A DNA stretch of 64,000 bases from assembly GCA_028820635.1 (NCBI GenBank), contig JAPPIG010000118.1, positions 62,001 to 126,000 of the forward strand. The letters run 5' to 3'. Source of the DNA: Candidatus Poribacteria bacterium. Lineage in GTDB: Bacteria; Poribacteria; WGA-4E; WGA-3G. Under the pieces are notes generated by a model, which saw nothing but the letters and a program-made list of their open reading frames with translations, ran no database searches and was not told where the DNA came from. Shown in pieces: positions 1 to 64,000 of the stretch. The position numbers and the translations under genes are program-made. Within the stretch, counting starts at the first letter, position 1. Every line of letters begins with the position of its first letter.

Positions 1-44
1 ATCTTACGCAAAAAATGATACGGTTTGAATTAGATGAACCTAAT

Positions 45-788
45 TTAAGGCTTTTTGTGGCAAATCATTGCGGTGATCCAGCAGAAACGTCTGAGTATAG
101 GAAACATTCGTAAAAGACTTCTATCAATCAACCTGAGAACTTGGAGTGTCCACCGATAGAATATAGGAATTGGGATTATCCGTTTCCAAAACAGCGCGCC
201 TAAAGAGAAGAGATGGAATTCACGGTGTTCCATCCCCTCGAATTCTTTACCTATTGCCTCAATATCGTGAAGTGAAAAGTAATGCAACTCACGGGAGTAT
301 TTGAGAAACAGTTTGCGATAGAGCCACACCATCGGGTGATTTCGCATATTTTCCATGAAAATCGCTTTTCCGCCCGGTTTAAGGACACGGTAACACTCTT
401 TCGCTGTTTGCTTGTGTTCTGTAAATACCAACACAGATTTAGAGATGATAAAGTCAAAGGTATTGTCAGGAAAAGCGAGTTGGGTAGCATCCATTAGGGA
501 AAAGTCAACAGCATCAGCGACTTTATGTCGGTTTACCCTCTCTTTTGCTTCATCAAGCCGAAAGGGCAACAAGTCAATACCAACGACAGATGCCCCCTGT
601 TTTGCAAGTAGTGTTGCAGTGCCGCCTGTTCCTGTGCCTAACTCAAGTACCCTTTTACCTTCCAATACACCCATTTTGGGGAGGGCGTACTCAAAGATAG
701 GTAGGTAGAAGTCTTCCCACCAGAGCAAGAGGTCTGTTTCAACGTTACAGGCACTACCTTCCGGCTGCGATGCATCGGGTTCACGCAA
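45..788 (-). CDS. class I SAM-dependent methyltransferase
   Basis: Motif I 'VLELGTGTGGTATLLAKQGASVVGID' and 'CYRVLKPGGKAIFMEN' in the supplied ORF. Confidence 0.85.
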   Translation of the reverse strand: MREPDASQPEGSACNVETDLLLWWEDFYLPIFEYALPKMGVLEGKRVLELGTGTGGTATLLAKQGASVVGIDLLPFRLDEAKERVNRHKVADAVDFSLMDATQLAFPDNTFDFIISKSVLVFTEHKQTAKECYRVLKPGGKAIFMENMRNHPMVWLYRKLFLKYSRELHYFSLHDIEAIGKEFEGMEHREFHLFSLGALFWKRIIPIPIFYRWTLQVLRLIDRSLLRMFPILRRFCWITAMICHKKP

Positions 789-790
789 AC

Positions 791-1549
791 CTATATTTTC
801 CCCATCTTTCGTAGATTTTCAATACATTTTTCGGCACATTCAAGCGGTGGATACGCATAACTTTCCTGCTCAACGATGTACCACTCAGTGCCGCCGACGG
901 TTTCAAAGGCATGAAACAAATCGTCCCAAGGTATATCGCCTTCTCCGATGAGTGCCTTGTCATTCGTAGCAGAGTATTCTTTGATATGAACCAACTTTGA
1001 TCTGCCGGGGTAACGTTTTATAAACGTCACGTTGTCTGCCCCTGCTCGGAGTACGTGTCCCGTGTCAATTTGCAGCACAACATCGTCTCGGGTGTTACTT
1101 CCGAACGTATCCCACGGCACTTCACCTTCTAAAGGTTTAAATTCACCTGTGTGATTGTGGTAGCCAACAAACATACCTTGGTCGGCGATTTTTTCGGCAA
1201 TCTCATTAAAAAGTTTTGCTGTGTTTCGCCACGCCTTCTGTGAATTTGTGTACTCTCCCCCTAATCCCGGCACAATCAGATAGGGATTGCCCAGAATCTT
1301 ATTAAACGCCACTGTCTCGGCAAGTGCGTCACCGAGGAGTATATTCAATCCTGTATGCGTGCCAACAACTTTTAATTCAAGGTCGTCACACATGCCGCGC
1401 AATTCTTCTGCTGATCGGTCATAATAACCGGCAAATTCAACGCCTTCATACCCCATCTGTGCCACTGCTTGGAGTGTAAGGGATAGGTCTTTTGCACAAT
1501 CTTCTCTAACGGAATATAACTGTAATGCTATCGGTATTCTATCGCTCAA
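791..1549 (-). CDS. sugar phosphate isomerase/epimerase (xylose isomerase-like TIM barrel)
   Basis: 'ALQLYSVREDCAKDLSLTLQAVAQMGYEGVEFAG', 'VGYHNHTGEF', 'LQIDTGHVLRAG'. Confidence 0.85.
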   Translation of the reverse strand: MSDRIPIALQLYSVREDCAKDLSLTLQAVAQMGYEGVEFAGYYDRSAEELRGMCDDLELKVVGTHTGLNILLGDALAETVAFNKILGNPYLIVPGLGGEYTNSQKAWRNTAKLFNEIAEKIADQGMFVGYHNHTGEFKPLEGEVPWDTFGSNTRDDVVLQIDTGHVLRAGADNVTFIKRYPGRSKLVHIKEYSATNDKALIGEGDIPWDDLFHAFETVGGTEWYIVEQESYAYPPLECAEKCIENLRKMGKI

Positions 1550-1572
1550 TTAGGTTCTCCTTGTTTGAAATT

Positions 1573-1731
1573 ATACCATTTCTAAATGATTATGTGGCAT
1601 TATTTCGTAGGTCGGGTAGAGCGAAGCGAAACCCGACACGTAGGATTAGATAGGGTTTCCATGTCGGGTTTCGCTGACGCTCTACCCGACCTACATTTTA
1701 TTTATGACAATTTGTCAATTGGAAATGGTAT
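1573..1731. repeat. MITE-like palindromic element, 159 bp
   Basis: Outer ends ATACCATTTCTAAATGA (1573-1589) and TCAATTGGAAATGGTAT (1715-1731) are near-perfect inverted repeats. They enclose the inner inverted repeat GTAGGTCGGGTAGAGCGAAGCGAAACCCGACA ... TGTCGGGTTTCGCTGACGCTCTACCCGACCTAC (1607-1694). Confidence 0.75.
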
Positions 1732-1827
1732 TAGTTGGTGAAAACAGTTCAAAAATTAAATGTAAATCACGCAATAAGTAGTTTTGGACTTGGAATGTTA
1801 TCTCAATGCAGGATGATTTATGTTTTC

Positions 1828-2445
1828 CTATTGCCTTGGATTTCCATCACTGAACACCCTAATTTCTCGTAGTACAACATCCTGAAAGGACACTTTTGTT
1901 TTGCCAGTAATTGGTTCTCGTGTGGTGCGTGCTGAATCACGATTGACATAGATAACAACTCTGAGCATCCGCACTGGCCTGTTAATGTCAATGCGTATCA
2001 CCTTACCGTTTACGGATCTGGCGATTTTGCGACTTTTCACTGGTTCAAAGTGAGATGCTTTTTCATCCGTGATCTCTGCAGTAGATGTATCTACTGAGAG
2101 ACGTAAAATGTTTGAAATTGGATGCACCTCAATGTAAGTGACATGCGTAAGTGTGTTAAGTTGAATCAGTGCCTCAACTTTATCTTTTCCTTCCAACCAG
2201 TCGCCATATCCGGTACTGCCTCTATAACCAGTGTTATCCTTTTCAACAAAGGTTTTTACCTTCAGGATACTGGATGTGGAAAGATCGCCATCAACGAGTG
2301 ATGGGTACTTCTCGCAGGATAAGGATGTAGCCTCTATTCGTCTTGGAAGCGACTGATACAAAGATGCGCAACCTACTGTGAGTAGCCATGCTCCGATTAC
2401 CATACATAAGCATAAAGAATAGATTCTACTCAACATGGTTTTCAC
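1828..2445 (-). CDS. hypothetical lipoprotein
   Basis: N-terminal signal with lipobox-like 'AWLLTVGCASL'; no recognised domain. Confidence 0.6.
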   Translation of the reverse strand: MKTMLSRIYSLCLCMVIGAWLLTVGCASLYQSLPRRIEATSLSCEKYPSLVDGDLSTSSILKVKTFVEKDNTGYRGSTGYGDWLEGKDKVEALIQLNTLTHVTYIEVHPISNILRLSVDTSTAEITDEKASHFEPVKSRKIARSVNGKVIRIDINRPVRMLRVVIYVNRDSARTTREPITGKTKVSFQDVVLREIRVFSDGNPRQ

Positions 2446-2533
2446 CTCCGTTTATTACTGAAAAGTCGTTTTTCACAGGAATTTACATGTCCAAGCTATT
2501 TATTTTGGTGAATTGTCACCTATTTATGAAGTC

Positions 2534-3553
2534 TTATGTCATCGGCAGGTTGACAACCTGACCACTATCAGCAGAAACTAAACCCGCTTCCAAGATTTCT
2601 TGTGCATCTCGGCTCACATAAGGGCAGCACAAACCGTCTATCGGTTCACCTGTTTCAAGGCAGTGAATCAAGTATTCTGGCGCGTTCCGCTTACCCTCTG
2701 GAATTGGGTCGGGGTCTATGGTTTGAGCATCACCGCCAGCGGGGTTCAAATTTACTTGGTTGCCAGTTACCGTCAACGCACCCTCAGTGCCGTAGACGAC
2801 AGGATTTGGTGTGACGTAGCCTGTTTTTTGTGTCCACGATGCTTCCGTGATACCGAATGCATTGCCGTATTTCATCAAAATAACAGCATTGTCGTCAGGA
2901 AGTGGATAGTCTTTGACAAATGTTCCACGGAAGGCTGTTACCTGTTCAGGTAGACCAAGTAGGTAGGCACACATATCTGCACAATAACAGCAGTAGTCCA
3001 TCAGTGCGCCTGCACCGTTTTTCTCTTCATCATATAGCCACTCGTAGAAATAACGAGAACACCCTATCTCTTTTGGTCCGTTATGTGCTGAACGCCATTT
3101 GAAGTAGAAGACATCACCGATTACACCGTCTTTGATTAGCTGCATTGCAGTATTCAGCGCAGGACTCCACGCAGTGGGCCAATTAATCATCAGGGAAATG
3201 CCAGCGTTTTGTGCAGTGTTAAGCATTTGATCCGCTTGGGACAGTCGTGCTGACATCGGTTTTTCTGAAACAACATGGACGCCTTTAGATGCTGCAGCTT
3301 CAACGATTTCTGGTCCCGCGTTATTTTCTGCACATGCTTGAATGATGTCTAATTCCTCTTTATCTAACATCTCTTGCCAAGAATCATAGACGTTTTCAAC
3401 ACCTGTTTCTGATTTGAATTGGTCGCGTAATTCTGCATTGACATCGCCTGCTGCGACGATTTCAACGTTTGGGTGTTCCTTCCACCGATTCAGTTCACCC
3501 CAGACATGGTCATGTACGAGCGAAGCAAAGCCAACCCGATAGGTTTTTGACAT
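2534..3553 (-). CDS. Gfo/Idh/MocA family oxidoreductase
   Basis: 'VVSEKPMSARLSQADQMLNTAQNAG' and overall Gfo/Idh/MocA layout. Confidence 0.88.
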   Translation of the reverse strand: MSKTYRVGFASLVHDHVWGELNRWKEHPNVEIVAAGDVNAELRDQFKSETGVENVYDSWQEMLDKEELDIIQACAENNAGPEIVEAAASKGVHVVSEKPMSARLSQADQMLNTAQNAGISLMINWPTAWSPALNTAMQLIKDGVIGDVFYFKWRSAHNGPKEIGCSRYFYEWLYDEEKNGAGALMDYCCYCADMCAYLLGLPEQVTAFRGTFVKDYPLPDDNAVILMKYGNAFGITEASWTQKTGYVTPNPVVYGTEGALTVTGNQVNLNPAGGDAQTIDPDPIPEGKRNAPEYLIHCLETGEPIDGLCCPYVSRDAQEILEAGLVSADSGQVVNLPMT

Positions 3554-3589
3554 AAATTACATCTCCTATATTCAATTATTTGTTTTTAC

Positions 3590-4642
3590 TTATTCCTCAG
3601 CGCGAACGGCAATTTTGATTGCCGTTTCACCGTTAATACGGTAACCACCATCAAGCGCCTTAAATCCGTCTTCAACCTCTGAAAGTGGTAACTGGTGGCT
3701 AACCATGTCAGCAAAAGGCAGATCACTTTTTTCAAGGAGCGGGAGTCCTCGGACGAAATGCTCATATTGACTTCCCCAGATTGCTTCAACGCGAAGGTTT
3801 TTACGCATGAGCAACTGATTGATATTGAAATCAATTGAACCCATATCCACAAAGTGACCGACTTCCACAAAGGTGCCGCTACGCCGAGTGTAACCTAATC
3901 CCTCTGGTGTCGCGGGGAGGAATCCGGCACATTCAAAGACGACATCTGCCCCCTCATTACGCGGTGTTTCCGACTTAACAAGTTCTGTCCGCTCCTCAGC
4001 AGAGGTAACTTCTTCAATATCAATTGTAACATCTGCCCCGAACCGTTTTGCCAGTTCCAACCGTCCAGCAGGACCACCGACCATAATTATTTTTCCAGCA
4101 CCGCTTAATTTTGCACAAGCAAGCGTCACCAAGCCAATTGCGCCAGAACCCTGCACAACGACGGTATCACCGAATTTTATCTCACCTCGCATGACTGCAT
4201 GGACACCAACAGTGAAAGGCTCTGTAAGCACAGCAACCTCTGGTGAAACATCTGTTTTCATGAAACAGGTGTTTGGGTAGGTGAGATACATGTAATCAGC
4301 GAACCCACCACGGAAGTGTGGCGCTTCATCAGGATTCCATTGAAAGCCGTACCCGCCATAGTCGGTGCCGGGTGCAAATATAACCCTGTCTCCCTCTTTG
4401 ATCGGTTTGCCAACATAATCTGTTTTCACGCCTTCACCGATTGCCTCAACAATACCGACATTTTCATGCCCTAAGAGAATCTCCGTTTTGAAGCCGTTCT
4501 GCCAGTTATGGAGGTCGGTGCCACAGATACCTGCCAACTCTTGACGGAGTAGCAGCGTATTGGGCTCGGGGTCGGGTACTGGGTATTCGCGTATCTCAAA
4601 ATCTTTGCCATAAGCAACTACGGCTCTACCGGTTCGAGGCAT
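3590..4642 (-). CDS. zinc-binding alcohol dehydrogenase (threonine/sorbitol dehydrogenase-like)
   Basis: 'GICGTDLHNWQNGFKTEILLGHENVGIV' and 'VVVQGSGAIGLVTLACAKLSGAGKIIMVGG'. Confidence 0.88.
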   Translation of the reverse strand: MPRTGRAVVAYGKDFEIREYPVPDPEPNTLLLRQELAGICGTDLHNWQNGFKTEILLGHENVGIVEAIGEGVKTDYVGKPIKEGDRVIFAPGTDYGGYGFQWNPDEAPHFRGGFADYMYLTYPNTCFMKTDVSPEVAVLTEPFTVGVHAVMRGEIKFGDTVVVQGSGAIGLVTLACAKLSGAGKIIMVGGPAGRLELAKRFGADVTIDIEEVTSAEERTELVKSETPRNEGADVVFECAGFLPATPEGLGYTRRSGTFVEVGHFVDMGSIDFNINQLLMRKNLRVEAIWGSQYEHFVRGLPLLEKSDLPFADMVSHQLPLSEVEDGFKALDGGYRINGETAIKIAVRAEE

Positions 4643-4707
4643 AGTTATCTCCTCTCAAAAATGTGAGGTAAGGTTGGGGGACCAACCTTTACCCACAATC
4701 TATTTTC

Positions 4708-4995
4708 TCAGACATATTTTCGCTTTTTTCGCTTGAGAATGATGAAAATCACAACAACTCCGACGATTGTAATCCACAGCCAATTGGCTTTAAATATCTC
4801 AAAGAAAAAGTTAAACGCTATCCAAATTAGAATTTCAAAACCGACAATTGCTAAAGCTTTTCCCCACGGAAAATCAGCATTATGACGATCGCGCAACCTG
4901 TAGGCATATAGCCATGAAATACCTAAGGTGCCCAACACAACTGCGAGAAATAGCAAATTAACGAGTCCTTGGATGCCGCTCAAAATGGTATACAT
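4708..4995 (-). CDS. small membrane protein
   Basis: 95 aa with about three hydrophobic segments and a basic tail; unknown family. Confidence 0.5.
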   Translation of the reverse strand: MYTILSGIQGLVNLLFLAVVLGTLGISWLYAYRLRDRHNADFPWGKALAIVGFEILIWIAFNFFFEIFKANWLWITIVGVVVIFIILKRKKRKYV

Positions 4996-5088
4996 GAAAA
5001 TTCACTCCTTTTAAGTTTACTTGTAAATATAGAGACACTCCGTATGAAAAAGATAGTAGAAACCTGTTGCTATCTATGCTCGTTTTCG

Positions 5089-5934
5089 CTATTTATAAAT
5101 GCGCTCAGGATGGCTATAAACCGCCATATGTTCTCCTCGCATAAAACCGATTAATGTGAGATTTCCTTCCTCTGCCAAGTCAACGGCAAGTGTAGATGCA
5201 GCCGAAACAGCAACGACTATTGGGATTCGTGCAAATAGTGCCTTCTGCACTATTTCAAAACTTGCGCGTCCACTTACCATTAAAATGTGTTTGTCAAGTG
5301 GCAGCATTTCTGCTAGTAACGCGTGTCCAATGACTTTATCAACGGCATTATGTCTGCCGATGTCTTCTCTCACGATAAGGAGTTCACCGTTTTCATCAAA
5401 TAATCCCGCCGCATGTAGTCCGCCTGTTTTTTCAAAAACGGATTGCGCAGCGCGTAAGCGATCATTGAGTTTGTAAAACAACGTTTGATTCAAACGAAAC
5501 ACCGAATCCAGCGGGTTAACTTGATGTTTAACAGATTCAATTGTCATTTTACCACAGAGACCGCAGCTTGCATTTGCATGAAAATTACGTTGCCAGCCTT
5601 GTTGCTCTTCAATATCCAATTCTTCGATCAGACGGACATTGACGATGTTCTGCATCGTTTCCAAACCCTTACCGTGTCCGTTGGTTTTTTCATTAGCATC
5701 ATCGTCATCGCAGTATGCTATGATTTCAATGTCGTCTACGGATTTAATGAGGCTTTCGGTATAAAGGAAACCTGCTGCGAGTTCAAAATCATGTCCAGGT
5801 GTCCGCATGACAACGATTAAGCTCTGTTCTCCCACCCGAATTTCAAGCGGTTCTTCAACAACTAATTCGTCTTCAACAGACGTCGGTTTTGACTGATTCC
5901 AACGGATGATCCGTTTTGTGCATGTCTGATGCAT
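5089..5934 (-). CDS. fdhD: formate dehydrogenase accessory sulfurtransferase FdhD
   Basis: 'CGLCGK', 'GGLHAAGLFDENGELLIVREDIGRHNAVDKVIGHALL', 'VSGRASFEIVQKA'. Confidence 0.92.
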   Translation of the reverse strand: MHQTCTKRIIRWNQSKPTSVEDELVVEEPLEIRVGEQSLIVVMRTPGHDFELAAGFLYTESLIKSVDDIEIIAYCDDDDANEKTNGHGKGLETMQNIVNVRLIEELDIEEQQGWQRNFHANASCGLCGKMTIESVKHQVNPLDSVFRLNQTLFYKLNDRLRAAQSVFEKTGGLHAAGLFDENGELLIVREDIGRHNAVDKVIGHALLAEMLPLDKHILMVSGRASFEIVQKALFARIPIVVAVSAASTLAVDLAEEGNLTLIGFMRGEHMAVYSHPERIYK

Positions 5935-5967
5935 GGTTCAATCACTGTTTTTAGACCTATTCAAATA

Positions 5968-7941
5968 CTATTCCGTTGTTTGGCGGAATTTTTGCGCGTC
6001 TATCATAAGCATGCCTTTCGTTGTGCCTATCCAAACACGATTTTTGTCGGCTGCGATGCACTGAATTGATAAATCATCCAATACTATTTTGGGGTACCCG
6101 ATAGTGGGTTCCTGATATTCATCAATATCCGGGAAATAGATAGCGACGTAATCGTTCGCAGCAACCCATAGGTATTTTTTGTCAACAATTCCAGTTACCA
6201 GGATGTCATCTAACTCAGTTTCTACCTCTATCCCCTCTGAGACTGGAGAATCTTTTCCATTTGATCCATCCAAGTTTACTTGAAAAAAGCCGTTTTCCTT
6301 GTTTTCTTCATTGTACCAGGAAAAGAATATCTTATCGCCAACAACATCAAATCTCACGATCTGTGTTTTCGCTTCCAATCCTATGAAATTCTGACGGTTC
6401 CAGCTTCCTATTTCCCGGTCAAAAATAGCAATATCATCGCCTGATGTGCCGACCCATACGGTATCAGGGGTTAGGGCTATAGAGTGAACGTCGTTTGGGA
6501 TATAATTGTTCTCTTGATTGTAATGGTTCTGCATTTCGGTTTTTAGATTCTGCCGCACAACCCCAGCATCTGTCGCGAACCAAATTTCTTCATTATCCAT
6601 CTTGATATCCCGAATCCACATGCTGGGTAAACCATCGGCAATTGTGATATTTTTTGCTTCGTGCTTTTCTTTATTCAAATATATGATACCGTGATTTCGG
6701 GTGCCGACCCATACTTCAGATTCATTTACTGCAATTGCGCGGACATCAGGTGCTGGTTGCACGCTTTTGTTAATAAGCCATGCGTCCGTTTCAATCGCTT
6801 TCCAGCCATTACCGCTGGTTTTGATTTGGGCTATTCCTTTCGGTGTACCAACCCATAGGGATGTACCATCAACGGCGATAGCCTGTATACTGGTATCAAG
6901 TAAATCTTTTGTGAAGATGTTCCACGCACTTGCTTGTAACACATCGTTTGCTTGTTCAGTAATAGTGGGATCATCGGTATTTTGCAGGACAAGGTTTGCT
7001 GTGTTAACAGCATTTGCTTTGTCACCCAACTGGAGGTAAATAATTGCCTGTTTTAAGTAAGCCTCATCAACCCAAACGCTATTTGGATAGATCCTAATGA
7101 AATTTATCAAAATATTTAAGGCGCTTTCAAGTTCGCCTATTTCAGCTTGTAATCCGCCTATTATGTATATAGCTTTCTCATGTTCAGGAGCAGTAGGGAA
7201 TTGGTCGGTTGCATTCTTCAACGATTCGAGACCGGCTACTTTGTCATTTAAGTTCTCTACGAGCAAAAATCCTGTTTGGTAGCTAAGTGTTGGAACCGCT
7301 TCATGTTCGGGATAATACTTAAGTATCAATTGGAAAGCATCAATTGCTTGTGCATACTTTTCCATAGCAACCGCATTATCATCAGTCGTAGCAACTGCAT
7401 CAGTATCAATCGTAGCAATCACATTATTACCAATTTCTTGTAGTTGCGGCACAAGGTCAAAATTCTCGGCATCAATTAGTGCGACAGAACGGAATCTTGC
7501 TAATGCTTTATCTATGTCTCCATTTATTTTATAAAGTAATCCAAGTTGGAAATGTGCATCGGCAAATTTCGGGAATTCTTCTAATGCTGCTTCAAATTTA
7601 CGTTTGGCTATTTCTGGTGATTCTAAATCTAACAAGTCAAGCCCATTGCGATAATGTTTTGCTGCGGTTCGGTCTGGGACATTTTCAAGTGTTGAGATAA
7701 AAGTAAGCGTGTGTCCTTCTAATGGAAACCTTAAAACCTGTGCGTTATATTCAATTTCAAAATGCGTATCGGTAGCCCCGCGCCAAATGCCGGTGAGTCT
7801 GTCACCGTTTTCCATATCAACAATGACATATTGTTCGCTGCCAGGGAGGATAGGAACTATATCACAATAAACAGTGCTTGTGAATAGCACAAGTATTAGG
7901 ACGAGAGTTGTTAATGAAAAGAGGGTATAAAAGTTTTTCAT
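5968..7941 (-). CDS. secreted TPR plus two-component-regulator-type beta-propeller protein
   Basis: Signal peptide, TPR segments ('KFADAHFQLGLLYKINGDIDKALARFR') and Reg_prop-like repeats ('SVWVGTPKGIAQI', 'EVWVGTRNHGIIYL', 'RVWIGTTKGMLMID'). Confidence 0.75.
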   Translation of the reverse strand: MKNFYTLFSLTTLVLILVLFTSTVYCDIVPILPGSEQYVIVDMENGDRLTGIWRGATDTHFEIEYNAQVLRFPLEGHTLTFISTLENVPDRTAAKHYRNGLDLLDLESPEIAKRKFEAALEEFPKFADAHFQLGLLYKINGDIDKALARFRSVALIDAENFDLVPQLQEIGNNVIATIDTDAVATTDDNAVAMEKYAQAIDAFQLILKYYPEHEAVPTLSYQTGFLLVENLNDKVAGLESLKNATDQFPTAPEHEKAIYIIGGLQAEIGELESALNILINFIRIYPNSVWVDEAYLKQAIIYLQLGDKANAVNTANLVLQNTDDPTITEQANDVLQASAWNIFTKDLLDTSIQAIAVDGTSLWVGTPKGIAQIKTSGNGWKAIETDAWLINKSVQPAPDVRAIAVNESEVWVGTRNHGIIYLNKEKHEAKNITIADGLPSMWIRDIKMDNEEIWFATDAGVVRQNLKTEMQNHYNQENNYIPNDVHSIALTPDTVWVGTSGDDIAIFDREIGSWNRQNFIGLEAKTQIVRFDVVGDKIFFSWYNEENKENGFFQVNLDGSNGKDSPVSEGIEVETELDDILVTGIVDKKYLWVAANDYVAIYFPDIDEYQEPTIGYPKIVLDDLSIQCIAADKNRVWIGTTKGMLMIDAQKFRQTTE

Positions 7942-7980
7942 GGTTAACTTTCCATCTATATTCTTGATAAGTATATTGAT

Positions 7981-8010
7981 ATAATATCAGAAAACAGCGG
8001 CAAATGTCAA
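7981..8010 (-). promoter_or_regulatory. sigma70-type promoter for the TPR/propeller gene
   Basis: On the minus strand: TTGACA (8005-8010), 18-nt spacer, TATTAT (7981-7986). Confidence 0.6.
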
Positions 8011-8039
8011 GTAGGTTTCAGATAGTGGACAGAGCCATT

Positions 8040-8200
8040 CAATTGTCGCGTAGTGCTCTTGTAGGAGGGGTTTGTAACCCCGATTTCTTTGTAGGAGCGA
8101 GCTCCAGCTCGCGACCCACCGAATCCCAAACGCGCATTTAGCGTTGATTTGGCTGAATCCCAAACGCGCATTCAGCGTTGATTCACAGTTCAGATGTAAA
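8040..8200. repeat. intergenic repeat cluster with a 34-bp-period duplication
   Basis: GTAGGAGGGGTTTGTAACCCC palindrome, GCGAGCTCCAGCTCGC palindrome, then gaatcccaaacgcgcatt(t/c)agcgttgatt twice (8121-8149 and 8155-8183). Confidence 0.7.
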
Positions 8201-8361
8201 TCCACTATAAAACGGTTGCAACTTTCATACTATTTTGCTAAACTGAAATACATCAAGTTGCAGTTGTTTCGCATTCAGTCTACCCGGTAAAAGTCCGGAC
8301 ATAATTCAAATAAAACCCAGGAATACTTGCTTTATTCTTGGGTTTCCATGGAGGAATTCTC

Positions 8362-9060
8362 ATGGTCATTAAATATCAGTTAGTATTCGGTTTAATCCTC
8401 AGTTTTGCGCTAATAACTGTTGTAACAGTGTTTGCCGTAGAAGAGATCAAGGTTTCCGAATACGGAAAAGGTAAACAAGTTTGGTTTCAAGCGGAACATT
8501 TTGACGAACGCGATTCAGAAGATGTTTACAAATTAGGTAAAGCAGAAGGGGCAAAAGACCCCTCTGATGGTGCCTATGGCGATATTGTCACGAACGCAGG
8601 TGGGCAAGGATGGCTGCTCTATAGATTTGACATCAGTCTCGCTGGTGGAGAAGCGGGTGATTGGCGGTTTATCGGACGTCTCATCAATCCAAGCAACCAT
8701 TCAGATTGGCTATGGGTTCTGGGTGACGATGGTAATGCAATTCCCAAGGAGCCGCCTCAAGACTTTGTCCGTCCTGATGACATCATTTTTGAAGAAAATG
8801 TGCCTGAGTGGACCTGGATGCGAACGGGTGATTTCGGCAAAGATGCGGGAACTATCAATAAATTGCGGGATGGTGAAAATGTCATGATAATATATACCCG
8901 CCAAAGTTCCAACCAAGTTCAATATGACGTTTTTTGTTGGTCAAGCGATTTAGAGTATGCACCGACAGATGAGGATTACGAAAACGCTGAAGTTGCAAGT
9001 TTACCCGTTAATCCAAAAGGATTGCTGACAACGACTTGGGGCGATCTCAAGAATCGGTAG
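8362..9060 (+). CDS. secreted hypothetical protein
   Basis: The ORF track starts at a TTG at 8338. The ATG at 8362 has an upstream GGAGG and begins a signal peptide (MVIKYQLVFGLILSFALITVVTVFA). Confidence 0.65.
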   Translation: MVIKYQLVFGLILSFALITVVTVFAVEEIKVSEYGKGKQVWFQAEHFDERDSEDVYKLGKAEGAKDPSDGAYGDIVTNAGGQGWLLYRFDISLAGGEAGDWRFIGRLINPSNHSDWLWVLGDDGNAIPKEPPQDFVRPDDIIFEENVPEWTWMRTGDFGKDAGTINKLRDGENVMIIYTRQSSNQVQYDVFCWSSDLEYAPTDEDYENAEVASLPVNPKGLLTTTWGDLKNR

Positions 9061-9556
9061 GGGATGAGGGTTCTGACTCAGTAGATGTTGTTGTTTCTAA
9101 CTCTGCCTGACATTCGGAACAGTAGCCAATTATCTCATTCCGAAAGCGCACTGGTTTGAATTGGTGTGCTTCACACACAGATTTTTGCAAGGCATCAATT
9201 TGCGGTTCTTTAAATTCAACGATCTGACCACACCGCAGACAGATGAGATGGGCATGCTCTTTCAGTGAATGGATGCTTTCGTATCGGGTGTTTTTGTGTG
9301 CGTCAATGAATTCTGTTAGCAACCCACTTCTAACAAGCAGCGGTAACGTGCGATAGATAGTTGGACGCGACACATGATAGCCGTTTTGACGCATCTGGAC
9401 CAAGAGGTCTTCGATTTGGAAATGTCCTGGGTAGGCAAAGACTTGGTTCAAAACGTCCATCCGCGTTTGGGTCAAGCGGAGACCGGAACTTTTCAGGAAA
9501 TCTTCAAACTGTTGTGTAATATCGTCAGTAGTGGTGGCTTCTTCAACGGAATTCAT
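9047..9556 (-). CDS. Fur/PerR family transcriptional regulator
   Basis: 'RLTQTRMDVLNQVF', 'YHVSRPTIYRTLPLLVRSGLL', two CxxC metal sites 'CLRCG', 'CSEC'. Confidence 0.9.
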   Translation of the reverse strand: MNSVEEATTTDDITQQFEDFLKSSGLRLTQTRMDVLNQVFAYPGHFQIEDLLVQMRQNGYHVSRPTIYRTLPLLVRSGLLTEFIDAHKNTRYESIHSLKEHAHLICLRCGQIVEFKEPQIDALQKSVCEAHQFKPVRFRNEIIGYCSECQAELETTTSTESEPSSPTDS

Positions 9557-9589
9557 TTCTTAACCTATTCGGTTTAGTTGTTGGATGAT

Positions 9590-10405
9590 TTAGGATGCGA
9601 AAGTTAAAGTTCGTTCTGATTCTACGAGTCCATTTTTCACAGCAAGTTTGTAAAAATGTTCAAGTCCTGCTATTTCCGATTCATCCAAGTCATAGTGGAT
9701 GTGATGTTGTAAGTAGTCTTTACAGAGGTTTTCAGGGAAACCGAGTTTTTCCGCTTCAATCCGTGCAATTTCAGGTATTTGTGTGACACCCCGATTTTTC
9801 GCTTCTAAAAGTAGATTTGGCACATTGCCGAGTTCCACATCTCCCCTCGCGACCCAACATGCATAAACAAAAGGTAATCCTGTTAATTCGTGCCATTCTG
9901 TGCCGAGATCAATACTATATTCTGTGGCACCGAGATTCTTCAATGCAGGATCCCCGATGAGCAGTACCGCTTCTGTTGCTGTAGCTGGATTAATTGAAGG
10001 ATCACAAGGAACGAGCGTTGGAGAAAGTCGGTATTTTTCAGCGAGTAAGATTTTCAGCAATGCCACAGATGACCGGGAACTCGTATCTAATGCAATGTGT
10101 TGAATTTCTTGAATTGGGACACGACTAAACAATTGAATACTAAGCACACTACCCTGCGATGCTATTGATATGTTAGGAAGAACACGATAACCTTTACCTT
10201 GATCGTTTGCACGAAAGTATTCAACAATAGGAATCAACCCAATATCTAACTCTTTATTCCCTAAAAGAGTCGCAAGACGGCTCGGAACATGGACACTAAG
10301 ATCAATTTCTTCAGTTTGAAGTTCTCCATTCAAAATAGGATAAATGAGCGGTTTCGTGTTCAAGAATGACACCGCACCAATCCTTAAGCAGCTTTTCTGT
10401 GCCAA
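9590..10405 (-). CDS. mqnA: menaquinone biosynthesis protein MqnA (chorismate dehydratase)
   Basis: 'IGAVSFLNTKPLIYPI', 'DIGLIPIVEYFR'; adjacent to mqnE-like gene. Confidence 0.85.
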   Translation of the reverse strand: MAQKSCLRIGAVSFLNTKPLIYPILNGELQTEEIDLSVHVPSRLATLLGNKELDIGLIPIVEYFRANDQGKGYRVLPNISIASQGSVLSIQLFSRVPIQEIQHIALDTSSRSSVALLKILLAEKYRLSPTLVPCDPSINPATATEAVLLIGDPALKNLGATEYSIDLGTEWHELTGLPFVYACWVARGDVELGNVPNLLLEAKNRGVTQIPEIARIEAEKLGFPENLCKDYLQHHIHYDLDESEIAGLEHFYKLAVKNGLVESERTLTFAS

Positions 10406-11520
10406 CTATTGCCCTCTCGGATGATTTCGTTGTAAAGTGTATCGCGTTCTACTGGGATATATCCTGCTTCTTCTATGAGGCGCGTGAGCGCATCTACAGA
10501 AACCGCTTCCGGTGTATCTGCCCCTGCCATGTGTGTAATTTTTTCCTCTGTCACCGTTCCATCAATATCATCTGCACCGAAACTAAGCGCGATTTGTGCG
10601 GTTTTCAATCCTGTCATAATCCAATAAACTTTGATATGTGGCATGTTGTCCAGCATCAGACGGGAAACTGCGATGTTTCTCAAATCAGTTAAGCCTGATG
10701 TTGAGGGCAGATAAGCCATTCGCGTGTTAGCGGGGTGGAATGCAAGCGGAATAAACGTGACGAACCCGCCAGATTTATCTTGCTGTTCCCGTAACCTGAT
10801 GAAATGGTCAACCCTATCCTCATTTGTTTCAAGATGTCCATAGAGCATTGTTGCGTTCGTCGGTATACCAAGCCGATGTGCAATGTCGTGAATTTCAAGC
10901 CATCCTTCAGCACTCAGTTTACCGGGACAGATTTTTTCACGGGTTTCTTCTGCAAAGATTTCTGCACCGCCACCGGGTAATGAATCTAATCCTGCCTCTC
11001 GGAGTTGCTTCAAAACATCTTCTACAGACATTTTAAAGATACGTGAGAAATGATGGATTTCAACAGCCGTAAAAAATTTGAGGTGGACATCAGGCATCCG
11101 TTCTTTGAGTCCACGGATAATCTGCAGATAGTAGTCAAATGGGAGTTTCGGGTGTAAACCGCCGACGCTGTGAATTTCGGTGCATCCATGCTCGATTGAG
11201 TACATCGCTTTGTCTAAGAACTCATCAACACTCATCTCCCATGCGCCTTCTGTTTGCATATTTTTTCGAGCAAAAGCACAAAAATGGCACCGCGCATGGA
11301 GTATGCACACGTTGGAATAATCTATGTGTTGGTTGATGTTATAATATACAACGTTCCCGTTTATACGTTCGCGGCTATGGTTCGCGATGAAACCGACTCC
11401 TGTAATATCAGGGCTTTCGTAAAGCGTGATTCCGTCTTCAAAAGTGAGTCTCTCTTCCATCTTGACTTTTTCATAGATGGTGGGTAACTTAGGGTCTGTA
11501 AAAAGATTGTAGTTCTCCAT
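10384..11520 (-). CDS. mqnE: radical SAM aminofutalosine synthase MqnE
   Basis: 'CHFCAFARKNMQTEGAWEMS' cluster, 'TEIHSVGGLHPKLPFDYY', 'LPGGGAEIFAEETREKICPGK'. Confidence 0.87.
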   Translation of the reverse strand: MENYNLFTDPKLPTIYEKVKMEERLTFEDGITLYESPDITGVGFIANHSRERINGNVVYYNINQHIDYSNVCILHARCHFCAFARKNMQTEGAWEMSVDEFLDKAMYSIEHGCTEIHSVGGLHPKLPFDYYLQIIRGLKERMPDVHLKFFTAVEIHHFSRIFKMSVEDVLKQLREAGLDSLPGGGAEIFAEETREKICPGKLSAEGWLEIHDIAHRLGIPTNATMLYGHLETNEDRVDHFIRLREQQDKSGGFVTFIPLAFHPANTRMAYLPSTSGLTDLRNIAVSRLMLDNMPHIKVYWIMTGLKTAQIALSFGADDIDGTVTEEKITHMAGADTPEAVSVDALTRLIEEAGYIPVERDTLYNEIIREGNSWHRKAA

Positions 11521-11559
11521 TATCTTTCCTATAACTTCTCCAGCATTTGCAAAAACTGC

Positions 11560-11589
11560 TTGACACTTATCTCTTAATAAAGGTATTAT
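11560..11589 (+). promoter_or_regulatory. sigma70-type promoter for 11646 CDS
   Basis: TTGACA (11560-11565), 18-nt spacer, TATTAT (11584-11589). Confidence 0.6.
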
Positions 11590-11645
11590 AGCATAAAGAC
11601 ATTACAGATGCAAGGAATCTTTTTGGAAAAGGACGAAATAAAATC

Positions 11646-12446
11646 ATGTCAAAACTTGGTCTTATTCATTACAACTATGCTGGTAAATCGCTTGATGACT
11701 TTCTAAAATTCACGAGTGAAACAGGTTTTGGATACGTTGAACTCTCGATCGGTGATGTTTGGAAATCGGACACAGCTGATCCTGAAAAAGATGCTGAGGC
11801 AGTGCGCGAACAAGTTGAGTCTTACGGTTTGCAGGTCTCAGCACTTGGTGCAGGAAACGATTTTGTTGTGTTAGAAGAGGAAGTTATCCAAGCACAAGTT
11901 GAGCGGATGGAACGCATCGCAGGACTCGCAAAACGGGTTGGCACTTCAGTTCTTCGGACAGAAGGTGGCTCTATGAAGGATTCTGTGCCAGAAAGTCGAT
12001 GGGTTGAAGCAATGGCAGGATGTTTAACCCGTTGCCTTGAATTTGCTGAAAAGGACGATATTTATTTGGCAGTAGATAACCACGGTCTGGTTACCAACGA
12101 TGGCGATCTGCAGGTGGAGCTGTTTGAACGTGTCGGGTCTAAACATGTCGGTGCAAATATGGACACTATGAATTATCGTTGGGCGGGTCATGATTTGGAA
12201 ACAGTCGGTAGATATTATGAAATTATTGCGCCTTGGACATTACACACACATCTAAAAGATGGAACAGGTTCACGCGGGAATTATCGTGGGGAAGCGCTCG
12301 GTGAAGGCGAAATTGATCTTGCGAAGGCAATCAATTGTCTGAGGGATGCAGGCTATGACGGAGTCTGGTGTTGTGAATATGAAGGTAGAGAGAACGATGG
12401 CACTGGACAACGGAAAAGTTTTGCATGGATGCAGAAAAATCTGTAG
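11646..12446 (+). CDS. sugar phosphate isomerase/epimerase
   Basis: TIM-barrel isomerase motifs 'GFGYVELSIGDVW', 'YLAVDNHGLVTNDGDLQ', 'VGANMDTMNYRW'. Confidence 0.85.
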   Translation: MSKLGLIHYNYAGKSLDDFLKFTSETGFGYVELSIGDVWKSDTADPEKDAEAVREQVESYGLQVSALGAGNDFVVLEEEVIQAQVERMERIAGLAKRVGTSVLRTEGGSMKDSVPESRWVEAMAGCLTRCLEFAEKDDIYLAVDNHGLVTNDGDLQVELFERVGSKHVGANMDTMNYRWAGHDLETVGRYYEIIAPWTLHTHLKDGTGSRGNYRGEALGEGEIDLAKAINCLRDAGYDGVWCCEYEGRENDGTGQRKSFAWMQKNL

Positions 12447-12549
12447 TATTATGAGATGTAGATACACCCGACTGGTAGGCGCGCTTTGTAAGCGCGCTGT
12501 TTCATCTCTAATACTGGTCTCCTAACCGTTAATCTGTGAACTTCATGTA

Positions 12550-13416
12550 ATGGAAAAAACTTCGCGTATCATCACATTAACAACCGATTTTGGCATAAGC
12601 GATGTGTATGTTGGCGTGATGAAGGGTGTTATTCTAAACATTAACCCGGATGCACAGATAGTCGATATTACACACGCAATCTCTCCACAGAATATCCACG
12701 AAGCTGCCTTCACAATCAACTCAGCATATCGCTATTTCCCGAAAGACACGATTCATGTCATTGTAGTAGATCCGGGTGTTGGTAGTGAACGACAAGCAAT
12801 CGTTTGCCAAATTGACAGCACATTTTTTGTTTGCCCTAACAACGGCGTGTTAAGCTATCTGCTTCAGAATATTGAAATCGAAGAGACTTACATACCTGAG
12901 GCAGTAACCATTGAAAATCCAACCTACCTTTTACCACGAGTTTGCAATACTTTCCACGGTAGAGATATTTTCGCACCTGTAGCCGCGCACCTATCGCTTG
13001 GTGTTCCACTTGCGGAGATCGGAACACCGATTCGAGACCTTGTGCGGTTTCCCGTGCCAGCGATACGCATTTCAGAAGATACATTGACAGGACAAATTAT
13101 CAACGTTGACAGTTTTGGAAATTTAATAACGAATATTTCTGAAAACGCACTTGCCGCTTTCTTGCTATCGTCTGTATCAAACGAGGAGGCCGTTGGACAA
13201 CTTGATAAGCAAACAGTGTCTGCAAAATTTGAGATTATTGCAGGTAGTACGAGTCTTAAAAAACTGAATGGTGCTTATGTTGAATCAGGTGAGGGAGAAC
13301 CGTTAGCAATTATCGGGAGTTTTGGACTGTTAGAAATTGCCATCAATTTAGGGAATGCTGAAGCGCGTTTGGGTTTAAAAAATGATGATACTGTTATCGT
13401 CCGAAGGTTTGATTGA
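12550..13416 (+). CDS. SAM hydroxide adenosyltransferase family protein (DUF62)
   Basis: 'ITLTTDFGISDVYVGVMKGVILNINPDAQIVDITHAI', 'VVDPGVGS', 'NTFHGRDIFAPVAAHL'. Confidence 0.88.
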   Translation: MEKTSRIITLTTDFGISDVYVGVMKGVILNINPDAQIVDITHAISPQNIHEAAFTINSAYRYFPKDTIHVIVVDPGVGSERQAIVCQIDSTFFVCPNNGVLSYLLQNIEIEETYIPEAVTIENPTYLLPRVCNTFHGRDIFAPVAAHLSLGVPLAEIGTPIRDLVRFPVPAIRISEDTLTGQIINVDSFGNLITNISENALAAFLLSSVSNEEAVGQLDKQTVSAKFEIIAGSTSLKKLNGAYVESGEGEPLAIIGSFGLLEIAINLGNAEARLGLKNDDTVIVRRFD

Positions 13417-13441
13417 CATTGCCATTTCTACAGGGTATAAT
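13413..13441 (+). promoter_or_regulatory. sigma70-type promoter for trpS
   Basis: TTGACA (13413-13418), 17-nt spacer, TATAAT (13436-13441); the -35 box overlaps the TGA stop of the upstream CDS. Confidence 0.75.
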
Positions 13442-13470
13442 AGGTTTAGAACACACAAAGGAGAACGGAA

Positions 13471-14472
13471 TTGAAACAGATCGCTTTAACAGGAATAAAA
13501 CCGACAGGACAGCCGCACATCGGCAACTATCTTGGTATGATTAAACCTGCTTTAGAACTCGCGCATGACTATCAGGCGCTCTACTTTATTGCAGATTACC
13601 ACGCACTTACTACAGTTAAAAACAAAAAAGAATTAGAAGACTTAACGTATCAGGTGACTGCTACGTGGTTAGCATTGGGTTTGAACCCAGATGATGTCAT
13701 TTTCTATCGGCAATCAGATATTCCAGAGGTGTTTGAGTTGTCATGGGTGTTGGCATGTTTTACAGCAAAGGGATTACTCAACCGCGCACACGCTTACAAA
13801 ACCATCGTTGACGACAATGTTGAAGCAGGTCGTGAAGAAGACAAAGGTATCAACGCTGGACTGTATACATATCCAGTTTTGATGGCGGCAGACATCCTGC
13901 TTTTCGGGACACATGTTGTGCCTGTTGGGCTTGACCAACAGCAGCACCTTGAAATTACACGTGATGTCGCTCTCACTTTTAATAAGAATTATCGAGAGGT
14001 TTTGGTCGTTCCAGAGGCAGTAATTCGGAAAGAGGTGATGACCATCACAGGACTTGATGGTAGAAAGATGAGCAAAAGTTATAATAACGTTATCCCGTTA
14101 TTTGCTCCATCAAATCAAGTTCGGAAACAAGTTATGCGCATCGTCACCGATTCCAAACGTCCTGAAGAACCAAAAGACCCTGATGAATGTAACGTCTTTG
14201 CCATCTACCGTCATTTTGCGGATGTGGACACTGTTGCGGCGAAACGACAACTCTATCTTGATGGTGGTCTGGCGTATGGCGATATGAAAAATGAACTGAA
14301 TGAGTTGTTAGAAACAACCTTTTCGGCACAACGTGAGCAGTATAATGTGTTGATGGAAAACTCTGATGAATTGGATAAGGTGCTTGAGAGAGGTGCGGAA
14401 AAAGCTCGCGATATTGCTGTGCCAATTCTGGCGAAGGTTCGGAAAGCAGTTGGTGTGACCGGGAACCGGTAA
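13471..14472 (+). CDS. trpS: tryptophanyl-tRNA synthetase
   Basis: 'TGIKPTGQPHIGNYLGMIKP' and 'GRKMSKSYNNVIPLF' signatures; TTG start with upstream AAGGAG. Confidence 0.93.
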   Translation: MKQIALTGIKPTGQPHIGNYLGMIKPALELAHDYQALYFIADYHALTTVKNKKELEDLTYQVTATWLALGLNPDDVIFYRQSDIPEVFELSWVLACFTAKGLLNRAHAYKTIVDDNVEAGREEDKGINAGLYTYPVLMAADILLFGTHVVPVGLDQQQHLEITRDVALTFNKNYREVLVVPEAVIRKEVMTITGLDGRKMSKSYNNVIPLFAPSNQVRKQVMRIVTDSKRPEEPKDPDECNVFAIYRHFADVDTVAAKRQLYLDGGLAYGDMKNELNELLETTFSAQREQYNVLMENSDELDKVLERGAEKARDIAVPILAKVRKAVGVTGNR

Positions 14473-14517
14473 AACGCATTATTGCTATAGAGCGAGGTTA
14501 TTTTGAGTATTTGTATG

Positions 14518-15318
14518 CTACGCTGTGTTTTGTGCTTTCAAGCGCTCAAGTTCCTCCCGGAGTCTCGCTGCTTCTGCTTCAGCCTGCTTTCTAATCTCAG
14601 CTTCTTGGTCCGCTCTTGCAGCTTCTTGGTCCGCTCTTGCAGCTTCTTCATCCGCTCTTACCGCCTCTTGCTTTGCTTGTGCAGCCGCTGTGTCTGCTGG
14701 GGTTTCTAACCACTTTGACGAAACTGTATCGTAAAAACCGAGAGTATTACCTCTTAAACGCAGCTCTAAATTCAGAGTTGCAGACATAACACTCCCGTCA
14801 GAATCCGCCGGTATTGTAACATACTCCCCATCAACGAGACGAAAACCCAGGAGCGGTGTCGGCAGATATTGCCTTTCGGGATCATACAGAAAGTATTCTT
14901 GCACACCTATTGAGGCATACAGTAATTTCTTTTCATTTTGGTCTGTCCTGTGAGTTTTCTCACTTGAAAATTCCAACACAAAGTCTGGTGGTTTACCCTC
15001 TTCCCAAACACGATATGTGCGCCGCAGTTTTTTGCCTATACCGAAAGAAACAAATACATCAGGTGAAACTGATTTCTTAGGGTCCCCTTCAACATAGTAC
15101 ATCATCATATTTCCCGAAACACAAACATCGGGTTCATCTTTGAAAGCCTCAATAAGGATTATCAGCGCATTTATCAGCGCATTTCGATGGAGTTCTGTTT
15201 CTGCCATAGGTTTCCCATCTGATTCAGGATAGATAATTGCCCCATTCGTCGGCGCATATCGTATACGAGATGTGGAAATATCAGAACCAGTTTCATCAAT
15301 AACTTCTTTATTAGCCAC
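14518..15318 (-). CDS. Uma2 family (DUF820) putative endonuclease with Ala/Glu coiled-coil tail
   Basis: 'IIYPESDGKPMAETELHRNAL', 'SPDVFVSFGIGKK', 'PDFVLEFSSEKTHRTD', 'ASIGVQEYFLYDP'; tail 'RADEEAARADQEAARADQEA'. Confidence 0.85.
   Translation of the reverse strand: MANKEVIDETGSDISTSRIRYAPTNGAIIYPESDGKPMAETELHRNALINALIILIEAFKDEPDVCVSGNMMMYYVEGDPKKSVSPDVFVSFGIGKKLRRTYRVWEEGKPPDFVLEFSSEKTHRTDQNEKKLLYASIGVQEYFLYDPERQYLPTPLLGFRLVDGEYVTIPADSDGSVMSATLNLELRLRGNTLGFYDTVSSKWLETPADTAAAQAKQEAVRADEEAARADQEAARADQEAEIRKQAEAEAARLREELERLKAQNTA
14601..14663. repeat. 21-bp tandem repeat inside Uma2 gene (about 3 units)
   Basis: cttcttggtccgctcttgcag at 14601-14621 and 14622-14642, diverged third unit 14643-14663. 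Confidence 0.85.
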
Positions 15319-15431
15319 AATCGTATCTCCTTTATTTTCAAGAATTACAACTGATTCAGCATTCTTAAACCGAACTCACGTTAAGCTTATACTAATTTTC
15401 CTCAGATGTCAAGGGTAATGGAGTCGTTCAA

Positions 15432-17546
15432 TTACTTCAAAATTAACATTTTTCGCGTTGCAGAGAATTTTCCCGCGATTAACGTATAGAAATAGATTCC
15501 GCTTGCCACAGACTCACCGCTATCATTTTTACCATCCCAATATGCCGCACGGCTACGATTTTGGTATAGTCCAGCAGCCTGATTGCCTAATCCGAGTGTT
15601 CGAATCAATGTCCCATCTGCAGAATAGATGGATACAGTAACGGACGTAGGTTCTGCTAACTGATACGGTATCCATGTTTCTGGATTGAATGGATTTGGGT
15701 AGTTAGGTAAAAGTGCTGTCTCTTTTGGCAGTGCTGTCGTCAGTTGTTCAAGCATCAGAATACCGCGTCGGAAGGTAGGGTCTTTTAAGTTAATTTTCCG
15801 CGCCTCATGCAGCCACTGTTGTACATTGAATGAAGAAAGCATCTCTTGTGCATCTGCATAGACTGCTGGCGCGCTCGCTGTATTTTCAAATGCCCCTGCA
15901 ACTAACACAAGGTCTATGATATCCACCCTTCCATCACCATTAACATCCTCCGCAATTCCACCTCTATGTCCAAATTTAGTAGCAACAAGTACTAAATCTT
16001 GGATATTAACAACACAATCTTTATTTACGTCTTCGCTGATATTTGTTGAGCAAATGATACTTTCACCATCCTCTGTGACAACGCTTTTTAATAGTTGTGC
16101 CCCTTCAATCCAGGCGTAAGATTTATTGCCTTCAGGGTTAGATAAGAGGACATCTCGTAAACCTAATTTTGAAGTTCTAATTGCTTTGACTTTAAACTTA
16201 ATCGTTGCCAGCGTCCCATCGCCATTACTAACATCACCAGATAAGGAAAGGGATGCAAGTTGAACTGTGCCTGAATCTTGATTCGCTATAGGTTGAACGG
16301 GTACGCCTCCAGATAAAAAATCTCCGTATTTTGTTTCTATATATTCAAGTGCATCGGGATCAAATTCTATTGTAGCTTGATACCCTGATAGGTTTTTACT
16401 GTTCGTAATTTTAACATCAAATGCTAATTCATCTCCGACAGTTAAAGATGTGACCGAATCCGGTGAAATACTTACAATTGGATAGGATGTAAAATCCCAT
16501 AATAAAATTGTGCTATCACCACTGGCACTTGCAATAGTATTTCCATCTGGAGAAAATATGGCTGAATTAATAGCGTGTTGAGATGCTGAAAGTGTATATT
16601 TATATTCACCAGTTGCTGGGTCCCAAAAATCAATTTGACCGCCTGGCTTACTATCATCGCTTATCAATATTTCACCATCTGGAGAATATGCAAGAGGATG
16701 TGGATGTACATATCTTGCATGATAAAATCTGAACTTATGTTTTTTTGTTTTCGCATTCCATAAATAGATACCTCCCCACGCACCTGCTAAAGTTTTTCCA
16801 TCTGGAGAATATGCTACAGATCGTATATTAGCATTAAGTAATGTTACTTCTTCATTTAACTCGGGATCGTATATCAAAATTCCAAGACTACAAGCAATAG
16901 CTAATTCTTTCCCATCTGGAGAATAGCTTAATCCTGTAATTCCAGGGACTGTTGTTGATGATGTGGCAAAAGGGATTGATGTGGGATTTTCCTTAGGCGT
17001 AGTTATAGTCAATGGATCTGTCGGCAGCACATTTATAGGTCTTTCACCGACAGGCAATGCATCTGTAGTGGGTTCGTCCACATTTGATTTCCAAAAACGA
17101 ATTCCTTTTGGTCCTGCCCCGGTTAAGATCTTACCGTCTGGAGAAAAGAGAACATAATCTCTATATCCCTCACCATCTAACAGTAACAGTTTAGGTTCCC
17201 CTGTGATTGCGTCATATAACTTATCGCCGCATACAAGCGTCTTACCGTCGGGGGAATATCTAACATATCGTCCGTTAATGTCATTAATAGTCAATTTTGC
17301 TGCCTTATTTTCAATATCCCATAAAACTACTCGCTTAGGATGCCCAGTTACAGTTACACTTGCTAAAGTCTTACCATCTGGAGAAAAATCTAAATCTCCT
17401 GCGACGCCTCCCTCTTGCCTACATAAACGCGCTATAGCATTTTCTGGTAGGCTTAATTGCGTGCAACTCTGTGCTAAAATATCTATTGAAGAGAGATGTA
17501 ATCCGAGAAACAGTGATAAAAGAATCGAAAAATAGCGTTTTTTCAT
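15432..17546 (-). CDS. secreted WD40 / cohesin-like / dockerin / FlgD-like C-terminal protein
   Basis: Repeated 'SPDGK' WD40 blades; cohesin-like 'VGDELAFDVKITNSKNLSGYQATIEFDPDALEYIE'; dockerin 'EDVNKDCVVNIQDLVLVATKF...DVNGDGRVDIIDLVLVAGAF'; C-terminal 'LLPNYPNPFNPETWIPYQL...SGIYFYTL'. Confidence 0.85.
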   Translation of the reverse strand: MKKRYFSILLSLFLGLHLSSIDILAQSCTQLSLPENAIARLCRQEGGVAGDLDFSPDGKTLASVTVTGHPKRVVLWDIENKAAKLTINDINGRYVRYSPDGKTLVCGDKLYDAITGEPKLLLLDGEGYRDYVLFSPDGKILTGAGPKGIRFWKSNVDEPTTDALPVGERPINVLPTDPLTITTPKENPTSIPFATSSTTVPGITGLSYSPDGKELAIACSLGILIYDPELNEEVTLLNANIRSVAYSPDGKTLAGAWGGIYLWNAKTKKHKFRFYHARYVHPHPLAYSPDGEILISDDSKPGGQIDFWDPATGEYKYTLSASQHAINSAIFSPDGNTIASASGDSTILLWDFTSYPIVSISPDSVTSLTVGDELAFDVKITNSKNLSGYQATIEFDPDALEYIETKYGDFLSGGVPVQPIANQDSGTVQLASLSLSGDVSNGDGTLATIKFKVKAIRTSKLGLRDVLLSNPEGNKSYAWIEGAQLLKSVVTEDGESIICSTNISEDVNKDCVVNIQDLVLVATKFGHRGGIAEDVNGDGRVDIIDLVLVAGAFENTASAPAVYADAQEMLSSFNVQQWLHEARKINLKDPTFRRGILMLEQLTTALPKETALLPNYPNPFNPETWIPYQLAEPTSVTVSIYSADGTLIRTLGLGNQAAGLYQNRSRAAYWDGKNDSGESVASGIYFYTLIAGKFSATRKMLILK

Positions 17547-17644
17547 GTGGAGTTTTCCTTCGTCCGTTATTGGTGTTGTATATTCAAGTATACCATGAAA
17601 ATTACGATCTGTTAAGTTTTTACAGAAAAGATGTGGGATTTACA

Positions 17645-18907
17645 CTACAGTATCACAAATTCCATAAGTCCATGCGCTTCACGCAAGGATTCCTCAACCG
17701 CCTCAGGTGTCTCGGCACGGGCAAAAATGAAGCCGAGATACCGATCACCTTCCGGCAATGGCACAACCTCTCCACCAACAGGAATTGTGATGTTAACCTC
17801 CTCAATGCCGTTGACATTGCGCGCCTTCTTTCTACCGCGCACTTCACCTAAAATACCCGTTTTTGGAACAGGAATCATCATCACACCAGCTGCCTGTTTT
17901 TCACGAGAGAAAGTTTCTATCGGTTGTCCAATTGCATGTCGGATAACCAGTTCCTCAAGTGACATTCCTGTGCCAAATCGCAAAGTGCGGGAACAGAGTC
18001 CGCCAATTGTCCGTGCGGCAATTTCAATCAAATGTGCACCTTTCTCATTGTATCTCAACTCGGCATGCACAGGTCCGTGCCGAAGTCCGAGGGCATCAGC
18101 AGCCTCTGCTGATGCAATATGCAGTTGATCTTGAATCTCTTTAGGCAAGCGAGATGGCGTGATGTATAACGTTTCCTCAAAAAATGGACCCTCAAGCGGG
18201 TCGGGTTTATCAAACAGAGCAAGTGTTTTGAGTTCTCCATTTATGAGGATTCCTTCCAACGCTATCTCTATGCCCGGAATGTAATCTTCAACCAGAAGAT
18301 ATTGGAAAGAATCGTTGTCAGTGTCTGTATCTCTGGCTCCATTTACTTTATTCAGAAGTGCAGTAATGCGATGGAAAGCCACTGTAAATTCAGTTGGATT
18401 GTCTGCTCGGATAACACCACGGCTCGCTGAGAGGGATAGCGGTTTGATCACACACGGATAATTAATCTGTGTGCTAATTTCTTCAGCGTTTTCTTGAATA
18501 GAAAAACGTTTGTAGTTCGGCACAGACACGCCGTTTTTCTCAAGTGTCTGTCGTAAGAGGTATTTATCGCGCGTGGCTTTTGCAGATGAAATTGGGTTAT
18601 GCGGAAGTCCAAGTGCGGCGGATGCTGTCGTGGCAAGCATAGTCGTATCATCGTCTACACCGACAATAGCAGCAATGGGGTGTGTTTCAGCGAATTCAGC
18701 GATTGTTTGTGTTGCAACAGTCGGATTGCGAAAGTCAAGCACTAAAGTATCTCGTGGGGAAAGGTCTGCTGTCGTTGCAGGTTCCTCCGATGCAACAACG
18801 ACCTCTACATTCAGTTTGAGTGCAGCATCAAGGAAGTCGGTTGCACGATAAGTGCGTGTAGGCAGGAGTAGTAGCACCCGCGGTTTTTCTGAAGAATGTC
18901 CCGACAT
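17645..18907 (-). CDS. ATP-grasp domain protein (carboxylate-amine ligase type)
   Basis: 'YPCVIKPLSLSASRGVIRADN', 'LLVEDYIPGIEIALEGILINGE', 'HLIEIAARTIGGLC'. Confidence 0.85.
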   Translation of the reverse strand: MSGHSSEKPRVLLLLPTRTYRATDFLDAALKLNVEVVVASEEPATTADLSPRDTLVLDFRNPTVATQTIAEFAETHPIAAIVGVDDDTTMLATTASAALGLPHNPISSAKATRDKYLLRQTLEKNGVSVPNYKRFSIQENAEEISTQINYPCVIKPLSLSASRGVIRADNPTEFTVAFHRITALLNKVNGARDTDTDNDSFQYLLVEDYIPGIEIALEGILINGELKTLALFDKPDPLEGPFFEETLYITPSRLPKEIQDQLHIASAEAADALGLRHGPVHAELRYNEKGAHLIEIAARTIGGLCSRTLRFGTGMSLEELVIRHAIGQPIETFSREKQAAGVMMIPVPKTGILGEVRGRKKARNVNGIEEVNITIPVGGEVVPLPEGDRYLGFIFARAETPEAVEESLREAHGLMEFVIL

Positions 18908-18955
18908 GTTGAAACCTATAAGGGCATTAAAATCTATAATTATCTTACAAACGGC

Positions 18956-18978
18956 AGGCGCGGTTTCAAACCGCGCCT
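18956..18978. repeat. short intergenic palindrome
   Basis: AGGCGCGGTTTCAAACCGCGCCT. Confidence 0.7.
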
Positions 18979-19016
18979 ACAAGATGAATATTACCAAATG
19001 TTCAAAACTCGTATAA

Positions 19017-19970
19017 TTAATTCTGTGTGCGTAATTGTTTCTGATATTCAGCATGTGCAGTCTGCGGGTCATACTCTCCATCAAGCACACGGCGGAGACA
19101 TTGCACAAAACTGATTGGATCATCTTCACCGAAAATAGTGCGACCAAATAGAATAGCACGTCCACCGTTTTGAACTACATTATGGGCAAGAGCAAATGTA
19201 CTCCTTGCATTTTGGCGTGGTCCACCTAAAGCACCGATTACAAGCGTTGTGTCAAATTGACATAACTCTGTCCAGACATCCGCTGTCGTGTATGCAGTTT
19301 TGATGAACCGAGGACGTTGGTGTTTGCGGAGATAACTCATTGTGCGGACGATTGAATCGGCAACATACATGCCGCGCTTTTCTTCATCCATTCCCGGCAA
19401 TTTTACATTCGGTAAAAACACCTCTAAGAGGTGATCAAACCCTTCGATTTCACCAACAACATGGGCGAATTGCACATAAGCTTGTAACATCCGCTCGTCA
19501 ACAATAGGGTCATTGTTGAGCGTAATTGAATATAATCCGAGACTAACACGGCAATCCAGTGCTGGACCGATAAGATTTTCACAATACCGCTGCATATCTT
19601 CTGGGAAGACTGTTTGAAAAGGCATTGACGGTCGTGAAGTGTAAACACCAAAACGCGGGTTCCAAATGGCGGTTTCCGAATTCATTCGGACAATAGGTGT
19701 AATGGGTGTGCTTTCAAAAAGGTTTTCATCAAGTGCCAATGTCTCCGCATCTGCGGGTGTCATTAATAGCCCATCAAGTTGCCCATCTGCTGCTAAGTCC
19801 CGTTGCAGTTGTAAAAATTCCGCGTGAGTGCGATAGTGTGGTTTTGGATGTTGCACTTGTCCAAGCCCTTTGATGCCTGCGGATGCAAGTGGATCAGCGG
19901 CAAAAACGAGAATAGGACTTTTCGCAAGTAAGTCTGTATCAGCGAGTTTTTCGAATATCCGGTTGCCCAT
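19017..19970 (-). CDS. hypothetical TIM-barrel/aldolase-like protein
   Basis: Single long ORF with 'LVIGALGGPRQNARSTFALAHNVVQNGGRAILFGRTIF' resembling class I aldolase ends; family uncertain. Confidence 0.45.
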   Translation of the reverse strand: MGNRIFEKLADTDLLAKSPILVFAADPLASAGIKGLGQVQHPKPHYRTHAEFLQLQRDLAADGQLDGLLMTPADAETLALDENLFESTPITPIVRMNSETAIWNPRFGVYTSRPSMPFQTVFPEDMQRYCENLIGPALDCRVSLGLYSITLNNDPIVDERMLQAYVQFAHVVGEIEGFDHLLEVFLPNVKLPGMDEEKRGMYVADSIVRTMSYLRKHQRPRFIKTAYTTADVWTELCQFDTTLVIGALGGPRQNARSTFALAHNVVQNGGRAILFGRTIFGEDDPISFVQCLRRVLDGEYDPQTAHAEYQKQLRTQN

Positions 19971-20042
19971 ATATAATTAATTCCTTTGAAATAGTGTAGG
20001 ATAATTCTGATTGGTTCACCTACACATCGGGTTAATTTAATA

Positions 20043-22547
20043 TTACAATGTATTGGTTGGATCAATATCCACAACACATTCAACAGTATTAGATTTTATT
20101 GCTGGTGGTAGATCATCATTTAAGCGTTGAAGGAGTTGACTGATTTTTTCTACATTTTTACTTCGGAGGAGGAAGCGCCACCGAAATTTTCCATCAATTT
20201 TTGAGAGCGGCGCCGGGGCAGGTCCCAAGATTATTACCTCTGGAAACTCGTCGGCTTGCCAGATTTTTAGAAGGCCACTCACAGTGTTCGCAGCATCAAT
20301 TACCTCGTTCTCATTTTTGCCGCGTAGTAAAAGCGTGGTGACGTGTGAGAAAGGCGGATACTCTAAGGCACTTCGTGCTTCAACCTCTTTTTCGTAAAAA
20401 CCTACGTAGTCATGCGTCTGTGCGGCTGAAATACAGAAGTGCTCAGGCATATAGGTTTGTATGATAACCTCACCTGCGACTTCGGCACGCCCTGAACGGC
20501 CAGCAACTTGTGTGAGTAGACTAAATGTATGTTCACCTGCTCGGAAATCGGGAAGATTTAGGGCTGTGTCCGCTACAATAACACCAACAAGCGTCACGTT
20601 TGGGAAATCTAAACCTTTTGCCACCATTTGAGTGCCTATCAATATATCAATTTTCTGATGTTGGAAATCATCCAAAATATGTTGATGAGCGTTTTTCTTT
20701 GCTGTAGAATCAGCATCAAATCTCTTGATGCTCGCTGTTGGAAATGCTTTTTGCACTTCTCGTTCTACGGTTTCAGTGCCAAATCCTCTTCGTCCGAAAT
20801 AGTCAATTGCAGGGCTACCACAATCCGGACATGAGGGGTGTGTGTCGCGTTTATGACCACAATGATGGCAAACCAACTTTTTTGTTTCAAAGTGGAATGT
20901 CAATGAAATTGAGCAGTTCTCACATCTTTCTGCATAACCACAAGTGCGACAGAATACATATTTTGAATGTCCACGCCTATTAAGAAATAGAATAATTTGC
21001 TCACGTTTTTGGAGTCGTTCAGCAATTGCACTTCTGAGACGTTCAGAAAAGATGGTCCGGTTTCCATTTTTCAGTTCATTTCGCATGTCAACGATATGGA
21101 CTTCAGGCATCTTTCTGTCCAAGACTCGCGAGGGAAGACTAAGAAGTTTATAGTTACCTTGCTGTGCTTGAAAAAAACTCTCAAGGGATGGCGTTGCACT
21201 GCCAAGAATTAATGGGCAGTTTGCAAGTTCGGCGCGTTTCTGTGCGACTTCTCTGGCATGGTAACGTGGCGCTGTATCTGATTTATAGGAATCCGAATGT
21301 TCTTCATCAATAATTAGTAAACCGAGTTCCTTGACAGGTGCAAAAACCGCAGAACGAGGGCCGATGACAATATCAGCGTCTCCTTTTTGGATGCGATGCC
21401 ACTGGTCAAAACGTTCACCGTCACTGAGGCGACTGTGCAGCACAGCCACGCGTTCTCCGAAACGTCCAATAAACCTTGATGCGGTTTGCGGTGTCAGAGA
21501 AATCTCTGGCACGAGGACAATGACTGATTTTCCGTTTTCAAGAACTTGTGCCATCGTTTGCATGTACACTTCAGTTTTACCGCTTCCGGTTACGCCGTGA
21601 AGCAAAAAAGTTTGATTTGAGCGGTTTTCGGATTGAAGTTCTGTAAATGCAGCAGATTGTGCTTCATTCAAAGTGAGGGGTTGTGTCGGTGCGACAGATT
21701 GGGAACTCAAAGGGTTGCGGACTGCTGCTGCGCGCGTGATTTTAATGAATCCGCGCCTTTCAAGAGTATTGAGTAGAGAAACACTTCCGCCTACTTGTTT
21801 AAGGATTTTAGTTGTGGCTAAAGGCACCGTTTCATCAAGTAGGATTTGTAGTATTTTGGCATGTTTGACAGCACCTGTGTGTGGTCCACGTTCTGGGTTC
21901 TGATCAGTCGCCTTTCCATATCCATCTTCGCCAGAGGTTAATTTAGCAATTTCTGTCGCAATATCAGCAGGCGGTAAGGCTAAAGTAGCGACATTGGTAA
22001 ACTTGGTAGTTGCTTTGGGTTTGTGCGAAACTTTAACATTAATTACACCTTTCTCTCGGAGTGCTGTGATTTGGGGGCGGAGTTTTTCGGGACTCCTGCC
22101 AATACGGTTTGCAAGCTGGTATGGGGTAAGTGTCTCCTCAATTTCTAAAACTGCAACTATCTGTTTTTGGACTTTTCCTATAGGAGTAGTGTACTCAGGT
22201 CGCAGTTGTATCAGTTGTTGTTTTTTATTTCGCACAGCTGCAGGAACAGCACAAAAAAGCGCATTTCCCCACGATGATAGGTAGTAGTTCGCCATCCATT
22301 TGGTGAGGGTGAGTAGTTCTTCCGAAAAGGTAGGTTCTTCGTCAAGGCAGTCGGAAATACTTTTAATCTTTTCAAGTTCTAAATCGGTTTCATCTGTTCG
22401 TTCAACAACAACGCCTTCCTGCTTACTTTCATGAAAAGAGGCTAATACACGCACGCCGGGTTGGGCAATTGCATCTAAATATTGTGGGACAGAATAGGTG
22501 AACAGTTGGTCAACTGAGATAGGAAAAGCGATGTTAGCAAAACTCAT
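20043..22547 (-). CDS. priA: primosomal protein N' (PriA helicase)
   Basis: 'LLHGVTGSGKTEVYMQ', 'IIDEEHSDSYKSDTAPRYHAREVA', zinc cysteines 'CRTCGYAERCENC...CHHCGHKRDTHPSCPDCG', 'GTQMVAKGLDFPNVTLVGV'. Confidence 0.95.
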   Translation of the reverse strand: MSFANIAFPISVDQLFTYSVPQYLDAIAQPGVRVLASFHESKQEGVVVERTDETDLELEKIKSISDCLDEEPTFSEELLTLTKWMANYYLSSWGNALFCAVPAAVRNKKQQLIQLRPEYTTPIGKVQKQIVAVLEIEETLTPYQLANRIGRSPEKLRPQITALREKGVINVKVSHKPKATTKFTNVATLALPPADIATEIAKLTSGEDGYGKATDQNPERGPHTGAVKHAKILQILLDETVPLATTKILKQVGGSVSLLNTLERRGFIKITRAAAVRNPLSSQSVAPTQPLTLNEAQSAAFTELQSENRSNQTFLLHGVTGSGKTEVYMQTMAQVLENGKSVIVLVPEISLTPQTASRFIGRFGERVAVLHSRLSDGERFDQWHRIQKGDADIVIGPRSAVFAPVKELGLLIIDEEHSDSYKSDTAPRYHAREVAQKRAELANCPLILGSATPSLESFFQAQQGNYKLLSLPSRVLDRKMPEVHIVDMRNELKNGNRTIFSERLRSAIAERLQKREQIILFLNRRGHSKYVFCRTCGYAERCENCSISLTFHFETKKLVCHHCGHKRDTHPSCPDCGSPAIDYFGRRGFGTETVEREVQKAFPTASIKRFDADSTAKKNAHQHILDDFQHQKIDILIGTQMVAKGLDFPNVTLVGVIVADTALNLPDFRAGEHTFSLLTQVAGRSGRAEVAGEVIIQTYMPEHFCISAAQTHDYVGFYEKEVEARSALEYPPFSHVTTLLLRGKNENEVIDAANTVSGLLKIWQADEFPEVIILGPAPAPLSKIDGKFRWRFLLRSKNVEKISQLLQRLNDDLPPAIKSNTVECVVDIDPTNTL

Positions 22548-22571
22548 TTGTCTTATGTGTCAGAGAGTATA

Positions 22572-23276
22572 TCAATTTTTATCTAAAAGTTCCATCACTT
22601 GTTGCATATCTTCCCAGACTTCGCGCTTCGCGTTTGGGTTGCGGAGCAGATATGCTGGATGAAAGGTCGGCATAATGACAAGTGTATTATCGCCCTGGTT
22701 AGCGAGTGCATACTCATGAAATTCCCCACGGAGTGCTGTAATTCCTGTTTTCGTATCAAGCAGCATCTTAGCTGCAAAACTACCGAGTGCCACAATAACC
22801 TTTGGTTGAATTAACTCTATCTGTCGTATTAGGTAGGGACTGCATGTTTCGACCTCATCTGGTTCCGGATTTCTGTTACCGGGCGGACGGCATTTAAGCA
22901 CATTGGCAATGTAGACATCATCGCGGGTTAATTTCATCGCCTCAATGATTTTTGTGAGCAATTGTCCTGCTCTACCGACAAAAGGTTCCCCTTGTCGATC
23001 TTCATCCGCACCTGGTGCTTCACCGATGAACATTAAATCGGCATTCGGATTTCCGACACCAAAAACGACCGTATTTCGTCCCGCATGTAATCCGCACTTA
23101 GTGCAACCTTGCGCGTCAGCGTCCAAAGCGGATAAGTCTAAGCCCGCAAATTTAGATTCTGATTCAGATTCACTCTTTTCTGTTTCAAACAAACCGAGTT
23201 GAAGTTGTTCTGCCACGTGTTCCCTCACAGTTGCAACAAGTTGTAGATATTCTTCTCTGAGGTGGTCTTTATCCAT
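22572..23276 (-). CDS. type 4 uracil-DNA glycosylase (Fe-S)
   Basis: 'CTKCGLHAGRNTVVFGVGNPNADLMFIGEAPGADED', 'VLKCRPPGNRNPEPDE', 'PTFHPAYLLRNP'. Confidence 0.92.
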   Translation of the reverse strand: MDKDHLREEYLQLVATVREHVAEQLQLGLFETEKSESESESKFAGLDLSALDADAQGCTKCGLHAGRNTVVFGVGNPNADLMFIGEAPGADEDRQGEPFVGRAGQLLTKIIEAMKLTRDDVYIANVLKCRPPGNRNPEPDEVETCSPYLIRQIELIQPKVIVALGSFAAKMLLDTKTGITALRGEFHEYALANQGDNTLVIMPTFHPAYLLRNPNAKREVWEDMQQVMELLDKN

Positions 23277-23295
23277 TGTTCCCTCGTAGCGTTTA

Positions 23296-24978
23296 TCAGT
23301 TGCGTATGTTGTGAAACAGTGTTAGGCTATCAAACCAAGTGATATATAGAAAAAACGCAATGAGAAGGATAAAGCTGACCTGTTGAATGATTTCCTGTGC
23401 TTTCCGTGGTACAGGTCGCCCACGGATTTTCTCCATAGCAAAAAAGAGGAGGTGTCCGCCATCAGCAATCGGTATTGGTAGTAAATTAACGATAGCAAGA
23501 TTAATACTGATAAACCCGATGAAAAACAGGACAGTGGTTAAGCCGACCTTTGCAGTCTCACTGGTAATATGCACAATACCGATCGGTCCCGAAAGGTGAC
23601 TCGGTGACACTTCTCCGCTAAGTAACCTTTTTAGGATTCGAGTGATAGATGTACACGTAAGCCAAGTAGCTTCAATCCCTTTCCCAAATGCTGAGAATAA
23701 GTTATACTTTTGCGTAGGTATTTCAAGCGCTTTCAATTCCATACCACTAAGGGAGGTGTACCATCTTAACCCGTAAAAAGTTCCTTCTACGTCAGGTTTT
23801 GTAGCATCTGCAGGCGAAAGCGTTACCGTTTTTTCAACTCTCTCTCGTATTAATCCAAGCGTTACCGAATTGTTCCCTGCTGCTTTTAGTTCAGAATGAA
23901 GCGATTTACTATCCATCGCCTTTCCATTAAAAGTGGTAAGGATATCTCCGGTTTCTATACCAGCCTTTTGTGCGGTGCTATTTTTCTCAACATCTACCTT
24001 CATTTGCAATTGCACAGGAAGTTGAAAGGAAAGGGTTTCATCACCACGTCGAATCCCGAGATTAAGTGAATCTCTATTCTGATCAATACTTTCATAAATA
24101 GTTTGGTATTTTTTTATACGCCAGTCAGATTCGGGTTGCCAAATTCCTGGTACAAAATATGGAACGTTATATATTTTTTCTCCGTTGATGGTATCAATTT
24201 GATCGCCTACTTTGATGCCTACTTGCGCAGCCAAACTTCCTTCATCAATTTCTGCCACGATGACATCGTCTTGTTTTAGCACATTAAGCCGGCCGTATTC
24301 AACTCTTGGATTAGATACTGCCTCAGGCACTACAGTAAGGGTTTTCAGATTTCCATCTCGTTGCACAACAAGTTCCAATTCCTTTTCAGGATTAAGCTGA
24401 ATTTCCTGGCTGAAAGTTTCCCAATTTGAAATTTGGTACCCATTTACTGAAACAATTATGTCTCCAGGTATCACACCTCCAACAGCAGCGGGACCATCAT
24501 CAGCGAGCCAACCTATCTGAACACCCTCTTGGGTTTTATCAATGGATTGCCCCGTAAATACGTTGTAAAACCGGACAGCATCAGCGTTGAGACCGACACT
24601 AAAAACACACCAATACGCCAATACACCGAACAAGAGATTCACAGCAGGACCGGCGATAACAACAAATGCACGTTTACCGAGCGAAGCACTTGCGAATTCG
24701 CCTTCAGCACCTGTCTGCTCACTTGGATTTTCACCTTCCATTTGCACGTACCCACCAAACGGCAACCAAGAGAGTTTGTATTCTGTATCGCCCCGCCGAA
24801 ACCCGACAATTTTTGGGCCGAAACCGATCGAGAAAGTATTTACCTTAATTCCCGCACGCTTTGCAGCGAGAAAGTGTCCGAGTTCATGAATAAAAATAAG
24901 AAAACCGAGCGCAATAATTGCAAGAAGGACTGCTTTGATGCTCGGAATAATTGCGAGAATTGGTTCAAAAAATTCCAT
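23296..24978 (-). CDS. rseP: RIP metalloprotease RseP-like, apparently with three PDZ modules
   Basis: 'FIHELGHFLAAKRAGIKVNTFSIGFGP', three PDZ-like segments, 'NLLPIPIADGGHLLFFAMEKIRGRP'. Confidence 0.92.
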   Translation of the reverse strand: MEFFEPILAIIPSIKAVLLAIIALGFLIFIHELGHFLAAKRAGIKVNTFSIGFGPKIVGFRRGDTEYKLSWLPFGGYVQMEGENPSEQTGAEGEFASASLGKRAFVVIAGPAVNLLFGVLAYWCVFSVGLNADAVRFYNVFTGQSIDKTQEGVQIGWLADDGPAAVGGVIPGDIIVSVNGYQISNWETFSQEIQLNPEKELELVVQRDGNLKTLTVVPEAVSNPRVEYGRLNVLKQDDVIVAEIDEGSLAAQVGIKVGDQIDTINGEKIYNVPYFVPGIWQPESDWRIKKYQTIYESIDQNRDSLNLGIRRGDETLSFQLPVQLQMKVDVEKNSTAQKAGIETGDILTTFNGKAMDSKSLHSELKAAGNNSVTLGLIRERVEKTVTLSPADATKPDVEGTFYGLRWYTSLSGMELKALEIPTQKYNLFSAFGKGIEATWLTCTSITRILKRLLSGEVSPSHLSGPIGIVHITSETAKVGLTTVLFFIGFISINLAIVNLLPIPIADGGHLLFFAMEKIRGRPVPRKAQEIIQQVSFILLIAFFLYITWFDSLTLFHNIRN

Positions 24979-25043
24979 TGTATGTCTCCTACGTTATGAT
25001 TGCAAGATTCAGATTTTATTTTAGCATTTGATAGAATTTTGAT

Positions 25044-26210
25044 TTATCTTTTGTCTTTTATAATTGAACGGGTAACAGATTTTGCCCATTGATTAACTTC
25101 AAGGACGTCCTCAAGTGAAGGATTAGCAATCACGACATGTTTGTTCATAACGCATTCTAAAATAGCCGGAATATCCATAAATCCGATTCGTTCTTTAAGA
25201 AAAGCATCTACCACAACTTCATCTGCACTGCACAATACCACGGGAAGCGTTCCACCTACTTTAGCAGCAGTATAAGCAAGCGAAATGCAAGGAAACTTTT
25301 CTTTGTCAATAGGTTCAAAATGCAGTGTGCGAGATTCACACAAATCCAACCGTGGGACTGGTGTTGAGAGTCTGTTAGGATATGTTAAAGCATATTGAAT
25401 CATAATCCGCATATCCGTTGGTCCCAACTGAGCAAGCGTTGAACCGTCTGTCCATTCAACCATTGAATGGATGATACTTTCTCGGTGGATAACAATGTCA
25501 ATCTTATCAAGTTCAATATCAAACAACCACTTGGCTTCAATGACTTCCAGTCCCTTGTTCATCATGGTAGCGGAATCGATTGTAATTTTCGCTCCCATAT
25601 CCCAGTTGGGATGACGAAGTGCTTGTTGAGGCGTTACTGTGTAGAGTTTATCTTTTGGTGTATCACGAAACGGTCCGCCAGAGGCAGTTAATATCAGTCG
25701 ATGGATGTCAGTTTGTCTGTCTCGCGCACCTTCTAAGCATTGAAAGATTGCGCTCATCTCACCGTCTATCGGTATTAAGTTCACCTCATTTTTTTGGACT
25801 GCATCCATCACTATAGGACCGCACATCACCATCACTTCTTTGTTTACGAAGGCGATGTCTTTCCCCGCGTTGATAGCAGATAGTGTGGGTAACAACCCCG
25901 CGCTTCCACCCATTCCTTCCAAGACTTGATCCGCTTCTTGGATAGTCGCTACGGCCTGAATTCCTTCAGGTCCGGAAAGGATTTCAATGCCATTGAGATC
26001 ACAGAGTCGTTCACGTAGACGATTTGCTGCCGCAGATTCATTAAGTGCTGCTAATCGTGGACGAAACTGACGAATTTGATGTTCAAGCGTGTCAACATCC
26101 TTATTCGCGCCGAGTGCGACAACCTTAAATTCTTCGCTATGTGTTTTAATAACGTCAAGGGCGTTTTTTCCAATAGAACCGGTACTACCTAAAATGGCGA
26201 TGTGCTTCAT
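25044..26210 (-). CDS. dxr: 1-deoxy-D-xylulose 5-phosphate reductoisomerase
   Basis: 'ILGSTGSIGKNALDVI', 'LTASGGPFRDTP', 'NWDMGAKITIDSATMMNKGLEVIEAKWLF'. Confidence 0.95.
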   Translation of the reverse strand: MKHIAILGSTGSIGKNALDVIKTHSEEFKVVALGANKDVDTLEHQIRQFRPRLAALNESAAANRLRERLCDLNGIEILSGPEGIQAVATIQEADQVLEGMGGSAGLLPTLSAINAGKDIAFVNKEVMVMCGPIVMDAVQKNEVNLIPIDGEMSAIFQCLEGARDRQTDIHRLILTASGGPFRDTPKDKLYTVTPQQALRHPNWDMGAKITIDSATMMNKGLEVIEAKWLFDIELDKIDIVIHRESIIHSMVEWTDGSTLAQLGPTDMRIMIQYALTYPNRLSTPVPRLDLCESRTLHFEPIDKEKFPCISLAYTAAKVGGTLPVVLCSADEVVVDAFLKERIGFMDIPAILECVMNKHVVIANPSLEDVLEVNQWAKSVTRSIIKDKR

Positions 26211-26330
26211 GGGTATTGACTATGGTGGCAGTGCCGAAGCACTCGCCTTTTTTATAGCGGGTGCGCGCGTTCGTGAATGGTTACTTATTTCTGCAGATAG
26301 TGTAAACAAGCATATTCTGCATGAAAGGAC

Positions 26331-27185
26331 TTATGTAATAACCCCAGTCAGGGCAAGATAATAGTAAAGACTCGGTGCGCTAAAGATTAAACTATCACAC
26401 CTGTCAAGGAATCCTCCATGCCCTGGTATGACATCGCCAGAGTCTTTGACACCAGCTGTGCGCTTCATGAGTGAGACGCTCAAATCACCAAGTTGTCCTA
26501 AGATACTCAACAGCAGGCCTATCAAAGCTGCGTTTGCTAAAGAGAGGGTTTCCTTTAGGAAGATTGTACTAAGTGCCATGCTAACCAAAGTTCCTACAAC
26601 AAAACCTGCAATAGTGCCTTCAACCGTTTTACGCGGACTAATTGGTGTGCTAAGTTTATGCTTTCCGACTGCTCTCCCAATGAGATATGCACCTGTATCG
26701 CTGCACCAAATCGTTCCAATTAGCAAAAAAATAAGTTGCATGCCCACAGGTTCTGCTTTTCGTAAGAGAATACAGTGATAACCAAATGACCATCCGATTG
26801 TCAGGATTCCTGTAAGTTTTAAGGTGACGGAAAGTAATTCTCCTGCGACTTTACCTCGGAATATGCTTGATGCAAAAGCATAGATAAACACAACGACAAA
26901 GAAACTGAACAGGATGAGAGAGGTAGTCGCCTTTTCTATGGGTGTAGGCAAGAAAAATGCGAACAGACAGAACGCTACTGTTAGAATCGTTGGTAGAACC
27001 GGATTCAATTTCGCACCGAAATTCTCCGCTAACCTGCAGTATTCAATTTGCATCATCAGGACAGCGGCGGAAACGAGCAGCAGATAGAACAAACCACCAA
27101 ACCGATCTTCCTGATCGCCAAAATAGACAATCAGGAGGATTAGCGGGACCAGCACTACAACACTCAAAGCTCGCCGCCAAAACAT
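26331..27185 (-). CDS. cdsA: phosphatidate cytidylyltransferase
   Basis: 'CSDTGAYLIGRAVGKHKLSTPISPRKTVEGTIAGF' and 'KDSGDVIPGHGGFLDRCDSLIF'. Confidence 0.93.
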   Translation of the reverse strand: MFWRRALSVVVLVPLILLIVYFGDQEDRFGGLFYLLLVSAAVLMMQIEYCRLAENFGAKLNPVLPTILTVAFCLFAFFLPTPIEKATTSLILFSFFVVVFIYAFASSIFRGKVAGELLSVTLKLTGILTIGWSFGYHCILLRKAEPVGMQLIFLLIGTIWCSDTGAYLIGRAVGKHKLSTPISPRKTVEGTIAGFVVGTLVSMALSTIFLKETLSLANAALIGLLLSILGQLGDLSVSLMKRTAGVKDSGDVIPGHGGFLDRCDSLIFSAPSLYYYLALTGVIT

Positions 27186-27187
27186 AA

Positions 27188-27775
27188 TTAGTTCTCTAAC
27201 AGTTCAGATTCTTTTGCATCAGCTAAATCGTTAATTTGGTTAACGTAGGTATCGGTTAAATTCTGTACCGGGTCAGCATCACTACGACTACTTTTCTTAT
27301 CGCCGCCTCTGCCTTTGCTTCTTCGGCTGCCTGAACCAGAATCACCGCCTTCAAGTTTCTTGATTGCATCGTTCGCATCTCGACGTATGTTCCGAATAGC
27401 GACTCTGCCTTCTTCAGCTAATTTTTTTACCAATTTAGTGAGTTCGACGCGCCGTTCAGTTGTCAACTCTGGCACCTGGATCCGAACAATACTACCATCG
27501 TTGCTGGTGGCGAGTCCTAAATCAGAAAGCGCTATTGCTTTTTCAATTTCCGTAATTAATGTCTTGTCCCAAGGTTGGATAACAAGTTGATGTGGTTCCG
27601 GTGTGGTAATTGTTCCAACCTGATTTAATGGGGTCTTGCTACCGTAATAGTTGATTGTAACTTGATCTAACAACGCTGTGGTGGCACGACCTGTTTGGAC
27701 ATGCGACAACTTCGCTGCTGTAGATTCGACTGTTTTCTTCATTCGTGATTCAGTATCTTTCAGTACTTCTTGCAT
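27188..27775 (-). CDS. frr: ribosome recycling factor
   Basis: 'VQTGRATTALLDQVTINYYGSKTPLNQVGTI', 'RVAIRNIRRDANDAIKKLEG'; low-complexity insertion near the C-terminus. Confidence 0.94.
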   Translation of the reverse strand: MQEVLKDTESRMKKTVESTAAKLSHVQTGRATTALLDQVTINYYGSKTPLNQVGTITTPEPHQLVIQPWDKTLITEIEKAIALSDLGLATSNDGSIVRIQVPELTTERRVELTKLVKKLAEEGRVAIRNIRRDANDAIKKLEGGDSGSGSRRSKGRGGDKKSSRSDADPVQNLTDTYVNQINDLADAKESELLEN

Positions 27776-27843
27776 CTGGATTCCCTATTCCTTTCTGTTT
27801 CGCCGATTCTGATCTATCTAAGGCATCCTGTCTGAAATCATAT

Positions 27844-28437
27844 TCACTGTCCAAGGACGTAGAGTACAAAACGTTTTACAACGATATTCTCACCGAGTTG
27901 CGCGATCGCATCCTTGACAAGGTCCTCAATAGTTTTATCGGCATCGCGAATGTACGGTTGTTTTAGTAGACATGCTTCCGAGTAAAATTTAGAAAGCCGT
28001 CCTTCAACAATTTTATCAACAATATGGTCAGGCTTACCTTCTTGTAGTGCTTGTGTCTTCAAAATTGCTTTTTCAGCATCAAGATCTTCTGCAGGAACCT
28101 CGTCTTCACCAACATATTTGGGTTTTGCTGCAGCGACTTGCATAGCGATCTCTGTCGCTAATTTTTGAAATTGCTCTGTTCGAGCGACAAAGTCGGTTTC
28201 GCAATTTAATTCTACTAAAGTGCCAACGCGGTTCCCTGGATGGATGTAAGAGATAATAAGACCTTCTTCAGTGGCTCGCCCACCTTTGACTTCAGAAGCG
28301 CGCAAGCCTTGCTCGCGCAATTTCTTAATCGCAGCGTCTATATCTCCATCCGTTTCTGCTAATGCCTTTTTGCAGTCCATAATTCCGGCACCAGTACGCG
28401 AACGTAGTTCACTGACCATTTTTGCTGTAATTGCCAT
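27844..28437 (-). CDS. tsf: elongation factor Ts
   Basis: 'VSELRSRTGAGIMDCKKALAETDGDIDAAIKKLRE', 'LVELNCETDFVART'. Confidence 0.94.
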   Translation of the reverse strand: MAITAKMVSELRSRTGAGIMDCKKALAETDGDIDAAIKKLREQGLRASEVKGGRATEEGLIISYIHPGNRVGTLVELNCETDFVARTEQFQKLATEIAMQVAAAKPKYVGEDEVPAEDLDAEKAILKTQALQEGKPDHIVDKIVEGRLSKFYSEACLLKQPYIRDADKTIEDLVKDAIAQLGENIVVKRFVLYVLGQ

Positions 28438-28548
28438 ATTTCCTCCGAATTAGATTCAATTTGATTTTTCAACCACCATGTTTGAATGCTAAAGTTAAAG
28501 ACCTTCAGTTATTTGGATCTACCATCCTGAAAGTATTTGAGTATAAAA

Positions 28549-29445
28549 CTACTGTGGGGGTCTTCGTGGTCGTCCTGTTCTTCTTTTTGGACGAGGTTGA
28601 CGTGCTTGCCGTTGTTCACTATCACCAATTGCTTCAGGTTCAGCAGAAAGCTGCGCTTCGTCTAACATCTGGGCTGTCTGTTCTTCATGTCGTTCAGCTT
28701 CAGCAACCTTATCAATCTGAGTTTCTTCGGGCTTTTCCGCTTCTTCAGTTTGTTCGCCTTCTAACGCATCACCCCGTCCTTCAATTACTGCTTCTGCTAA
28801 AACAGCGCAAATTAACCGAATTGAACGGATAGCATCATCATTGCCTGGAATCGGTAGATCAATCGGATCAGGATCACAGTTCGTATCTACTATCGCAATT
28901 ATGGGGATACCGAGTTTGTTTGCTTCAGCAATAGCTGTGTGTTCTTTCCGAGTATCGGTGACAATGACGACTTCGGGGAGGACAGACATTTCTTTAATGC
29001 CAGTGAGGTTATTCGCCAATTTTCCTTTTTCTCGCCTCAACCGGATAACCTCTTTTTTGGGGCGTTTTTCAAGTTCACCGCTTGTCTCTTCAGACTCAAG
29101 CTCGTCTAATCTACTGATACTTTGCCGAATTGTCTGGAAGTTAGTCAACATGCCGCCAAGCCAGCGGTGATTGACATAATACATTTCACATCGAGCAGCC
29201 TCTTCTAATACAGCTTCCTGGGATTGCCGTTTTGTACCAACAAAAAGTGCTGTGCCGCCCCCCGCAGCAACGCCTTGGACAAAATCCACCGCGGCTTCAA
29301 GCATTCTCAGTGTCTTCTGCAAATCAATTATATAAATTCCGTTGCGTTCAGCGAAGATGTACTCTGCCATCTTCGGGTTCCAACGTCTGGTCTGGTGACC
29401 AAAGTGAACGCCACATTCAAGGAGTTCTTTCATTGTAACTGCCAA
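28549..29445 (-). CDS. rpsB: 30S ribosomal protein S2 with charged C-terminal extension
   Basis: '[38 protein letters not shown]', '[34 protein letters not shown]'. Confidence 0.95.
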
Positions 29446-29464
29446 AAATAACCTCCTGGGTTTA

Positions 29465-29560
29465 CTGGAGTCTCAAGACTCCTCATTGGGTTTATACGTC
29501 CACCCCCTTCATATTTGCATCAGACTCTCATAACGAGAGAACCCGCCGTGCAAATCTGGA
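29465..29560 (-). promoter_or_regulatory. candidate structured leader upstream of rpsB
   Basis: Inverted repeats GGAGTCT/AGACTCC near 29469-29484, ATTTGCA (29513-29519)/TGCAAAT (29549-29555), inner CTCTC/GAGAG. Confidence 0.5.
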
Positions 29561-29754
29561 GGTGTGTATCTCTGGTAATACCGTTTTATATATGTGATCA
29601 AATTTTAATAATTATACCACGTTTGTAGCAGGCATGCAACATTTTTTCTTTAGTTATGAGCTATTTTGCGCTAAGTGAATTCCATTTGATAGGTAAAACT
29701 GATCTCAACTTAAACGGTGCTACAACGTCTATTTGCAAAAATCTGGAGCCCAAA

Positions 29755-30828
29755 ATGCAAGAACTACTTAAGCAGATAGCATCACATTTCCAAATCAATT
29801 TAGATAAGATCTCAGTCGAACCGATTTACCACGGTAAACGACAAAAGCAGAACGTCTACCGTCTGAAAGTCAGAAGCAAGGATTATCTACTCAAACAACA
29901 AGATATTACTTCCCCAGTGACCGAATCAGGTTTCACACCATTTCAGATTGAGAAGTTCACCTTATCAACACTTCACAAGGGTGGATGTCTTGTGCCGCGA
30001 ATTATTTGGGAATCTGAACAACACCAAGCATTGTTACTGGAATGGCGTGGCGATCAAACACTTGATTCCTTAGCACAGAGTAGATCAGTGTCAAGTCTCA
30101 TGCTTGATATGCAGACTATTCTTAATGTATTTTGCCATATTGAAGAAGTCTTTAGAAAAAACGAGGCACAATTCAACCCCTATGTATTTCACTTTAATCT
30201 CAAGCAGACCTTGCAACGTTTACTTGAACAGGGTAGGAAAACAGTCTATTATCTGCAACATCAGAGTAAGACATCGCCTACCGCATCGCAAGCAGCGCAA
30301 CTTGACATAGCATGGACTTCTCTTTCAAATCATCTGCTTGACACCAAACCAACCCTGGGCGGCCTTGACTACCAAGCACGTAATATTGTGTTTGACAGGG
30401 AACTCCCGTATTTCATTGATTTTGCGAGTGTTGGTTGGGATTGGCAAGAACGCAGGTTGGTACAATACCTTAATGGTATCGGTGCGTCCCAAGAAGGTGC
30501 CAACTTTGTATCTTTGTTGAACCGTGAATTAGTTGATGCTTACGCAGAATGGGTAGTTGTAAATCGTGAAAAATGTTCCACCGCAGACGTCGCCTCACGT
30601 GTTGATGGACATCATTTGCTTTTTTATCTCTCAATTTTGCATCGGATATTGCAGGCGGTTGCAAAACCCGAAACGGCTGAAAATCAAATTTTGTTAGATG
30701 CGTGGGGAGATGCCCAGTTGAGATTTCAACGGGCAATGGAACTGATTATTAACACTGATTTGAGTGATGATATTTATATTATCCAAATCCGTGAAATGAT
30801 TGGAAAATTTCAGGCAGACATCGCATAG
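29755..30828 (+). CDS. aminoglycoside phosphotransferase/CotS-like kinase-fold protein
   Basis: 'GGLDYQARNIVFDRELPYFIDFASVGWDWQERRLVQYL' catalytic-loop pattern; ATG at 29755 has GGAG upstream, while the ORF track starts at 29656. Confidence 0.65.
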   Translation: MQELLKQIASHFQINLDKISVEPIYHGKRQKQNVYRLKVRSKDYLLKQQDITSPVTESGFTPFQIEKFTLSTLHKGGCLVPRIIWESEQHQALLLEWRGDQTLDSLAQSRSVSSLMLDMQTILNVFCHIEEVFRKNEAQFNPYVFHFNLKQTLQRLLEQGRKTVYYLQHQSKTSPTASQAAQLDIAWTSLSNHLLDTKPTLGGLDYQARNIVFDRELPYFIDFASVGWDWQERRLVQYLNGIGASQEGANFVSLLNRELVDAYAEWVVVNREKCSTADVASRVDGHHLLFYLSILHRILQAVAKPETAENQILLDAWGDAQLRFQRAMELIINTDLSDDIYIIQIREMIGKFQADIA

Positions 30829-30845
30829 ATAAGATTTTAATCACA

Positions 30846-31274
30846 TCAAAGTTTTTCAGGATTGTCCGAGTTATCAAAAATAATAGTTTCTCCAAGCTTG
30901 GTCAGAAATTCCTCTGCTTCCGGTGTTGAAGGTTTAATTATTGTTGATAATCCTGGGTTGTGAAATTTAGTTTGAAATGAATTGAGCAAGTCATAAAGGG
31001 ATTTTAGATTAACCTGCCGCTTGTGAATAGCATCGCGAACAATCTGAAATTGTTCCTTTACGGTTTCTTGTGAGACACCATCCGGACGGTTAGTTATAAG
31101 GAGTTTTTCAGTGCCGTTTAAGGCACGTGATGCCATCCAGTACCGCAAGCCTTCAGCACCTCCAACTCGGTTGTAAACGAATAATCCGGCACCTACACTC
31201 ACAATGAGAATTACAAAAATAAAAATAAGAACACGTCGGTAACAACCACTGATCTTCTGCGCTATGAGTGACAT
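30846..31274 (-). CDS. hypothetical single-pass membrane protein
   Basis: One N-terminal TM segment; abuts the amidohydrolase gene. Confidence 0.5.
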   Translation of the reverse strand: MSLIAQKISGCYRRVLIFIFVILIVSVGAGLFVYNRVGGAEGLRYWMASRALNGTEKLLITNRPDGVSQETVKEQFQIVRDAIHKRQVNLKSLYDLLNSFQTKFHNPGLSTIIKPSTPEAEEFLTKLGETIIFDNSDNPEKL

Positions 31275-32393
31275 CTATAGTATTTTTCCTTCGCGAATCG
31301 TTAAAGCGGCATTGATTTTCTGAGTGCCGATAAACTTTGTTCTGTGTGCATCGTAGAATTCAAATTCACCATCAATCACTTCTAAAACCGCTATATCCGC
31401 TGTTGTCCCAATTTTTAGATTACCAAGTTGTTTTTCGCGTTTGATGGCTTTAGCAGCATTGAAGGTTGCTTTTTCAATCACTGCCTCAAACGAAAGTCCG
31501 AGATGCATCAGTTTTGATAAAGTTGTTGGTAGGTCATAAACGGGACCGTTGATATTACCAGTGTGGAGGTCAGTGCTGATAACATCAGAAATAAAACCTT
31601 GTTCCATCGCGCGTTGTGCAATTTCGTAATGAAAACTCCCTGCTCCATGCCCAACATCAAAGATCACACCATCTTGCTGTGCCTGCCATGCCTCTGGGAT
31701 GACCCTTCCTTTTTCGTCAACGATGTTATCACCATTTCCTTGAAAACAGTGGGTAATTACATCACCCGGTCGCATCAATTCCAAAACATCTGGAAACGGC
31801 ACACCTGCACCAATATGACACATCACAGGTGTTCCAGCTTGTTCTGCTGCTTGAATAGCAAGTTTCAGCGGTTCTACGCCGTTGTCGCCTACCTGCATTT
31901 TGCCTTGCCGCACTTTTACGCCTACCGTGATGTCACGATTGGCTTTTAACGTATCAGCAACGCGATCTGGATCTGCATAAGCGAGGTCATGCATCTCTCC
32001 AACTGGCCCGTAGACAAGTCCAATACCAGAAATGTGGATGTAGTTCAATATGTTCGTTTGCGCAGGTTCTGCGATGAATTCACGGAAACCGGGAAAAGTT
32101 GCCCAACTGGCACTACCAGCATCAACAGCCGTTGTTGTGCCCGATGTAGCGCAAATGCTATCGGCTTTAATACCCCACGTTGTGACGCCGTAATAGACAT
32201 GCGTATGGATGTCAACCAACCCTGGTGTAACATATTGATTCTTGACAGAGATAGTCTGTTTTGCCAAAGTTTCGGAAATATCTTTATCAATTGCGGCAAT
32301 CACTCCATCTGTAATCGCGATATCGCGAAGTGCATTTAATCCTTGCGCCGAATCAATGACGGTACCGCTCTTGAGTAAAATATCGTATTTCAT
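31275..32393 (-). CDS. amidohydrolase/deacetylase family metallohydrolase
   Basis: 'VTPGLVDIHTHVYYG', 'ISTDLHTGNINGPVYDLPTTLSKLMHLG'. Confidence 0.85.
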   Translation of the reverse strand: MKYDILLKSGTVIDSAQGLNALRDIAITDGVIAAIDKDISETLAKQTISVKNQYVTPGLVDIHTHVYYGVTTWGIKADSICATSGTTTAVDAGSASWATFPGFREFIAEPAQTNILNYIHISGIGLVYGPVGEMHDLAYADPDRVADTLKANRDITVGVKVRQGKMQVGDNGVEPLKLAIQAAEQAGTPVMCHIGAGVPFPDVLELMRPGDVITHCFQGNGDNIVDEKGRVIPEAWQAQQDGVIFDVGHGAGSFHYEIAQRAMEQGFISDVISTDLHTGNINGPVYDLPTTLSKLMHLGLSFEAVIEKATFNAAKAIKREKQLGNLKIGTTADIAVLEVIDGEFEFYDAHRTKFIGTQKINAALTIREGKIL

Positions 32394-32396
32394 TGG

Positions 32397-33089
32397 CTAT
32401 ACACCACGTTTTTCACCCCAGATATCAACATGCACGCGCGGCGAATAACGATACCCATTTTCTTTGCAAAGTGCAACTAACCATTCCTGCTTCTGACTTA
32501 GTACCTGTGGGTTTTTGCCTTGAGGCATCAACATAATAGTTTCAGCGGGAATCCCAATATCTGCTTGTAAGGTTTGAATTTCCGCAAGATCGTCCGGTGT
32601 ATCTACAACAAACTTTACTTGACACATATAGGTGTCTAAAAACTTGCGGATAACTTCAGGACAGATACGTCCCCGTTCGTGCCGTTTATAAAAACGATTC
32701 TCTGACGGAGGGTTGGAATTACGCAACTTTGGACTCATTGAAATTAAGTGTGCGGCAACTTCTGCGAAAAGTGTGGCATTCGTTTCAATTGTGATGTGAT
32801 GTTCACGTTTATCTAACTCGCGGCAGAGGAGTATCAATTCCTTAGTTTGAATAAACGGTTCACCACCAGTGATGACGACATGCTTACACCCGAATTGAGT
32901 AATTGCATCAACGGTTTCGGCAACGGTAATGTCTTTATTTTCAGGTTCCCAAGATGTATAGGGTGTGTCACACCAAGTACATCGTAGATTGCAATAACTT
33001 GTTCGAAAGAAAACAGATGGAACCCCTATGAGTTGTCCTTCACCCTGAATTGTATGAAACAGTTCGCTATATTTCATAGGAAATTCCAC
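32397..33089 (-). CDS. queE: 7-carboxy-7-deazaguanine synthase (QueE-like radical SAM)
   Basis: 'FHTIQGEGQLIGVPSVFFRTSYCNLRCTWCDTPYTSWEPE', 'VVITGGEPFIQ'. Confidence 0.92.
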   Translation of the reverse strand: MEFPMKYSELFHTIQGEGQLIGVPSVFFRTSYCNLRCTWCDTPYTSWEPENKDITVAETVDAITQFGCKHVVITGGEPFIQTKELILLCRELDKREHHITIETNATLFAEVAAHLISMSPKLRNSNPPSENRFYKRHERGRICPEVIRKFLDTYMCQVKFVVDTPDDLAEIQTLQADIGIPAETIMLMPQGKNPQVLSQKQEWLVALCKENGYRYSPRVHVDIWGEKRGV

Positions 33090-33133
33090 AGTTAGAATTA
33101 GGAAGAAGGAGACACATTTTTTCTTAAAAGCAC

Positions 33134-33505
33134 TTAAGCTTCAATGAGTTCAATCTGAACGTTATCTGGTCCCTTAAAAAATGCCATCATGAGTCCGGAA
33201 GGTTTTAGGTCTTCAAGTTCTGCCCCCTTTTTCTGAAGTTCGGCAACTGTAGCGTCAAGGTCTTCTACAGTAAAAGCGAGTTGATAGACACCCCAGCGCG
33301 GATTGCCGCTCGTCGGTTCAACATCCATATCGCCAAATTTGGGAGAGAGGAAGATGCGTTCCCCACCAATTTCCATCCGTACAATTTTTAACCCTCTGAC
33401 TTCAACAGTATCGGTTACCTTTCCGTCAAACATCTTTTCGTAATATTCAATTGCACCGTCAAGGTCTTCACATCTGAGATGGATATGATGAAATGTAAAT
33501 ACCAT
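33134..33505 (-). CDS. VOC/glyoxalase family protein
   Basis: 'FHHIHLRCEDLDGAIEYYEKMFDGKV' and 'FKGPDNVQIELIE'; internal start preferred over the 33586 start of the ORF track. Confidence 0.8.
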   Translation of the reverse strand: MVFTFHHIHLRCEDLDGAIEYYEKMFDGKVTDTVEVRGLKIVRMEIGGERIFLSPKFGDMDVEPTSGNPRWGVYQLAFTVEDLDATVAELQKKGAELEDLKPSGLMMAFFKGPDNVQIELIEA

Positions 33506-33676
33506 AAAGAACTCCTTTTGATAAATTGCATATATGATTTTTAGAACAACAAATTTGTCAACACGTAATTCATAAGTTTCTTTCAAGGATGGTAAATTAA
33601 CCTTAAATAATATACCTTGTTAGCAATACAATTTCAATACAATTTGTCTAATGTTGGCAGGCCCTTTGATCACTTT

Positions 33677-35572
33677 CTAATACACGTGTGCAAACGTGAA
33701 TTCCCACAGCAGCACGTTACCGCCACCGCTCGAGCTTGCGATTACTTTTCCATCTGGACTGAACGCGACATCAGTGACTGCAGATTTATGTCCTGCCAAA
33801 GTCAAGAGAGGCGCGCCGGTTCGCACATCCCACAAACGCACGGTTTCGTCCCTACTCCCACTCGCTAATATTTTACCATTCGGACTGAATGCAACGCTAT
33901 AGATATTACTCGTATGCCCTTTCATTATTCTAAGCAAAGTGCCACTTTGCGCATCCCATAAACGAACAGTGGTGTCATCACTTGCACTCACTATCATCTT
34001 CCCATCTGGACTAAACGCCACGCTGTTGACACGACCCGTATGCTCCTCCAACGTTCGAACAGATGTGCCGGTTCGCACATCCCACAAACGAACAGTATTG
34101 TCCCTGCCCCCACCTACAATCATCTTCCCATCTGGACTAAACGCAACACTGTTGAAACCAGCCTTATCCCCTTTTAACACCCGAAGATGAGTGCCTTTTT
34201 GCGCATTCCACAAACGCACGGCATTGTCCCAACCCACACTTGCCAACATTTTTCCATCCGAACTAAACACGACACGGCTAAACACGACATTTGCACTTGC
34301 AAGCGTATATCTGCCTCCTGTTGGTATTAGACGATGTGCGCCTGTTTGCACATCCCATAGAGGAAAGATCTTGTCATCACTTGCACTTGCTAATGTCTTG
34401 CCATTTGGACTGAACATCACACTATAGACACGCTTCGTATGTCCGTTGAACGTTCGTAGAGACGCACCAGTTTGCACATCCCATAGACGTACAATTCCGC
34501 TTCTACCGCCACTCGCCAATGTCTTGCCATCTGGACTGAACATGACGCTATGGACAATATCCATATGTCCAGTCAGTGTCCTAAGAGATATACCTGTCTG
34601 TACATCCCACAGATGAATGGTTTCACCAAAATAGCTCCCACTCGCCAGTGTTTTTCCATCTGGACTGAATACTAAGCTATCGACTAACTCGATATGTCCA
34701 GTTAACACCCGAATAGATGTACCCGTTTGCACATCCCACAGACGCACGGTTTGGTCATCACTCCCACTCGCAAGTATTTCACCATCTGGACTGAATACAA
34801 TGCTTGAGATAAAACCCTTATGTCCTGCAAGTCTGCGAAGAGGTTTACCGGTTTGCACATCCCATAAACGAATTGTTTCGTCCATATAACTTCCAGACGC
34901 TAATGTTTTGCCATCCGGACTGAACGATATGCTTCTAATTCCTTCTGAATGTCCTTTCAATGTCTTTAGAGACTTGCCAGTTCGCACATTCCACAGACGC
35001 ACAGTTTTGTCATTGCTTCCAGTTGCTAATATTTTACCTTTTGGATTGAACGCAACTTTTCTGATCCCGCCTATATGCCCTTTGAACGTTCGTAGGAACT
35101 TACCGGTTTGCACATCCCAAAGACGCACGGTTTGATCAAAACCTCCACTCGCTAACTTTGAACCATCCGGACTGAACATAACACTTGAGATATAAGACGT
35201 ATGCCCATTAAGCGTTAGAAGATGTGTGCCGGTACGCGCGTCCCACAAACGGATAGTCTCGTCAGTACTTGCACTCGCGAGTTTAGAACCGTCTGGACTG
35301 AACGCCACGCTTGTAACCCCACCCGTATGCCCTGTGAGCAGATCAAGTTCTTCACCTGTCTGCGCGTCATAAATCCAAATACCTATGCTGCTCGCTACCG
35401 CCAAGCGTGTGCCATCAGGAGAATACGCTATCTCATTCATTGAACCTTTACCGAGGCGTGCTTTTGCACCTTCGGGTAGACCCCATTGTGTATAGTCTTG
35501 AGCAAAGATATTTGGGACAAAAGCAAATATAAAAAACCAAATAGTTACAATCGAAATGAGCGTTTTTTTCAT
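33677..35572 (-). CDS. secreted WD40-repeat protein
   Basis: Signal peptide then over 12 blades of '[27 protein letters not shown]'. Confidence 0.93.
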   Translation of the reverse strand: [631 protein letters not shown]

Positions 35573-35671
35573 GAGAAAATACCTATTAGAATTCCAATTG
35601 ATATTTTAAAAAGATAGTAAAGTTAGAAATAGAATCAGGGGTAAACGCGTTCCCATATATGTTTAGCACAA

Positions 35672-35700
35672 TTGACAAAACCTCTGAATGCTGTTATTAT
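35672..35700 (+). promoter_or_regulatory. sigma70-type promoter (P0) left of the IS
   Basis: TTGACA (35672-35677), 17-nt spacer, TATTAT (35695-35700). Confidence 0.6.
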
Positions 35701-35736
35701 ATCACATACAATACATGAGGTCAAGAGAGTGGTTTA

Positions 35737-37077
35737 TGCTGATTTACCCCAGTTTTTCAGAACCCATATTTGTATGTCTTATATCATAATAGTTTTGCAA
35801 AAGTGTTTTTTCTGATAAACTGTTTTCCAATCTTATTTTATAGAATCTATTTTAGGGTATTCCACTGAAACACATTGCATCGGTCAAAGTAAATCCGCGT
35901 ATGCTCATCCCAGAAATAAAGCAAGAGTTCAAAAAAGTGTTGAAGCGTCCTGCTCTCAGAAATCTGATTTTGGTCATACTTGCGTGTCTTGGCACGAAAA
36001 CATTTCAAATCAACACACTTGCGAACCACTTGCCTGTTTGCGTTGCCCATTATAAGACGAAACAAAAACGGCTGCTCCCGGTTTATCTACTCAAACTTTC
36101 CGACACTTGTTGCTATGGGGGCGTGGTGTGCCTTTGTCTTATGGCAACTATATGACAAAACAGGGCGTGCGCCACGCATTGTGCTTATTGATGAGACGGA
36201 CATTCTCCAAGACTATAGGATTATCGTTATCGCTGTGCCATTCCGCAAACGCGCTATTTCTATCTATTGGAAAATCTACAAAAAAGACACCTTTGACAAG
36301 ATGGTCTACCCGAGCCATAATGTGCTTGGTCAAGAGTTTTGCTATCAGTTCATCAAGCAGTTTGAAACTGCCTTACCGAATGTCAAAAGACCGGTCTTAG
36401 TGTTTGATAGATACTTTGCGCGCGCAAAGTATCTTATGAAACCTCTAATGGAAAATGGTATTGAGTTTGTCATACGCGTCTGTAAAAATGCTTGCTTTTA
36501 TCACAAAGGACAACGCATCAAACTACAGACACTGAAAAATACAGAAACTTATCCCAACATATCTTATCACAGCACAGAGAAACTCAGACTGAACCTTTAT
36601 GTTTTTAGAGACGCAAACCATCAAGAACCGCTTTATCTCGTATCAAATAGTTTACGAAATACGCAACTCTATCTTACCTATAAACATCGGATGCAGATAG
36701 AAGAATGTTTTCGGGATATAAAGACACTTTTCGGATTTCGGTATTTACGATTGAAACGACAAGAACTGCTACGGATCGCATTGCTATGGTTTATCGTCTG
36801 TGTAAGTTATGGTATCTGTTTCCTCCATTTTGAAAAATCTGGAGAGCGGTGGGTAAAAACCTATAATACTTATCATACAAAAACATATTCGCTCATTTTT
36901 GTCATAAAAAGGATACTGGAGATAACTTGGAAACCTGACATTTTCCTTGACCCATATTTTAATCTAAACGATTGTGAGGGATAAAGTTCGTGCCAGTTCA
37001 GCATTGACTTCCTCACACAAAGCATCTAAAAAACCTTATGTACATTTGTCTCTACAAAAACTGGGGGTAAATCAGCA
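35737..37077 (+). mobile_element. insertion sequence, IS4-like, about 1341 bp
   Basis: Left end TGCTGATTTACCCC-AGTTTTT (35737-35757) and right end CAAAAACTGGGGGTAAATCAGCA (37055-37077) are inverted repeats with one 1-nt gap, flanking the transposase. Confidence 0.82.
35901..36984 (+). pseudogene. IS4-like DDE transposase split by a +1 frameshift
   Basis: N-terminus in the 35901 frame ('MLIPEIKQEFKKVLKRPALRNLILVILACLGTKTFQINTLANHLPVCVAHYKTKQKRLL') continues in the 35980-frame ORF ('RFIYSNFPTLVAMGAW...LIDETDIL...RPVLVFDRYFARAKYL...YKHRMQIEECFRDIKTLFGF'); switch near CTCCCGG at 36075-36081. Confidence 0.75.
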
Positions 37078-37087
37078 ATTAATTTAC

Positions 37088-37116
37088 TTGACAAAAATGT
37101 GCAAACCTGCTAAATT
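37088..37116 (+). promoter_or_regulatory. tandem promoter P1
   Basis: TTGACA, 17-nt spacer, TAAATT (37111-37116). Confidence 0.6.
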
Positions 37117-37166
37117 AGACGCAAAATCAATAAAATTATGAATTTTACGCTTTTTTCACAAAAAAC

Positions 37167-37195
37167 TTGACAAACATTGCAACAAAGTGTATACT
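37167..37195 (+). promoter_or_regulatory. tandem promoter P2
   Basis: TTGACA, 17-nt spacer, TATACT (37190-37195). Confidence 0.7.
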
Positions 37196-37253
37196 TAATT
37201 AATGTGATATATAATCCGCTCAGGATTTTTGTTGTCAACAAACTCAAAAAAAC

Positions 37254-37282
37254 TTGACAAAGTTTCGCTGTTTGATTATAAT
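37254..37282 (+). promoter_or_regulatory. tandem promoter P3
   Basis: TTGACA, 17-nt spacer, TATAAT (37277-37282): full consensus. Confidence 0.8.
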
Positions 37283-37422
37283 TAAAAGTATGCGGGAAGA
37301 GATACATCAATTTTGCATTTTATATCATGCTTTTTACGATTCGGAATCATTATCTCAATTACGCAACTTTACAGAACAGTGCGCTATGTGCCGGAAACAC
37401 CGCGCAGCAAATTTAAAGTAAG

Positions 37423-37451
37423 TTGACAATTTTTTGTAACTTGTTTACAAT
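37423..37451 (+). promoter_or_regulatory. tandem promoter P4
   Basis: TTGACA, 17-nt spacer, TACAAT (37446-37451). Confidence 0.7.
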
Positions 37452-37492
37452 AGGGAACGTAATTCGACGTAATGCCAGCAGAAGTAAATTGG

Positions 37493-37521
37493 TTGACATT
37501 TTTTGTAACCGATGCTATAAT
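37493..37521 (+). promoter_or_regulatory. tandem promoter P5
   Basis: TTGACA, 17-nt spacer, TATAAT (37516-37521): full consensus; spacer start TTTTTTGTAAC shared with P4. Confidence 0.8.
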
Positions 37522-37780
37522 AGGTAACGTTAAAATAAAATACTAAATCGGTTTGACCGGAAAATTTATAGAGAAACCAAACCGAAATCCCTAAAAAATG
37601 AAGGATGTGTGCAACCGGAAACGCATATATCCGATACTAAAGGTTAGTAGAATAGATTTCATCCCTGAATCTGTTCTTGATATTTCAAATTGTATTGTCG
37701 GGCGCGATAACGCAATACAATGCACATCGTCCCAAATAGTTTAATGTTTAGTTAGATTTTTAAATGAGGAGAAATAAGTA

Positions 37781-38494
37781 ATGCGATTGTCAAATAACTT
37801 GGCATTTTGCTTAGTAAGTTTAATTTTGCTGCTTGCACTTGGGTGTATTTATGTCTTGACTCCCGTTATGGCACGCCCTAGGCAGTCTTGTTACTTCAAA
37901 CAACCCAACAACATCAACTCCGTCCATAGTTTTCCCACAACCCGTGTGTAATGTGTGTAAGTATATCAAAGATGAATTTGATATGACCAGTTGGTTTGAT
38001 AAATCATTAATTCGACGGTATTCCGTATCACACTGATTGATGGAAGAGCACTTGATTTAGCCAAAGAGATGCCTAATGATATTGAGAATTGGTAGACAAT
38101 ATTTTACGATTGCAGATGATGTCGGTAACCTTGACGGTAACGCTCGCACAAACAATGTGCCTGCTTGGGAATTCCCAGAAGGTATGACTGAAGATGGTTC
38201 CACAACTTCACTCATTGTATCTTTGATGAAAGTGTTCCACGCGTTGGTACAGACTTGGCGAACAACATTGTCAAACCGCTCGGTGGCACAGATGACGTTG
38301 GCGTTGCCAGAGAAAGAGGTATTGATTCTCAGTATAGTCGGGTTCATACCGCTGATACTGAGTTCGCTGACATCTTTATCCGCCATACTTGGTATGGAAG
38401 TGAAAATGACTATGGTACTCCATTGAATCGAACAGATCAAATCTTGCCTGTGCAGTTGTCCTTCTTCCGTCCGGCACTTCAAGAAGATGGTTAA
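37781..38494 (+). pseudogene. decayed secreted-protein gene (N-terminal part)
   Basis: RBS gagga plus ATG and signal peptide MRLSNNLAFCLVSLILLLALGCIYVLTPVMA; coding similarity then hops between frames ('ITLIDGRALDLAKEMPNDIENW*', 'FTIADDVGNLDGNARTNNVPAWEFPEGMTEDGST', 'GGTDDVGVARERGIDSQYSRVHTADTEFADIFIRHTWYGSENDYG'). Confidence 0.7.
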
Positions 38495-38569
38495 GTAGTT
38501 GTCCGTATGAAGATTAATTTATTATTTGGGTAATTTTTCATTATGCATATTCGGAACATTTTAAGGAAT

Positions 38570-38640
38570 CTTGAGTTCCGTAGGAACGATATGCGAGAAC
38601 AAAGACATTAGATAAACATATCGTTCCTACGGAACTCAAG
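38570..38640. repeat. perfect 24-bp inverted repeat of the AGTTCCGTAGGAACGATATG family
   Basis: CTTGAGTTCCGTAGGAACGATATG (38570-38593) / CATATCGTTCCTACGGAACTCAAG (38617-38640); second half-site TATAAACATTGCGTCCCTAACGGGACTAA follows. Confidence 0.9.
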
Positions 38641-38726
38641 AAGTGCGTTTATTCGTTTTTCTATAAACATTGCGTCCCTAACGGGACTAAGGAAAATACC
38701 GGATTTATTTTTTAATCTTCATTTGG

Positions 38727-39040
38727 ACAACCGAATCCGAACTTGACAACGCTGGATTTAATATCCTCCGTAGTGAAGAACGGAACGGTGAATACAAGTA
38801 GGTCAATACTGACTTGATCCAAGGTGCTGGCACCATAGGTGAACGGATCAATTATAGTTAGGTTGATCCTACAGCCAAACCTGATGTCGTGGACTACTAC
38901 CAGACTGAAGATGTATCTTTCGCCAGTGAGCATCAAGTGCTTGCTACAACCAAGTTGAAAGGTTTGATCTCGGCCAAGAACAAACTGACAACGCGGTGGG
39001 GCAAATTGAAATCACAAGATTTACTCAGGAATATTCTAAC
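38727..39040 (+). pseudogene. C-terminal remnant of a secreted protein, with two in-frame TAG codons
   Basis: Reading 'ESELDNAGFNILRSEERNGEYK*VNTDLIQGAGTIGERINYS*VDPTAKPDVVDYYQTEDVSFASEHQVLATTKLKGLISAKNKLTTRWGKLKSQ'. Confidence 0.7.
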
Positions 39041-39049
39041 TAACTTACC

Positions 39050-39091
39050 AAAAAAGTGGGCGGTGGACTTCGGTTCATCGCCCACTTTTTT
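39050..39091 (+). terminator. rho-independent terminator
   Basis: AAAAAAGTGGGCG ... CGCCCACTTTTTT perfect stem with T-run. Confidence 0.88.
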
Positions 39092-39107
39092 ATTTTCCCT
39101 CCATTTG

Positions 39108-39181
39108 GTAGGCGCGTTTTGGAAACGCGCCGAAACCAGACATTAGAGACTATAAACACCGCGTTTACAAAACGCTCCTAC
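39108..39181. repeat. intergenic palindromic repeat (GGTAGGCGCGTTTT type)
   Basis: ggtaggcgcgttttggaaacgcgcc ... ccgcgtttacaaaacgctcctacc. Confidence 0.7.
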
Positions 39182-39203
39182 CGTATTGGTGGGATTTATT
39201 AAC

Positions 39204-39232
39204 TTGACATTTTCCCCAAACCATACTACAAT
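39204..39232 (+). promoter_or_regulatory. sigma70-type promoter
   Basis: TTGACA, 17-nt spacer, TACAAT; 49 nt before the ATG at 39281. Confidence 0.75.
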
Positions 39233-39280
39233 ATAAACAAACAACAATACTGAACAATACTGGAGGACAACCCCAAACCG

Positions 39281-40528
39281 ATGAAAAAGTTCTTTATTTT
39301 ATTCATTACATTCACACTCTTAGCACCCACGCTACAAGCGAAGACAATCACCTATAGCGAACACATCGCACCGATCCTACAGAAGCAGTGCCAAGCCTGC
39401 CACCGACAAGGCGAAGTCGCCCCATTTGCCCTTACCGACTACCGAGAGGCGAAAGCATGGGCAACCGAGATCGCTGAATACACCAAAGCAAAACTGATGC
39501 CGCCTTGGAAACCTGCACCCGGATTCGGCACCTTCAAAAATGAACGTAGATTGACTGACAAAGAAATCAAAATGATAAGCGACTGGGCAGAAGCAGGTGC
39601 CCCTGAAGGAGATGCTACCAAAACACCACCGAACCCTAAATTCCATGAGGGATGGGCACTCGGTGAACCCGATCACATCGTAGAAATGCCCGTAGAATAC
39701 GAGATTGAGCCGGAAGGTGAAGACGAATATCGGCACTTTATCATTCCAACGAACTTTGACACAGACATGTATGTTCAAGCAGTAGACGTGCAACCGGGCA
39801 ACCGCAAAACAGTGCACCACGTCATCGCATATCTGGATATAGAAGGGCAAGGGCGTGAACTTGCAGCAAAGGACCCGAAACCCGGTTACGTTACAGGCGG
39901 CACCGGTCCCGGTATTGATGTTGTAGGCACACTCGGTGGATGGGCACCCGGCGTTACGCCTTCTGTTCTCCCCGAAGGCATTGGGTATCTGTTGCCGAAA
40001 GGCGCAGACATCGTTATGCAGGTACACTACTACCGCACCGGACATACTGAGCGCGACCAATCGCGGATGGGGCTTTATTTCTCCAAAACACCCAAAACGG
40101 TACCGCTGGAAATCGGTTCAGCGATCAACGATAAATTTATGATACCAGCAGGTGACGCGAAATATGCTGTTCACGCTTCCAGAAGTATCAAAAAAGACAG
40201 TTATCTGTTAGCCACGATGCCGCACATGCATCTGCTCGGACGCGACATGCGTATCATCGCCAAGCCACCAACTGGCGACACGATTGACCTTATCTGGATT
40301 CAGGATTGGGATTTCAACTGGCAGGACATCTATCACTACCGCAAACCGATTTTCCTGCCCGCAGGCACACAAGTCTCCCTTGTTGCCCATTTTGACAACT
40401 CCGCCACGAATCCTGCCAACCCACACGACCCACCTATTCCTGTCGGTTGGGGAGATAAAACCACAGATGAAATGTGTATCGGATTCATCTATTATGTAGA
40501 TGCAGCCGAATATCAGCCAGCGGAGTAG
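39281..40528 (+). CDS. secreted protein with cytochrome c-type CxxCH site and copper-monooxygenase-like region
   Basis: Signal peptide; 'HIAPILQKQCQACHRQGEVAPFALTDYREAKAWATEIAEYTKAKLMPPWKP'; 'VHHVIAYLD', 'MQVHYYRTGHTERDQSRMGLYF', 'MPHMHLLGRDMRI' His motifs. Confidence 0.8.
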   Translation: MKKFFILFITFTLLAPTLQAKTITYSEHIAPILQKQCQACHRQGEVAPFALTDYREAKAWATEIAEYTKAKLMPPWKPAPGFGTFKNERRLTDKEIKMISDWAEAGAPEGDATKTPPNPKFHEGWALGEPDHIVEMPVEYEIEPEGEDEYRHFIIPTNFDTDMYVQAVDVQPGNRKTVHHVIAYLDIEGQGRELAAKDPKPGYVTGGTGPGIDVVGTLGGWAPGVTPSVLPEGIGYLLPKGADIVMQVHYYRTGHTERDQSRMGLYFSKTPKTVPLEIGSAINDKFMIPAGDAKYAVHASRSIKKDSYLLATMPHMHLLGRDMRIIAKPPTGDTIDLIWIQDWDFNWQDIYHYRKPIFLPAGTQVSLVAHFDNSATNPANPHDPPIPVGWGDKTTDEMCIGFIYYVDAAEYQPAE

Positions 40529-40542
40529 AGGCTATAATAACT

Positions 40543-40601
40543 GTTGGAGGGGTTTTCAACCCGATAAAATACAAAAATCGGGCTTACAAACCCCTCCAAC
40601 A
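40543..40601. repeat. GTTGGAGGGGTTTTCAACCCGAT palindromic repeat
   Basis: TTGGAGGGGTTTTCAACCCGAT / ATCGGGCTTACAAACCCCTCCAA inverted repeat. Confidence 0.85.
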
Positions 40602-40609
40602 AGAAAATG

Positions 40610-41293
40610 TTATCCGCCCTTCCGCCCCACAAAATACACCGCAGATGCCAAAATATACGAATGCGGATGCAACAATAACAACGTATCCAACCACACTAAC
40701 GGAAACGTCAACCATCCCACCAGAAGCGACACCGCCTTCGCAACCAGCAAACTCCCAAAAGAACACACAAGTCCAACATATTCGCGAAAAATCCAATGTA
40801 ATGCCGTTGTCGGTCCAGCGCATGCGCCGCTTTCTATCTCATGGAACTGAGAAAACAACGTCACAAACCCTGTAGTCGTCCAACGTTGATAATCGTGAGG
40901 TGATGCGTGATACCCTTGTAAGAAAGGGACTGCTGCGCACACATACCCATTCGGTTTTAGCACACGGAACATCTCTGCTGCAACACGTTGCGGGTCTCGG
41001 ACATGCTCCAGCACCGCCTCAGAAATAACCGCATCAAAAACGGCATCTGCAAACGGCAGAGTGTGTCCATCTGCCACAACATCCACCGCGGGTGTCGCCT
41101 CAATCTCAAGGTTAATCACATTCGCTGCACGGCGATGCATGCCCGAACCCAGGTCTAAAATCCGTGCCTCTGGTCCTAGTTCTCGGAGCACTCGTTTCAC
41201 AGCACGATTCCAACGCGGCGCAGGATAAGGACATCCCATAAGATGTGCTAACAATCGGTTTTGCCGTAATCGGCGTTTAATTCGCTCAACCAT
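40610..41293 (-). CDS. class I SAM-dependent methyltransferase
   Basis: 'ARILDLGSGMHRRAANVINLEIEATPAVDVVADGHTLPFADAVFDAVISEAVLEHVRDP'. Confidence 0.85.
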   Translation of the reverse strand: MVERIKRRLRQNRLLAHLMGCPYPAPRWNRAVKRVLRELGPEARILDLGSGMHRRAANVINLEIEATPAVDVVADGHTLPFADAVFDAVISEAVLEHVRDPQRVAAEMFRVLKPNGYVCAAVPFLQGYHASPHDYQRWTTTGFVTLFSQFHEIESGACAGPTTALHWIFREYVGLVCSFGSLLVAKAVSLLVGWLTFPLVWLDTLLLLHPHSYILASAVYFVGRKGG

Positions 41294-41296
41294 TTC

Positions 41297-41410
41297 TCTT
41301 GTTGGAGGGGTTTACAACCCCGATTTCCTTGTGGAGGCTTTGTCAACATCTCTTGTTGGAGGACTTTGTAAGCCCGATATATCGCGGTTGAAAACCCCTC
41401 CAACAAGTGC
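41297..41410. repeat. cluster of GTTGGAGGGGTTT-family repeats
   Basis: tcttgttggaggggtttacaaccccgat ... cttgttggaggactttgtaagcccgat ... cggttgaaaacccctccaacaag. Confidence 0.8.
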
Positions 41411-41472
41411 CGAACTCAACCTTTGTAGTGGCGCAATTCATTGCACTACTTATATTTACAACCAACTGCAAT

Positions 41473-41501
41473 AAAAAAACGGGGTCAGAACTCTGACCCC
41501 G
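41473..41501 (-). terminator. rho-independent terminator of the 41515-42045 gene
   Basis: On the minus strand CGGGGTCAGAGTTCTGACCCCG followed by TTTTTTT. Confidence 0.88.
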
Positions 41502-41514
41502 CCTAACCGATTAT

Positions 41515-42045
41515 TTAGACATCAGGTATATCAGGAAACTTTATATTCGCTTCATCCGCTGCCTTCGCTATATCTCTAACAATTAGCATCGTCAACTGCG
41601 CCAACTTCCGTGAAAATTCAGCATCAGAAAGACCTCGGTATCGCGATGGTTGCGATGCACTGAGCCGTTCATTTGCAATCGTCATTGCACTTGTAACCAG
41701 CGGTAACGCAACATTAAGCGTTGGTATTTCAACCGGTTCGGGTAATATATCGTCTTCTGTATCAGTTTCACCCGTTAACAAACGTTCGCGGTTTTCAGAA
41801 ATTGTATCAAGAACCTGTTTCGCGGCGAATTGGTGAGCTCCCTTTTTTGCACCCGGTATCGGATCAACCGTTTCGTGAACCCGATCACCGTAGTGAACTG
41901 TTACTTTCCAACTCGGCGCGTCCGGCGTGCCAAGTTGCGTTTCAGTAAAACGTGGCTGGCTCAACCCGCGTTCTTGGCAATATTGAATTAAAAGTCCTTT
42001 ATAGTTTCCATCAGGTTCGGCAACATCAACATCCCGAACATGCAT
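41515..42045 (-). CDS. stand-alone double-stranded RNA-binding domain protein
   Basis: 'NYKGLLIQYCQERGLSQPRFTETQLGTPDAPSWKVTVHYGDRVHETVDPIPGAKKGAHQFAAKQVLDTI' fits the dsRBM alpha-beta-beta-beta-alpha consensus; no RNase III domain. Confidence 0.7.
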   Translation of the reverse strand: MHVRDVDVAEPDGNYKGLLIQYCQERGLSQPRFTETQLGTPDAPSWKVTVHYGDRVHETVDPIPGAKKGAHQFAAKQVLDTISENRERLLTGETDTEDDILPEPVEIPTLNVALPLVTSAMTIANERLSASQPSRYRGLSDAEFSRKLAQLTMLIVRDIAKAADEANIKFPDIPDV

Positions 42046-42069
42046 ATATGACGACCTCCCAGAGCAGCA

Positions 42070-42291
42070 CTATCTACCGTTATCGTAGCGTGGGCGATAC
42101 TCCATCGTGCGCGGCTTCACTTTCCGCTGACGCTTTAGTTCGATTCTTCGGCGTTTTTCGCTCGGTTTTTCATAAAAACTTCGTTTTTTAATTTCGGTGA
42201 CAACACCCGCCTTACCACACATTTTTTTAAAACGAGCGAGTGCCCTATCAAAGGATTCGCCTGAATCGACCGTAACTTCAACTTGAACCAT
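42070..42291 (-). CDS. rpsU: 30S ribosomal protein S21
   Basis: 'MVQVEVTVDSGESFDRALARFKKMCGKAGVVTEIKKRSFYEKPSEKRRR'; ATG at 42291 preceded by GGGAGG. Confidence 0.9.
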   Translation of the reverse strand: MVQVEVTVDSGESFDRALARFKKMCGKAGVVTEIKKRSFYEKPSEKRRRIELKRQRKVKPRTMEYRPRYDNGR

Positions 42292-42324
42292 GTTTACAAT
42301 CCTCCCAACATATATTATCATAGT

Positions 42325-42353
42325 AGTATATCATATCTTAGGACAGATGTCAA
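42325..42353 (-). promoter_or_regulatory. sigma70-type promoter for rpsU
   Basis: On the minus strand: TTGACA (42348-42353), 17-nt spacer, TATACT (42325-42330). Confidence 0.75.
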
Positions 42354-42372
42354 CTTTTTTTGGCTATCAGTT

Positions 42373-42478
42373 CCCTCTTGTAGAAGCGACCTCCTTGTCG
42401 CGACCGTTCCTCCGATATCGCGACCAGGAGGTCGCTCCTACAAGAGGGAATCGGGCTTACAATGCCCTCCAACAAGAA
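42373..42478. repeat. mixed palindromic repeats (GTAGGAGCGACCTCC / CCCTCCAACAAG)
   Basis: ctcttgtagaagcgacctccttgtcgcgac ... gtcgcgaccaggaggtcgctcctacaagag-type inverted repeat followed by a GGAGGG half-repeat. Confidence 0.75.
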
Positions 42479-42598
42479 AATCAGGACTAAATTGATGTCT
42501 ATAGGTAAGCGAAGCGAAACCCAACTTTTCTGGTAGTTAACTCATTGTAGTTCCAACAACTAATAGCTGAGCACTTACAACCGAAAGCCAATTCCATC

Positions 42599-42627
42599 TT
42601 GACAAAACCGACAAATTTCGCTATCAT
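42599..42627 (+). promoter_or_regulatory. sigma70-type promoter (ORF-track TTG 'start' is this -35)
   Basis: TTGACA (42599-42604), 17-nt spacer, TATCAT (42622-42627). Confidence 0.6.
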
Positions 42628-43426
42628 AAACCGCACAATAACCGTTGAACCTATCAGGAGAAACCTTATCTACGAAATAATTATCTTATGTTTTGGGGCA
42701 TGGTTAACAGGCGTAAGCAAAGCAGGCTTCGGTGGCGGCATCGGCATGATAGTTGTTCCGCTCTTCGCCCAGTTCCGTCCCATCCGATATGTTCTCGGTT
42801 TGATGCTTCCGCTGTTATACTCAACAGATGTTTTTTCATTGGCACACTATTGGAAGCAGTGGCATCGCCAAAGCATCTGGCGTCTCATTCCCGGAGCCAT
42901 TGTCGGTATTGCATTTGCAAGCTTCATCTTGAAGGACATATCAGATGAACATCTAAAGAAAGTTATCGGAGGTATTGTCTGCCTATTTGCCATATTAGAA
43001 TTTTTTAGACCCCGAATAATGCAGCGGTTAAACCCAGATTCTACAGATGAAGAGCCGGTTATACGTTTCAAAACGTGGCACGGCGTGCTTGCAGGTATAC
43101 TTGCAGGAATCTTTTCAGCACTTGCGCACATGGCGGGACCGATCATCGTCATGTATCTTTTACCGCAGCGGTTAGGAAATCGTACATTTGTTGCCACAAC
43201 GACTGTGCTTTACTTCTTTATCAATCTGGTTAAGTTTCCGTTCTATTACCAACTTGGACTCTTTTCTTCCGAAATCATCATAGAGGCTTTAGTCCTTCTC
43301 CCTTTTATTGGACTCGGTGTCCAGGTCGGTGTCCATCTGAACAAACGATTTTCAGAGCGAATCTTTTCCAGAATCGTGCTAATTATGCTCTTCGCAACCG
43401 GTATACATCTATTGTTTTTTAGCTAA
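42599..43426 (+). CDS. TauE/SafE family membrane protein; true start probably downstream of 42599
   Basis: 'CFGAWLTGVSKAGFGGGIGMIVVPLFAQF', 'GILAGIFSALAHMAGPIIVMYLLP', multi-TM. Confidence 0.85.
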   Translation: MTKPTNFAIINRTITVEPIRRNLIYEIIILCFGAWLTGVSKAGFGGGIGMIVVPLFAQFRPIRYVLGLMLPLLYSTDVFSLAHYWKQWHRQSIWRLIPGAIVGIAFASFILKDISDEHLKKVIGGIVCLFAILEFFRPRIMQRLNPDSTDEEPVIRFKTWHGVLAGILAGIFSALAHMAGPIIVMYLLPQRLGNRTFVATTTVLYFFINLVKFPFYYQLGLFSSEIIIEALVLLPFIGLGVQVGVHLNKRFSERIFSRIVLIMLFATGIHLLFFS

Positions 43427-43481
43427 TGTTCCTCTTGTAGGAGGGATTTTCAACCCGATAGCCAATAACGGAGTAATATAA

Positions 43482-44462
43482 ATGACATTAAAATGGGGTG
43501 TTCTCGGAGCAGGCAGCGTAGCACAACGCCGAGCAATGCCCGCCATCCAAAAAGCAACAGGCGCAGAACTGCATGCTCTCTTCTCAAGAGACGCAGCACG
43601 TGCCAAACAACTCGCGGCAGAACATAACGCCACAACATCATACAGCAGCGTTGACGATCTACTCTCCGATACGGAACTTGACGCAATCTACGTCTCAACA
43701 CCGGTCAATCTCCACTGTAAGCAGGTGATCGCCGCCGCAGAACGTGGATTACATGTCCTCTGCGACAAACCGATGGCACTCACGCCACAGGAATGTGAAC
43801 AGATGATTGATGCATGCAATGCAAACGATGTGCATCTACAGGTCTGCTTCCTCTTCCGATTCCACTCCTGCTTTCAACAGATAAAAGCATGGGTTGATGA
43901 AAATCGTCTCGGACAGATTGTACACGGCAGAATGCCGTTCCTGAAGAAATATTTATTAACAGCGAACGAGTGGCGCGCACAACCTGATAAAGGTGGAGGC
44001 GGATGTTTGATGGACCTGGGACCGCATAGTGTTGATCTGCTGCGCTATCTCATCGGTGAAGTCACGGAAGTCTCTGCATTTTGTGACAGCACAATCCACA
44101 ATTACCAAGTTGAAGAAACTGGCGGTATCCTGATGCGGTTTCAGAATGGTGCGCAAGGGTTCACCGATCTTAGTTTCTCTGTCGCGCAGTGTGATATTGT
44201 CCTTGAACTCTATGGCACAGAAGGTGCCGTATCTGTTATAAACGATGATGGCTGGAAAATCCATACATATTTTGATGGCGAAAAGCAAGTTACTGCATCT
44301 CAATACGAAGACTTGTATCAATACCAATTTGAGCATTTTGCCGAATGCATAGCAACAGGTACTGCACCGATTGCCAGCGGTAACGATGGTTTAAAGGCAA
44401 ATATTATCCTATCCGCAGCATACCAATCTGCCCGAACTGGACAAGTTATCCAATGCACATAA
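43482..44462 (+). CDS. Gfo/Idh/MocA family oxidoreductase
   Basis: 'WGVLGAGSVAQRRAMPAIQKA', 'HVLCDKPMALTPQECEQMIDAC', 'GGGCLMDLGPHSVDLLRYL'. Confidence 0.9.
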   Translation: MTLKWGVLGAGSVAQRRAMPAIQKATGAELHALFSRDAARAKQLAAEHNATTSYSSVDDLLSDTELDAIYVSTPVNLHCKQVIAAAERGLHVLCDKPMALTPQECEQMIDACNANDVHLQVCFLFRFHSCFQQIKAWVDENRLGQIVHGRMPFLKKYLLTANEWRAQPDKGGGGCLMDLGPHSVDLLRYLIGEVTEVSAFCDSTIHNYQVEETGGILMRFQNGAQGFTDLSFSVAQCDIVLELYGTEGAVSVINDDGWKIHTYFDGEKQVTASQYEDLYQYQFEHFAECIATGTAPIASGNDGLKANIILSAAYQSARTGQVIQCT

Positions 44463-44615
44463 AGATAGGATATCATAGATATGCCTATTTACAATGATGT
44501 CAAAATGGCACACTTTTCGCGCAACCTTAAAAAATATGGACAAATTGTCACGATTCTACACGCGTTAAAACACCATGATACCCCGTCAATAGTGAGTTTA
44601 TCTATATTCCGAAAA

Positions 44616-44632
44616 TTGGCACATATCTTGCT
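44616..44632 (+). promoter_or_regulatory. sigma54-type (-24/-12) promoter upstream of groESL
   Basis: TTGGCAC-ATATC-TTGCT: TGGCAC-N5-TTGC spacing. Confidence 0.6.
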
Positions 44633-44726
44633 ATAGTTAAGAACGTATACAATTATTTAGTCGGGTTTACAAAAATTAAACAGAACCCGTAATACGTTAA
44701 TAACCCATTAGGAGGGAATTTTAGAT

Positions 44727-45017
44727 ATGGCACTTGTACCCCTTGGCGATCGAATCCTCGTCAAACGTTCCGAAGAGGATGAACAGACAACCAGTGGCGG
44801 GATTATCATCCCAGACACCGCCAAAGAAAAGCCTCAAGAAGGCGAAGTTATTGCGGTCGGTAAAGGCCGTATACTTGATAACGGCGAACGGCAGGCTGTC
44901 GATGTTGAAGTCGGCGATAAAGTCTTATTCGCAAAATATGGCGGTACAGAAGTAACTTACGATAACATTGAATTTCTCATCTTGCGCGAAGATGATATCT
45001 TAGCCAAGGTTAACTAA
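44727..45017 (+). CDS. groES: co-chaperonin GroES
   Basis: '[44 protein letters not shown]'. Confidence 0.96.
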
Positions 45018-45025
45018 ATAAGTAA

Positions 45026-46663
<1,638 letters not shown>

Positions 46664-46675
46664 TACAATAGATTA

Positions 46676-46721
46676 TCTCATAAATAGTAACAGACTCAGT
46701 CTGTGGGTAGGGTTTATGAGA
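46676..46721. repeat. short palindromic element with TCTCATAAA ends
   Basis: TCTCATAAA ... TTTATGAGA inverted ends around ACAGACTCAGTCTGT. Confidence 0.6.
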
Positions 46722-46736
46722 AAAATCTGGTTATAG

Positions 46737-46777
46737 AAAGCAAACGGGCAGATTGAATATCTGCCCGTTTGCTTTTT
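46737..46777 (+). terminator. rho-independent terminator after groEL
   Basis: AAAGCAAACGGGCAGAT-TGAAT-ATCTGCCCGTTTGCTTTTT. Confidence 0.93.
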
Positions 46778-46854
46778 ACCGACCTAAAATGTCATGTTAA
46801 GAATAAAATGAAAGAAATACCAACTGATTGCTGACAGCTGATAGCGAACAGCCA

Positions 46855-48042
46855 CTACCCTAAATACGCCTCACAAGCCTGCAACACCTCCGACACAGCA
46901 ATTGTGTGCATACAAGGCGATGTCCCATCCGGTAGTGCTTGACACGCATATTCAAACCCCAAATTAAGGCACGGACTACATGGTAAAGTTGCCTTAAGAC
47001 ATGTCGCTTTATCTGTCCACGGACCCCACTGGACCGAATTCGTCGGTCCGTGGAGTGCGATCACTGGTGTTCCCGCTGCCGCCGCGAGATGCATCGGTCC
47101 ACAATTCCCACTAATAACCAGATCAGCGTGCACAAACAACGCAGTGAGTTGATTCACCTGTGTTTGTCCAGCAAGACATACCGTCTCACATTCCGTACGT
47201 TTTGCTATCCATTGTGATACTGCTACTTCATCCGGTGCACCAGTCAAAACTATTCGTGCGTCGTAGCGAGATGTTAGCGTATCAGCCAGCGTCACATAGC
47301 GTTCGCGTGGCCAACGCCGACGCGGTTCACCGCGCCGACCCGCCTCTGGATGTAGCACAACCAATGGTGCAGAGGGATCTATCTGTTCTTGTGCTAACAA
47401 ATTCTGACACCATTCGTGCTCTGCTTCGCCAACCCAAACCGCAAGTGTCGAATCTTCTGTGCTACATCCCAATTCATGTGCAATGCTAAGAAAGTTAAGA
47501 ACTTCGTGCTTTCCTGGAATATGTGGGACGGTATCGGTAAATAAATAATGTCGGTATTGATTCACAGCACTAAATCCGATCAGACGAGGTGCTCTCGTCG
47601 CATAAGCAAGGATCACACTAAACCGAGACCAATGCTCCAGATCAATCACCCAATCAAAATGCTCCTGACGAAGCATCCGAATTAATTGGTAGAGAGGATA
47701 ACGGAACGGGATACGTCTGTCAATATAGGGACATCTTTCTAAATATGAGAGATTTGTTGCTGATGCTAAGAACGAGAGTTCTGCCTGTGGAAAACTTTGA
47801 TGGATAGTGCGAACGGTAGGAATTGCCAAAATTGTGTCACCCAAGGCGGAGAGTTGGATGAACAGAATCTTTTTGGGAAGGTCTGTAGGGAAGTCGGTTT
47901 CGCTCCGCGAACCTAATCCTCGGTTAGGTGATTTCACTTTCCTATTCAGAAAGTTTCTAATAATGTTGATCAGAAATAAAAATATGCTGATCGGGATGCC
48001 AGCGTATCGGTCAAAGAATTTTTGGAGTCGATTCGACTGCAT
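46855..48042 (-). CDS. glycosyltransferase family 9 (heptosyltransferase-like)
   Basis: 'ILFIQLSALGDTILAIPTVRTIHQSFPQAELSFLA', 'LVISGNCGPMHLAAAAGTPVIALHGPT'. Confidence 0.9.
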   Translation of the reverse strand: MQSNRLQKFFDRYAGIPISIFLFLINIIRNFLNRKVKSPNRGLGSRSETDFPTDLPKKILFIQLSALGDTILAIPTVRTIHQSFPQAELSFLASATNLSYLERCPYIDRRIPFRYPLYQLIRMLRQEHFDWVIDLEHWSRFSVILAYATRAPRLIGFSAVNQYRHYLFTDTVPHIPGKHEVLNFLSIAHELGCSTEDSTLAVWVGEAEHEWCQNLLAQEQIDPSAPLVVLHPEAGRRGEPRRRWPRERYVTLADTLTSRYDARIVLTGAPDEVAVSQWIAKRTECETVCLAGQTQVNQLTALFVHADLVISGNCGPMHLAAAAGTPVIALHGPTNSVQWGPWTDKATCLKATLPCSPCLNLGFEYACQALPDGTSPCMHTIAVSEVLQACEAYLG

Positions 48043-48050
48043 TCAACACA

Positions 48051-48737
48051 TTACGGTGTCGCCTTAGCGTAACCGTACAACTCCATCTCCGCAATTTTAG
48101 CGGGTGCTTTTAGGGAGCCATAGAGCTTGTAGACTTGTCGTCCACGGCGCACTTTACCATCGGCTGTAACTTCATTTTCCCTTTCAAGCTTTAAGTTTTT
48201 GCGTTTTCGTGCGGCATCGTCCGTTGTTTTCCGAACAACTAATTTGACACCATTAGTCGTAACTGAGCGTTTGAGACGAATATCTATGATTGGCTCTTTA
48301 TTGCTACGCTGCTCATGAATTTTATCCCATTCTCCCATTGAATCGAGCGCCATCAATTGAAAATCTTGCAGATTTGACGAATAGATGACGATCCGAAAGA
48401 GCCTTTTTTTATTTGGCAGATAGATAATTGCTTCTGAAGGCAACTTCATATCAACCACTAAATCACCAGAACTTTTCTTTTCTTGTGACTGCCCCACAGT
48501 TTCAAGATTACCGTCAATGATAACAGGGACATTTGACTTTACCCCTGGCATGGTCGCGTAGTTCTGGCTCCACTGTTGTCCAAGAGTACACGCAGACATC
48601 ATTAGAATCACTCCAAGTAGAGGCATCAACGCATAAACCCGCATCCCTATAGAGCAAGTTTTCTGTGTCTCGCTACATCTAAAAAAATAAGATTGCTTAT
48701 TTTCATCCGCTGTTTGATTTTGTGTCATATACATCAA
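48051..48737 (-). CDS. hypothetical protein with lipobox-like segment
   Basis: 'LLGVILMMSACTLGQQ'; no recognised domain; start overlaps next CDS by 4 nt. Confidence 0.55.
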   Translation of the reverse strand: MMYMTQNQTADENKQSYFFRCSETQKTCSIGMRVYALMPLLGVILMMSACTLGQQWSQNYATMPGVKSNVPVIIDGNLETVGQSQEKKSSGDLVVDMKLPSEAIIYLPNKKRLFRIVIYSSNLQDFQLMALDSMGEWDKIHEQRSNKEPIIDIRLKRSVTTNGVKLVVRKTTDDAARKRKNLKLERENEVTADGKVRRGRQVYKLYGSLKAPAKIAEMELYGYAKATP

Positions 48738-49762
48738 TTTCTCCTTCGGTTTTTAGTCCTTAATTGCTGAATATATTCCAAAATGTTCGATTTTTCTAAT
48801 TTGCGTACTTTAAACTTTAACTCTTTAAAGAATGGGACAAGGTCCTCTCCTGCTGCTTTACTGATGTAATACACAAGAAAACTCGTTGGCATATCATCTC
48901 CCAATTTTTGATGTAATTGATCAGCTTCCATTAACGCGAAAACCTTGATGTATAGATCGTTCCCGTACTTTTTGCGAAGTTCCGACACAACCGTGTAGGC
49001 ATAACTATATCGCCATTGGGTCAATGGGCCGGATTCTGCATGTCCTCCCCAATTTTCTAATTCGTTGAAACCGTCCAGATCAAGTTCCAGACTGCGTTTA
49101 AGGTTATCAAATTTCGGATGTAAACCACCTTTTGCATATTCCGTCTGCATCAGCACCGCGATACCTTCCGAAAACCACGTCGGTAGAAAGTAGATATTTG
49201 TGAATGCATGTGTTAACTCATGCACACGGACACCATGCTTTTCATACATCATCATCGGGAAATCCATTCTAATACCTGTCACATATTTGATATTAGGAGC
49301 ATAACGATACTCGGTTGTTGTGAATGCGGCCAGGGTTGTGCCTTGAAAAACTTGATGTAGTGTTACGTGAATTTTATGTTTCGGTTTAAAACCGAAAATT
49401 TCATACATCACATCGTAAAGACTCTCCATATAACCCAGAGCACTCTGTGCGAAGATAGCTCGTTCCGCTGATTCATCAAACGCGTCTGTAGCCAGCAAAT
49501 CTTTGGCAAAAGTCAGTGTATAGTGGTCGCTTACGCCATGAGGGTTGTTTGCAATCGCGTCCGGATAAGGATCAATCTTCGCATCTGACGGTGACAGCAT
49601 GAGTTGGTCAGTATTTCGCTTTCCAAGGAGACGTTCCTCTCTCCGTTGCTGTGCCTCTTGTAGTGCAGTACACCCATAAAATATAAACCCTATCATTGTG
49701 AGAATGAGGGCAATTTCTATTTTCTTTCTGTTTACATGCAAAAAACGAGTTATAGTTTTCAT
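48734..49762 (-). CDS. putative gluzincin metallopeptidase lipoprotein
   Basis: Lipobox 'IGFIFYGC'; zinc motif 'VHELTHAFTNIYFLPTWFSEGIAVLMQ' (HExxH plus downstream Glu). Confidence 0.75.
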   Translation of the reverse strand: MKTITRFLHVNRKKIEIALILTMIGFIFYGCTALQEAQQRREERLLGKRNTDQLMLSPSDAKIDPYPDAIANNPHGVSDHYTLTFAKDLLATDAFDESAERAIFAQSALGYMESLYDVMYEIFGFKPKHKIHVTLHQVFQGTTLAAFTTTEYRYAPNIKYVTGIRMDFPMMMYEKHGVRVHELTHAFTNIYFLPTWFSEGIAVLMQTEYAKGGLHPKFDNLKRSLELDLDGFNELENWGGHAESGPLTQWRYSYAYTVVSELRKKYGNDLYIKVFALMEADQLHQKLGDDMPTSFLVYYISKAAGEDLVPFFKELKFKVRKLEKSNILEYIQQLRTKNRRRN

Positions 49763-49824
49763 TTTTCTCTCTTTTAGATGATCGTTTCTTCTGGGAGTGT
49801 TTGTAATCTCAAGATCAGAAGTTA

Positions 49825-51195
49825 TTATGGCAGCGGCACAGCTTTTGTTTTATCTCCAATCCGCCGCATTGTGATTTCCTGTTCAACTGTCGGGTCTGGC
49901 AGCCCTGTTTCGGCTAACCGCTGTTTCAAGAAAGCGTCCATATCGTTTTTTAATTGTGCAACAATGTCATCCGCTTCTTCAGCCAAATTATAAATTTCAT
50001 CAGGGTCTTCCTCAAGATCGTAGAGTTCAATATCGGGGGTATTATAGACAGCAGGCGTGCCGCCGGTCTCTACAATCAGTTTCCACTTTCGTGTCTGCCA
50101 TCCACGCTTTTTCATCCACCCGCATTCTGTCAGATAGATTGCATCGCATGAACCGTCATCTGCGCTATTCTCAACCAAACTGCGAAGGCTTGCCCCTTCC
50201 ATCTTTTCGCGTTTTTCCAAAGCACTTTGCCCAGCATAATCTAAAACAGTCGGCGCAATGTCCTTCAGAGAAACTAACCCATCAAGCCGCTGTCCTTTCG
50301 GAATAATCGCGGGGCAGTGCATTACCAATGGAATATGGCAATTCGTTTGATACAATCCGTGATGGTCATACCAAAGTTCGTGTTCATCAAGTTCTTCACC
50401 GTGGTCAGCCGTAATTACCAAAAGCGTTTCTTCCATCAGCCCACAATCCTGTAAATACTGAAAAAGTTGCGCCAAAGATGCATCCATATAAGCAATTGAA
50501 GCATCATATTGCGAATTCACATACCTACGGTCTGTCCAGAGGCGTTTTTTAGCGAGATCATCAGGATCATCTGGATCGGGTTTGCACATCCACTGCCGAA
50601 AATAATCTGTAAACGGTTCACATGCATAGACAGCATCCATACTCCGATTGTTCGGATCGCATTCATCACCACTATAAAACATCCGTTCAAATGGTAGTGG
50701 TGGTAGGTAAGGCGTATGCGGATCCCAATAGTGAAGAAATGCAAACCACGGTTTATCCTGCGATTGTGCAAGTTCCAACAGTTCTATCGCTGTTTGATTC
50801 ACAGCTTCAGCTTTTCGTGCGTTTCGGTAGCGCGTTTCCCATTGATAACCGCGATACTGATTTTCTGGAAAACCGCGTTGAAACCAACGTCCCAAATTGT
50901 CTGCTGCTACAGTAAAATAACCTGCTTCGCTTAACAATTCTGGGAGAGTCTTGATGTTTTCAGAAAGGTTTAAACGTCCACCTTGTGTTATAATTTGGTG
51001 CGTCAACACATCTTTTCCAGTAAACATTGTTGTATGTGCTGGATGCGTAGGGATATGTGGACTAATACAGCTTTCAAAAAGGGTCGCATCTGCTACTAAC
51101 GCGTCAAGATGTGGGGTTGTCAGGTGAGTATGTCCATAACAACTCATACTTGACGCGCGCAGCGTATCTAATGAGAAAAGGATAATATTACGCAA
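49825..51195 (-). CDS. alkaline-phosphatase-superfamily 'sulfatase' with Thr at the nucleophile site
   Basis: 'NIILFSLDTLRASSMSCYGH', 'LVITADHGEELDEHELWYDHHGLYQ'; nucleophile region 'SPHIPTHPAHTTMFTGK' lacks C/S-x-P-x-R. Confidence 0.85.
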   Translation of the reverse strand: MRNIILFSLDTLRASSMSCYGHTHLTTPHLDALVADATLFESCISPHIPTHPAHTTMFTGKDVLTHQIITQGGRLNLSENIKTLPELLSEAGYFTVAADNLGRWFQRGFPENQYRGYQWETRYRNARKAEAVNQTAIELLELAQSQDKPWFAFLHYWDPHTPYLPPLPFERMFYSGDECDPNNRSMDAVYACEPFTDYFRQWMCKPDPDDPDDLAKKRLWTDRRYVNSQYDASIAYMDASLAQLFQYLQDCGLMEETLLVITADHGEELDEHELWYDHHGLYQTNCHIPLVMHCPAIIPKGQRLDGLVSLKDIAPTVLDYAGQSALEKREKMEGASLRSLVENSADDGSCDAIYLTECGWMKKRGWQTRKWKLIVETGGTPAVYNTPDIELYDLEEDPDEIYNLAEEADDIVAQLKNDMDAFLKQRLAETGLPDPTVEQEITMRRIGDKTKAVPLP

Positions 51196-51252
51196 AACTC
51201 TCCTCCACGGAGTTTCCTAAAATGCCACACCGTCAGTGGGTTGAAGTTGCAG

Positions 51253-52398
51253 TTAATCTGCAGCAGCGGCATCAACTGTAGCCATTTGTGCACTTCGAAT
51301 TGCTTCTGCTAAGTAGGTAATCCCCTCTGGAACGTCATCAACATGACAATACGCATACGCCAATCGAATCGCTTTCACCGGATCGCCTGCATAGTGGAAC
51401 GCACTGCCGTTACTATAACCCACACCTTTTGCCGATGCCAACTCACTTAGCTTATTCATATCAGTCGATTCTGGCAGATCTATCCAAAGGAAAAGTCCAC
51501 CGCGTGGTTTCGTCCACGTACAGAGGTCACTGACGTTTGCTTCAAGCGTATCAATCACGGTTTGACATTTAGCACCGACAGCAGCATTTGTCGTTTCAAG
51601 GTGCGCCTCAAGATGCTCCATGAAAAACTCAGCCACAATCGCACTTGCAAGTGCACTTGTTCCGCCATCCCAGCGATTGTGATGAATCATCCCGTAATAG
51701 GGTTGTTGTGCAACAAAGTACCCTTGTCGCACGCCTGCCCCTAAGATTTTTGAGAACGTCGCGATGAAAATAACACGGTTTGATGTATCTAATTTAAACA
51801 AAGAAGCGGGCGTTGGGTTCGGCACAAAATCAATATCACCATAGCAATCGTCTTCTACAATGAGTGTGTCGTATTCTTCTGCAAGTTCCAACATGCGGTG
51901 CCGCCGTTCAAGTGACAAGATCGCACCAGTCGGGTTTTGGTGGTTAGATGTCGTATAGATGAGAGATGGTGTGACATTTTGGCGTTTAAGCGCTTTTAAT
52001 TGAGCCTCCAACGCATCCATGTCCATACCATCTACGTAATCCATCGGTATCCCGACAATATTCGCTTTGAGGTGTCGCATAATACCGAGTGTGCCGCTAT
52101 AGGTAAATTCCTCCGTTAATACCGTATCACCCGGTTTAATAAATGTCCCTAACACTAATTCAAGTGCCTGCATTGACCCTGAGGTAATCGAGGTGTTATC
52201 TACTGGAAGCGGGACACCTTCTCGCCGTTCAAAGCGCATTGATGCAAGTTCGCGTAATCCACGGTAACCAGATTCGCCGGGATAATTGACCAGCTGCCCT
52301 CCCAATTTACGGAGCGCTTTTGCGCTTGCTTCAATCAACGCCTCAGTCGGAAACGTATAAGGGTCAGGTCTACCCCCTGTAAACGCAAAGTCTTTCAT
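51253..52398 (-). CDS. PLP-dependent aminotransferase class I/II (MocR/2-aminoadipate type)
   Basis: 'IYTTSNHQNPTGAILSLERRHRMLELAEEYDTLIVEDDCYGDI', 'ATFSKILGAGVRQGYFV'. Confidence 0.9.
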   Translation of the reverse strand: MKDFAFTGGRPDPYTFPTEALIEASAKALRKLGGQLVNYPGESGYRGLRELASMRFERREGVPLPVDNTSITSGSMQALELVLGTFIKPGDTVLTEEFTYSGTLGIMRHLKANIVGIPMDYVDGMDMDALEAQLKALKRQNVTPSLIYTTSNHQNPTGAILSLERRHRMLELAEEYDTLIVEDDCYGDIDFVPNPTPASLFKLDTSNRVIFIATFSKILGAGVRQGYFVAQQPYYGMIHHNRWDGGTSALASAIVAEFFMEHLEAHLETTNAAVGAKCQTVIDTLEANVSDLCTWTKPRGGLFLWIDLPESTDMNKLSELASAKGVGYSNGSAFHYAGDPVKAIRLAYAYCHVDDVPEGITYLAEAIRSAQMATVDAAAAD

Positions 52399-52683
52399 TT
52401 AGGTCTCCTTAAAATACTTGGCTAATTCCATATTAGATATTATAGCATTAGTTGTTTAAAAAGACAACCGCAAACTTAACAATGATCGTATAAAGTTTTC
52501 GTCTTCGCTTGTGTTCTAACAATAGATGTCAATTCCTTGTATAATTTAAGTTGCCAAATAGATTTACAAAAAAATCCTCCCTGTTTTAAGGGAGGAAAGA
52601 TGGGATTATTTAAGAAAATTAACGTTAAAAATCAACGTTAATGAGAAATTATTAATTTTTTTCAAAAAAACTTAACTTTTTCC

Positions 52684-52712
52684 TTGACAACTTTTTTCAC
52701 ATTTTGTATAAT
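52684..52712 (+). promoter_or_regulatory. sigma70-type promoter, leader copy A
   Basis: TTGACA, 17-nt spacer, TATAAT: full consensus. Confidence 0.85.
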
Positions 52713-52717
52713 AATTT

Positions 52718-52885
52718 ACGTTCAATGGTAGTCTCCTATAATGTTTATAGGTGCGCCGACGGTGTTACGACCACCGATCGACGCGGCGCTGCCATAATCC
52801 GACTATAGCAACGCTAACCTAATTGTAGCATTAAACTATCTGTTTGTGTAGCATTTAGGTTAGCACCTTACATGAAAAAGGAGAA
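52718..52885 (+). ncRNA. candidate structured 5' leader RNA, copy A
   Basis: Near-identical to copy B; stems ATGGTAG/CTGCCAT, CCTATAA/TTATAGG, CGGTG/CACCG, GCTAACCTAA/TTAGGTTAGC. Confidence 0.7.
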
Positions 52886-52890
52886 CTTCA

Positions 52891-53409
52891 ATGAAACAGT
52901 GTAAGTTGCCTATCCTTACCGTATTCCTCGGTATTTTCATCTTATTTACAACAAGTCAAACAGTTTATGCACAAAATGCAGAACAGTTACGTGCAAAAAT
53001 TGATGCCTTAGAAAGCAGACTCGCCAAGTTGCATGCTGAGGAGATACAACTTGAAATAGATTTAGGCAACGCAGAGGTCAACTTAGCAAGTGCTTCTGCA
53101 ACCCTTGACAGTGCAAGATATTGGCTTTCGGAAGCTGAAAAAGAGCTAACGCGAGCTATACTTGACCTTGAAAATGCTCTAAACGGAAACGACGCAGCCG
53201 CAATTGAGGACGCAAGGTTTTGGAAAGCCTATTGGGAAAGTGTTGTTGTCGATTTAACTGATTATTTGGACGAGGTGATTGCCGAACATCAAGAAGCGGC
53301 AGATCACCTTCTTTCTGTACAACAGAAAATGAGTGTAAATGCGAAAAATATCAAGTCTGTTGTGCGTGAGCTTAATCAAGCACGAGAAGCGTTAGCGGCA
53401 CTGAATTAG
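52891..53409 (+). CDS. secreted coiled-coil protein (172 aa)
   Basis: Signal peptide ending 'TVYAQNAEQL' and heptad-rich 'AKIDALESRLAKLHAEEIQLEIDL'; RBS AAGGAG. Confidence 0.8.
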   Translation: MKQCKLPILTVFLGIFILFTTSQTVYAQNAEQLRAKIDALESRLAKLHAEEIQLEIDLGNAEVNLASASATLDSARYWLSEAEKELTRAILDLENALNGNDAAAIEDARFWKAYWESVVVDLTDYLDEVIAEHQEAADHLLSVQQKMSVNAKNIKSVVRELNQAREALAALN

Positions 53410-53484
53410 ACGCATCTAATTCAGTAATTTTACCAAATTTACCTTCGTAATGTTGATGGTAAATTGTTCATTTTTATTACAACC

Positions 53485-53631
53485 TATCTCATAAATAGTT
53501 GGAGGGCTTTGAAAGCCCGATTTCAAAATCTTGTAGGAGCGATCTCCGAATCGCGACAGGTCGGGAATCGGAGTTCCCTCCTACAAAGAGAAACAACTCA
53601 TAATGAACCAACAAATCCTATTTATGAGATA
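53485..53631. repeat. MITE-like element, 147 bp
   Basis: Perfect 14-bp terminal inverted repeats TATCTCATAAATAG (53485-53498) / CTATTTATGAGATA (53618-53631) enclosing GTTGGAGGGC and GTAGGAGCGATCTCC palindromes. Confidence 0.8.
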
Positions 53632-53656
53632 CGCTCAAGAAAAACTTAAGTTTTTC

Positions 53657-53685
53657 TTGACAACTGTATGTTTGTTTTTTATAAT
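53657..53685 (+). promoter_or_regulatory. sigma70-type promoter, leader copy B
   Basis: TTGACA, 17-nt spacer, TATAAT: full consensus. Confidence 0.85.
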
Positions 53686-53690
53686 AATTT

Positions 53691-53856
53691 ACGTTCATGG
53701 TAGTCTCCTATAATGTTTATAGGGAGCGTCGACGGTGTTACGACCACTGATCGACGCGGCACTGCCATAATCCGACTATAGCAGTGCTAACCTAATTGCA
53801 ACATGAAACCATCTGTTTTGTGTGACTTTTAGGTTAGCACCTTACAAAGGAGATTT
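53691..53856 (+). ncRNA. candidate structured 5' leader RNA, copy B
   Basis: Same stems as copy A with compatible changes (CGGTG/CACTG; GCGTCGA/TCGACGC; GTGCTAACCTAA/TTAGGTTAGCAC). Confidence 0.7.
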
Positions 53857-53861
53857 TAACG

Positions 53862-54761
53862 ATGAAAATTTTCATGTCTAAAAAGGGAACATTTACCTTT
53901 ATTCTTATTGCACTACTATGTATCACAATGTTTGCTTCCGCTGTTACTTGGACCCAGGTCATTAGTGCAATTAATGCGGTACGAAATGCTATTGCTCTGT
54001 ATAATAAATTAAAAAATTTAATCCCAACACTTGATGAACAGGTAGCTAATCTTCAGCTTAGTATTGACAGCGAGAATGAAGATTATTTTGACGCTGTATT
54101 AGAATTGGCGAGTTCTGCTGCCATATTAGCGTCGCATGAAGGAAACTTAGCGATGGCAGAATCCGCGTATGCTGCTGCCAAGTTGGCAACAAGCAACGCA
54201 GAAAGTGCTGTGTCAACCGCACAAAATCTCTATGATGTGGATAAAGAAGAAGCCGACAGCGCGCGGGATGCCTATTACAATCATGTCCACAATTGTGATG
54301 AATGCTATGTCAGTGTTTGGGAAACGTCCTTATGTTATGATGGCACGATGTATAGGCAAGATTGGCTGAATGCACATTCCGATATGCAAACTTCCAAAAA
54401 GGCACTAAAAGCAGCCAAAAAGGAGTTGAGTAAACGGAAAAATGAGGAATCAGCTACAAAAAGGTCTGTAAGTGAATGGACAGGCAACGTGCAAAATATG
54501 ACCATTTGGGTAAACTCTAGAGCAAAAAAGGTCAAGGAACTAGGGGATGTTCTCAAAATATTGAGGGGACAGCTAAAAACGAAAAGTGATGAGCTAGAGG
54601 CTAAAACCAGAAGGCGTGACGCATTACGTGTGGAGATACCCAAACTCCAGGCGGATATGGATCAGATGATCGCCGCTTGGAGCGAAGATAACCCCGATTT
54701 CAATTGGACAGAGTATTTCGAGCAGAACCCGATCCCTGAAATAGATTTAGATGAGGACTAA
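53862..54761 (+). CDS. secreted coiled-coil protein (299 aa)
   Basis: Signal-peptide-like N-terminus, long heptad-rich helices, Cys motif 'HNCDECYVSVWETSLCY'; RBS AAAGGAG. Confidence 0.8.
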   Translation: MKIFMSKKGTFTFILIALLCITMFASAVTWTQVISAINAVRNAIALYNKLKNLIPTLDEQVANLQLSIDSENEDYFDAVLELASSAAILASHEGNLAMAESAYAAAKLATSNAESAVSTAQNLYDVDKEEADSARDAYYNHVHNCDECYVSVWETSLCYDGTMYRQDWLNAHSDMQTSKKALKAAKKELSKRKNEESATKRSVSEWTGNVQNMTIWVNSRAKKVKELGDVLKILRGQLKTKSDELEAKTRRRDALRVEIPKLQADMDQMIAAWSEDNPDFNWTEYFEQNPIPEIDLDED

Positions 54762-54765
54762 CACA

Positions 54766-55784
54766 ATGAACATAAAATTCTATATCGGCATTATCGTGTT
54801 CCTGTTATCGTTTATTGTGTTTTTTGGTGGATGCGGAGTCAACAAAGTGACACCGCATTGCAACCGTCAAATCCAACACAGAACACCAGAAGCATTTCTT
54901 CTGAAAAGATAGCAGAATATCGACAACTGTGGGAAAACTCGCTTGTGAAGCATTTACCGCCAGACGAAATCCAAAAAATGGATCCAAAAATCAAAGAACA
55001 GCATTTTTGGGATTACGTGCAAAGGATGGAGAAACATCAAGAAACGTTTGACAAACTCTATCAAACAATTGATGACACGCTCCGTGAACAAGAACCCATG
55101 ATAAAATGGGCGCTTGAGTGGAAAAAGAATCATCCACAACGGCAAAAGGAGCGGGAAAGACAACGACAACAGCGCGAAGCAGAGGATGCTGAATTTGATG
55201 CCTACCTGAAAGCAGAGGTGCTTCCACGCCTTAGAAAATTCGCGGACATTGACGATGATGGGAATTTCATCTCATGGAAGCCGGGATTTATGGCACTTGT
55301 TGAGAGACAAGAAAAAATGGCTACAAACATCGGGCCATTTGCAGAAGATGAAACACCGTCGAAAAATGGTGTCTCGCCTCCGAATGCAACGCGATTACCA
55401 ACAACCACGCGTCCGGAAGAACCCGTTTCTTCTCCCTCAGCGGAACAACGGCGAAACGAGAAAAAATGGAAAGATGACTTGACGTTTAAGGTTACAGAGT
55501 GGAGCAATCAACTCAATGAGCAATACCCTGATATCTTCATCTTGCCCTATTTAACGAGTGAGGAATATAACGAGTTCTTTCCAACCGAGGAATCACGTCA
55601 AATGCTCCAACAGCGGCAAACACAGATGCAAACCGATGTTGTCAACCGAGTGCAAAACTTGTTATCAACCGATACTTCTGGTAATAGGCAAGAGAAACTC
55701 TCTGTCGTGCGCGAGGTTCTGTCTCAAAACTGGGATTCAGACTTCGCAGAGGCGGTAATAAGCCAGTTACAACAGGAAAAATAA
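54766..55784 (+). CDS. lipoprotein gene, apparently frameshifted between signal peptide and body
   Basis: ATG 54766 gives MNIKFYIGIIVFLLSFIVFFGGCGVNK..., which stops at a TAG about 54910; body continues in the -1 frame as ORF 54831-55784. Confidence 0.65.
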
Positions 55785-55803
55785 CAAGGTTATTCACAAT
55801 ACC

Positions 55804-55840
55804 AAAGGCAGGTAACCGTTGTGTTACCTGCCTTTTCTTT
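55804..55840 (+). terminator. rho-independent terminator of the coiled-coil/lipoprotein cluster
   Basis: AAAGGCAGGTAAC-CGTTGT-GTTACCTGCCTTTTCTTT. Confidence 0.92.
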
Positions 55841-55909
55841 ATTAAATGTATCTAAAACCTCACACGCCATTGTCTGAATCGGAAACATTCAATCCCAACA
55901 ATCACTCTC

Positions 55910-55938
55910 TTGACATCACAAACCCGTTATGCTAAAAT
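55910..55938 (+). promoter_or_regulatory. sigma70-type promoter of rimI
   Basis: TTGACA (55910-55915), 17-nt spacer, TAAAAT (55933-55938). Confidence 0.7.
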
Positions 55939-55945
55939 TCCGCAA

Positions 55946-56410
55946 ATGACAATTGAGAAACCTTTTCCAGAAATTATCTTTGAACAGATGCAACAAAAAG
56001 ACCTTGAACAGGTAATGGTGATAGAAAAGGAATCCTTCCCCGATCCATGGTCTGAATCATTTTTTAAAAAGGAACTTCGAAAAAGAAAAAAATATACACA
56101 TTTATATATTGCCCGGTTAAATAACGAAGTCATCGGATATATTGTCTTTTACATCTTCCGCTCTGAAGGACACATCCTGAATATTGCCGTAGCCTCTGAA
56201 TATAGGCGGCGCGGTGTAGCAAAATATCTACTCGCCTCTGCATTAGAAATTGTTCGGAAAAACGCGGGGGAGGAAGTATTTCTTGAAGTTTCTGTTAATA
56301 ATATCGCAGCACAGGGACTCTACAGACAATTCGGATTTGAAGTTTACGGTATCCGAAAAAGGTACTATAGCAACGGTGAAGATGCGTACGTCTTACGAAA
56401 AGACTTATAA
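55946..56410 (+). CDS. rimI: ribosomal protein alanine N-acetyltransferase RimI-like
   Basis: 'VMVIEKESFPDPWSESFFKKEL', 'LNIAVASEYRRRGVAKYLLASAL', 'EVSVNNIAAQGLYRQFGFEVYGIRKRYYSNGEDAYVLRKDL'. Confidence 0.9.
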   Translation: MTIEKPFPEIIFEQMQQKDLEQVMVIEKESFPDPWSESFFKKELRKRKKYTHLYIARLNNEVIGYIVFYIFRSEGHILNIAVASEYRRRGVAKYLLASALEIVRKNAGEEVFLEVSVNNIAAQGLYRQFGFEVYGIRKRYYSNGEDAYVLRKDL

Positions 56411-56492
56411 AACTTAGCGAGTAAACCACTAAAGAACAACTAAAAGAGACTATAGAAAAATATTTGAAGGCAAACGATGAGGGAGAATAGCA

Positions 56493-57308
56493 ATGAACAG
56501 TGATACAGTTCACCTAACACCAGCACAAAGATTACACTTTGACATCTACGGTTTCGTATTATTGGAAAACGTTTTAACCACTGATGAAACCGAACGGATG
56601 AAAGATGCGCTTTACAGAATTAAAGCTGATCAAAACCTTGATGGCACAAGGGTTTACCTAAATTGGCGAGGCGAACACCACGCGCACATGGGAAATCTTG
56701 TTGAATACGATCCCGCGTTGTTGGAATATGCGGCACATCCCAAACTTGTTCCGCTTGTTGAGGAGGTTGTCGGAGGAGCAGTCCGCCTTGAGGAGACCGA
56801 AGCCATTATTAACTGGCGAAACTCTGATGATGATTTTGATGAACTTCACAAACGTCGTTACAATCCAACCGGTTTTCATCGTGGCACGCAGCACGGTTGG
56901 GGCACCTATATGGAACAGGATAAGTTTCATTGCATCTTTGTCAAGACGCTTGCATACTTGACTGATGTTGGTCCTGACGATGGCGGAACATGTGTGATTC
57001 CGGGTAGTCATCGATTGACCTGGAAACAGAACGAAATGATAGAAGCAGCGTTGTCCGATGACAAACTGATTCATCAAGTTGAAGCATCAGCGGGTTCTGT
57101 GCTACTTTTTGCGGAGGCACTGATTCACAGCACTACTGCTATTCGCAGCGACAAAGAGCGTGTTATCCTCATCGCAGGTTATACCCCACCGATGGTACGT
57201 GAATGGCCAGGCAATGAGGTGAGTCCAGAATTTGTTGAGACACTCCCAGAAGAAATCCGCCCGCTTATCTCTGGCAGCGACAGTTGGCACTGGAGGCGTA
57301 GATATTAA
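56493..57308 (+). CDS. phytanoyl-CoA dioxygenase (PhyH) family protein
   Basis: 'DIYGFVLLENVLTTDETERMKDAL', 'DDGGTCVIPGSHRLTW', 'SVLLFAEALIHSTTAIRSDKERVILIAGY'. Confidence 0.88.
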   Translation: MNSDTVHLTPAQRLHFDIYGFVLLENVLTTDETERMKDALYRIKADQNLDGTRVYLNWRGEHHAHMGNLVEYDPALLEYAAHPKLVPLVEEVVGGAVRLEETEAIINWRNSDDDFDELHKRRYNPTGFHRGTQHGWGTYMEQDKFHCIFVKTLAYLTDVGPDDGGTCVIPGSHRLTWKQNEMIEAALSDDKLIHQVEASAGSVLLFAEALIHSTTAIRSDKERVILIAGYTPPMVREWPGNEVSPEFVETLPEEIRPLISGSDSWHWRRRY

Positions 57309-58021
57309 ACTGTATTGGACTTTGCCCGCAGTTGTTCAATTTCCAATAGTGCCTTGGCAAGTTCGGCTTCAACGTTTTGGCGGGCAACAGATTCTTGTCG
57401 TGCTCGTTCTTCAGCGTATTCTACCCTTTCTGTAGGTGGTTGCAGCCATTTTTCAGTGAGTGGGTTATAAAGTCTCAAAACACCGCTATGTTCACCGAGT
57501 TCCAAATTCAATACGTCAGAACGTAGACGTTCATCAACAAAATCTATCTCTTGATACGTGCCGTCTGTAAGCCGAAACCCGATAAAATTTGGGTTTATCT
57601 CACCGTAAGGATCGTAAATATAGTATTCCTTCACTGCAAGAACTGACGCATAAAGATCCTTTTTACGACGCATGTCTTCTCTAAATGTACTGGGACTTGC
57701 CAATTCCAGAACAAAATCGGGCGTATTGCCTTCTTCCCATGTTAGATAGGTACGTCGCGGTTTTTTAGAAACATCAAAAACTACGAATACATCTGGGGCA
57801 ACAGATTTTTTAGGGTTTCCTTGTTCATAATACATTAACAGATTTCCCGATACATAAACTGGGTCATCCCGGAAATGGTGTTGCAGCGTCTGAATGCAAT
57901 CCACCATTAAGTCGCGATGTTTATCCGTTTCTGCCATAGGTTTACCGTCCGATTCTGGATAGATTATTGTTGGTGCAGACTGTATTTTTGGTTTCATCGT
58001 GCCATCTCCTAAAAGCGGCAA
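57305..58021 (-). CDS. Uma2 family (DUF820) putative endonuclease, second copy
   Basis: 'IIYPESDGKPMAETDKHRDLM', 'SVAPDVFVVFDVSKKPRRTYLTWEEGNTPDFVLELASPST'. Confidence 0.87.
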   Translation of the reverse strand: MPLLGDGTMKPKIQSAPTIIYPESDGKPMAETDKHRDLMVDCIQTLQHHFRDDPVYVSGNLLMYYEQGNPKKSVAPDVFVVFDVSKKPRRTYLTWEEGNTPDFVLELASPSTFREDMRRKKDLYASVLAVKEYYIYDPYGEINPNFIGFRLTDGTYQEIDFVDERLRSDVLNLELGEHSGVLRLYNPLTEKWLQPPTERVEYAEERARQESVARQNVEAELAKALLEIEQLRAKSNTV

Positions 58022-58188
58022 GGATTTTGACTGAAATGCAGATTAATATTGCCTCATATTTTTATATTTGCTTCCATTAAAGTATACCACACTACTTCTT
58101 GAATGTCACGTCTCTAAAGTTTACAGTTGTCTGCATTTAACGATGTTAATGTAGCATTCAGTGAATGAATTTCTACTCAACAATATTA

Positions 58189-59700
58189 TTATGCCCCTGA
58201 AGTTCGCGGCATCCACAACGGCTCTTTTCCCATTTCCGCAAACAACAATTTCATTACCAAATCCGCCTTCAATTCTGCATGATCAGGTGAATCCCAGAGA
58301 TTGTTGATTTCTCCTGGATCCTCTTGCATATCAAACAACTCTCCATATTCCCGATTGTAATAGACGGTAAGTTTGTATCGGTCATTAACGTAGGTTTTAA
58401 CGTGGACAGTCGTTGGTTCGTGGCGATTTTCAACAATGATATGGTCACGCGCTTGCGTTTCCTGTCCGGACCAGACTGGCATCTGATCCACACCTGTCAT
58501 CGGAAGTGGTATGTCAATCCCCGCTGCACTGAGGAACGAAGGTGCCAAGTCCACTAAGGTTTGCAACGCATCAGATTGTTTGCCAGCAGGCACAACCCCT
58601 GGATAACGGACGATAAACGGGACTTTAATAACATCTTCGTAGTGAAACGCCCCTTTGGCAATGAGACCGTGCTGTCCATAAAAATGTCCGTGATCTGAGG
58701 TAAAAGCGACCAATGTATTGTCAGCGAGTCCGAGTTCGTCAAGTTTACCCAAGATATTACCGATATACTTATCCATCAGACTTACCATGCCGTAGTATAC
58801 AGCAATGTCTTTAGCAAGTTCATCCCGATCGCGTAGATGCGACCTAAATCCGTGTACACCCTTTCCACTTTCGCGCCATTCAGAGAAATCCGGTTTTTGC
58901 TGCTGCGTCATTTGGAAATGCGGCGGGTTTTTGTCATGTTCCCCCTCAGTTTCGGATGGCACTGTCAACGCTTCTGGATCGTACATCGTATCCCACGGTT
59001 CTGGCACAAGATATTTTGGATGTGGATCGAAGAAACTTGCCCATAGAAAAAAGTTCTCGCCTTTCTGTTGATATGCTTCCATCAGTGCGTTTGTACGTTC
59101 AGCGATCCAAGTATCATAATGATATTCTTCAGGAATCGGCCACTTTCGGTATTGTCCCTTAGCATTTCCTGTCGGTGGAGAGAAGTAGTCACGCCAATTT
59201 GCGAGACCTTTTTCCTCCATCCAGATAGCGTAATGCTGCCCGACGTGTGCTTCATCAGCATGATTACGTGCTAATTCAACATGTTCGAACCCGTAAAATG
59301 GCTCATTGAAGTTTCGCCAGAAGTCTAAGTCTTGTAAAATAGGATAGGATTCCAGTGATGGGAATTCGTCTGTTCCGTGTAGGGGCTGAAAGTGTGCTTT
59401 TCCGACTAAGGCAGTGCGATAGCCTGCGTCTGTGAAATCTTCACCGACGGTATGTTCATCTTCAGAGAGTTTTGTGCCGAGAGACCATGCCCCGTGTTGG
59501 CTCGGATATTTGCCTGTAATAATGGAAGCGCGTGTTGGTGTGCAGGTTGGGTTAGGGCAGTAGGCTCTATGGAAAAGTGTGCCGTCTTGTGCTAAAGCAT
59601 CTAAATGAGGTGTCTGAATTTCGGGGTTAAGGCAACCTAAGGTATTCCAATGTTGTTGGTCGCTGGTGATAAGCAATATATTTGGTCTGGTTTTATCCAT
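58189..59700 (-). CDS. Cys-type sulfatase
   Basis: 'NILLITSDQQHWNTLGC', FGly motif 'CTPTRASIITGKYP', 'VAFTSDHGHFYGQHGL'. Confidence 0.93.
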   Translation of the reverse strand: MDKTRPNILLITSDQQHWNTLGCLNPEIQTPHLDALAQDGTLFHRAYCPNPTCTPTRASIITGKYPSQHGAWSLGTKLSEDEHTVGEDFTDAGYRTALVGKAHFQPLHGTDEFPSLESYPILQDLDFWRNFNEPFYGFEHVELARNHADEAHVGQHYAIWMEEKGLANWRDYFSPPTGNAKGQYRKWPIPEEYHYDTWIAERTNALMEAYQQKGENFFLWASFFDPHPKYLVPEPWDTMYDPEALTVPSETEGEHDKNPPHFQMTQQQKPDFSEWRESGKGVHGFRSHLRDRDELAKDIAVYYGMVSLMDKYIGNILGKLDELGLADNTLVAFTSDHGHFYGQHGLIAKGAFHYEDVIKVPFIVRYPGVVPAGKQSDALQTLVDLAPSFLSAAGIDIPLPMTGVDQMPVWSGQETQARDHIIVENRHEPTTVHVKTYVNDRYKLTVYYNREYGELFDMQEDPGEINNLWDSPDHAELKADLVMKLLFAEMGKEPLWMPRTSGA

Positions 59701-59794
59701 ATATCTCCTTTATATCTTTCGCAAAATCAGCAGAATTTCTATCACGTAACTTTTATGAACCGAGACTTTGATTATTTATGAACAAACTTTGTCC

Positions 59795-61909
59795 TTAAAA
59801 CGCATTTGCCACAATCACTAAATCCTGAATATTCACAACGCCATCACCGTTCAGATCAGGTTCTGCTTCCCCAAACGCATTTGCCACAATCACCAAATCC
59901 TGTATGTTAACAACGCCATCGCCATTTACATCCGCAGTTACCTCAGTTTTCAGATACATCTCACCATCTAAATCGGGGACGGTGTGTTTGAAGCTGGTAA
60001 CACCGCTTTCAACACCAGTTGTTTGTATCGGGAGACCAATTTCCTGTGCTTTGCCACTGCGATTATAGACCGCCCAGCCATTAGTGAACTCACGGATAAA
60101 CAACCCTTCGCGATTCTTATAAAGCTGCGCTTTCGTTTCATCGCCACCGATCGGACGACCGAGATTCGCATCCCAGAAATCGTACCAGTACTTATGGTTT
60201 TGGTGTGTGTGAAGCTTACCTTGTGTATGATCATCCGCATGACCTGGCAAAAATTCAAAAGGGTGGGGAGGATGATCAAGAGCACCACCCATAGTAAACA
60301 TGACATAGCCATCTGAATGTGTCAGGTTCAGTGTTGTCCATAGACGCATCCATTGTAGATTTCTCGGAGAATCCAGCAGTTCGTTCCGAACACCCCTACC
60401 GGCCACACAGTTGATTTGCGGCTCTCGGAGATTTTCTTCAGCCCACAACAGCGTATTTTCGATATCAGAGAGTCGTTTGTAGGTATAACCGCCCTCATAA
60501 TCTTCAGTCGTTTCCATGAAAATGCCATTGATGTATTCCGCATGCCTCTCAGTGGCAAAGCCAGCACGATTGGTTGTCGTTACCAGTATCAAGAAATCAT
60601 CACCGACAGCGTCACGAATACCTTGTATCATACGATCCTTTGCGGCTTCCCCTTTTTCTTGCTGATCTTTTGTCCAAAATCCATGACTTTTATTCCAATG
60701 ATCTATGGCGATTCCGTCAAAATACCCGCATTTTGCGACATCAATCGCTTGTTGGATAAACTTATCTTGCAAAGCAGGCTGCGTGAAGTCCGCGAAAGCC
60801 CCCTGCCATTTATGATCTATTATTACATTTCCCGATTCATCTCTGAGAGCATATAGCGAATCTGGAGCCGCACCATAAAATTCTATGCTTGTCAGGAGAA
60901 TGATATTTGGATTCCGAGCACGCACTTCATTTATCGCTTCACCGGCATTTTCATGGTGTCCGATTAATTTTCGGTTTCCGTCGGGTGTTGGAAGCCAATA
61001 GAAATTGAATGTTTGACCGCAGAAAAACAGATCGTGGTAGGATATTGCCTCCAGCCACGAGAGTTCTGGAAGGTTAATGATACCGCCACATGCTTGAAAA
61101 ATTGATGGATGCCCCCTATTTTCAATGCGAGTGTGTATAGGTTCTCTTGCGATCTCACAAATAACTGAACGGTCTATTAGATTCAGTCTCTCAAAGAATT
61201 CTGAGTCTATCGGTATGTCGCCCAGATGTAATCTTTCTATTCCAACAAGCCCGTAAATGGGTGTAAAGTCGAGAATAGGATTCCTGTCAATGTTCAAGAT
61301 TTTTAGGTTCACCAACCCTGCGAGTGGTGAAATATCGGAAATCTGATTGCGGTTGAGAGCAAGTCCGTGTAATCCGAGAAGTCCTGCAAGCGGTGAAATA
61401 TCGGAAATCTGATTGAGTCCCAGAAAAAGTTCCTGTAATCCGAGAAGTCCTGCAAGCGGTGAAATATCGGAAATCTGATTGTGCTGTAGTCTTAATAGTT
61501 TTAGGTTCACCAACCCTGCGAGTGGTGAAATATCGGAAATCTGGTTATGTTGTAAATCCAAAATTTTTAGGTTCACCAACCCTGCGAGTGGTGAAATATC
61601 GGAAATCTGATTGAACGCGAGTTTCAGCGCGTGTAGGTTCACGGCATGTTCGAGCCCTTTCAAACTCTCAATATCATCGTGTTCGGCTACCAGACCGCGT
61701 AAGCCTAACATATCCGCAGGAAGCATCGGTATACCATCAGGGATTCGGAGTGCTTCACGGACGGATTCTCGAAGTGCAGGATCCGGCATCCAATGCGCTT
61801 CTTGGGCATCTTCTGCATAGGTAAAAGCATAATAGACAAACATGCCCATAACGGATAAAATAAACAACTGAATCCATAACGATTTACAAAATATTTTGTT
61901 TATTGTCAT
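59795..61909 (-). CDS. secreted internalin-like LRR protein with TIM-barrel-like mid-region and C-terminal dockerin
   Basis: Five 22-aa 'ISDISPLAGLVNLKILDLQHNQ' repeats; central 'CGYFDGIAIDHWNKSHGFW'; C-term 'DVNGDGVVNIQDLVIVANAFGEAEPDLNGDGVVNIQDLVIVANAF'. Confidence 0.85.
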   Translation of the reverse strand: MTINKIFCKSLWIQLFILSVMGMFVYYAFTYAEDAQEAHWMPDPALRESVREALRIPDGIPMLPADMLGLRGLVAEHDDIESLKGLEHAVNLHALKLAFNQISDISPLAGLVNLKILDLQHNQISDISPLAGLVNLKLLRLQHNQISDISPLAGLLGLQELFLGLNQISDISPLAGLLGLHGLALNRNQISDISPLAGLVNLKILNIDRNPILDFTPIYGLVGIERLHLGDIPIDSEFFERLNLIDRSVICEIAREPIHTRIENRGHPSIFQACGGIINLPELSWLEAISYHDLFFCGQTFNFYWLPTPDGNRKLIGHHENAGEAINEVRARNPNIILLTSIEFYGAAPDSLYALRDESGNVIIDHKWQGAFADFTQPALQDKFIQQAIDVAKCGYFDGIAIDHWNKSHGFWTKDQQEKGEAAKDRMIQGIRDAVGDDFLILVTTTNRAGFATERHAEYINGIFMETTEDYEGGYTYKRLSDIENTLLWAEENLREPQINCVAGRGVRNELLDSPRNLQWMRLWTTLNLTHSDGYVMFTMGGALDHPPHPFEFLPGHADDHTQGKLHTHQNHKYWYDFWDANLGRPIGGDETKAQLYKNREGLFIREFTNGWAVYNRSGKAQEIGLPIQTTGVESGVTSFKHTVPDLDGEMYLKTEVTADVNGDGVVNIQDLVIVANAFGEAEPDLNGDGVVNIQDLVIVANAF
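61290..61620. repeat. 66-bp tandem repeats encoding LRRs (about 5 units)
   Basis: 'accaaccctgcgagtggtgaaatatcggaaatctg' and 'aagtcctgcaagcggtgaaatatcggaaatctg' repeated at about 66-nt period. Confidence 0.9.
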
Positions 61910-61967
61910 AAGTTAATAGTCTTTCTTTCAAATAGAATAAATGCTTTTTCGCGTTACACGCTATTTT

Positions 61968-63278
61968 TTATACATTTTTCCCTATACAGCACTGCTTATA
62001 TTTTCGTCCACTACCACAAGGACAAGGGGAATTTCGCCCAATTTTCTGTGATGACGTTGAGGTGGTCTGAATTCTCAAATTATTGCCCCTATCCTTTGCT
62101 TGTCCACGTTCCCGCATCATCGGTATAATACTATTGGCGGGTTTTCCCGCTTGGAGCGCCGATGCCATCAGTTTCATCGGTTCGTCAATGTGGTTGAAAA
62201 AATGCTTATAGCCAGCACAGAGATAGTTCAAACCGTCTTCTCCATCTGGCGTTTTAATAATACGGTTTTTTGGACAACCACCATTGCAGACGAATTTCAC
62301 TTCGCAATTACGGCAGTATTCGGGTAGCGTATCGCGTTTATCTGTGCCAAATTTGCGTTGAAATGTTGAATCAACCATGTCCGCTATTGAGGTCTCTTCT
62401 ATGTTGCCGATATAGTAGTCAGGTGTAACGTAATGATCACAGGAATAGAGATCACCATTATGTTCAATTGCCATCGCATCACCACAAGTCTCATTGAAAA
62501 CACACAAACTTGGGTTATAACCTAACCATGCCTCAAGTGCGACATCAAAAATCTGGACAAATATCTTCCCGATGTCATTAACGACCCACTCATCAAAAAT
62601 GGTAGATAGGAATTTGCCGTACTGCTTTCCCGTGACCGAGCGCGGGGACACATTCTTTCCATCAAAGTGTTCAACCGCCGGAATAAACTGCATGAACTCC
62701 GCACCGAGTTCTTTGAAATAGTTGTATATCTCCTTCGGATATTCGGCATTATGGCTATTGACAACACAAAGTATATTATAGTCAACGTTATGCTTCTGTA
62801 AAATCCGTAACCCTCTAATTACCTGTTCTGATGATGGACGACCCTGTTTGTCATAACGATATTTATCGTGAATTTCAGGTGGACCGTCAATACTTACTCC
62901 GATAAGAAATTTATTTTGCTTGAAAAATTGCCCCCATTCATCGTCCAGTAGCGTGGCATTCGTCTGAAATGTATTTTGGATCGTCATACCGGTGCGTCTG
63001 TATTTCTGTTGATATCGGATTGCTTGTCGAAAAAAATCCACACCCATCAACGTCGGTTCGCCGCCTTGCCACGCGAACGTAACTTCATTAACTTGCTGTG
63101 CTTCAATATATTGCTTAACGTAATTCTCCAAAGTTTCGTCGCCCATCCGGAAGGAGCGAGTTTCGGGGTAGAGTTTTTCTTTCTCCAGATAAAAGCAGTA
63201 TTCACAATCTAAATTGCAAATTGGTCCTATTGGCTTTGTCATTACATGAAAAGCGCGTGGGGCTTTAGGTTGAACCAT
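61968..63278 (-). CDS. anaerobic sulfatase-maturating enzyme (radical SAM/SPASM) with C-terminal SEC-C motif
   Basis: 'GPICNLDCEYCFYLEKEKLYP', 'FAWQGGEPTLMGVDFFR', SPASM cysteines 'CRNCEVKFVCNGGCPKNR', C-term 'IGRNSPCPCGSGRKYKQCC'. Confidence 0.93.
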   Translation of the reverse strand: MVQPKAPRAFHVMTKPIGPICNLDCEYCFYLEKEKLYPETRSFRMGDETLENYVKQYIEAQQVNEVTFAWQGGEPTLMGVDFFRQAIRYQQKYRRTGMTIQNTFQTNATLLDDEWGQFFKQNKFLIGVSIDGPPEIHDKYRYDKQGRPSSEQVIRGLRILQKHNVDYNILCVVNSHNAEYPKEIYNYFKELGAEFMQFIPAVEHFDGKNVSPRSVTGKQYGKFLSTIFDEWVVNDIGKIFVQIFDVALEAWLGYNPSLCVFNETCGDAMAIEHNGDLYSCDHYVTPDYYIGNIEETSIADMVDSTFQRKFGTDKRDTLPEYCRNCEVKFVCNGGCPKNRIIKTPDGEDGLNYLCAGYKHFFNHIDEPMKLMASALQAGKPANSIIPMMRERGQAKDRGNNLRIQTTSTSSQKIGRNSPCPCGSGRKYKQCCIGKNV

Positions 63279-63358
63279 TTAATTTATCTCCTGCTCTGAA
63301 TTTGCTTTAAAATATAGCATATTCCACCTGAATCCACAAGAAAAAAGTGTTGCCAAGA

Positions 63359-63677
63359 TGTGTAAAGTTTTTGGCAAATAAACCTACTGTTATTTTGGGT
63401 ATGTGTTACTGTTCCCACTTAGGTGTTGTCTTTATGCACTTTATTATTTGAAATATACTATTCAGTCCCGTAGGGACGATATGTTTATAGAAAACGTTAA
63501 CACCACCTTAATTGAGTTCCGTAGGAACGATATATGCATAATCAACTCGGATGATAAAATACAACATATCGTCCCTATGGGACTAAAGAGAGGGATTGGT
63601 CTCGCTTCTATAAACATATCGTCCCTACGGGACTAAAGAAAATAAAGTTTGTGCTTCTGTGCCAAAAACTTTGCACA
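63359..63677. repeat. nested palindromic MITE-like element, 319 bp
   Basis: 18-bp terminal inverted repeats TGTGTAAAGTTTTTGGCA (63359-63376) / TGCCAAAAACTTTGCACA (63660-63677), 17/18; inside is a perfect 29-bp inverted repeat AGTCCCGTAGGGACGATATGTTTATAGAA (63464-63492) / TTCTATAAACATATCGTCCCTACGGGACT (63606-63634). Confidence 0.82.
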
Positions 63678-63937
63678 CCGTATGCCACATTCCATTTTGT
63701 TAAGGCGACTATCAACGGAAAACTATGATTCCTTTTGTATCACAAGAAACTACTTGCCGATAAATATGTAATATGATACATTATCTCCAATATTAAAAAT
63801 TTAAAGGGAACTCACTTTGATGGTTTAGTTTCTATCATAGGATTCCTATTATCCCAACACGTAGCAATCCTTACTCCTGAACCACTACAAGAGAGTTCTG
63901 AATAGTAAGCGATGTATATAATATAGGAGTTTATCAA

Positions 63938-64000
63938 ATGAAGTTATTAAGTATAAGTGTAGCGTTGCTCTTATGTCTATGTGCTATTTCATGGGCACTT
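63938..64000 (+). CDS. start of a secreted protein, truncated by window end
   Basis: aggag RBS then ATG: MKLLSISVALLLCLCAISWAL signal peptide. Confidence 0.6.
   Translation, partial: MKLLSISVALLLCLCAISWAL

Follow-up and report, generated by a model that had tools for sequence, protein, structure and literature searches.

Two near-identical blocks of about 200 bases, lying in a 64,000-nucleotide stretch of a Candidatus Poribacteria genome (hereafter the window), each carry one copy of a 5′ leader, and the conclusion that this leader belongs to a structured RNA family new to Rfam 15 and found in one Poribacteria family alone is well supported by sequence comparison. An earlier note on this DNA had reported two blocks, each starting with TTGACA-N17-TATAAT and ending at a Shine-Dalgarno (SD) sequence and an ATG. 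Both blocks, A and B, were present where the note had placed them, with a promoter at the start and AGGAG and an ATG at the end (Table 1). The two copies share three repeats, of 96 nt (90% identity), 27 nt (100%) and 30 nt (90%). Compared with dinucleotide shuffles, leaders A and B had folding z-scores of −5.0 and −7.2, and none of the 200 shuffles folded equally well. A chance origin of the blocks is excluded because homologues exist.

Table 1. Features of leaders A and B and of the genes behind them (positions in the window)
Feature	Position	Strand	Observation
Promoter of leader A	52684..52712	+	TTGACA-N17-TATAAT, 12/12 consensus match
Leader RNA copy A, model R1 positions 1-149	52726..52873	+	136.8 bits with R1
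Copy A P1′ 5′ strand UCUCCU	52732..52737	+	predicted pairing with SD 52879-52884, probabilities 0.63-0.97
Copy A helix P2 (CCUAUAA/UUAUAGG)	52735..52751	+	covariation in alignments A2 and A5
Copy A helix P3 (GCGCCGACGGUG/CACCGAUCGACGC)	52753..52784	+	double changes in 6/12 pairs
Copy A centre strand CUGCCAUA and P4 partner UAUAGCAA	52789..52811	+	P4 covaries
Copy A helix P5 (GCUAACCUAA/UUAGGUUAGC)	52813..52864	+	covariation
Copy A SD AGGAGA = P1′ 3′ strand	52879..52884	+	sequence reading, pair probabilities
ORF A, 172 aa	52891..53409	+	N-terminal hydrophobic segment, then coiled coil; predicted exported
Promoter of leader B	53657..53685	+	TTGACA-N17-TATAAT, 12/12 consensus match
Leader RNA copy B, model R1 positions 1-149	53698..53847	+	140.7 bits with R1
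Copy B P1′ 5′ strand UCUCCU	53704..53709	+	predicted pairing with SD 53848-53853, probabilities 0.89-0.98
Copy B helix P2	53707..53723	+	repeat comparison with copy A, covariation
Copy B helix P3 (GCGUCGACGGUG/CACUGAUCGACGC)	53726..53757	+	covariation
Copy B centre strand CUGCCAUA and P4 partner UAUAGCAG	53762..53784	+	covariation; two near-isoenergetic folds
Copy B helix P5 (GUGCUAACCUAA/UUAGGUUAGCAC)	53784..53840	+	repeat comparison, folding, covariation
Copy B SD AGGAGA = P1′ 3′ strand	53848..53853	+	pair probabilities
ORF B, 299 aa	53862..54761	+	secreted coiled-coil protein (predicted); paralogues behind other leader copies in the genome

A scan of the region gave 13 promoter-like matches, against 5.9 expected from shuffles, and the sole 12/12 sites were those of leaders A and B. 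Judged by their sequence, these are perfect sigma-70-type promoters, from which the leaders are presumably transcribed. A further promoter-like site (10/12) at 52516-52545, 5′ of leader A, is followed by a small hairpin, TCCTCCCTGTTTTAAGGGAGGA, with no obvious ORF behind it in the stretch 52516-52640. A uniform promoter position across the copies was rejected, as 43% of the high-scoring copies reach at least 9/12 promoter matches (16% in shuffles); on reading the sequences, the start of some copies seems to lie about 25–50 nt farther upstream and to include an additional 5′ hairpin. Such a hairpin, P0, lies directly before class II, III and IV leaders (e.g., L220, L223 and L228), often with CACG...CGTG inside, and is absent from the window copies. 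In addition, a near-perfect palindrome, TGTAAAGTCGTGTAGACTTTACA, occurs 5′ of five class III leaders (L228, L230, L231, L233 and L235) and could be a transcription-factor site common to the class III leader genes.

The distribution of the leader was determined with BLASTN, covariance-model and pattern searches. A BLASTN search with copy B detected a third copy in the window genome, as well as about 60 places distributed over 23 of 60 relatives, all of them members of the same family. Thirty-eight class I copies went into the covariance model R1, which matched 53 of the 59 genomes of one Poribacteria family, with about 290 matches at E ≤ 1e-3 (summed from a table; E-values are rough owing to short calibration), and had no match in the other families searched, whether of the same order or from elsewhere in the phylum. 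The model R2, built from 32 divergent class II copies only and including the closing helix, matched 55 of the 59 genomes, with 294 matches at E ≤ 1e-6 (summed), 16 of them in the window genome, and at weaker thresholds also matched two further genomes (G008 and G082). Only genus g3 (two genomes) had no match by either model within the family, and the 26 genomes of nine other Poribacteria families gave zero matches. The class II-only model recovered class I copies, both window copies among them: copy A, which lies outside the R2 training set, at E = 3.1e-17 and copy B at E = 4.5e-15. An IUPAC pattern searched against 84,980 species found 56 stretches, 55 of which are labelled Poribacteria; the remaining match, in Lachnospiraceae (L178), is likely a chance occurrence, about 0.5 chance matches being expected by estimate. 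The pattern had no match in IMG/VR, and viral carriage was therefore rejected.

Known RNA families were likewise rejected. Rfam 15 gave 0 matches in the window at the gathering score, and permissive E-value searches of the window and nine loci covering all four subclasses returned only weak, unrelated matches below that score. Among the papers listed in a literature search, none dealt with a Poribacteria RNA. The proposal in the earlier note of a new structured leader class is thus borne out by the lack of an Rfam match, by further copies before secreted genes and by compensatory changes; homologues and covariation, whose absence the note had named as contrary evidence, were both found, and the blocks did not prove to be a transposon end or an unstructured duplication. 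Since none of the 26 genomes sampled from other Poribacteria families contains the RNA, it is a possible marker of a lifestyle-linked regulon. Sponge-associated Entoporibacteria have been set apart from free-living Pelagiporibacteria (PMC8546597), and record names indicate, although only suggestively, that the family carrying the RNA is largely host-associated.

The consensus fold comprises, in order, P2, P3, P4 and P5, closed by P1′, with a small P5b added in class II. With the reservation that redundancy among related genomes inflates covariation counts and tests, the class I alignment showed pairing in 92% of cells, as opposed to 30–47% after the partners were slid, and changes on both sides in 15 of 40 pairs, a number reached by none of 500 shuffles (mean 5.8). 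In the class II alignment, 96.8% of cells pair and 11 of 42 pairs have changes on both sides (0/500 shuffles). When 10,296 column pairs were ranked by an average-product-corrected G statistic, the top 100 included 11 of the 40 model pairs, against 0.4 expected. Strong covariation of P2–P5 in two independently built alignments is thus well supported at the sequence level. Direct reading of the copies showed that P4 is kept through CAUA/UAUG, CAUU/AAUG, CAAA/UUUG and CACA/UGUG, and as CAGA/UCUG in class IV. P5 consists of wholly different sequences in class I and class II and is a long hairpin in both. Many homologues back three of the stems proposed in the note: CCTATAA/TTATAGG, the arm GCGYCGA..TCGACGC and the long stem at the end. 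The remaining stem, ATGGTAG/CTGCCAT, fared less well: the strands are complementary in nearly all copies, but the stem has no double changes and competes with two better-supported helices.

Two side observations concern the helices. The tip of P3 is a 5-bp stem with a 7-nt loop, with U at position 2 in 37 of 48 and A at position 6 in 39 of 48, and this terminal loop resembles an anticodon loop; a tRNA or anticodon-arm mimic was rejected, as ARAGORN calls no tRNA. In a relative, the leader L072 (G004:C135, 4342-4489, minus strand), which precedes a homologue of ORF A, carries, ahead of the SD, a second, tandem copy of the P5 hairpin together with the 3′ strand of P4.

The closing helix P1′ pairs the 5′ end of the RNA (GGCAGCYUC and variants) with the stretch 3′ of P5. 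Among all copies after redundancy reduction (n = 64), cognate strands paired more stably than swapped strands (−13.1 vs −11.6 kcal/mol, p = 2e-4). The same test gave p = 8e-4 in class I alone and p = 0.013 in class II alone, and was not significant for redundancy-reduced class I copies with GGAUUGCC only (p = 0.13). Rescued pairing occurs, for example, in L061 (GGGGAG with UUUCCC) and in class IV (UAGAGGUGCU with AGCAGCCUCUA), both read from the sequence, as well as in L154 (GGCAGCG with CGUUGCC) and in the third copy of the window genome (UUGGUAGUCUCCUA with AAGGAAGUGCUACCAC). The SD of the window copies lies within the 3′ strand of P1′, so the closed fold should block translation; the start codon is mostly paired too in the predicted ensemble. 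The occlusion of the SD by CCTT/AAGG pairing, suggested earlier, was rejected, since the predicted ensemble pairs the SD with the 5′ terminal UCUCCU instead. The SD of the class II copies L145, L146 and L149 (GGAG) likewise lies within the P1′ strand. In most g2 copies, the SD lies tens of nucleotides past P1′, indicating that direct SD masking is not universal.

Both strands of P1′ have alternative partners. In class I copies with the gene further downstream, the 3′ strand can form a hairpin, P6 (GGAUUGCC...GGCAAUCC), for which the comparison of cognate and swapped strands gave p = 6e-4 in class I, with rescues in, e.g., L045, L056 and L120. The same comparison gave no support in class II (p = 0.99), and P6 as a universal platform was rejected. 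The centre strand, CUGCC(A), can pair either with UAUGACAG to form P4 or with the 5′ GGYAG that P1′ uses; in copy A the latter partner is UGGUAG at 52726-52731. Because the centre is shared by P4 and the GGYAG pairing, and GGYAG is used by P1′, the alternative folds are mutually exclusive on paper. In the open state, the centre pairs with the 5′ end; the strands of this helix, P1 (UGGYAG:CUGCCA), are complementary in 97% of cells, with zero double changes. As it lacks such changes and competes with the covarying P4, P1 was rejected as the main closing stem. In the model, the two states of copy B differ by 0.4 kcal/mol (−64.5 vs −64.1 kcal/mol), and the gap ranges from 0.4 to 6.7 kcal/mol over the tested copies. 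The SD is more exposed in the state with the centre paired to GGYAG in all tested copies, yet often still mostly paired. This modelled comparison is suggestive of switching, not decisive.

A candidate ORF with an SD-like site lies downstream of 98 of the 114 distinct copies. Most of these ORFs encode short proteins that begin with a hydrophobic segment, so that predicted exported or membrane proteins predominate: by simple ORF and hydrophobicity tests, this segment was present in 31 of 35 non-redundant ORFs behind high-scoring copies and in 77 of 182 other ORFs of the same loci (42%; p = 2e-7). Most leader-associated ORFs searched lack a Pfam family, apart from a weak T2SSC match and a weak metallopeptidase match. 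In the window, ORF A has no Pfam family above the cut-off and ORF B no Pfam match. The earlier note had described the two genes as not looking homologous. BLAST finds no match between them, but ORF B is one of a family of secreted coiled-coil paralogues that are likewise encoded behind leader copies. Five class III leaders in the window genome, 92–97% identical to each other, precede secreted coiled-coil proteins, four of which have 20–27% identity to ORF B. The leader is therefore far more conserved than the proteins behind it. The proteins of ORF B, L231, L233, L235 and L048, otherwise diverged, share a similar motif in the C-terminal region (NPIPE or EANPPP), which may reflect either remote homology or a possible sorting tail.

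The leader is also found before restriction-modification genes. In class II, 14 loci in 13 genomes precede a DNA methylase about 135 nt downstream (N6_N4_Mtase in one representative), and in the window genome a class II leader precedes an HSDR_N/N6_Mtase protein. The single cell-surface cluster envisaged in the earlier note thus gives way to about 16 copies across the genome, DNA methyltransferase genes included. Near-identical leaders of one group (L017, L023, L074, L080 and L083), from several genomes, have no convincing ORF with an SD close downstream; their genes may have decayed or be very small, or the RNA may be a separate one.

That the leader is a small RNA of its own, which just happens to be situated upstream of these genes, is very improbable. 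This reading would account for the leader's own promoter and for the copies without a clear ORF near by, but in the window the SD and start codon directly follow the last stem, the plus strand has no terminator-like site between P5 and either gene, and the association with the type of gene is highly non-random. Even less probability, close to none, attaches to the end of a mobile element, a MITE or a recent duplication of promoter DNA without RNA function. Such an origin would fit the many dispersed copies and the near-identity of the class III leaders in the window genome; it is largely refuted by the compensatory changes across diverged copies, and the homology between the two window copies runs from promoter to SD and shows no terminal repeats. 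Moreover, the copies are oriented non-randomly toward one kind of gene and matched no viral contigs. Judging by the translations of the neighbouring ORFs, one product is aminotransferase-like and another acetyltransferase-like, so that nothing in the surroundings points to a mobile element. Between ORF A and leader B (53526-53590) lies a 65-nt imperfect palindrome (TTGTAGGAG...CTCCTACAA). It is a repeat in its own right, dispersed through the genome in at least 40 copies, and looks like a REP/MITE-type element.

Taken together, these features make it probable that the leader is a cis-acting, orphan riboswitch-like element with its own promoter, in which mutually exclusive helices would hide or expose the SD. 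We infer both the switching and its direction as follows. Where the gene directly follows the leader, as in the window copies and others, the 3′ strand of P1′ holds the SD and the closed fold would block translation; in class I copies with the gene further downstream, the same strand could form P6 instead. A putative effector, which may be a small molecule, a protein or temperature, would shift the balance between the folds and thereby co-ordinate the dispersed genes for exported proteins and restriction-modification. As in riboswitches, a conserved structured domain lies upstream of a coding region; as for exclusive helices, P1′ overlaps the SD in the window copies, P6 is supported in class I only and the open state lacks covariation, and the SD is not clearly freed in the modelled open state. 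A transcription attenuator found no counterpart in the sequence, as no terminator-like site was present on the plus strand between P5 and either window ORF, nor a U-run after P6 in the homologues read.

Alternatively, the leader might not switch and might instead be a constant protective, localising or protein-binding element on the mRNAs of exported proteins. The strong tie to predicted exported proteins and the very stable P3 and P5 fit a stabiliser or address tag of this kind. We nevertheless regard it as unlikely: the overlap of the closing helix with the SD in the window copies, and the strand that this helix shares with a second covarying hairpin in class I, would both be needless in a passive element, and the products of the methyltransferase genes are not exported. 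Going beyond the switching leader itself, we tentatively suggest, as a possibility short of an even chance, a lineage-specific orphan riboswitch through which a metabolite or second messenger would switch a whole set of genes for surface proteins (many of them diversified coiled-coil proteins) and restriction-modification, forming a symbiosis-linked RNA regulon.

Little is known of gene regulation in uncultured Poribacteria. The leader defines a gene set in one lineage whose members are possibly controlled jointly; their products are largely predicted to be exported and match Pfam weakly or not at all. As the leader is conserved while the proteins diverge, it also provides a handle for fast-diverging surface proteins that homology searches miss.

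Among known systems, cyclic-di-GMP (GEMM) riboswitches occur in many copies per genome before unrelated genes, mostly for extracellular or membrane proteins. The leader resembles them in its many copies, its exported-type genes and a multi-helix domain whose closing helix is tied to expression; it differs in its helices and has no sequence or Rfam covariance-model match to them, and we do not claim membership of that family. Translational riboswitches bury the SD in one of several mutually exclusive helices, as is predicted for the leader. Unlike these riboswitches, the leader is confined to one bacterial family, and both its open state and its ligand are putative. In RNA thermometers such as ROSE elements, the SD pairs with upstream leader sequence; the same pairing is predicted here, although the leader has a large conserved core beyond the needs of SD masking and no Rfam match. 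Finally, while the leader differs from the orphan structured RNA motifs of comparative genomics (e.g., PMC2864571) in being absent from Rfam 15 and in coming from a lineage with little prior RNA work, it is like them in having been found by covariation and in lying upstream of genes.
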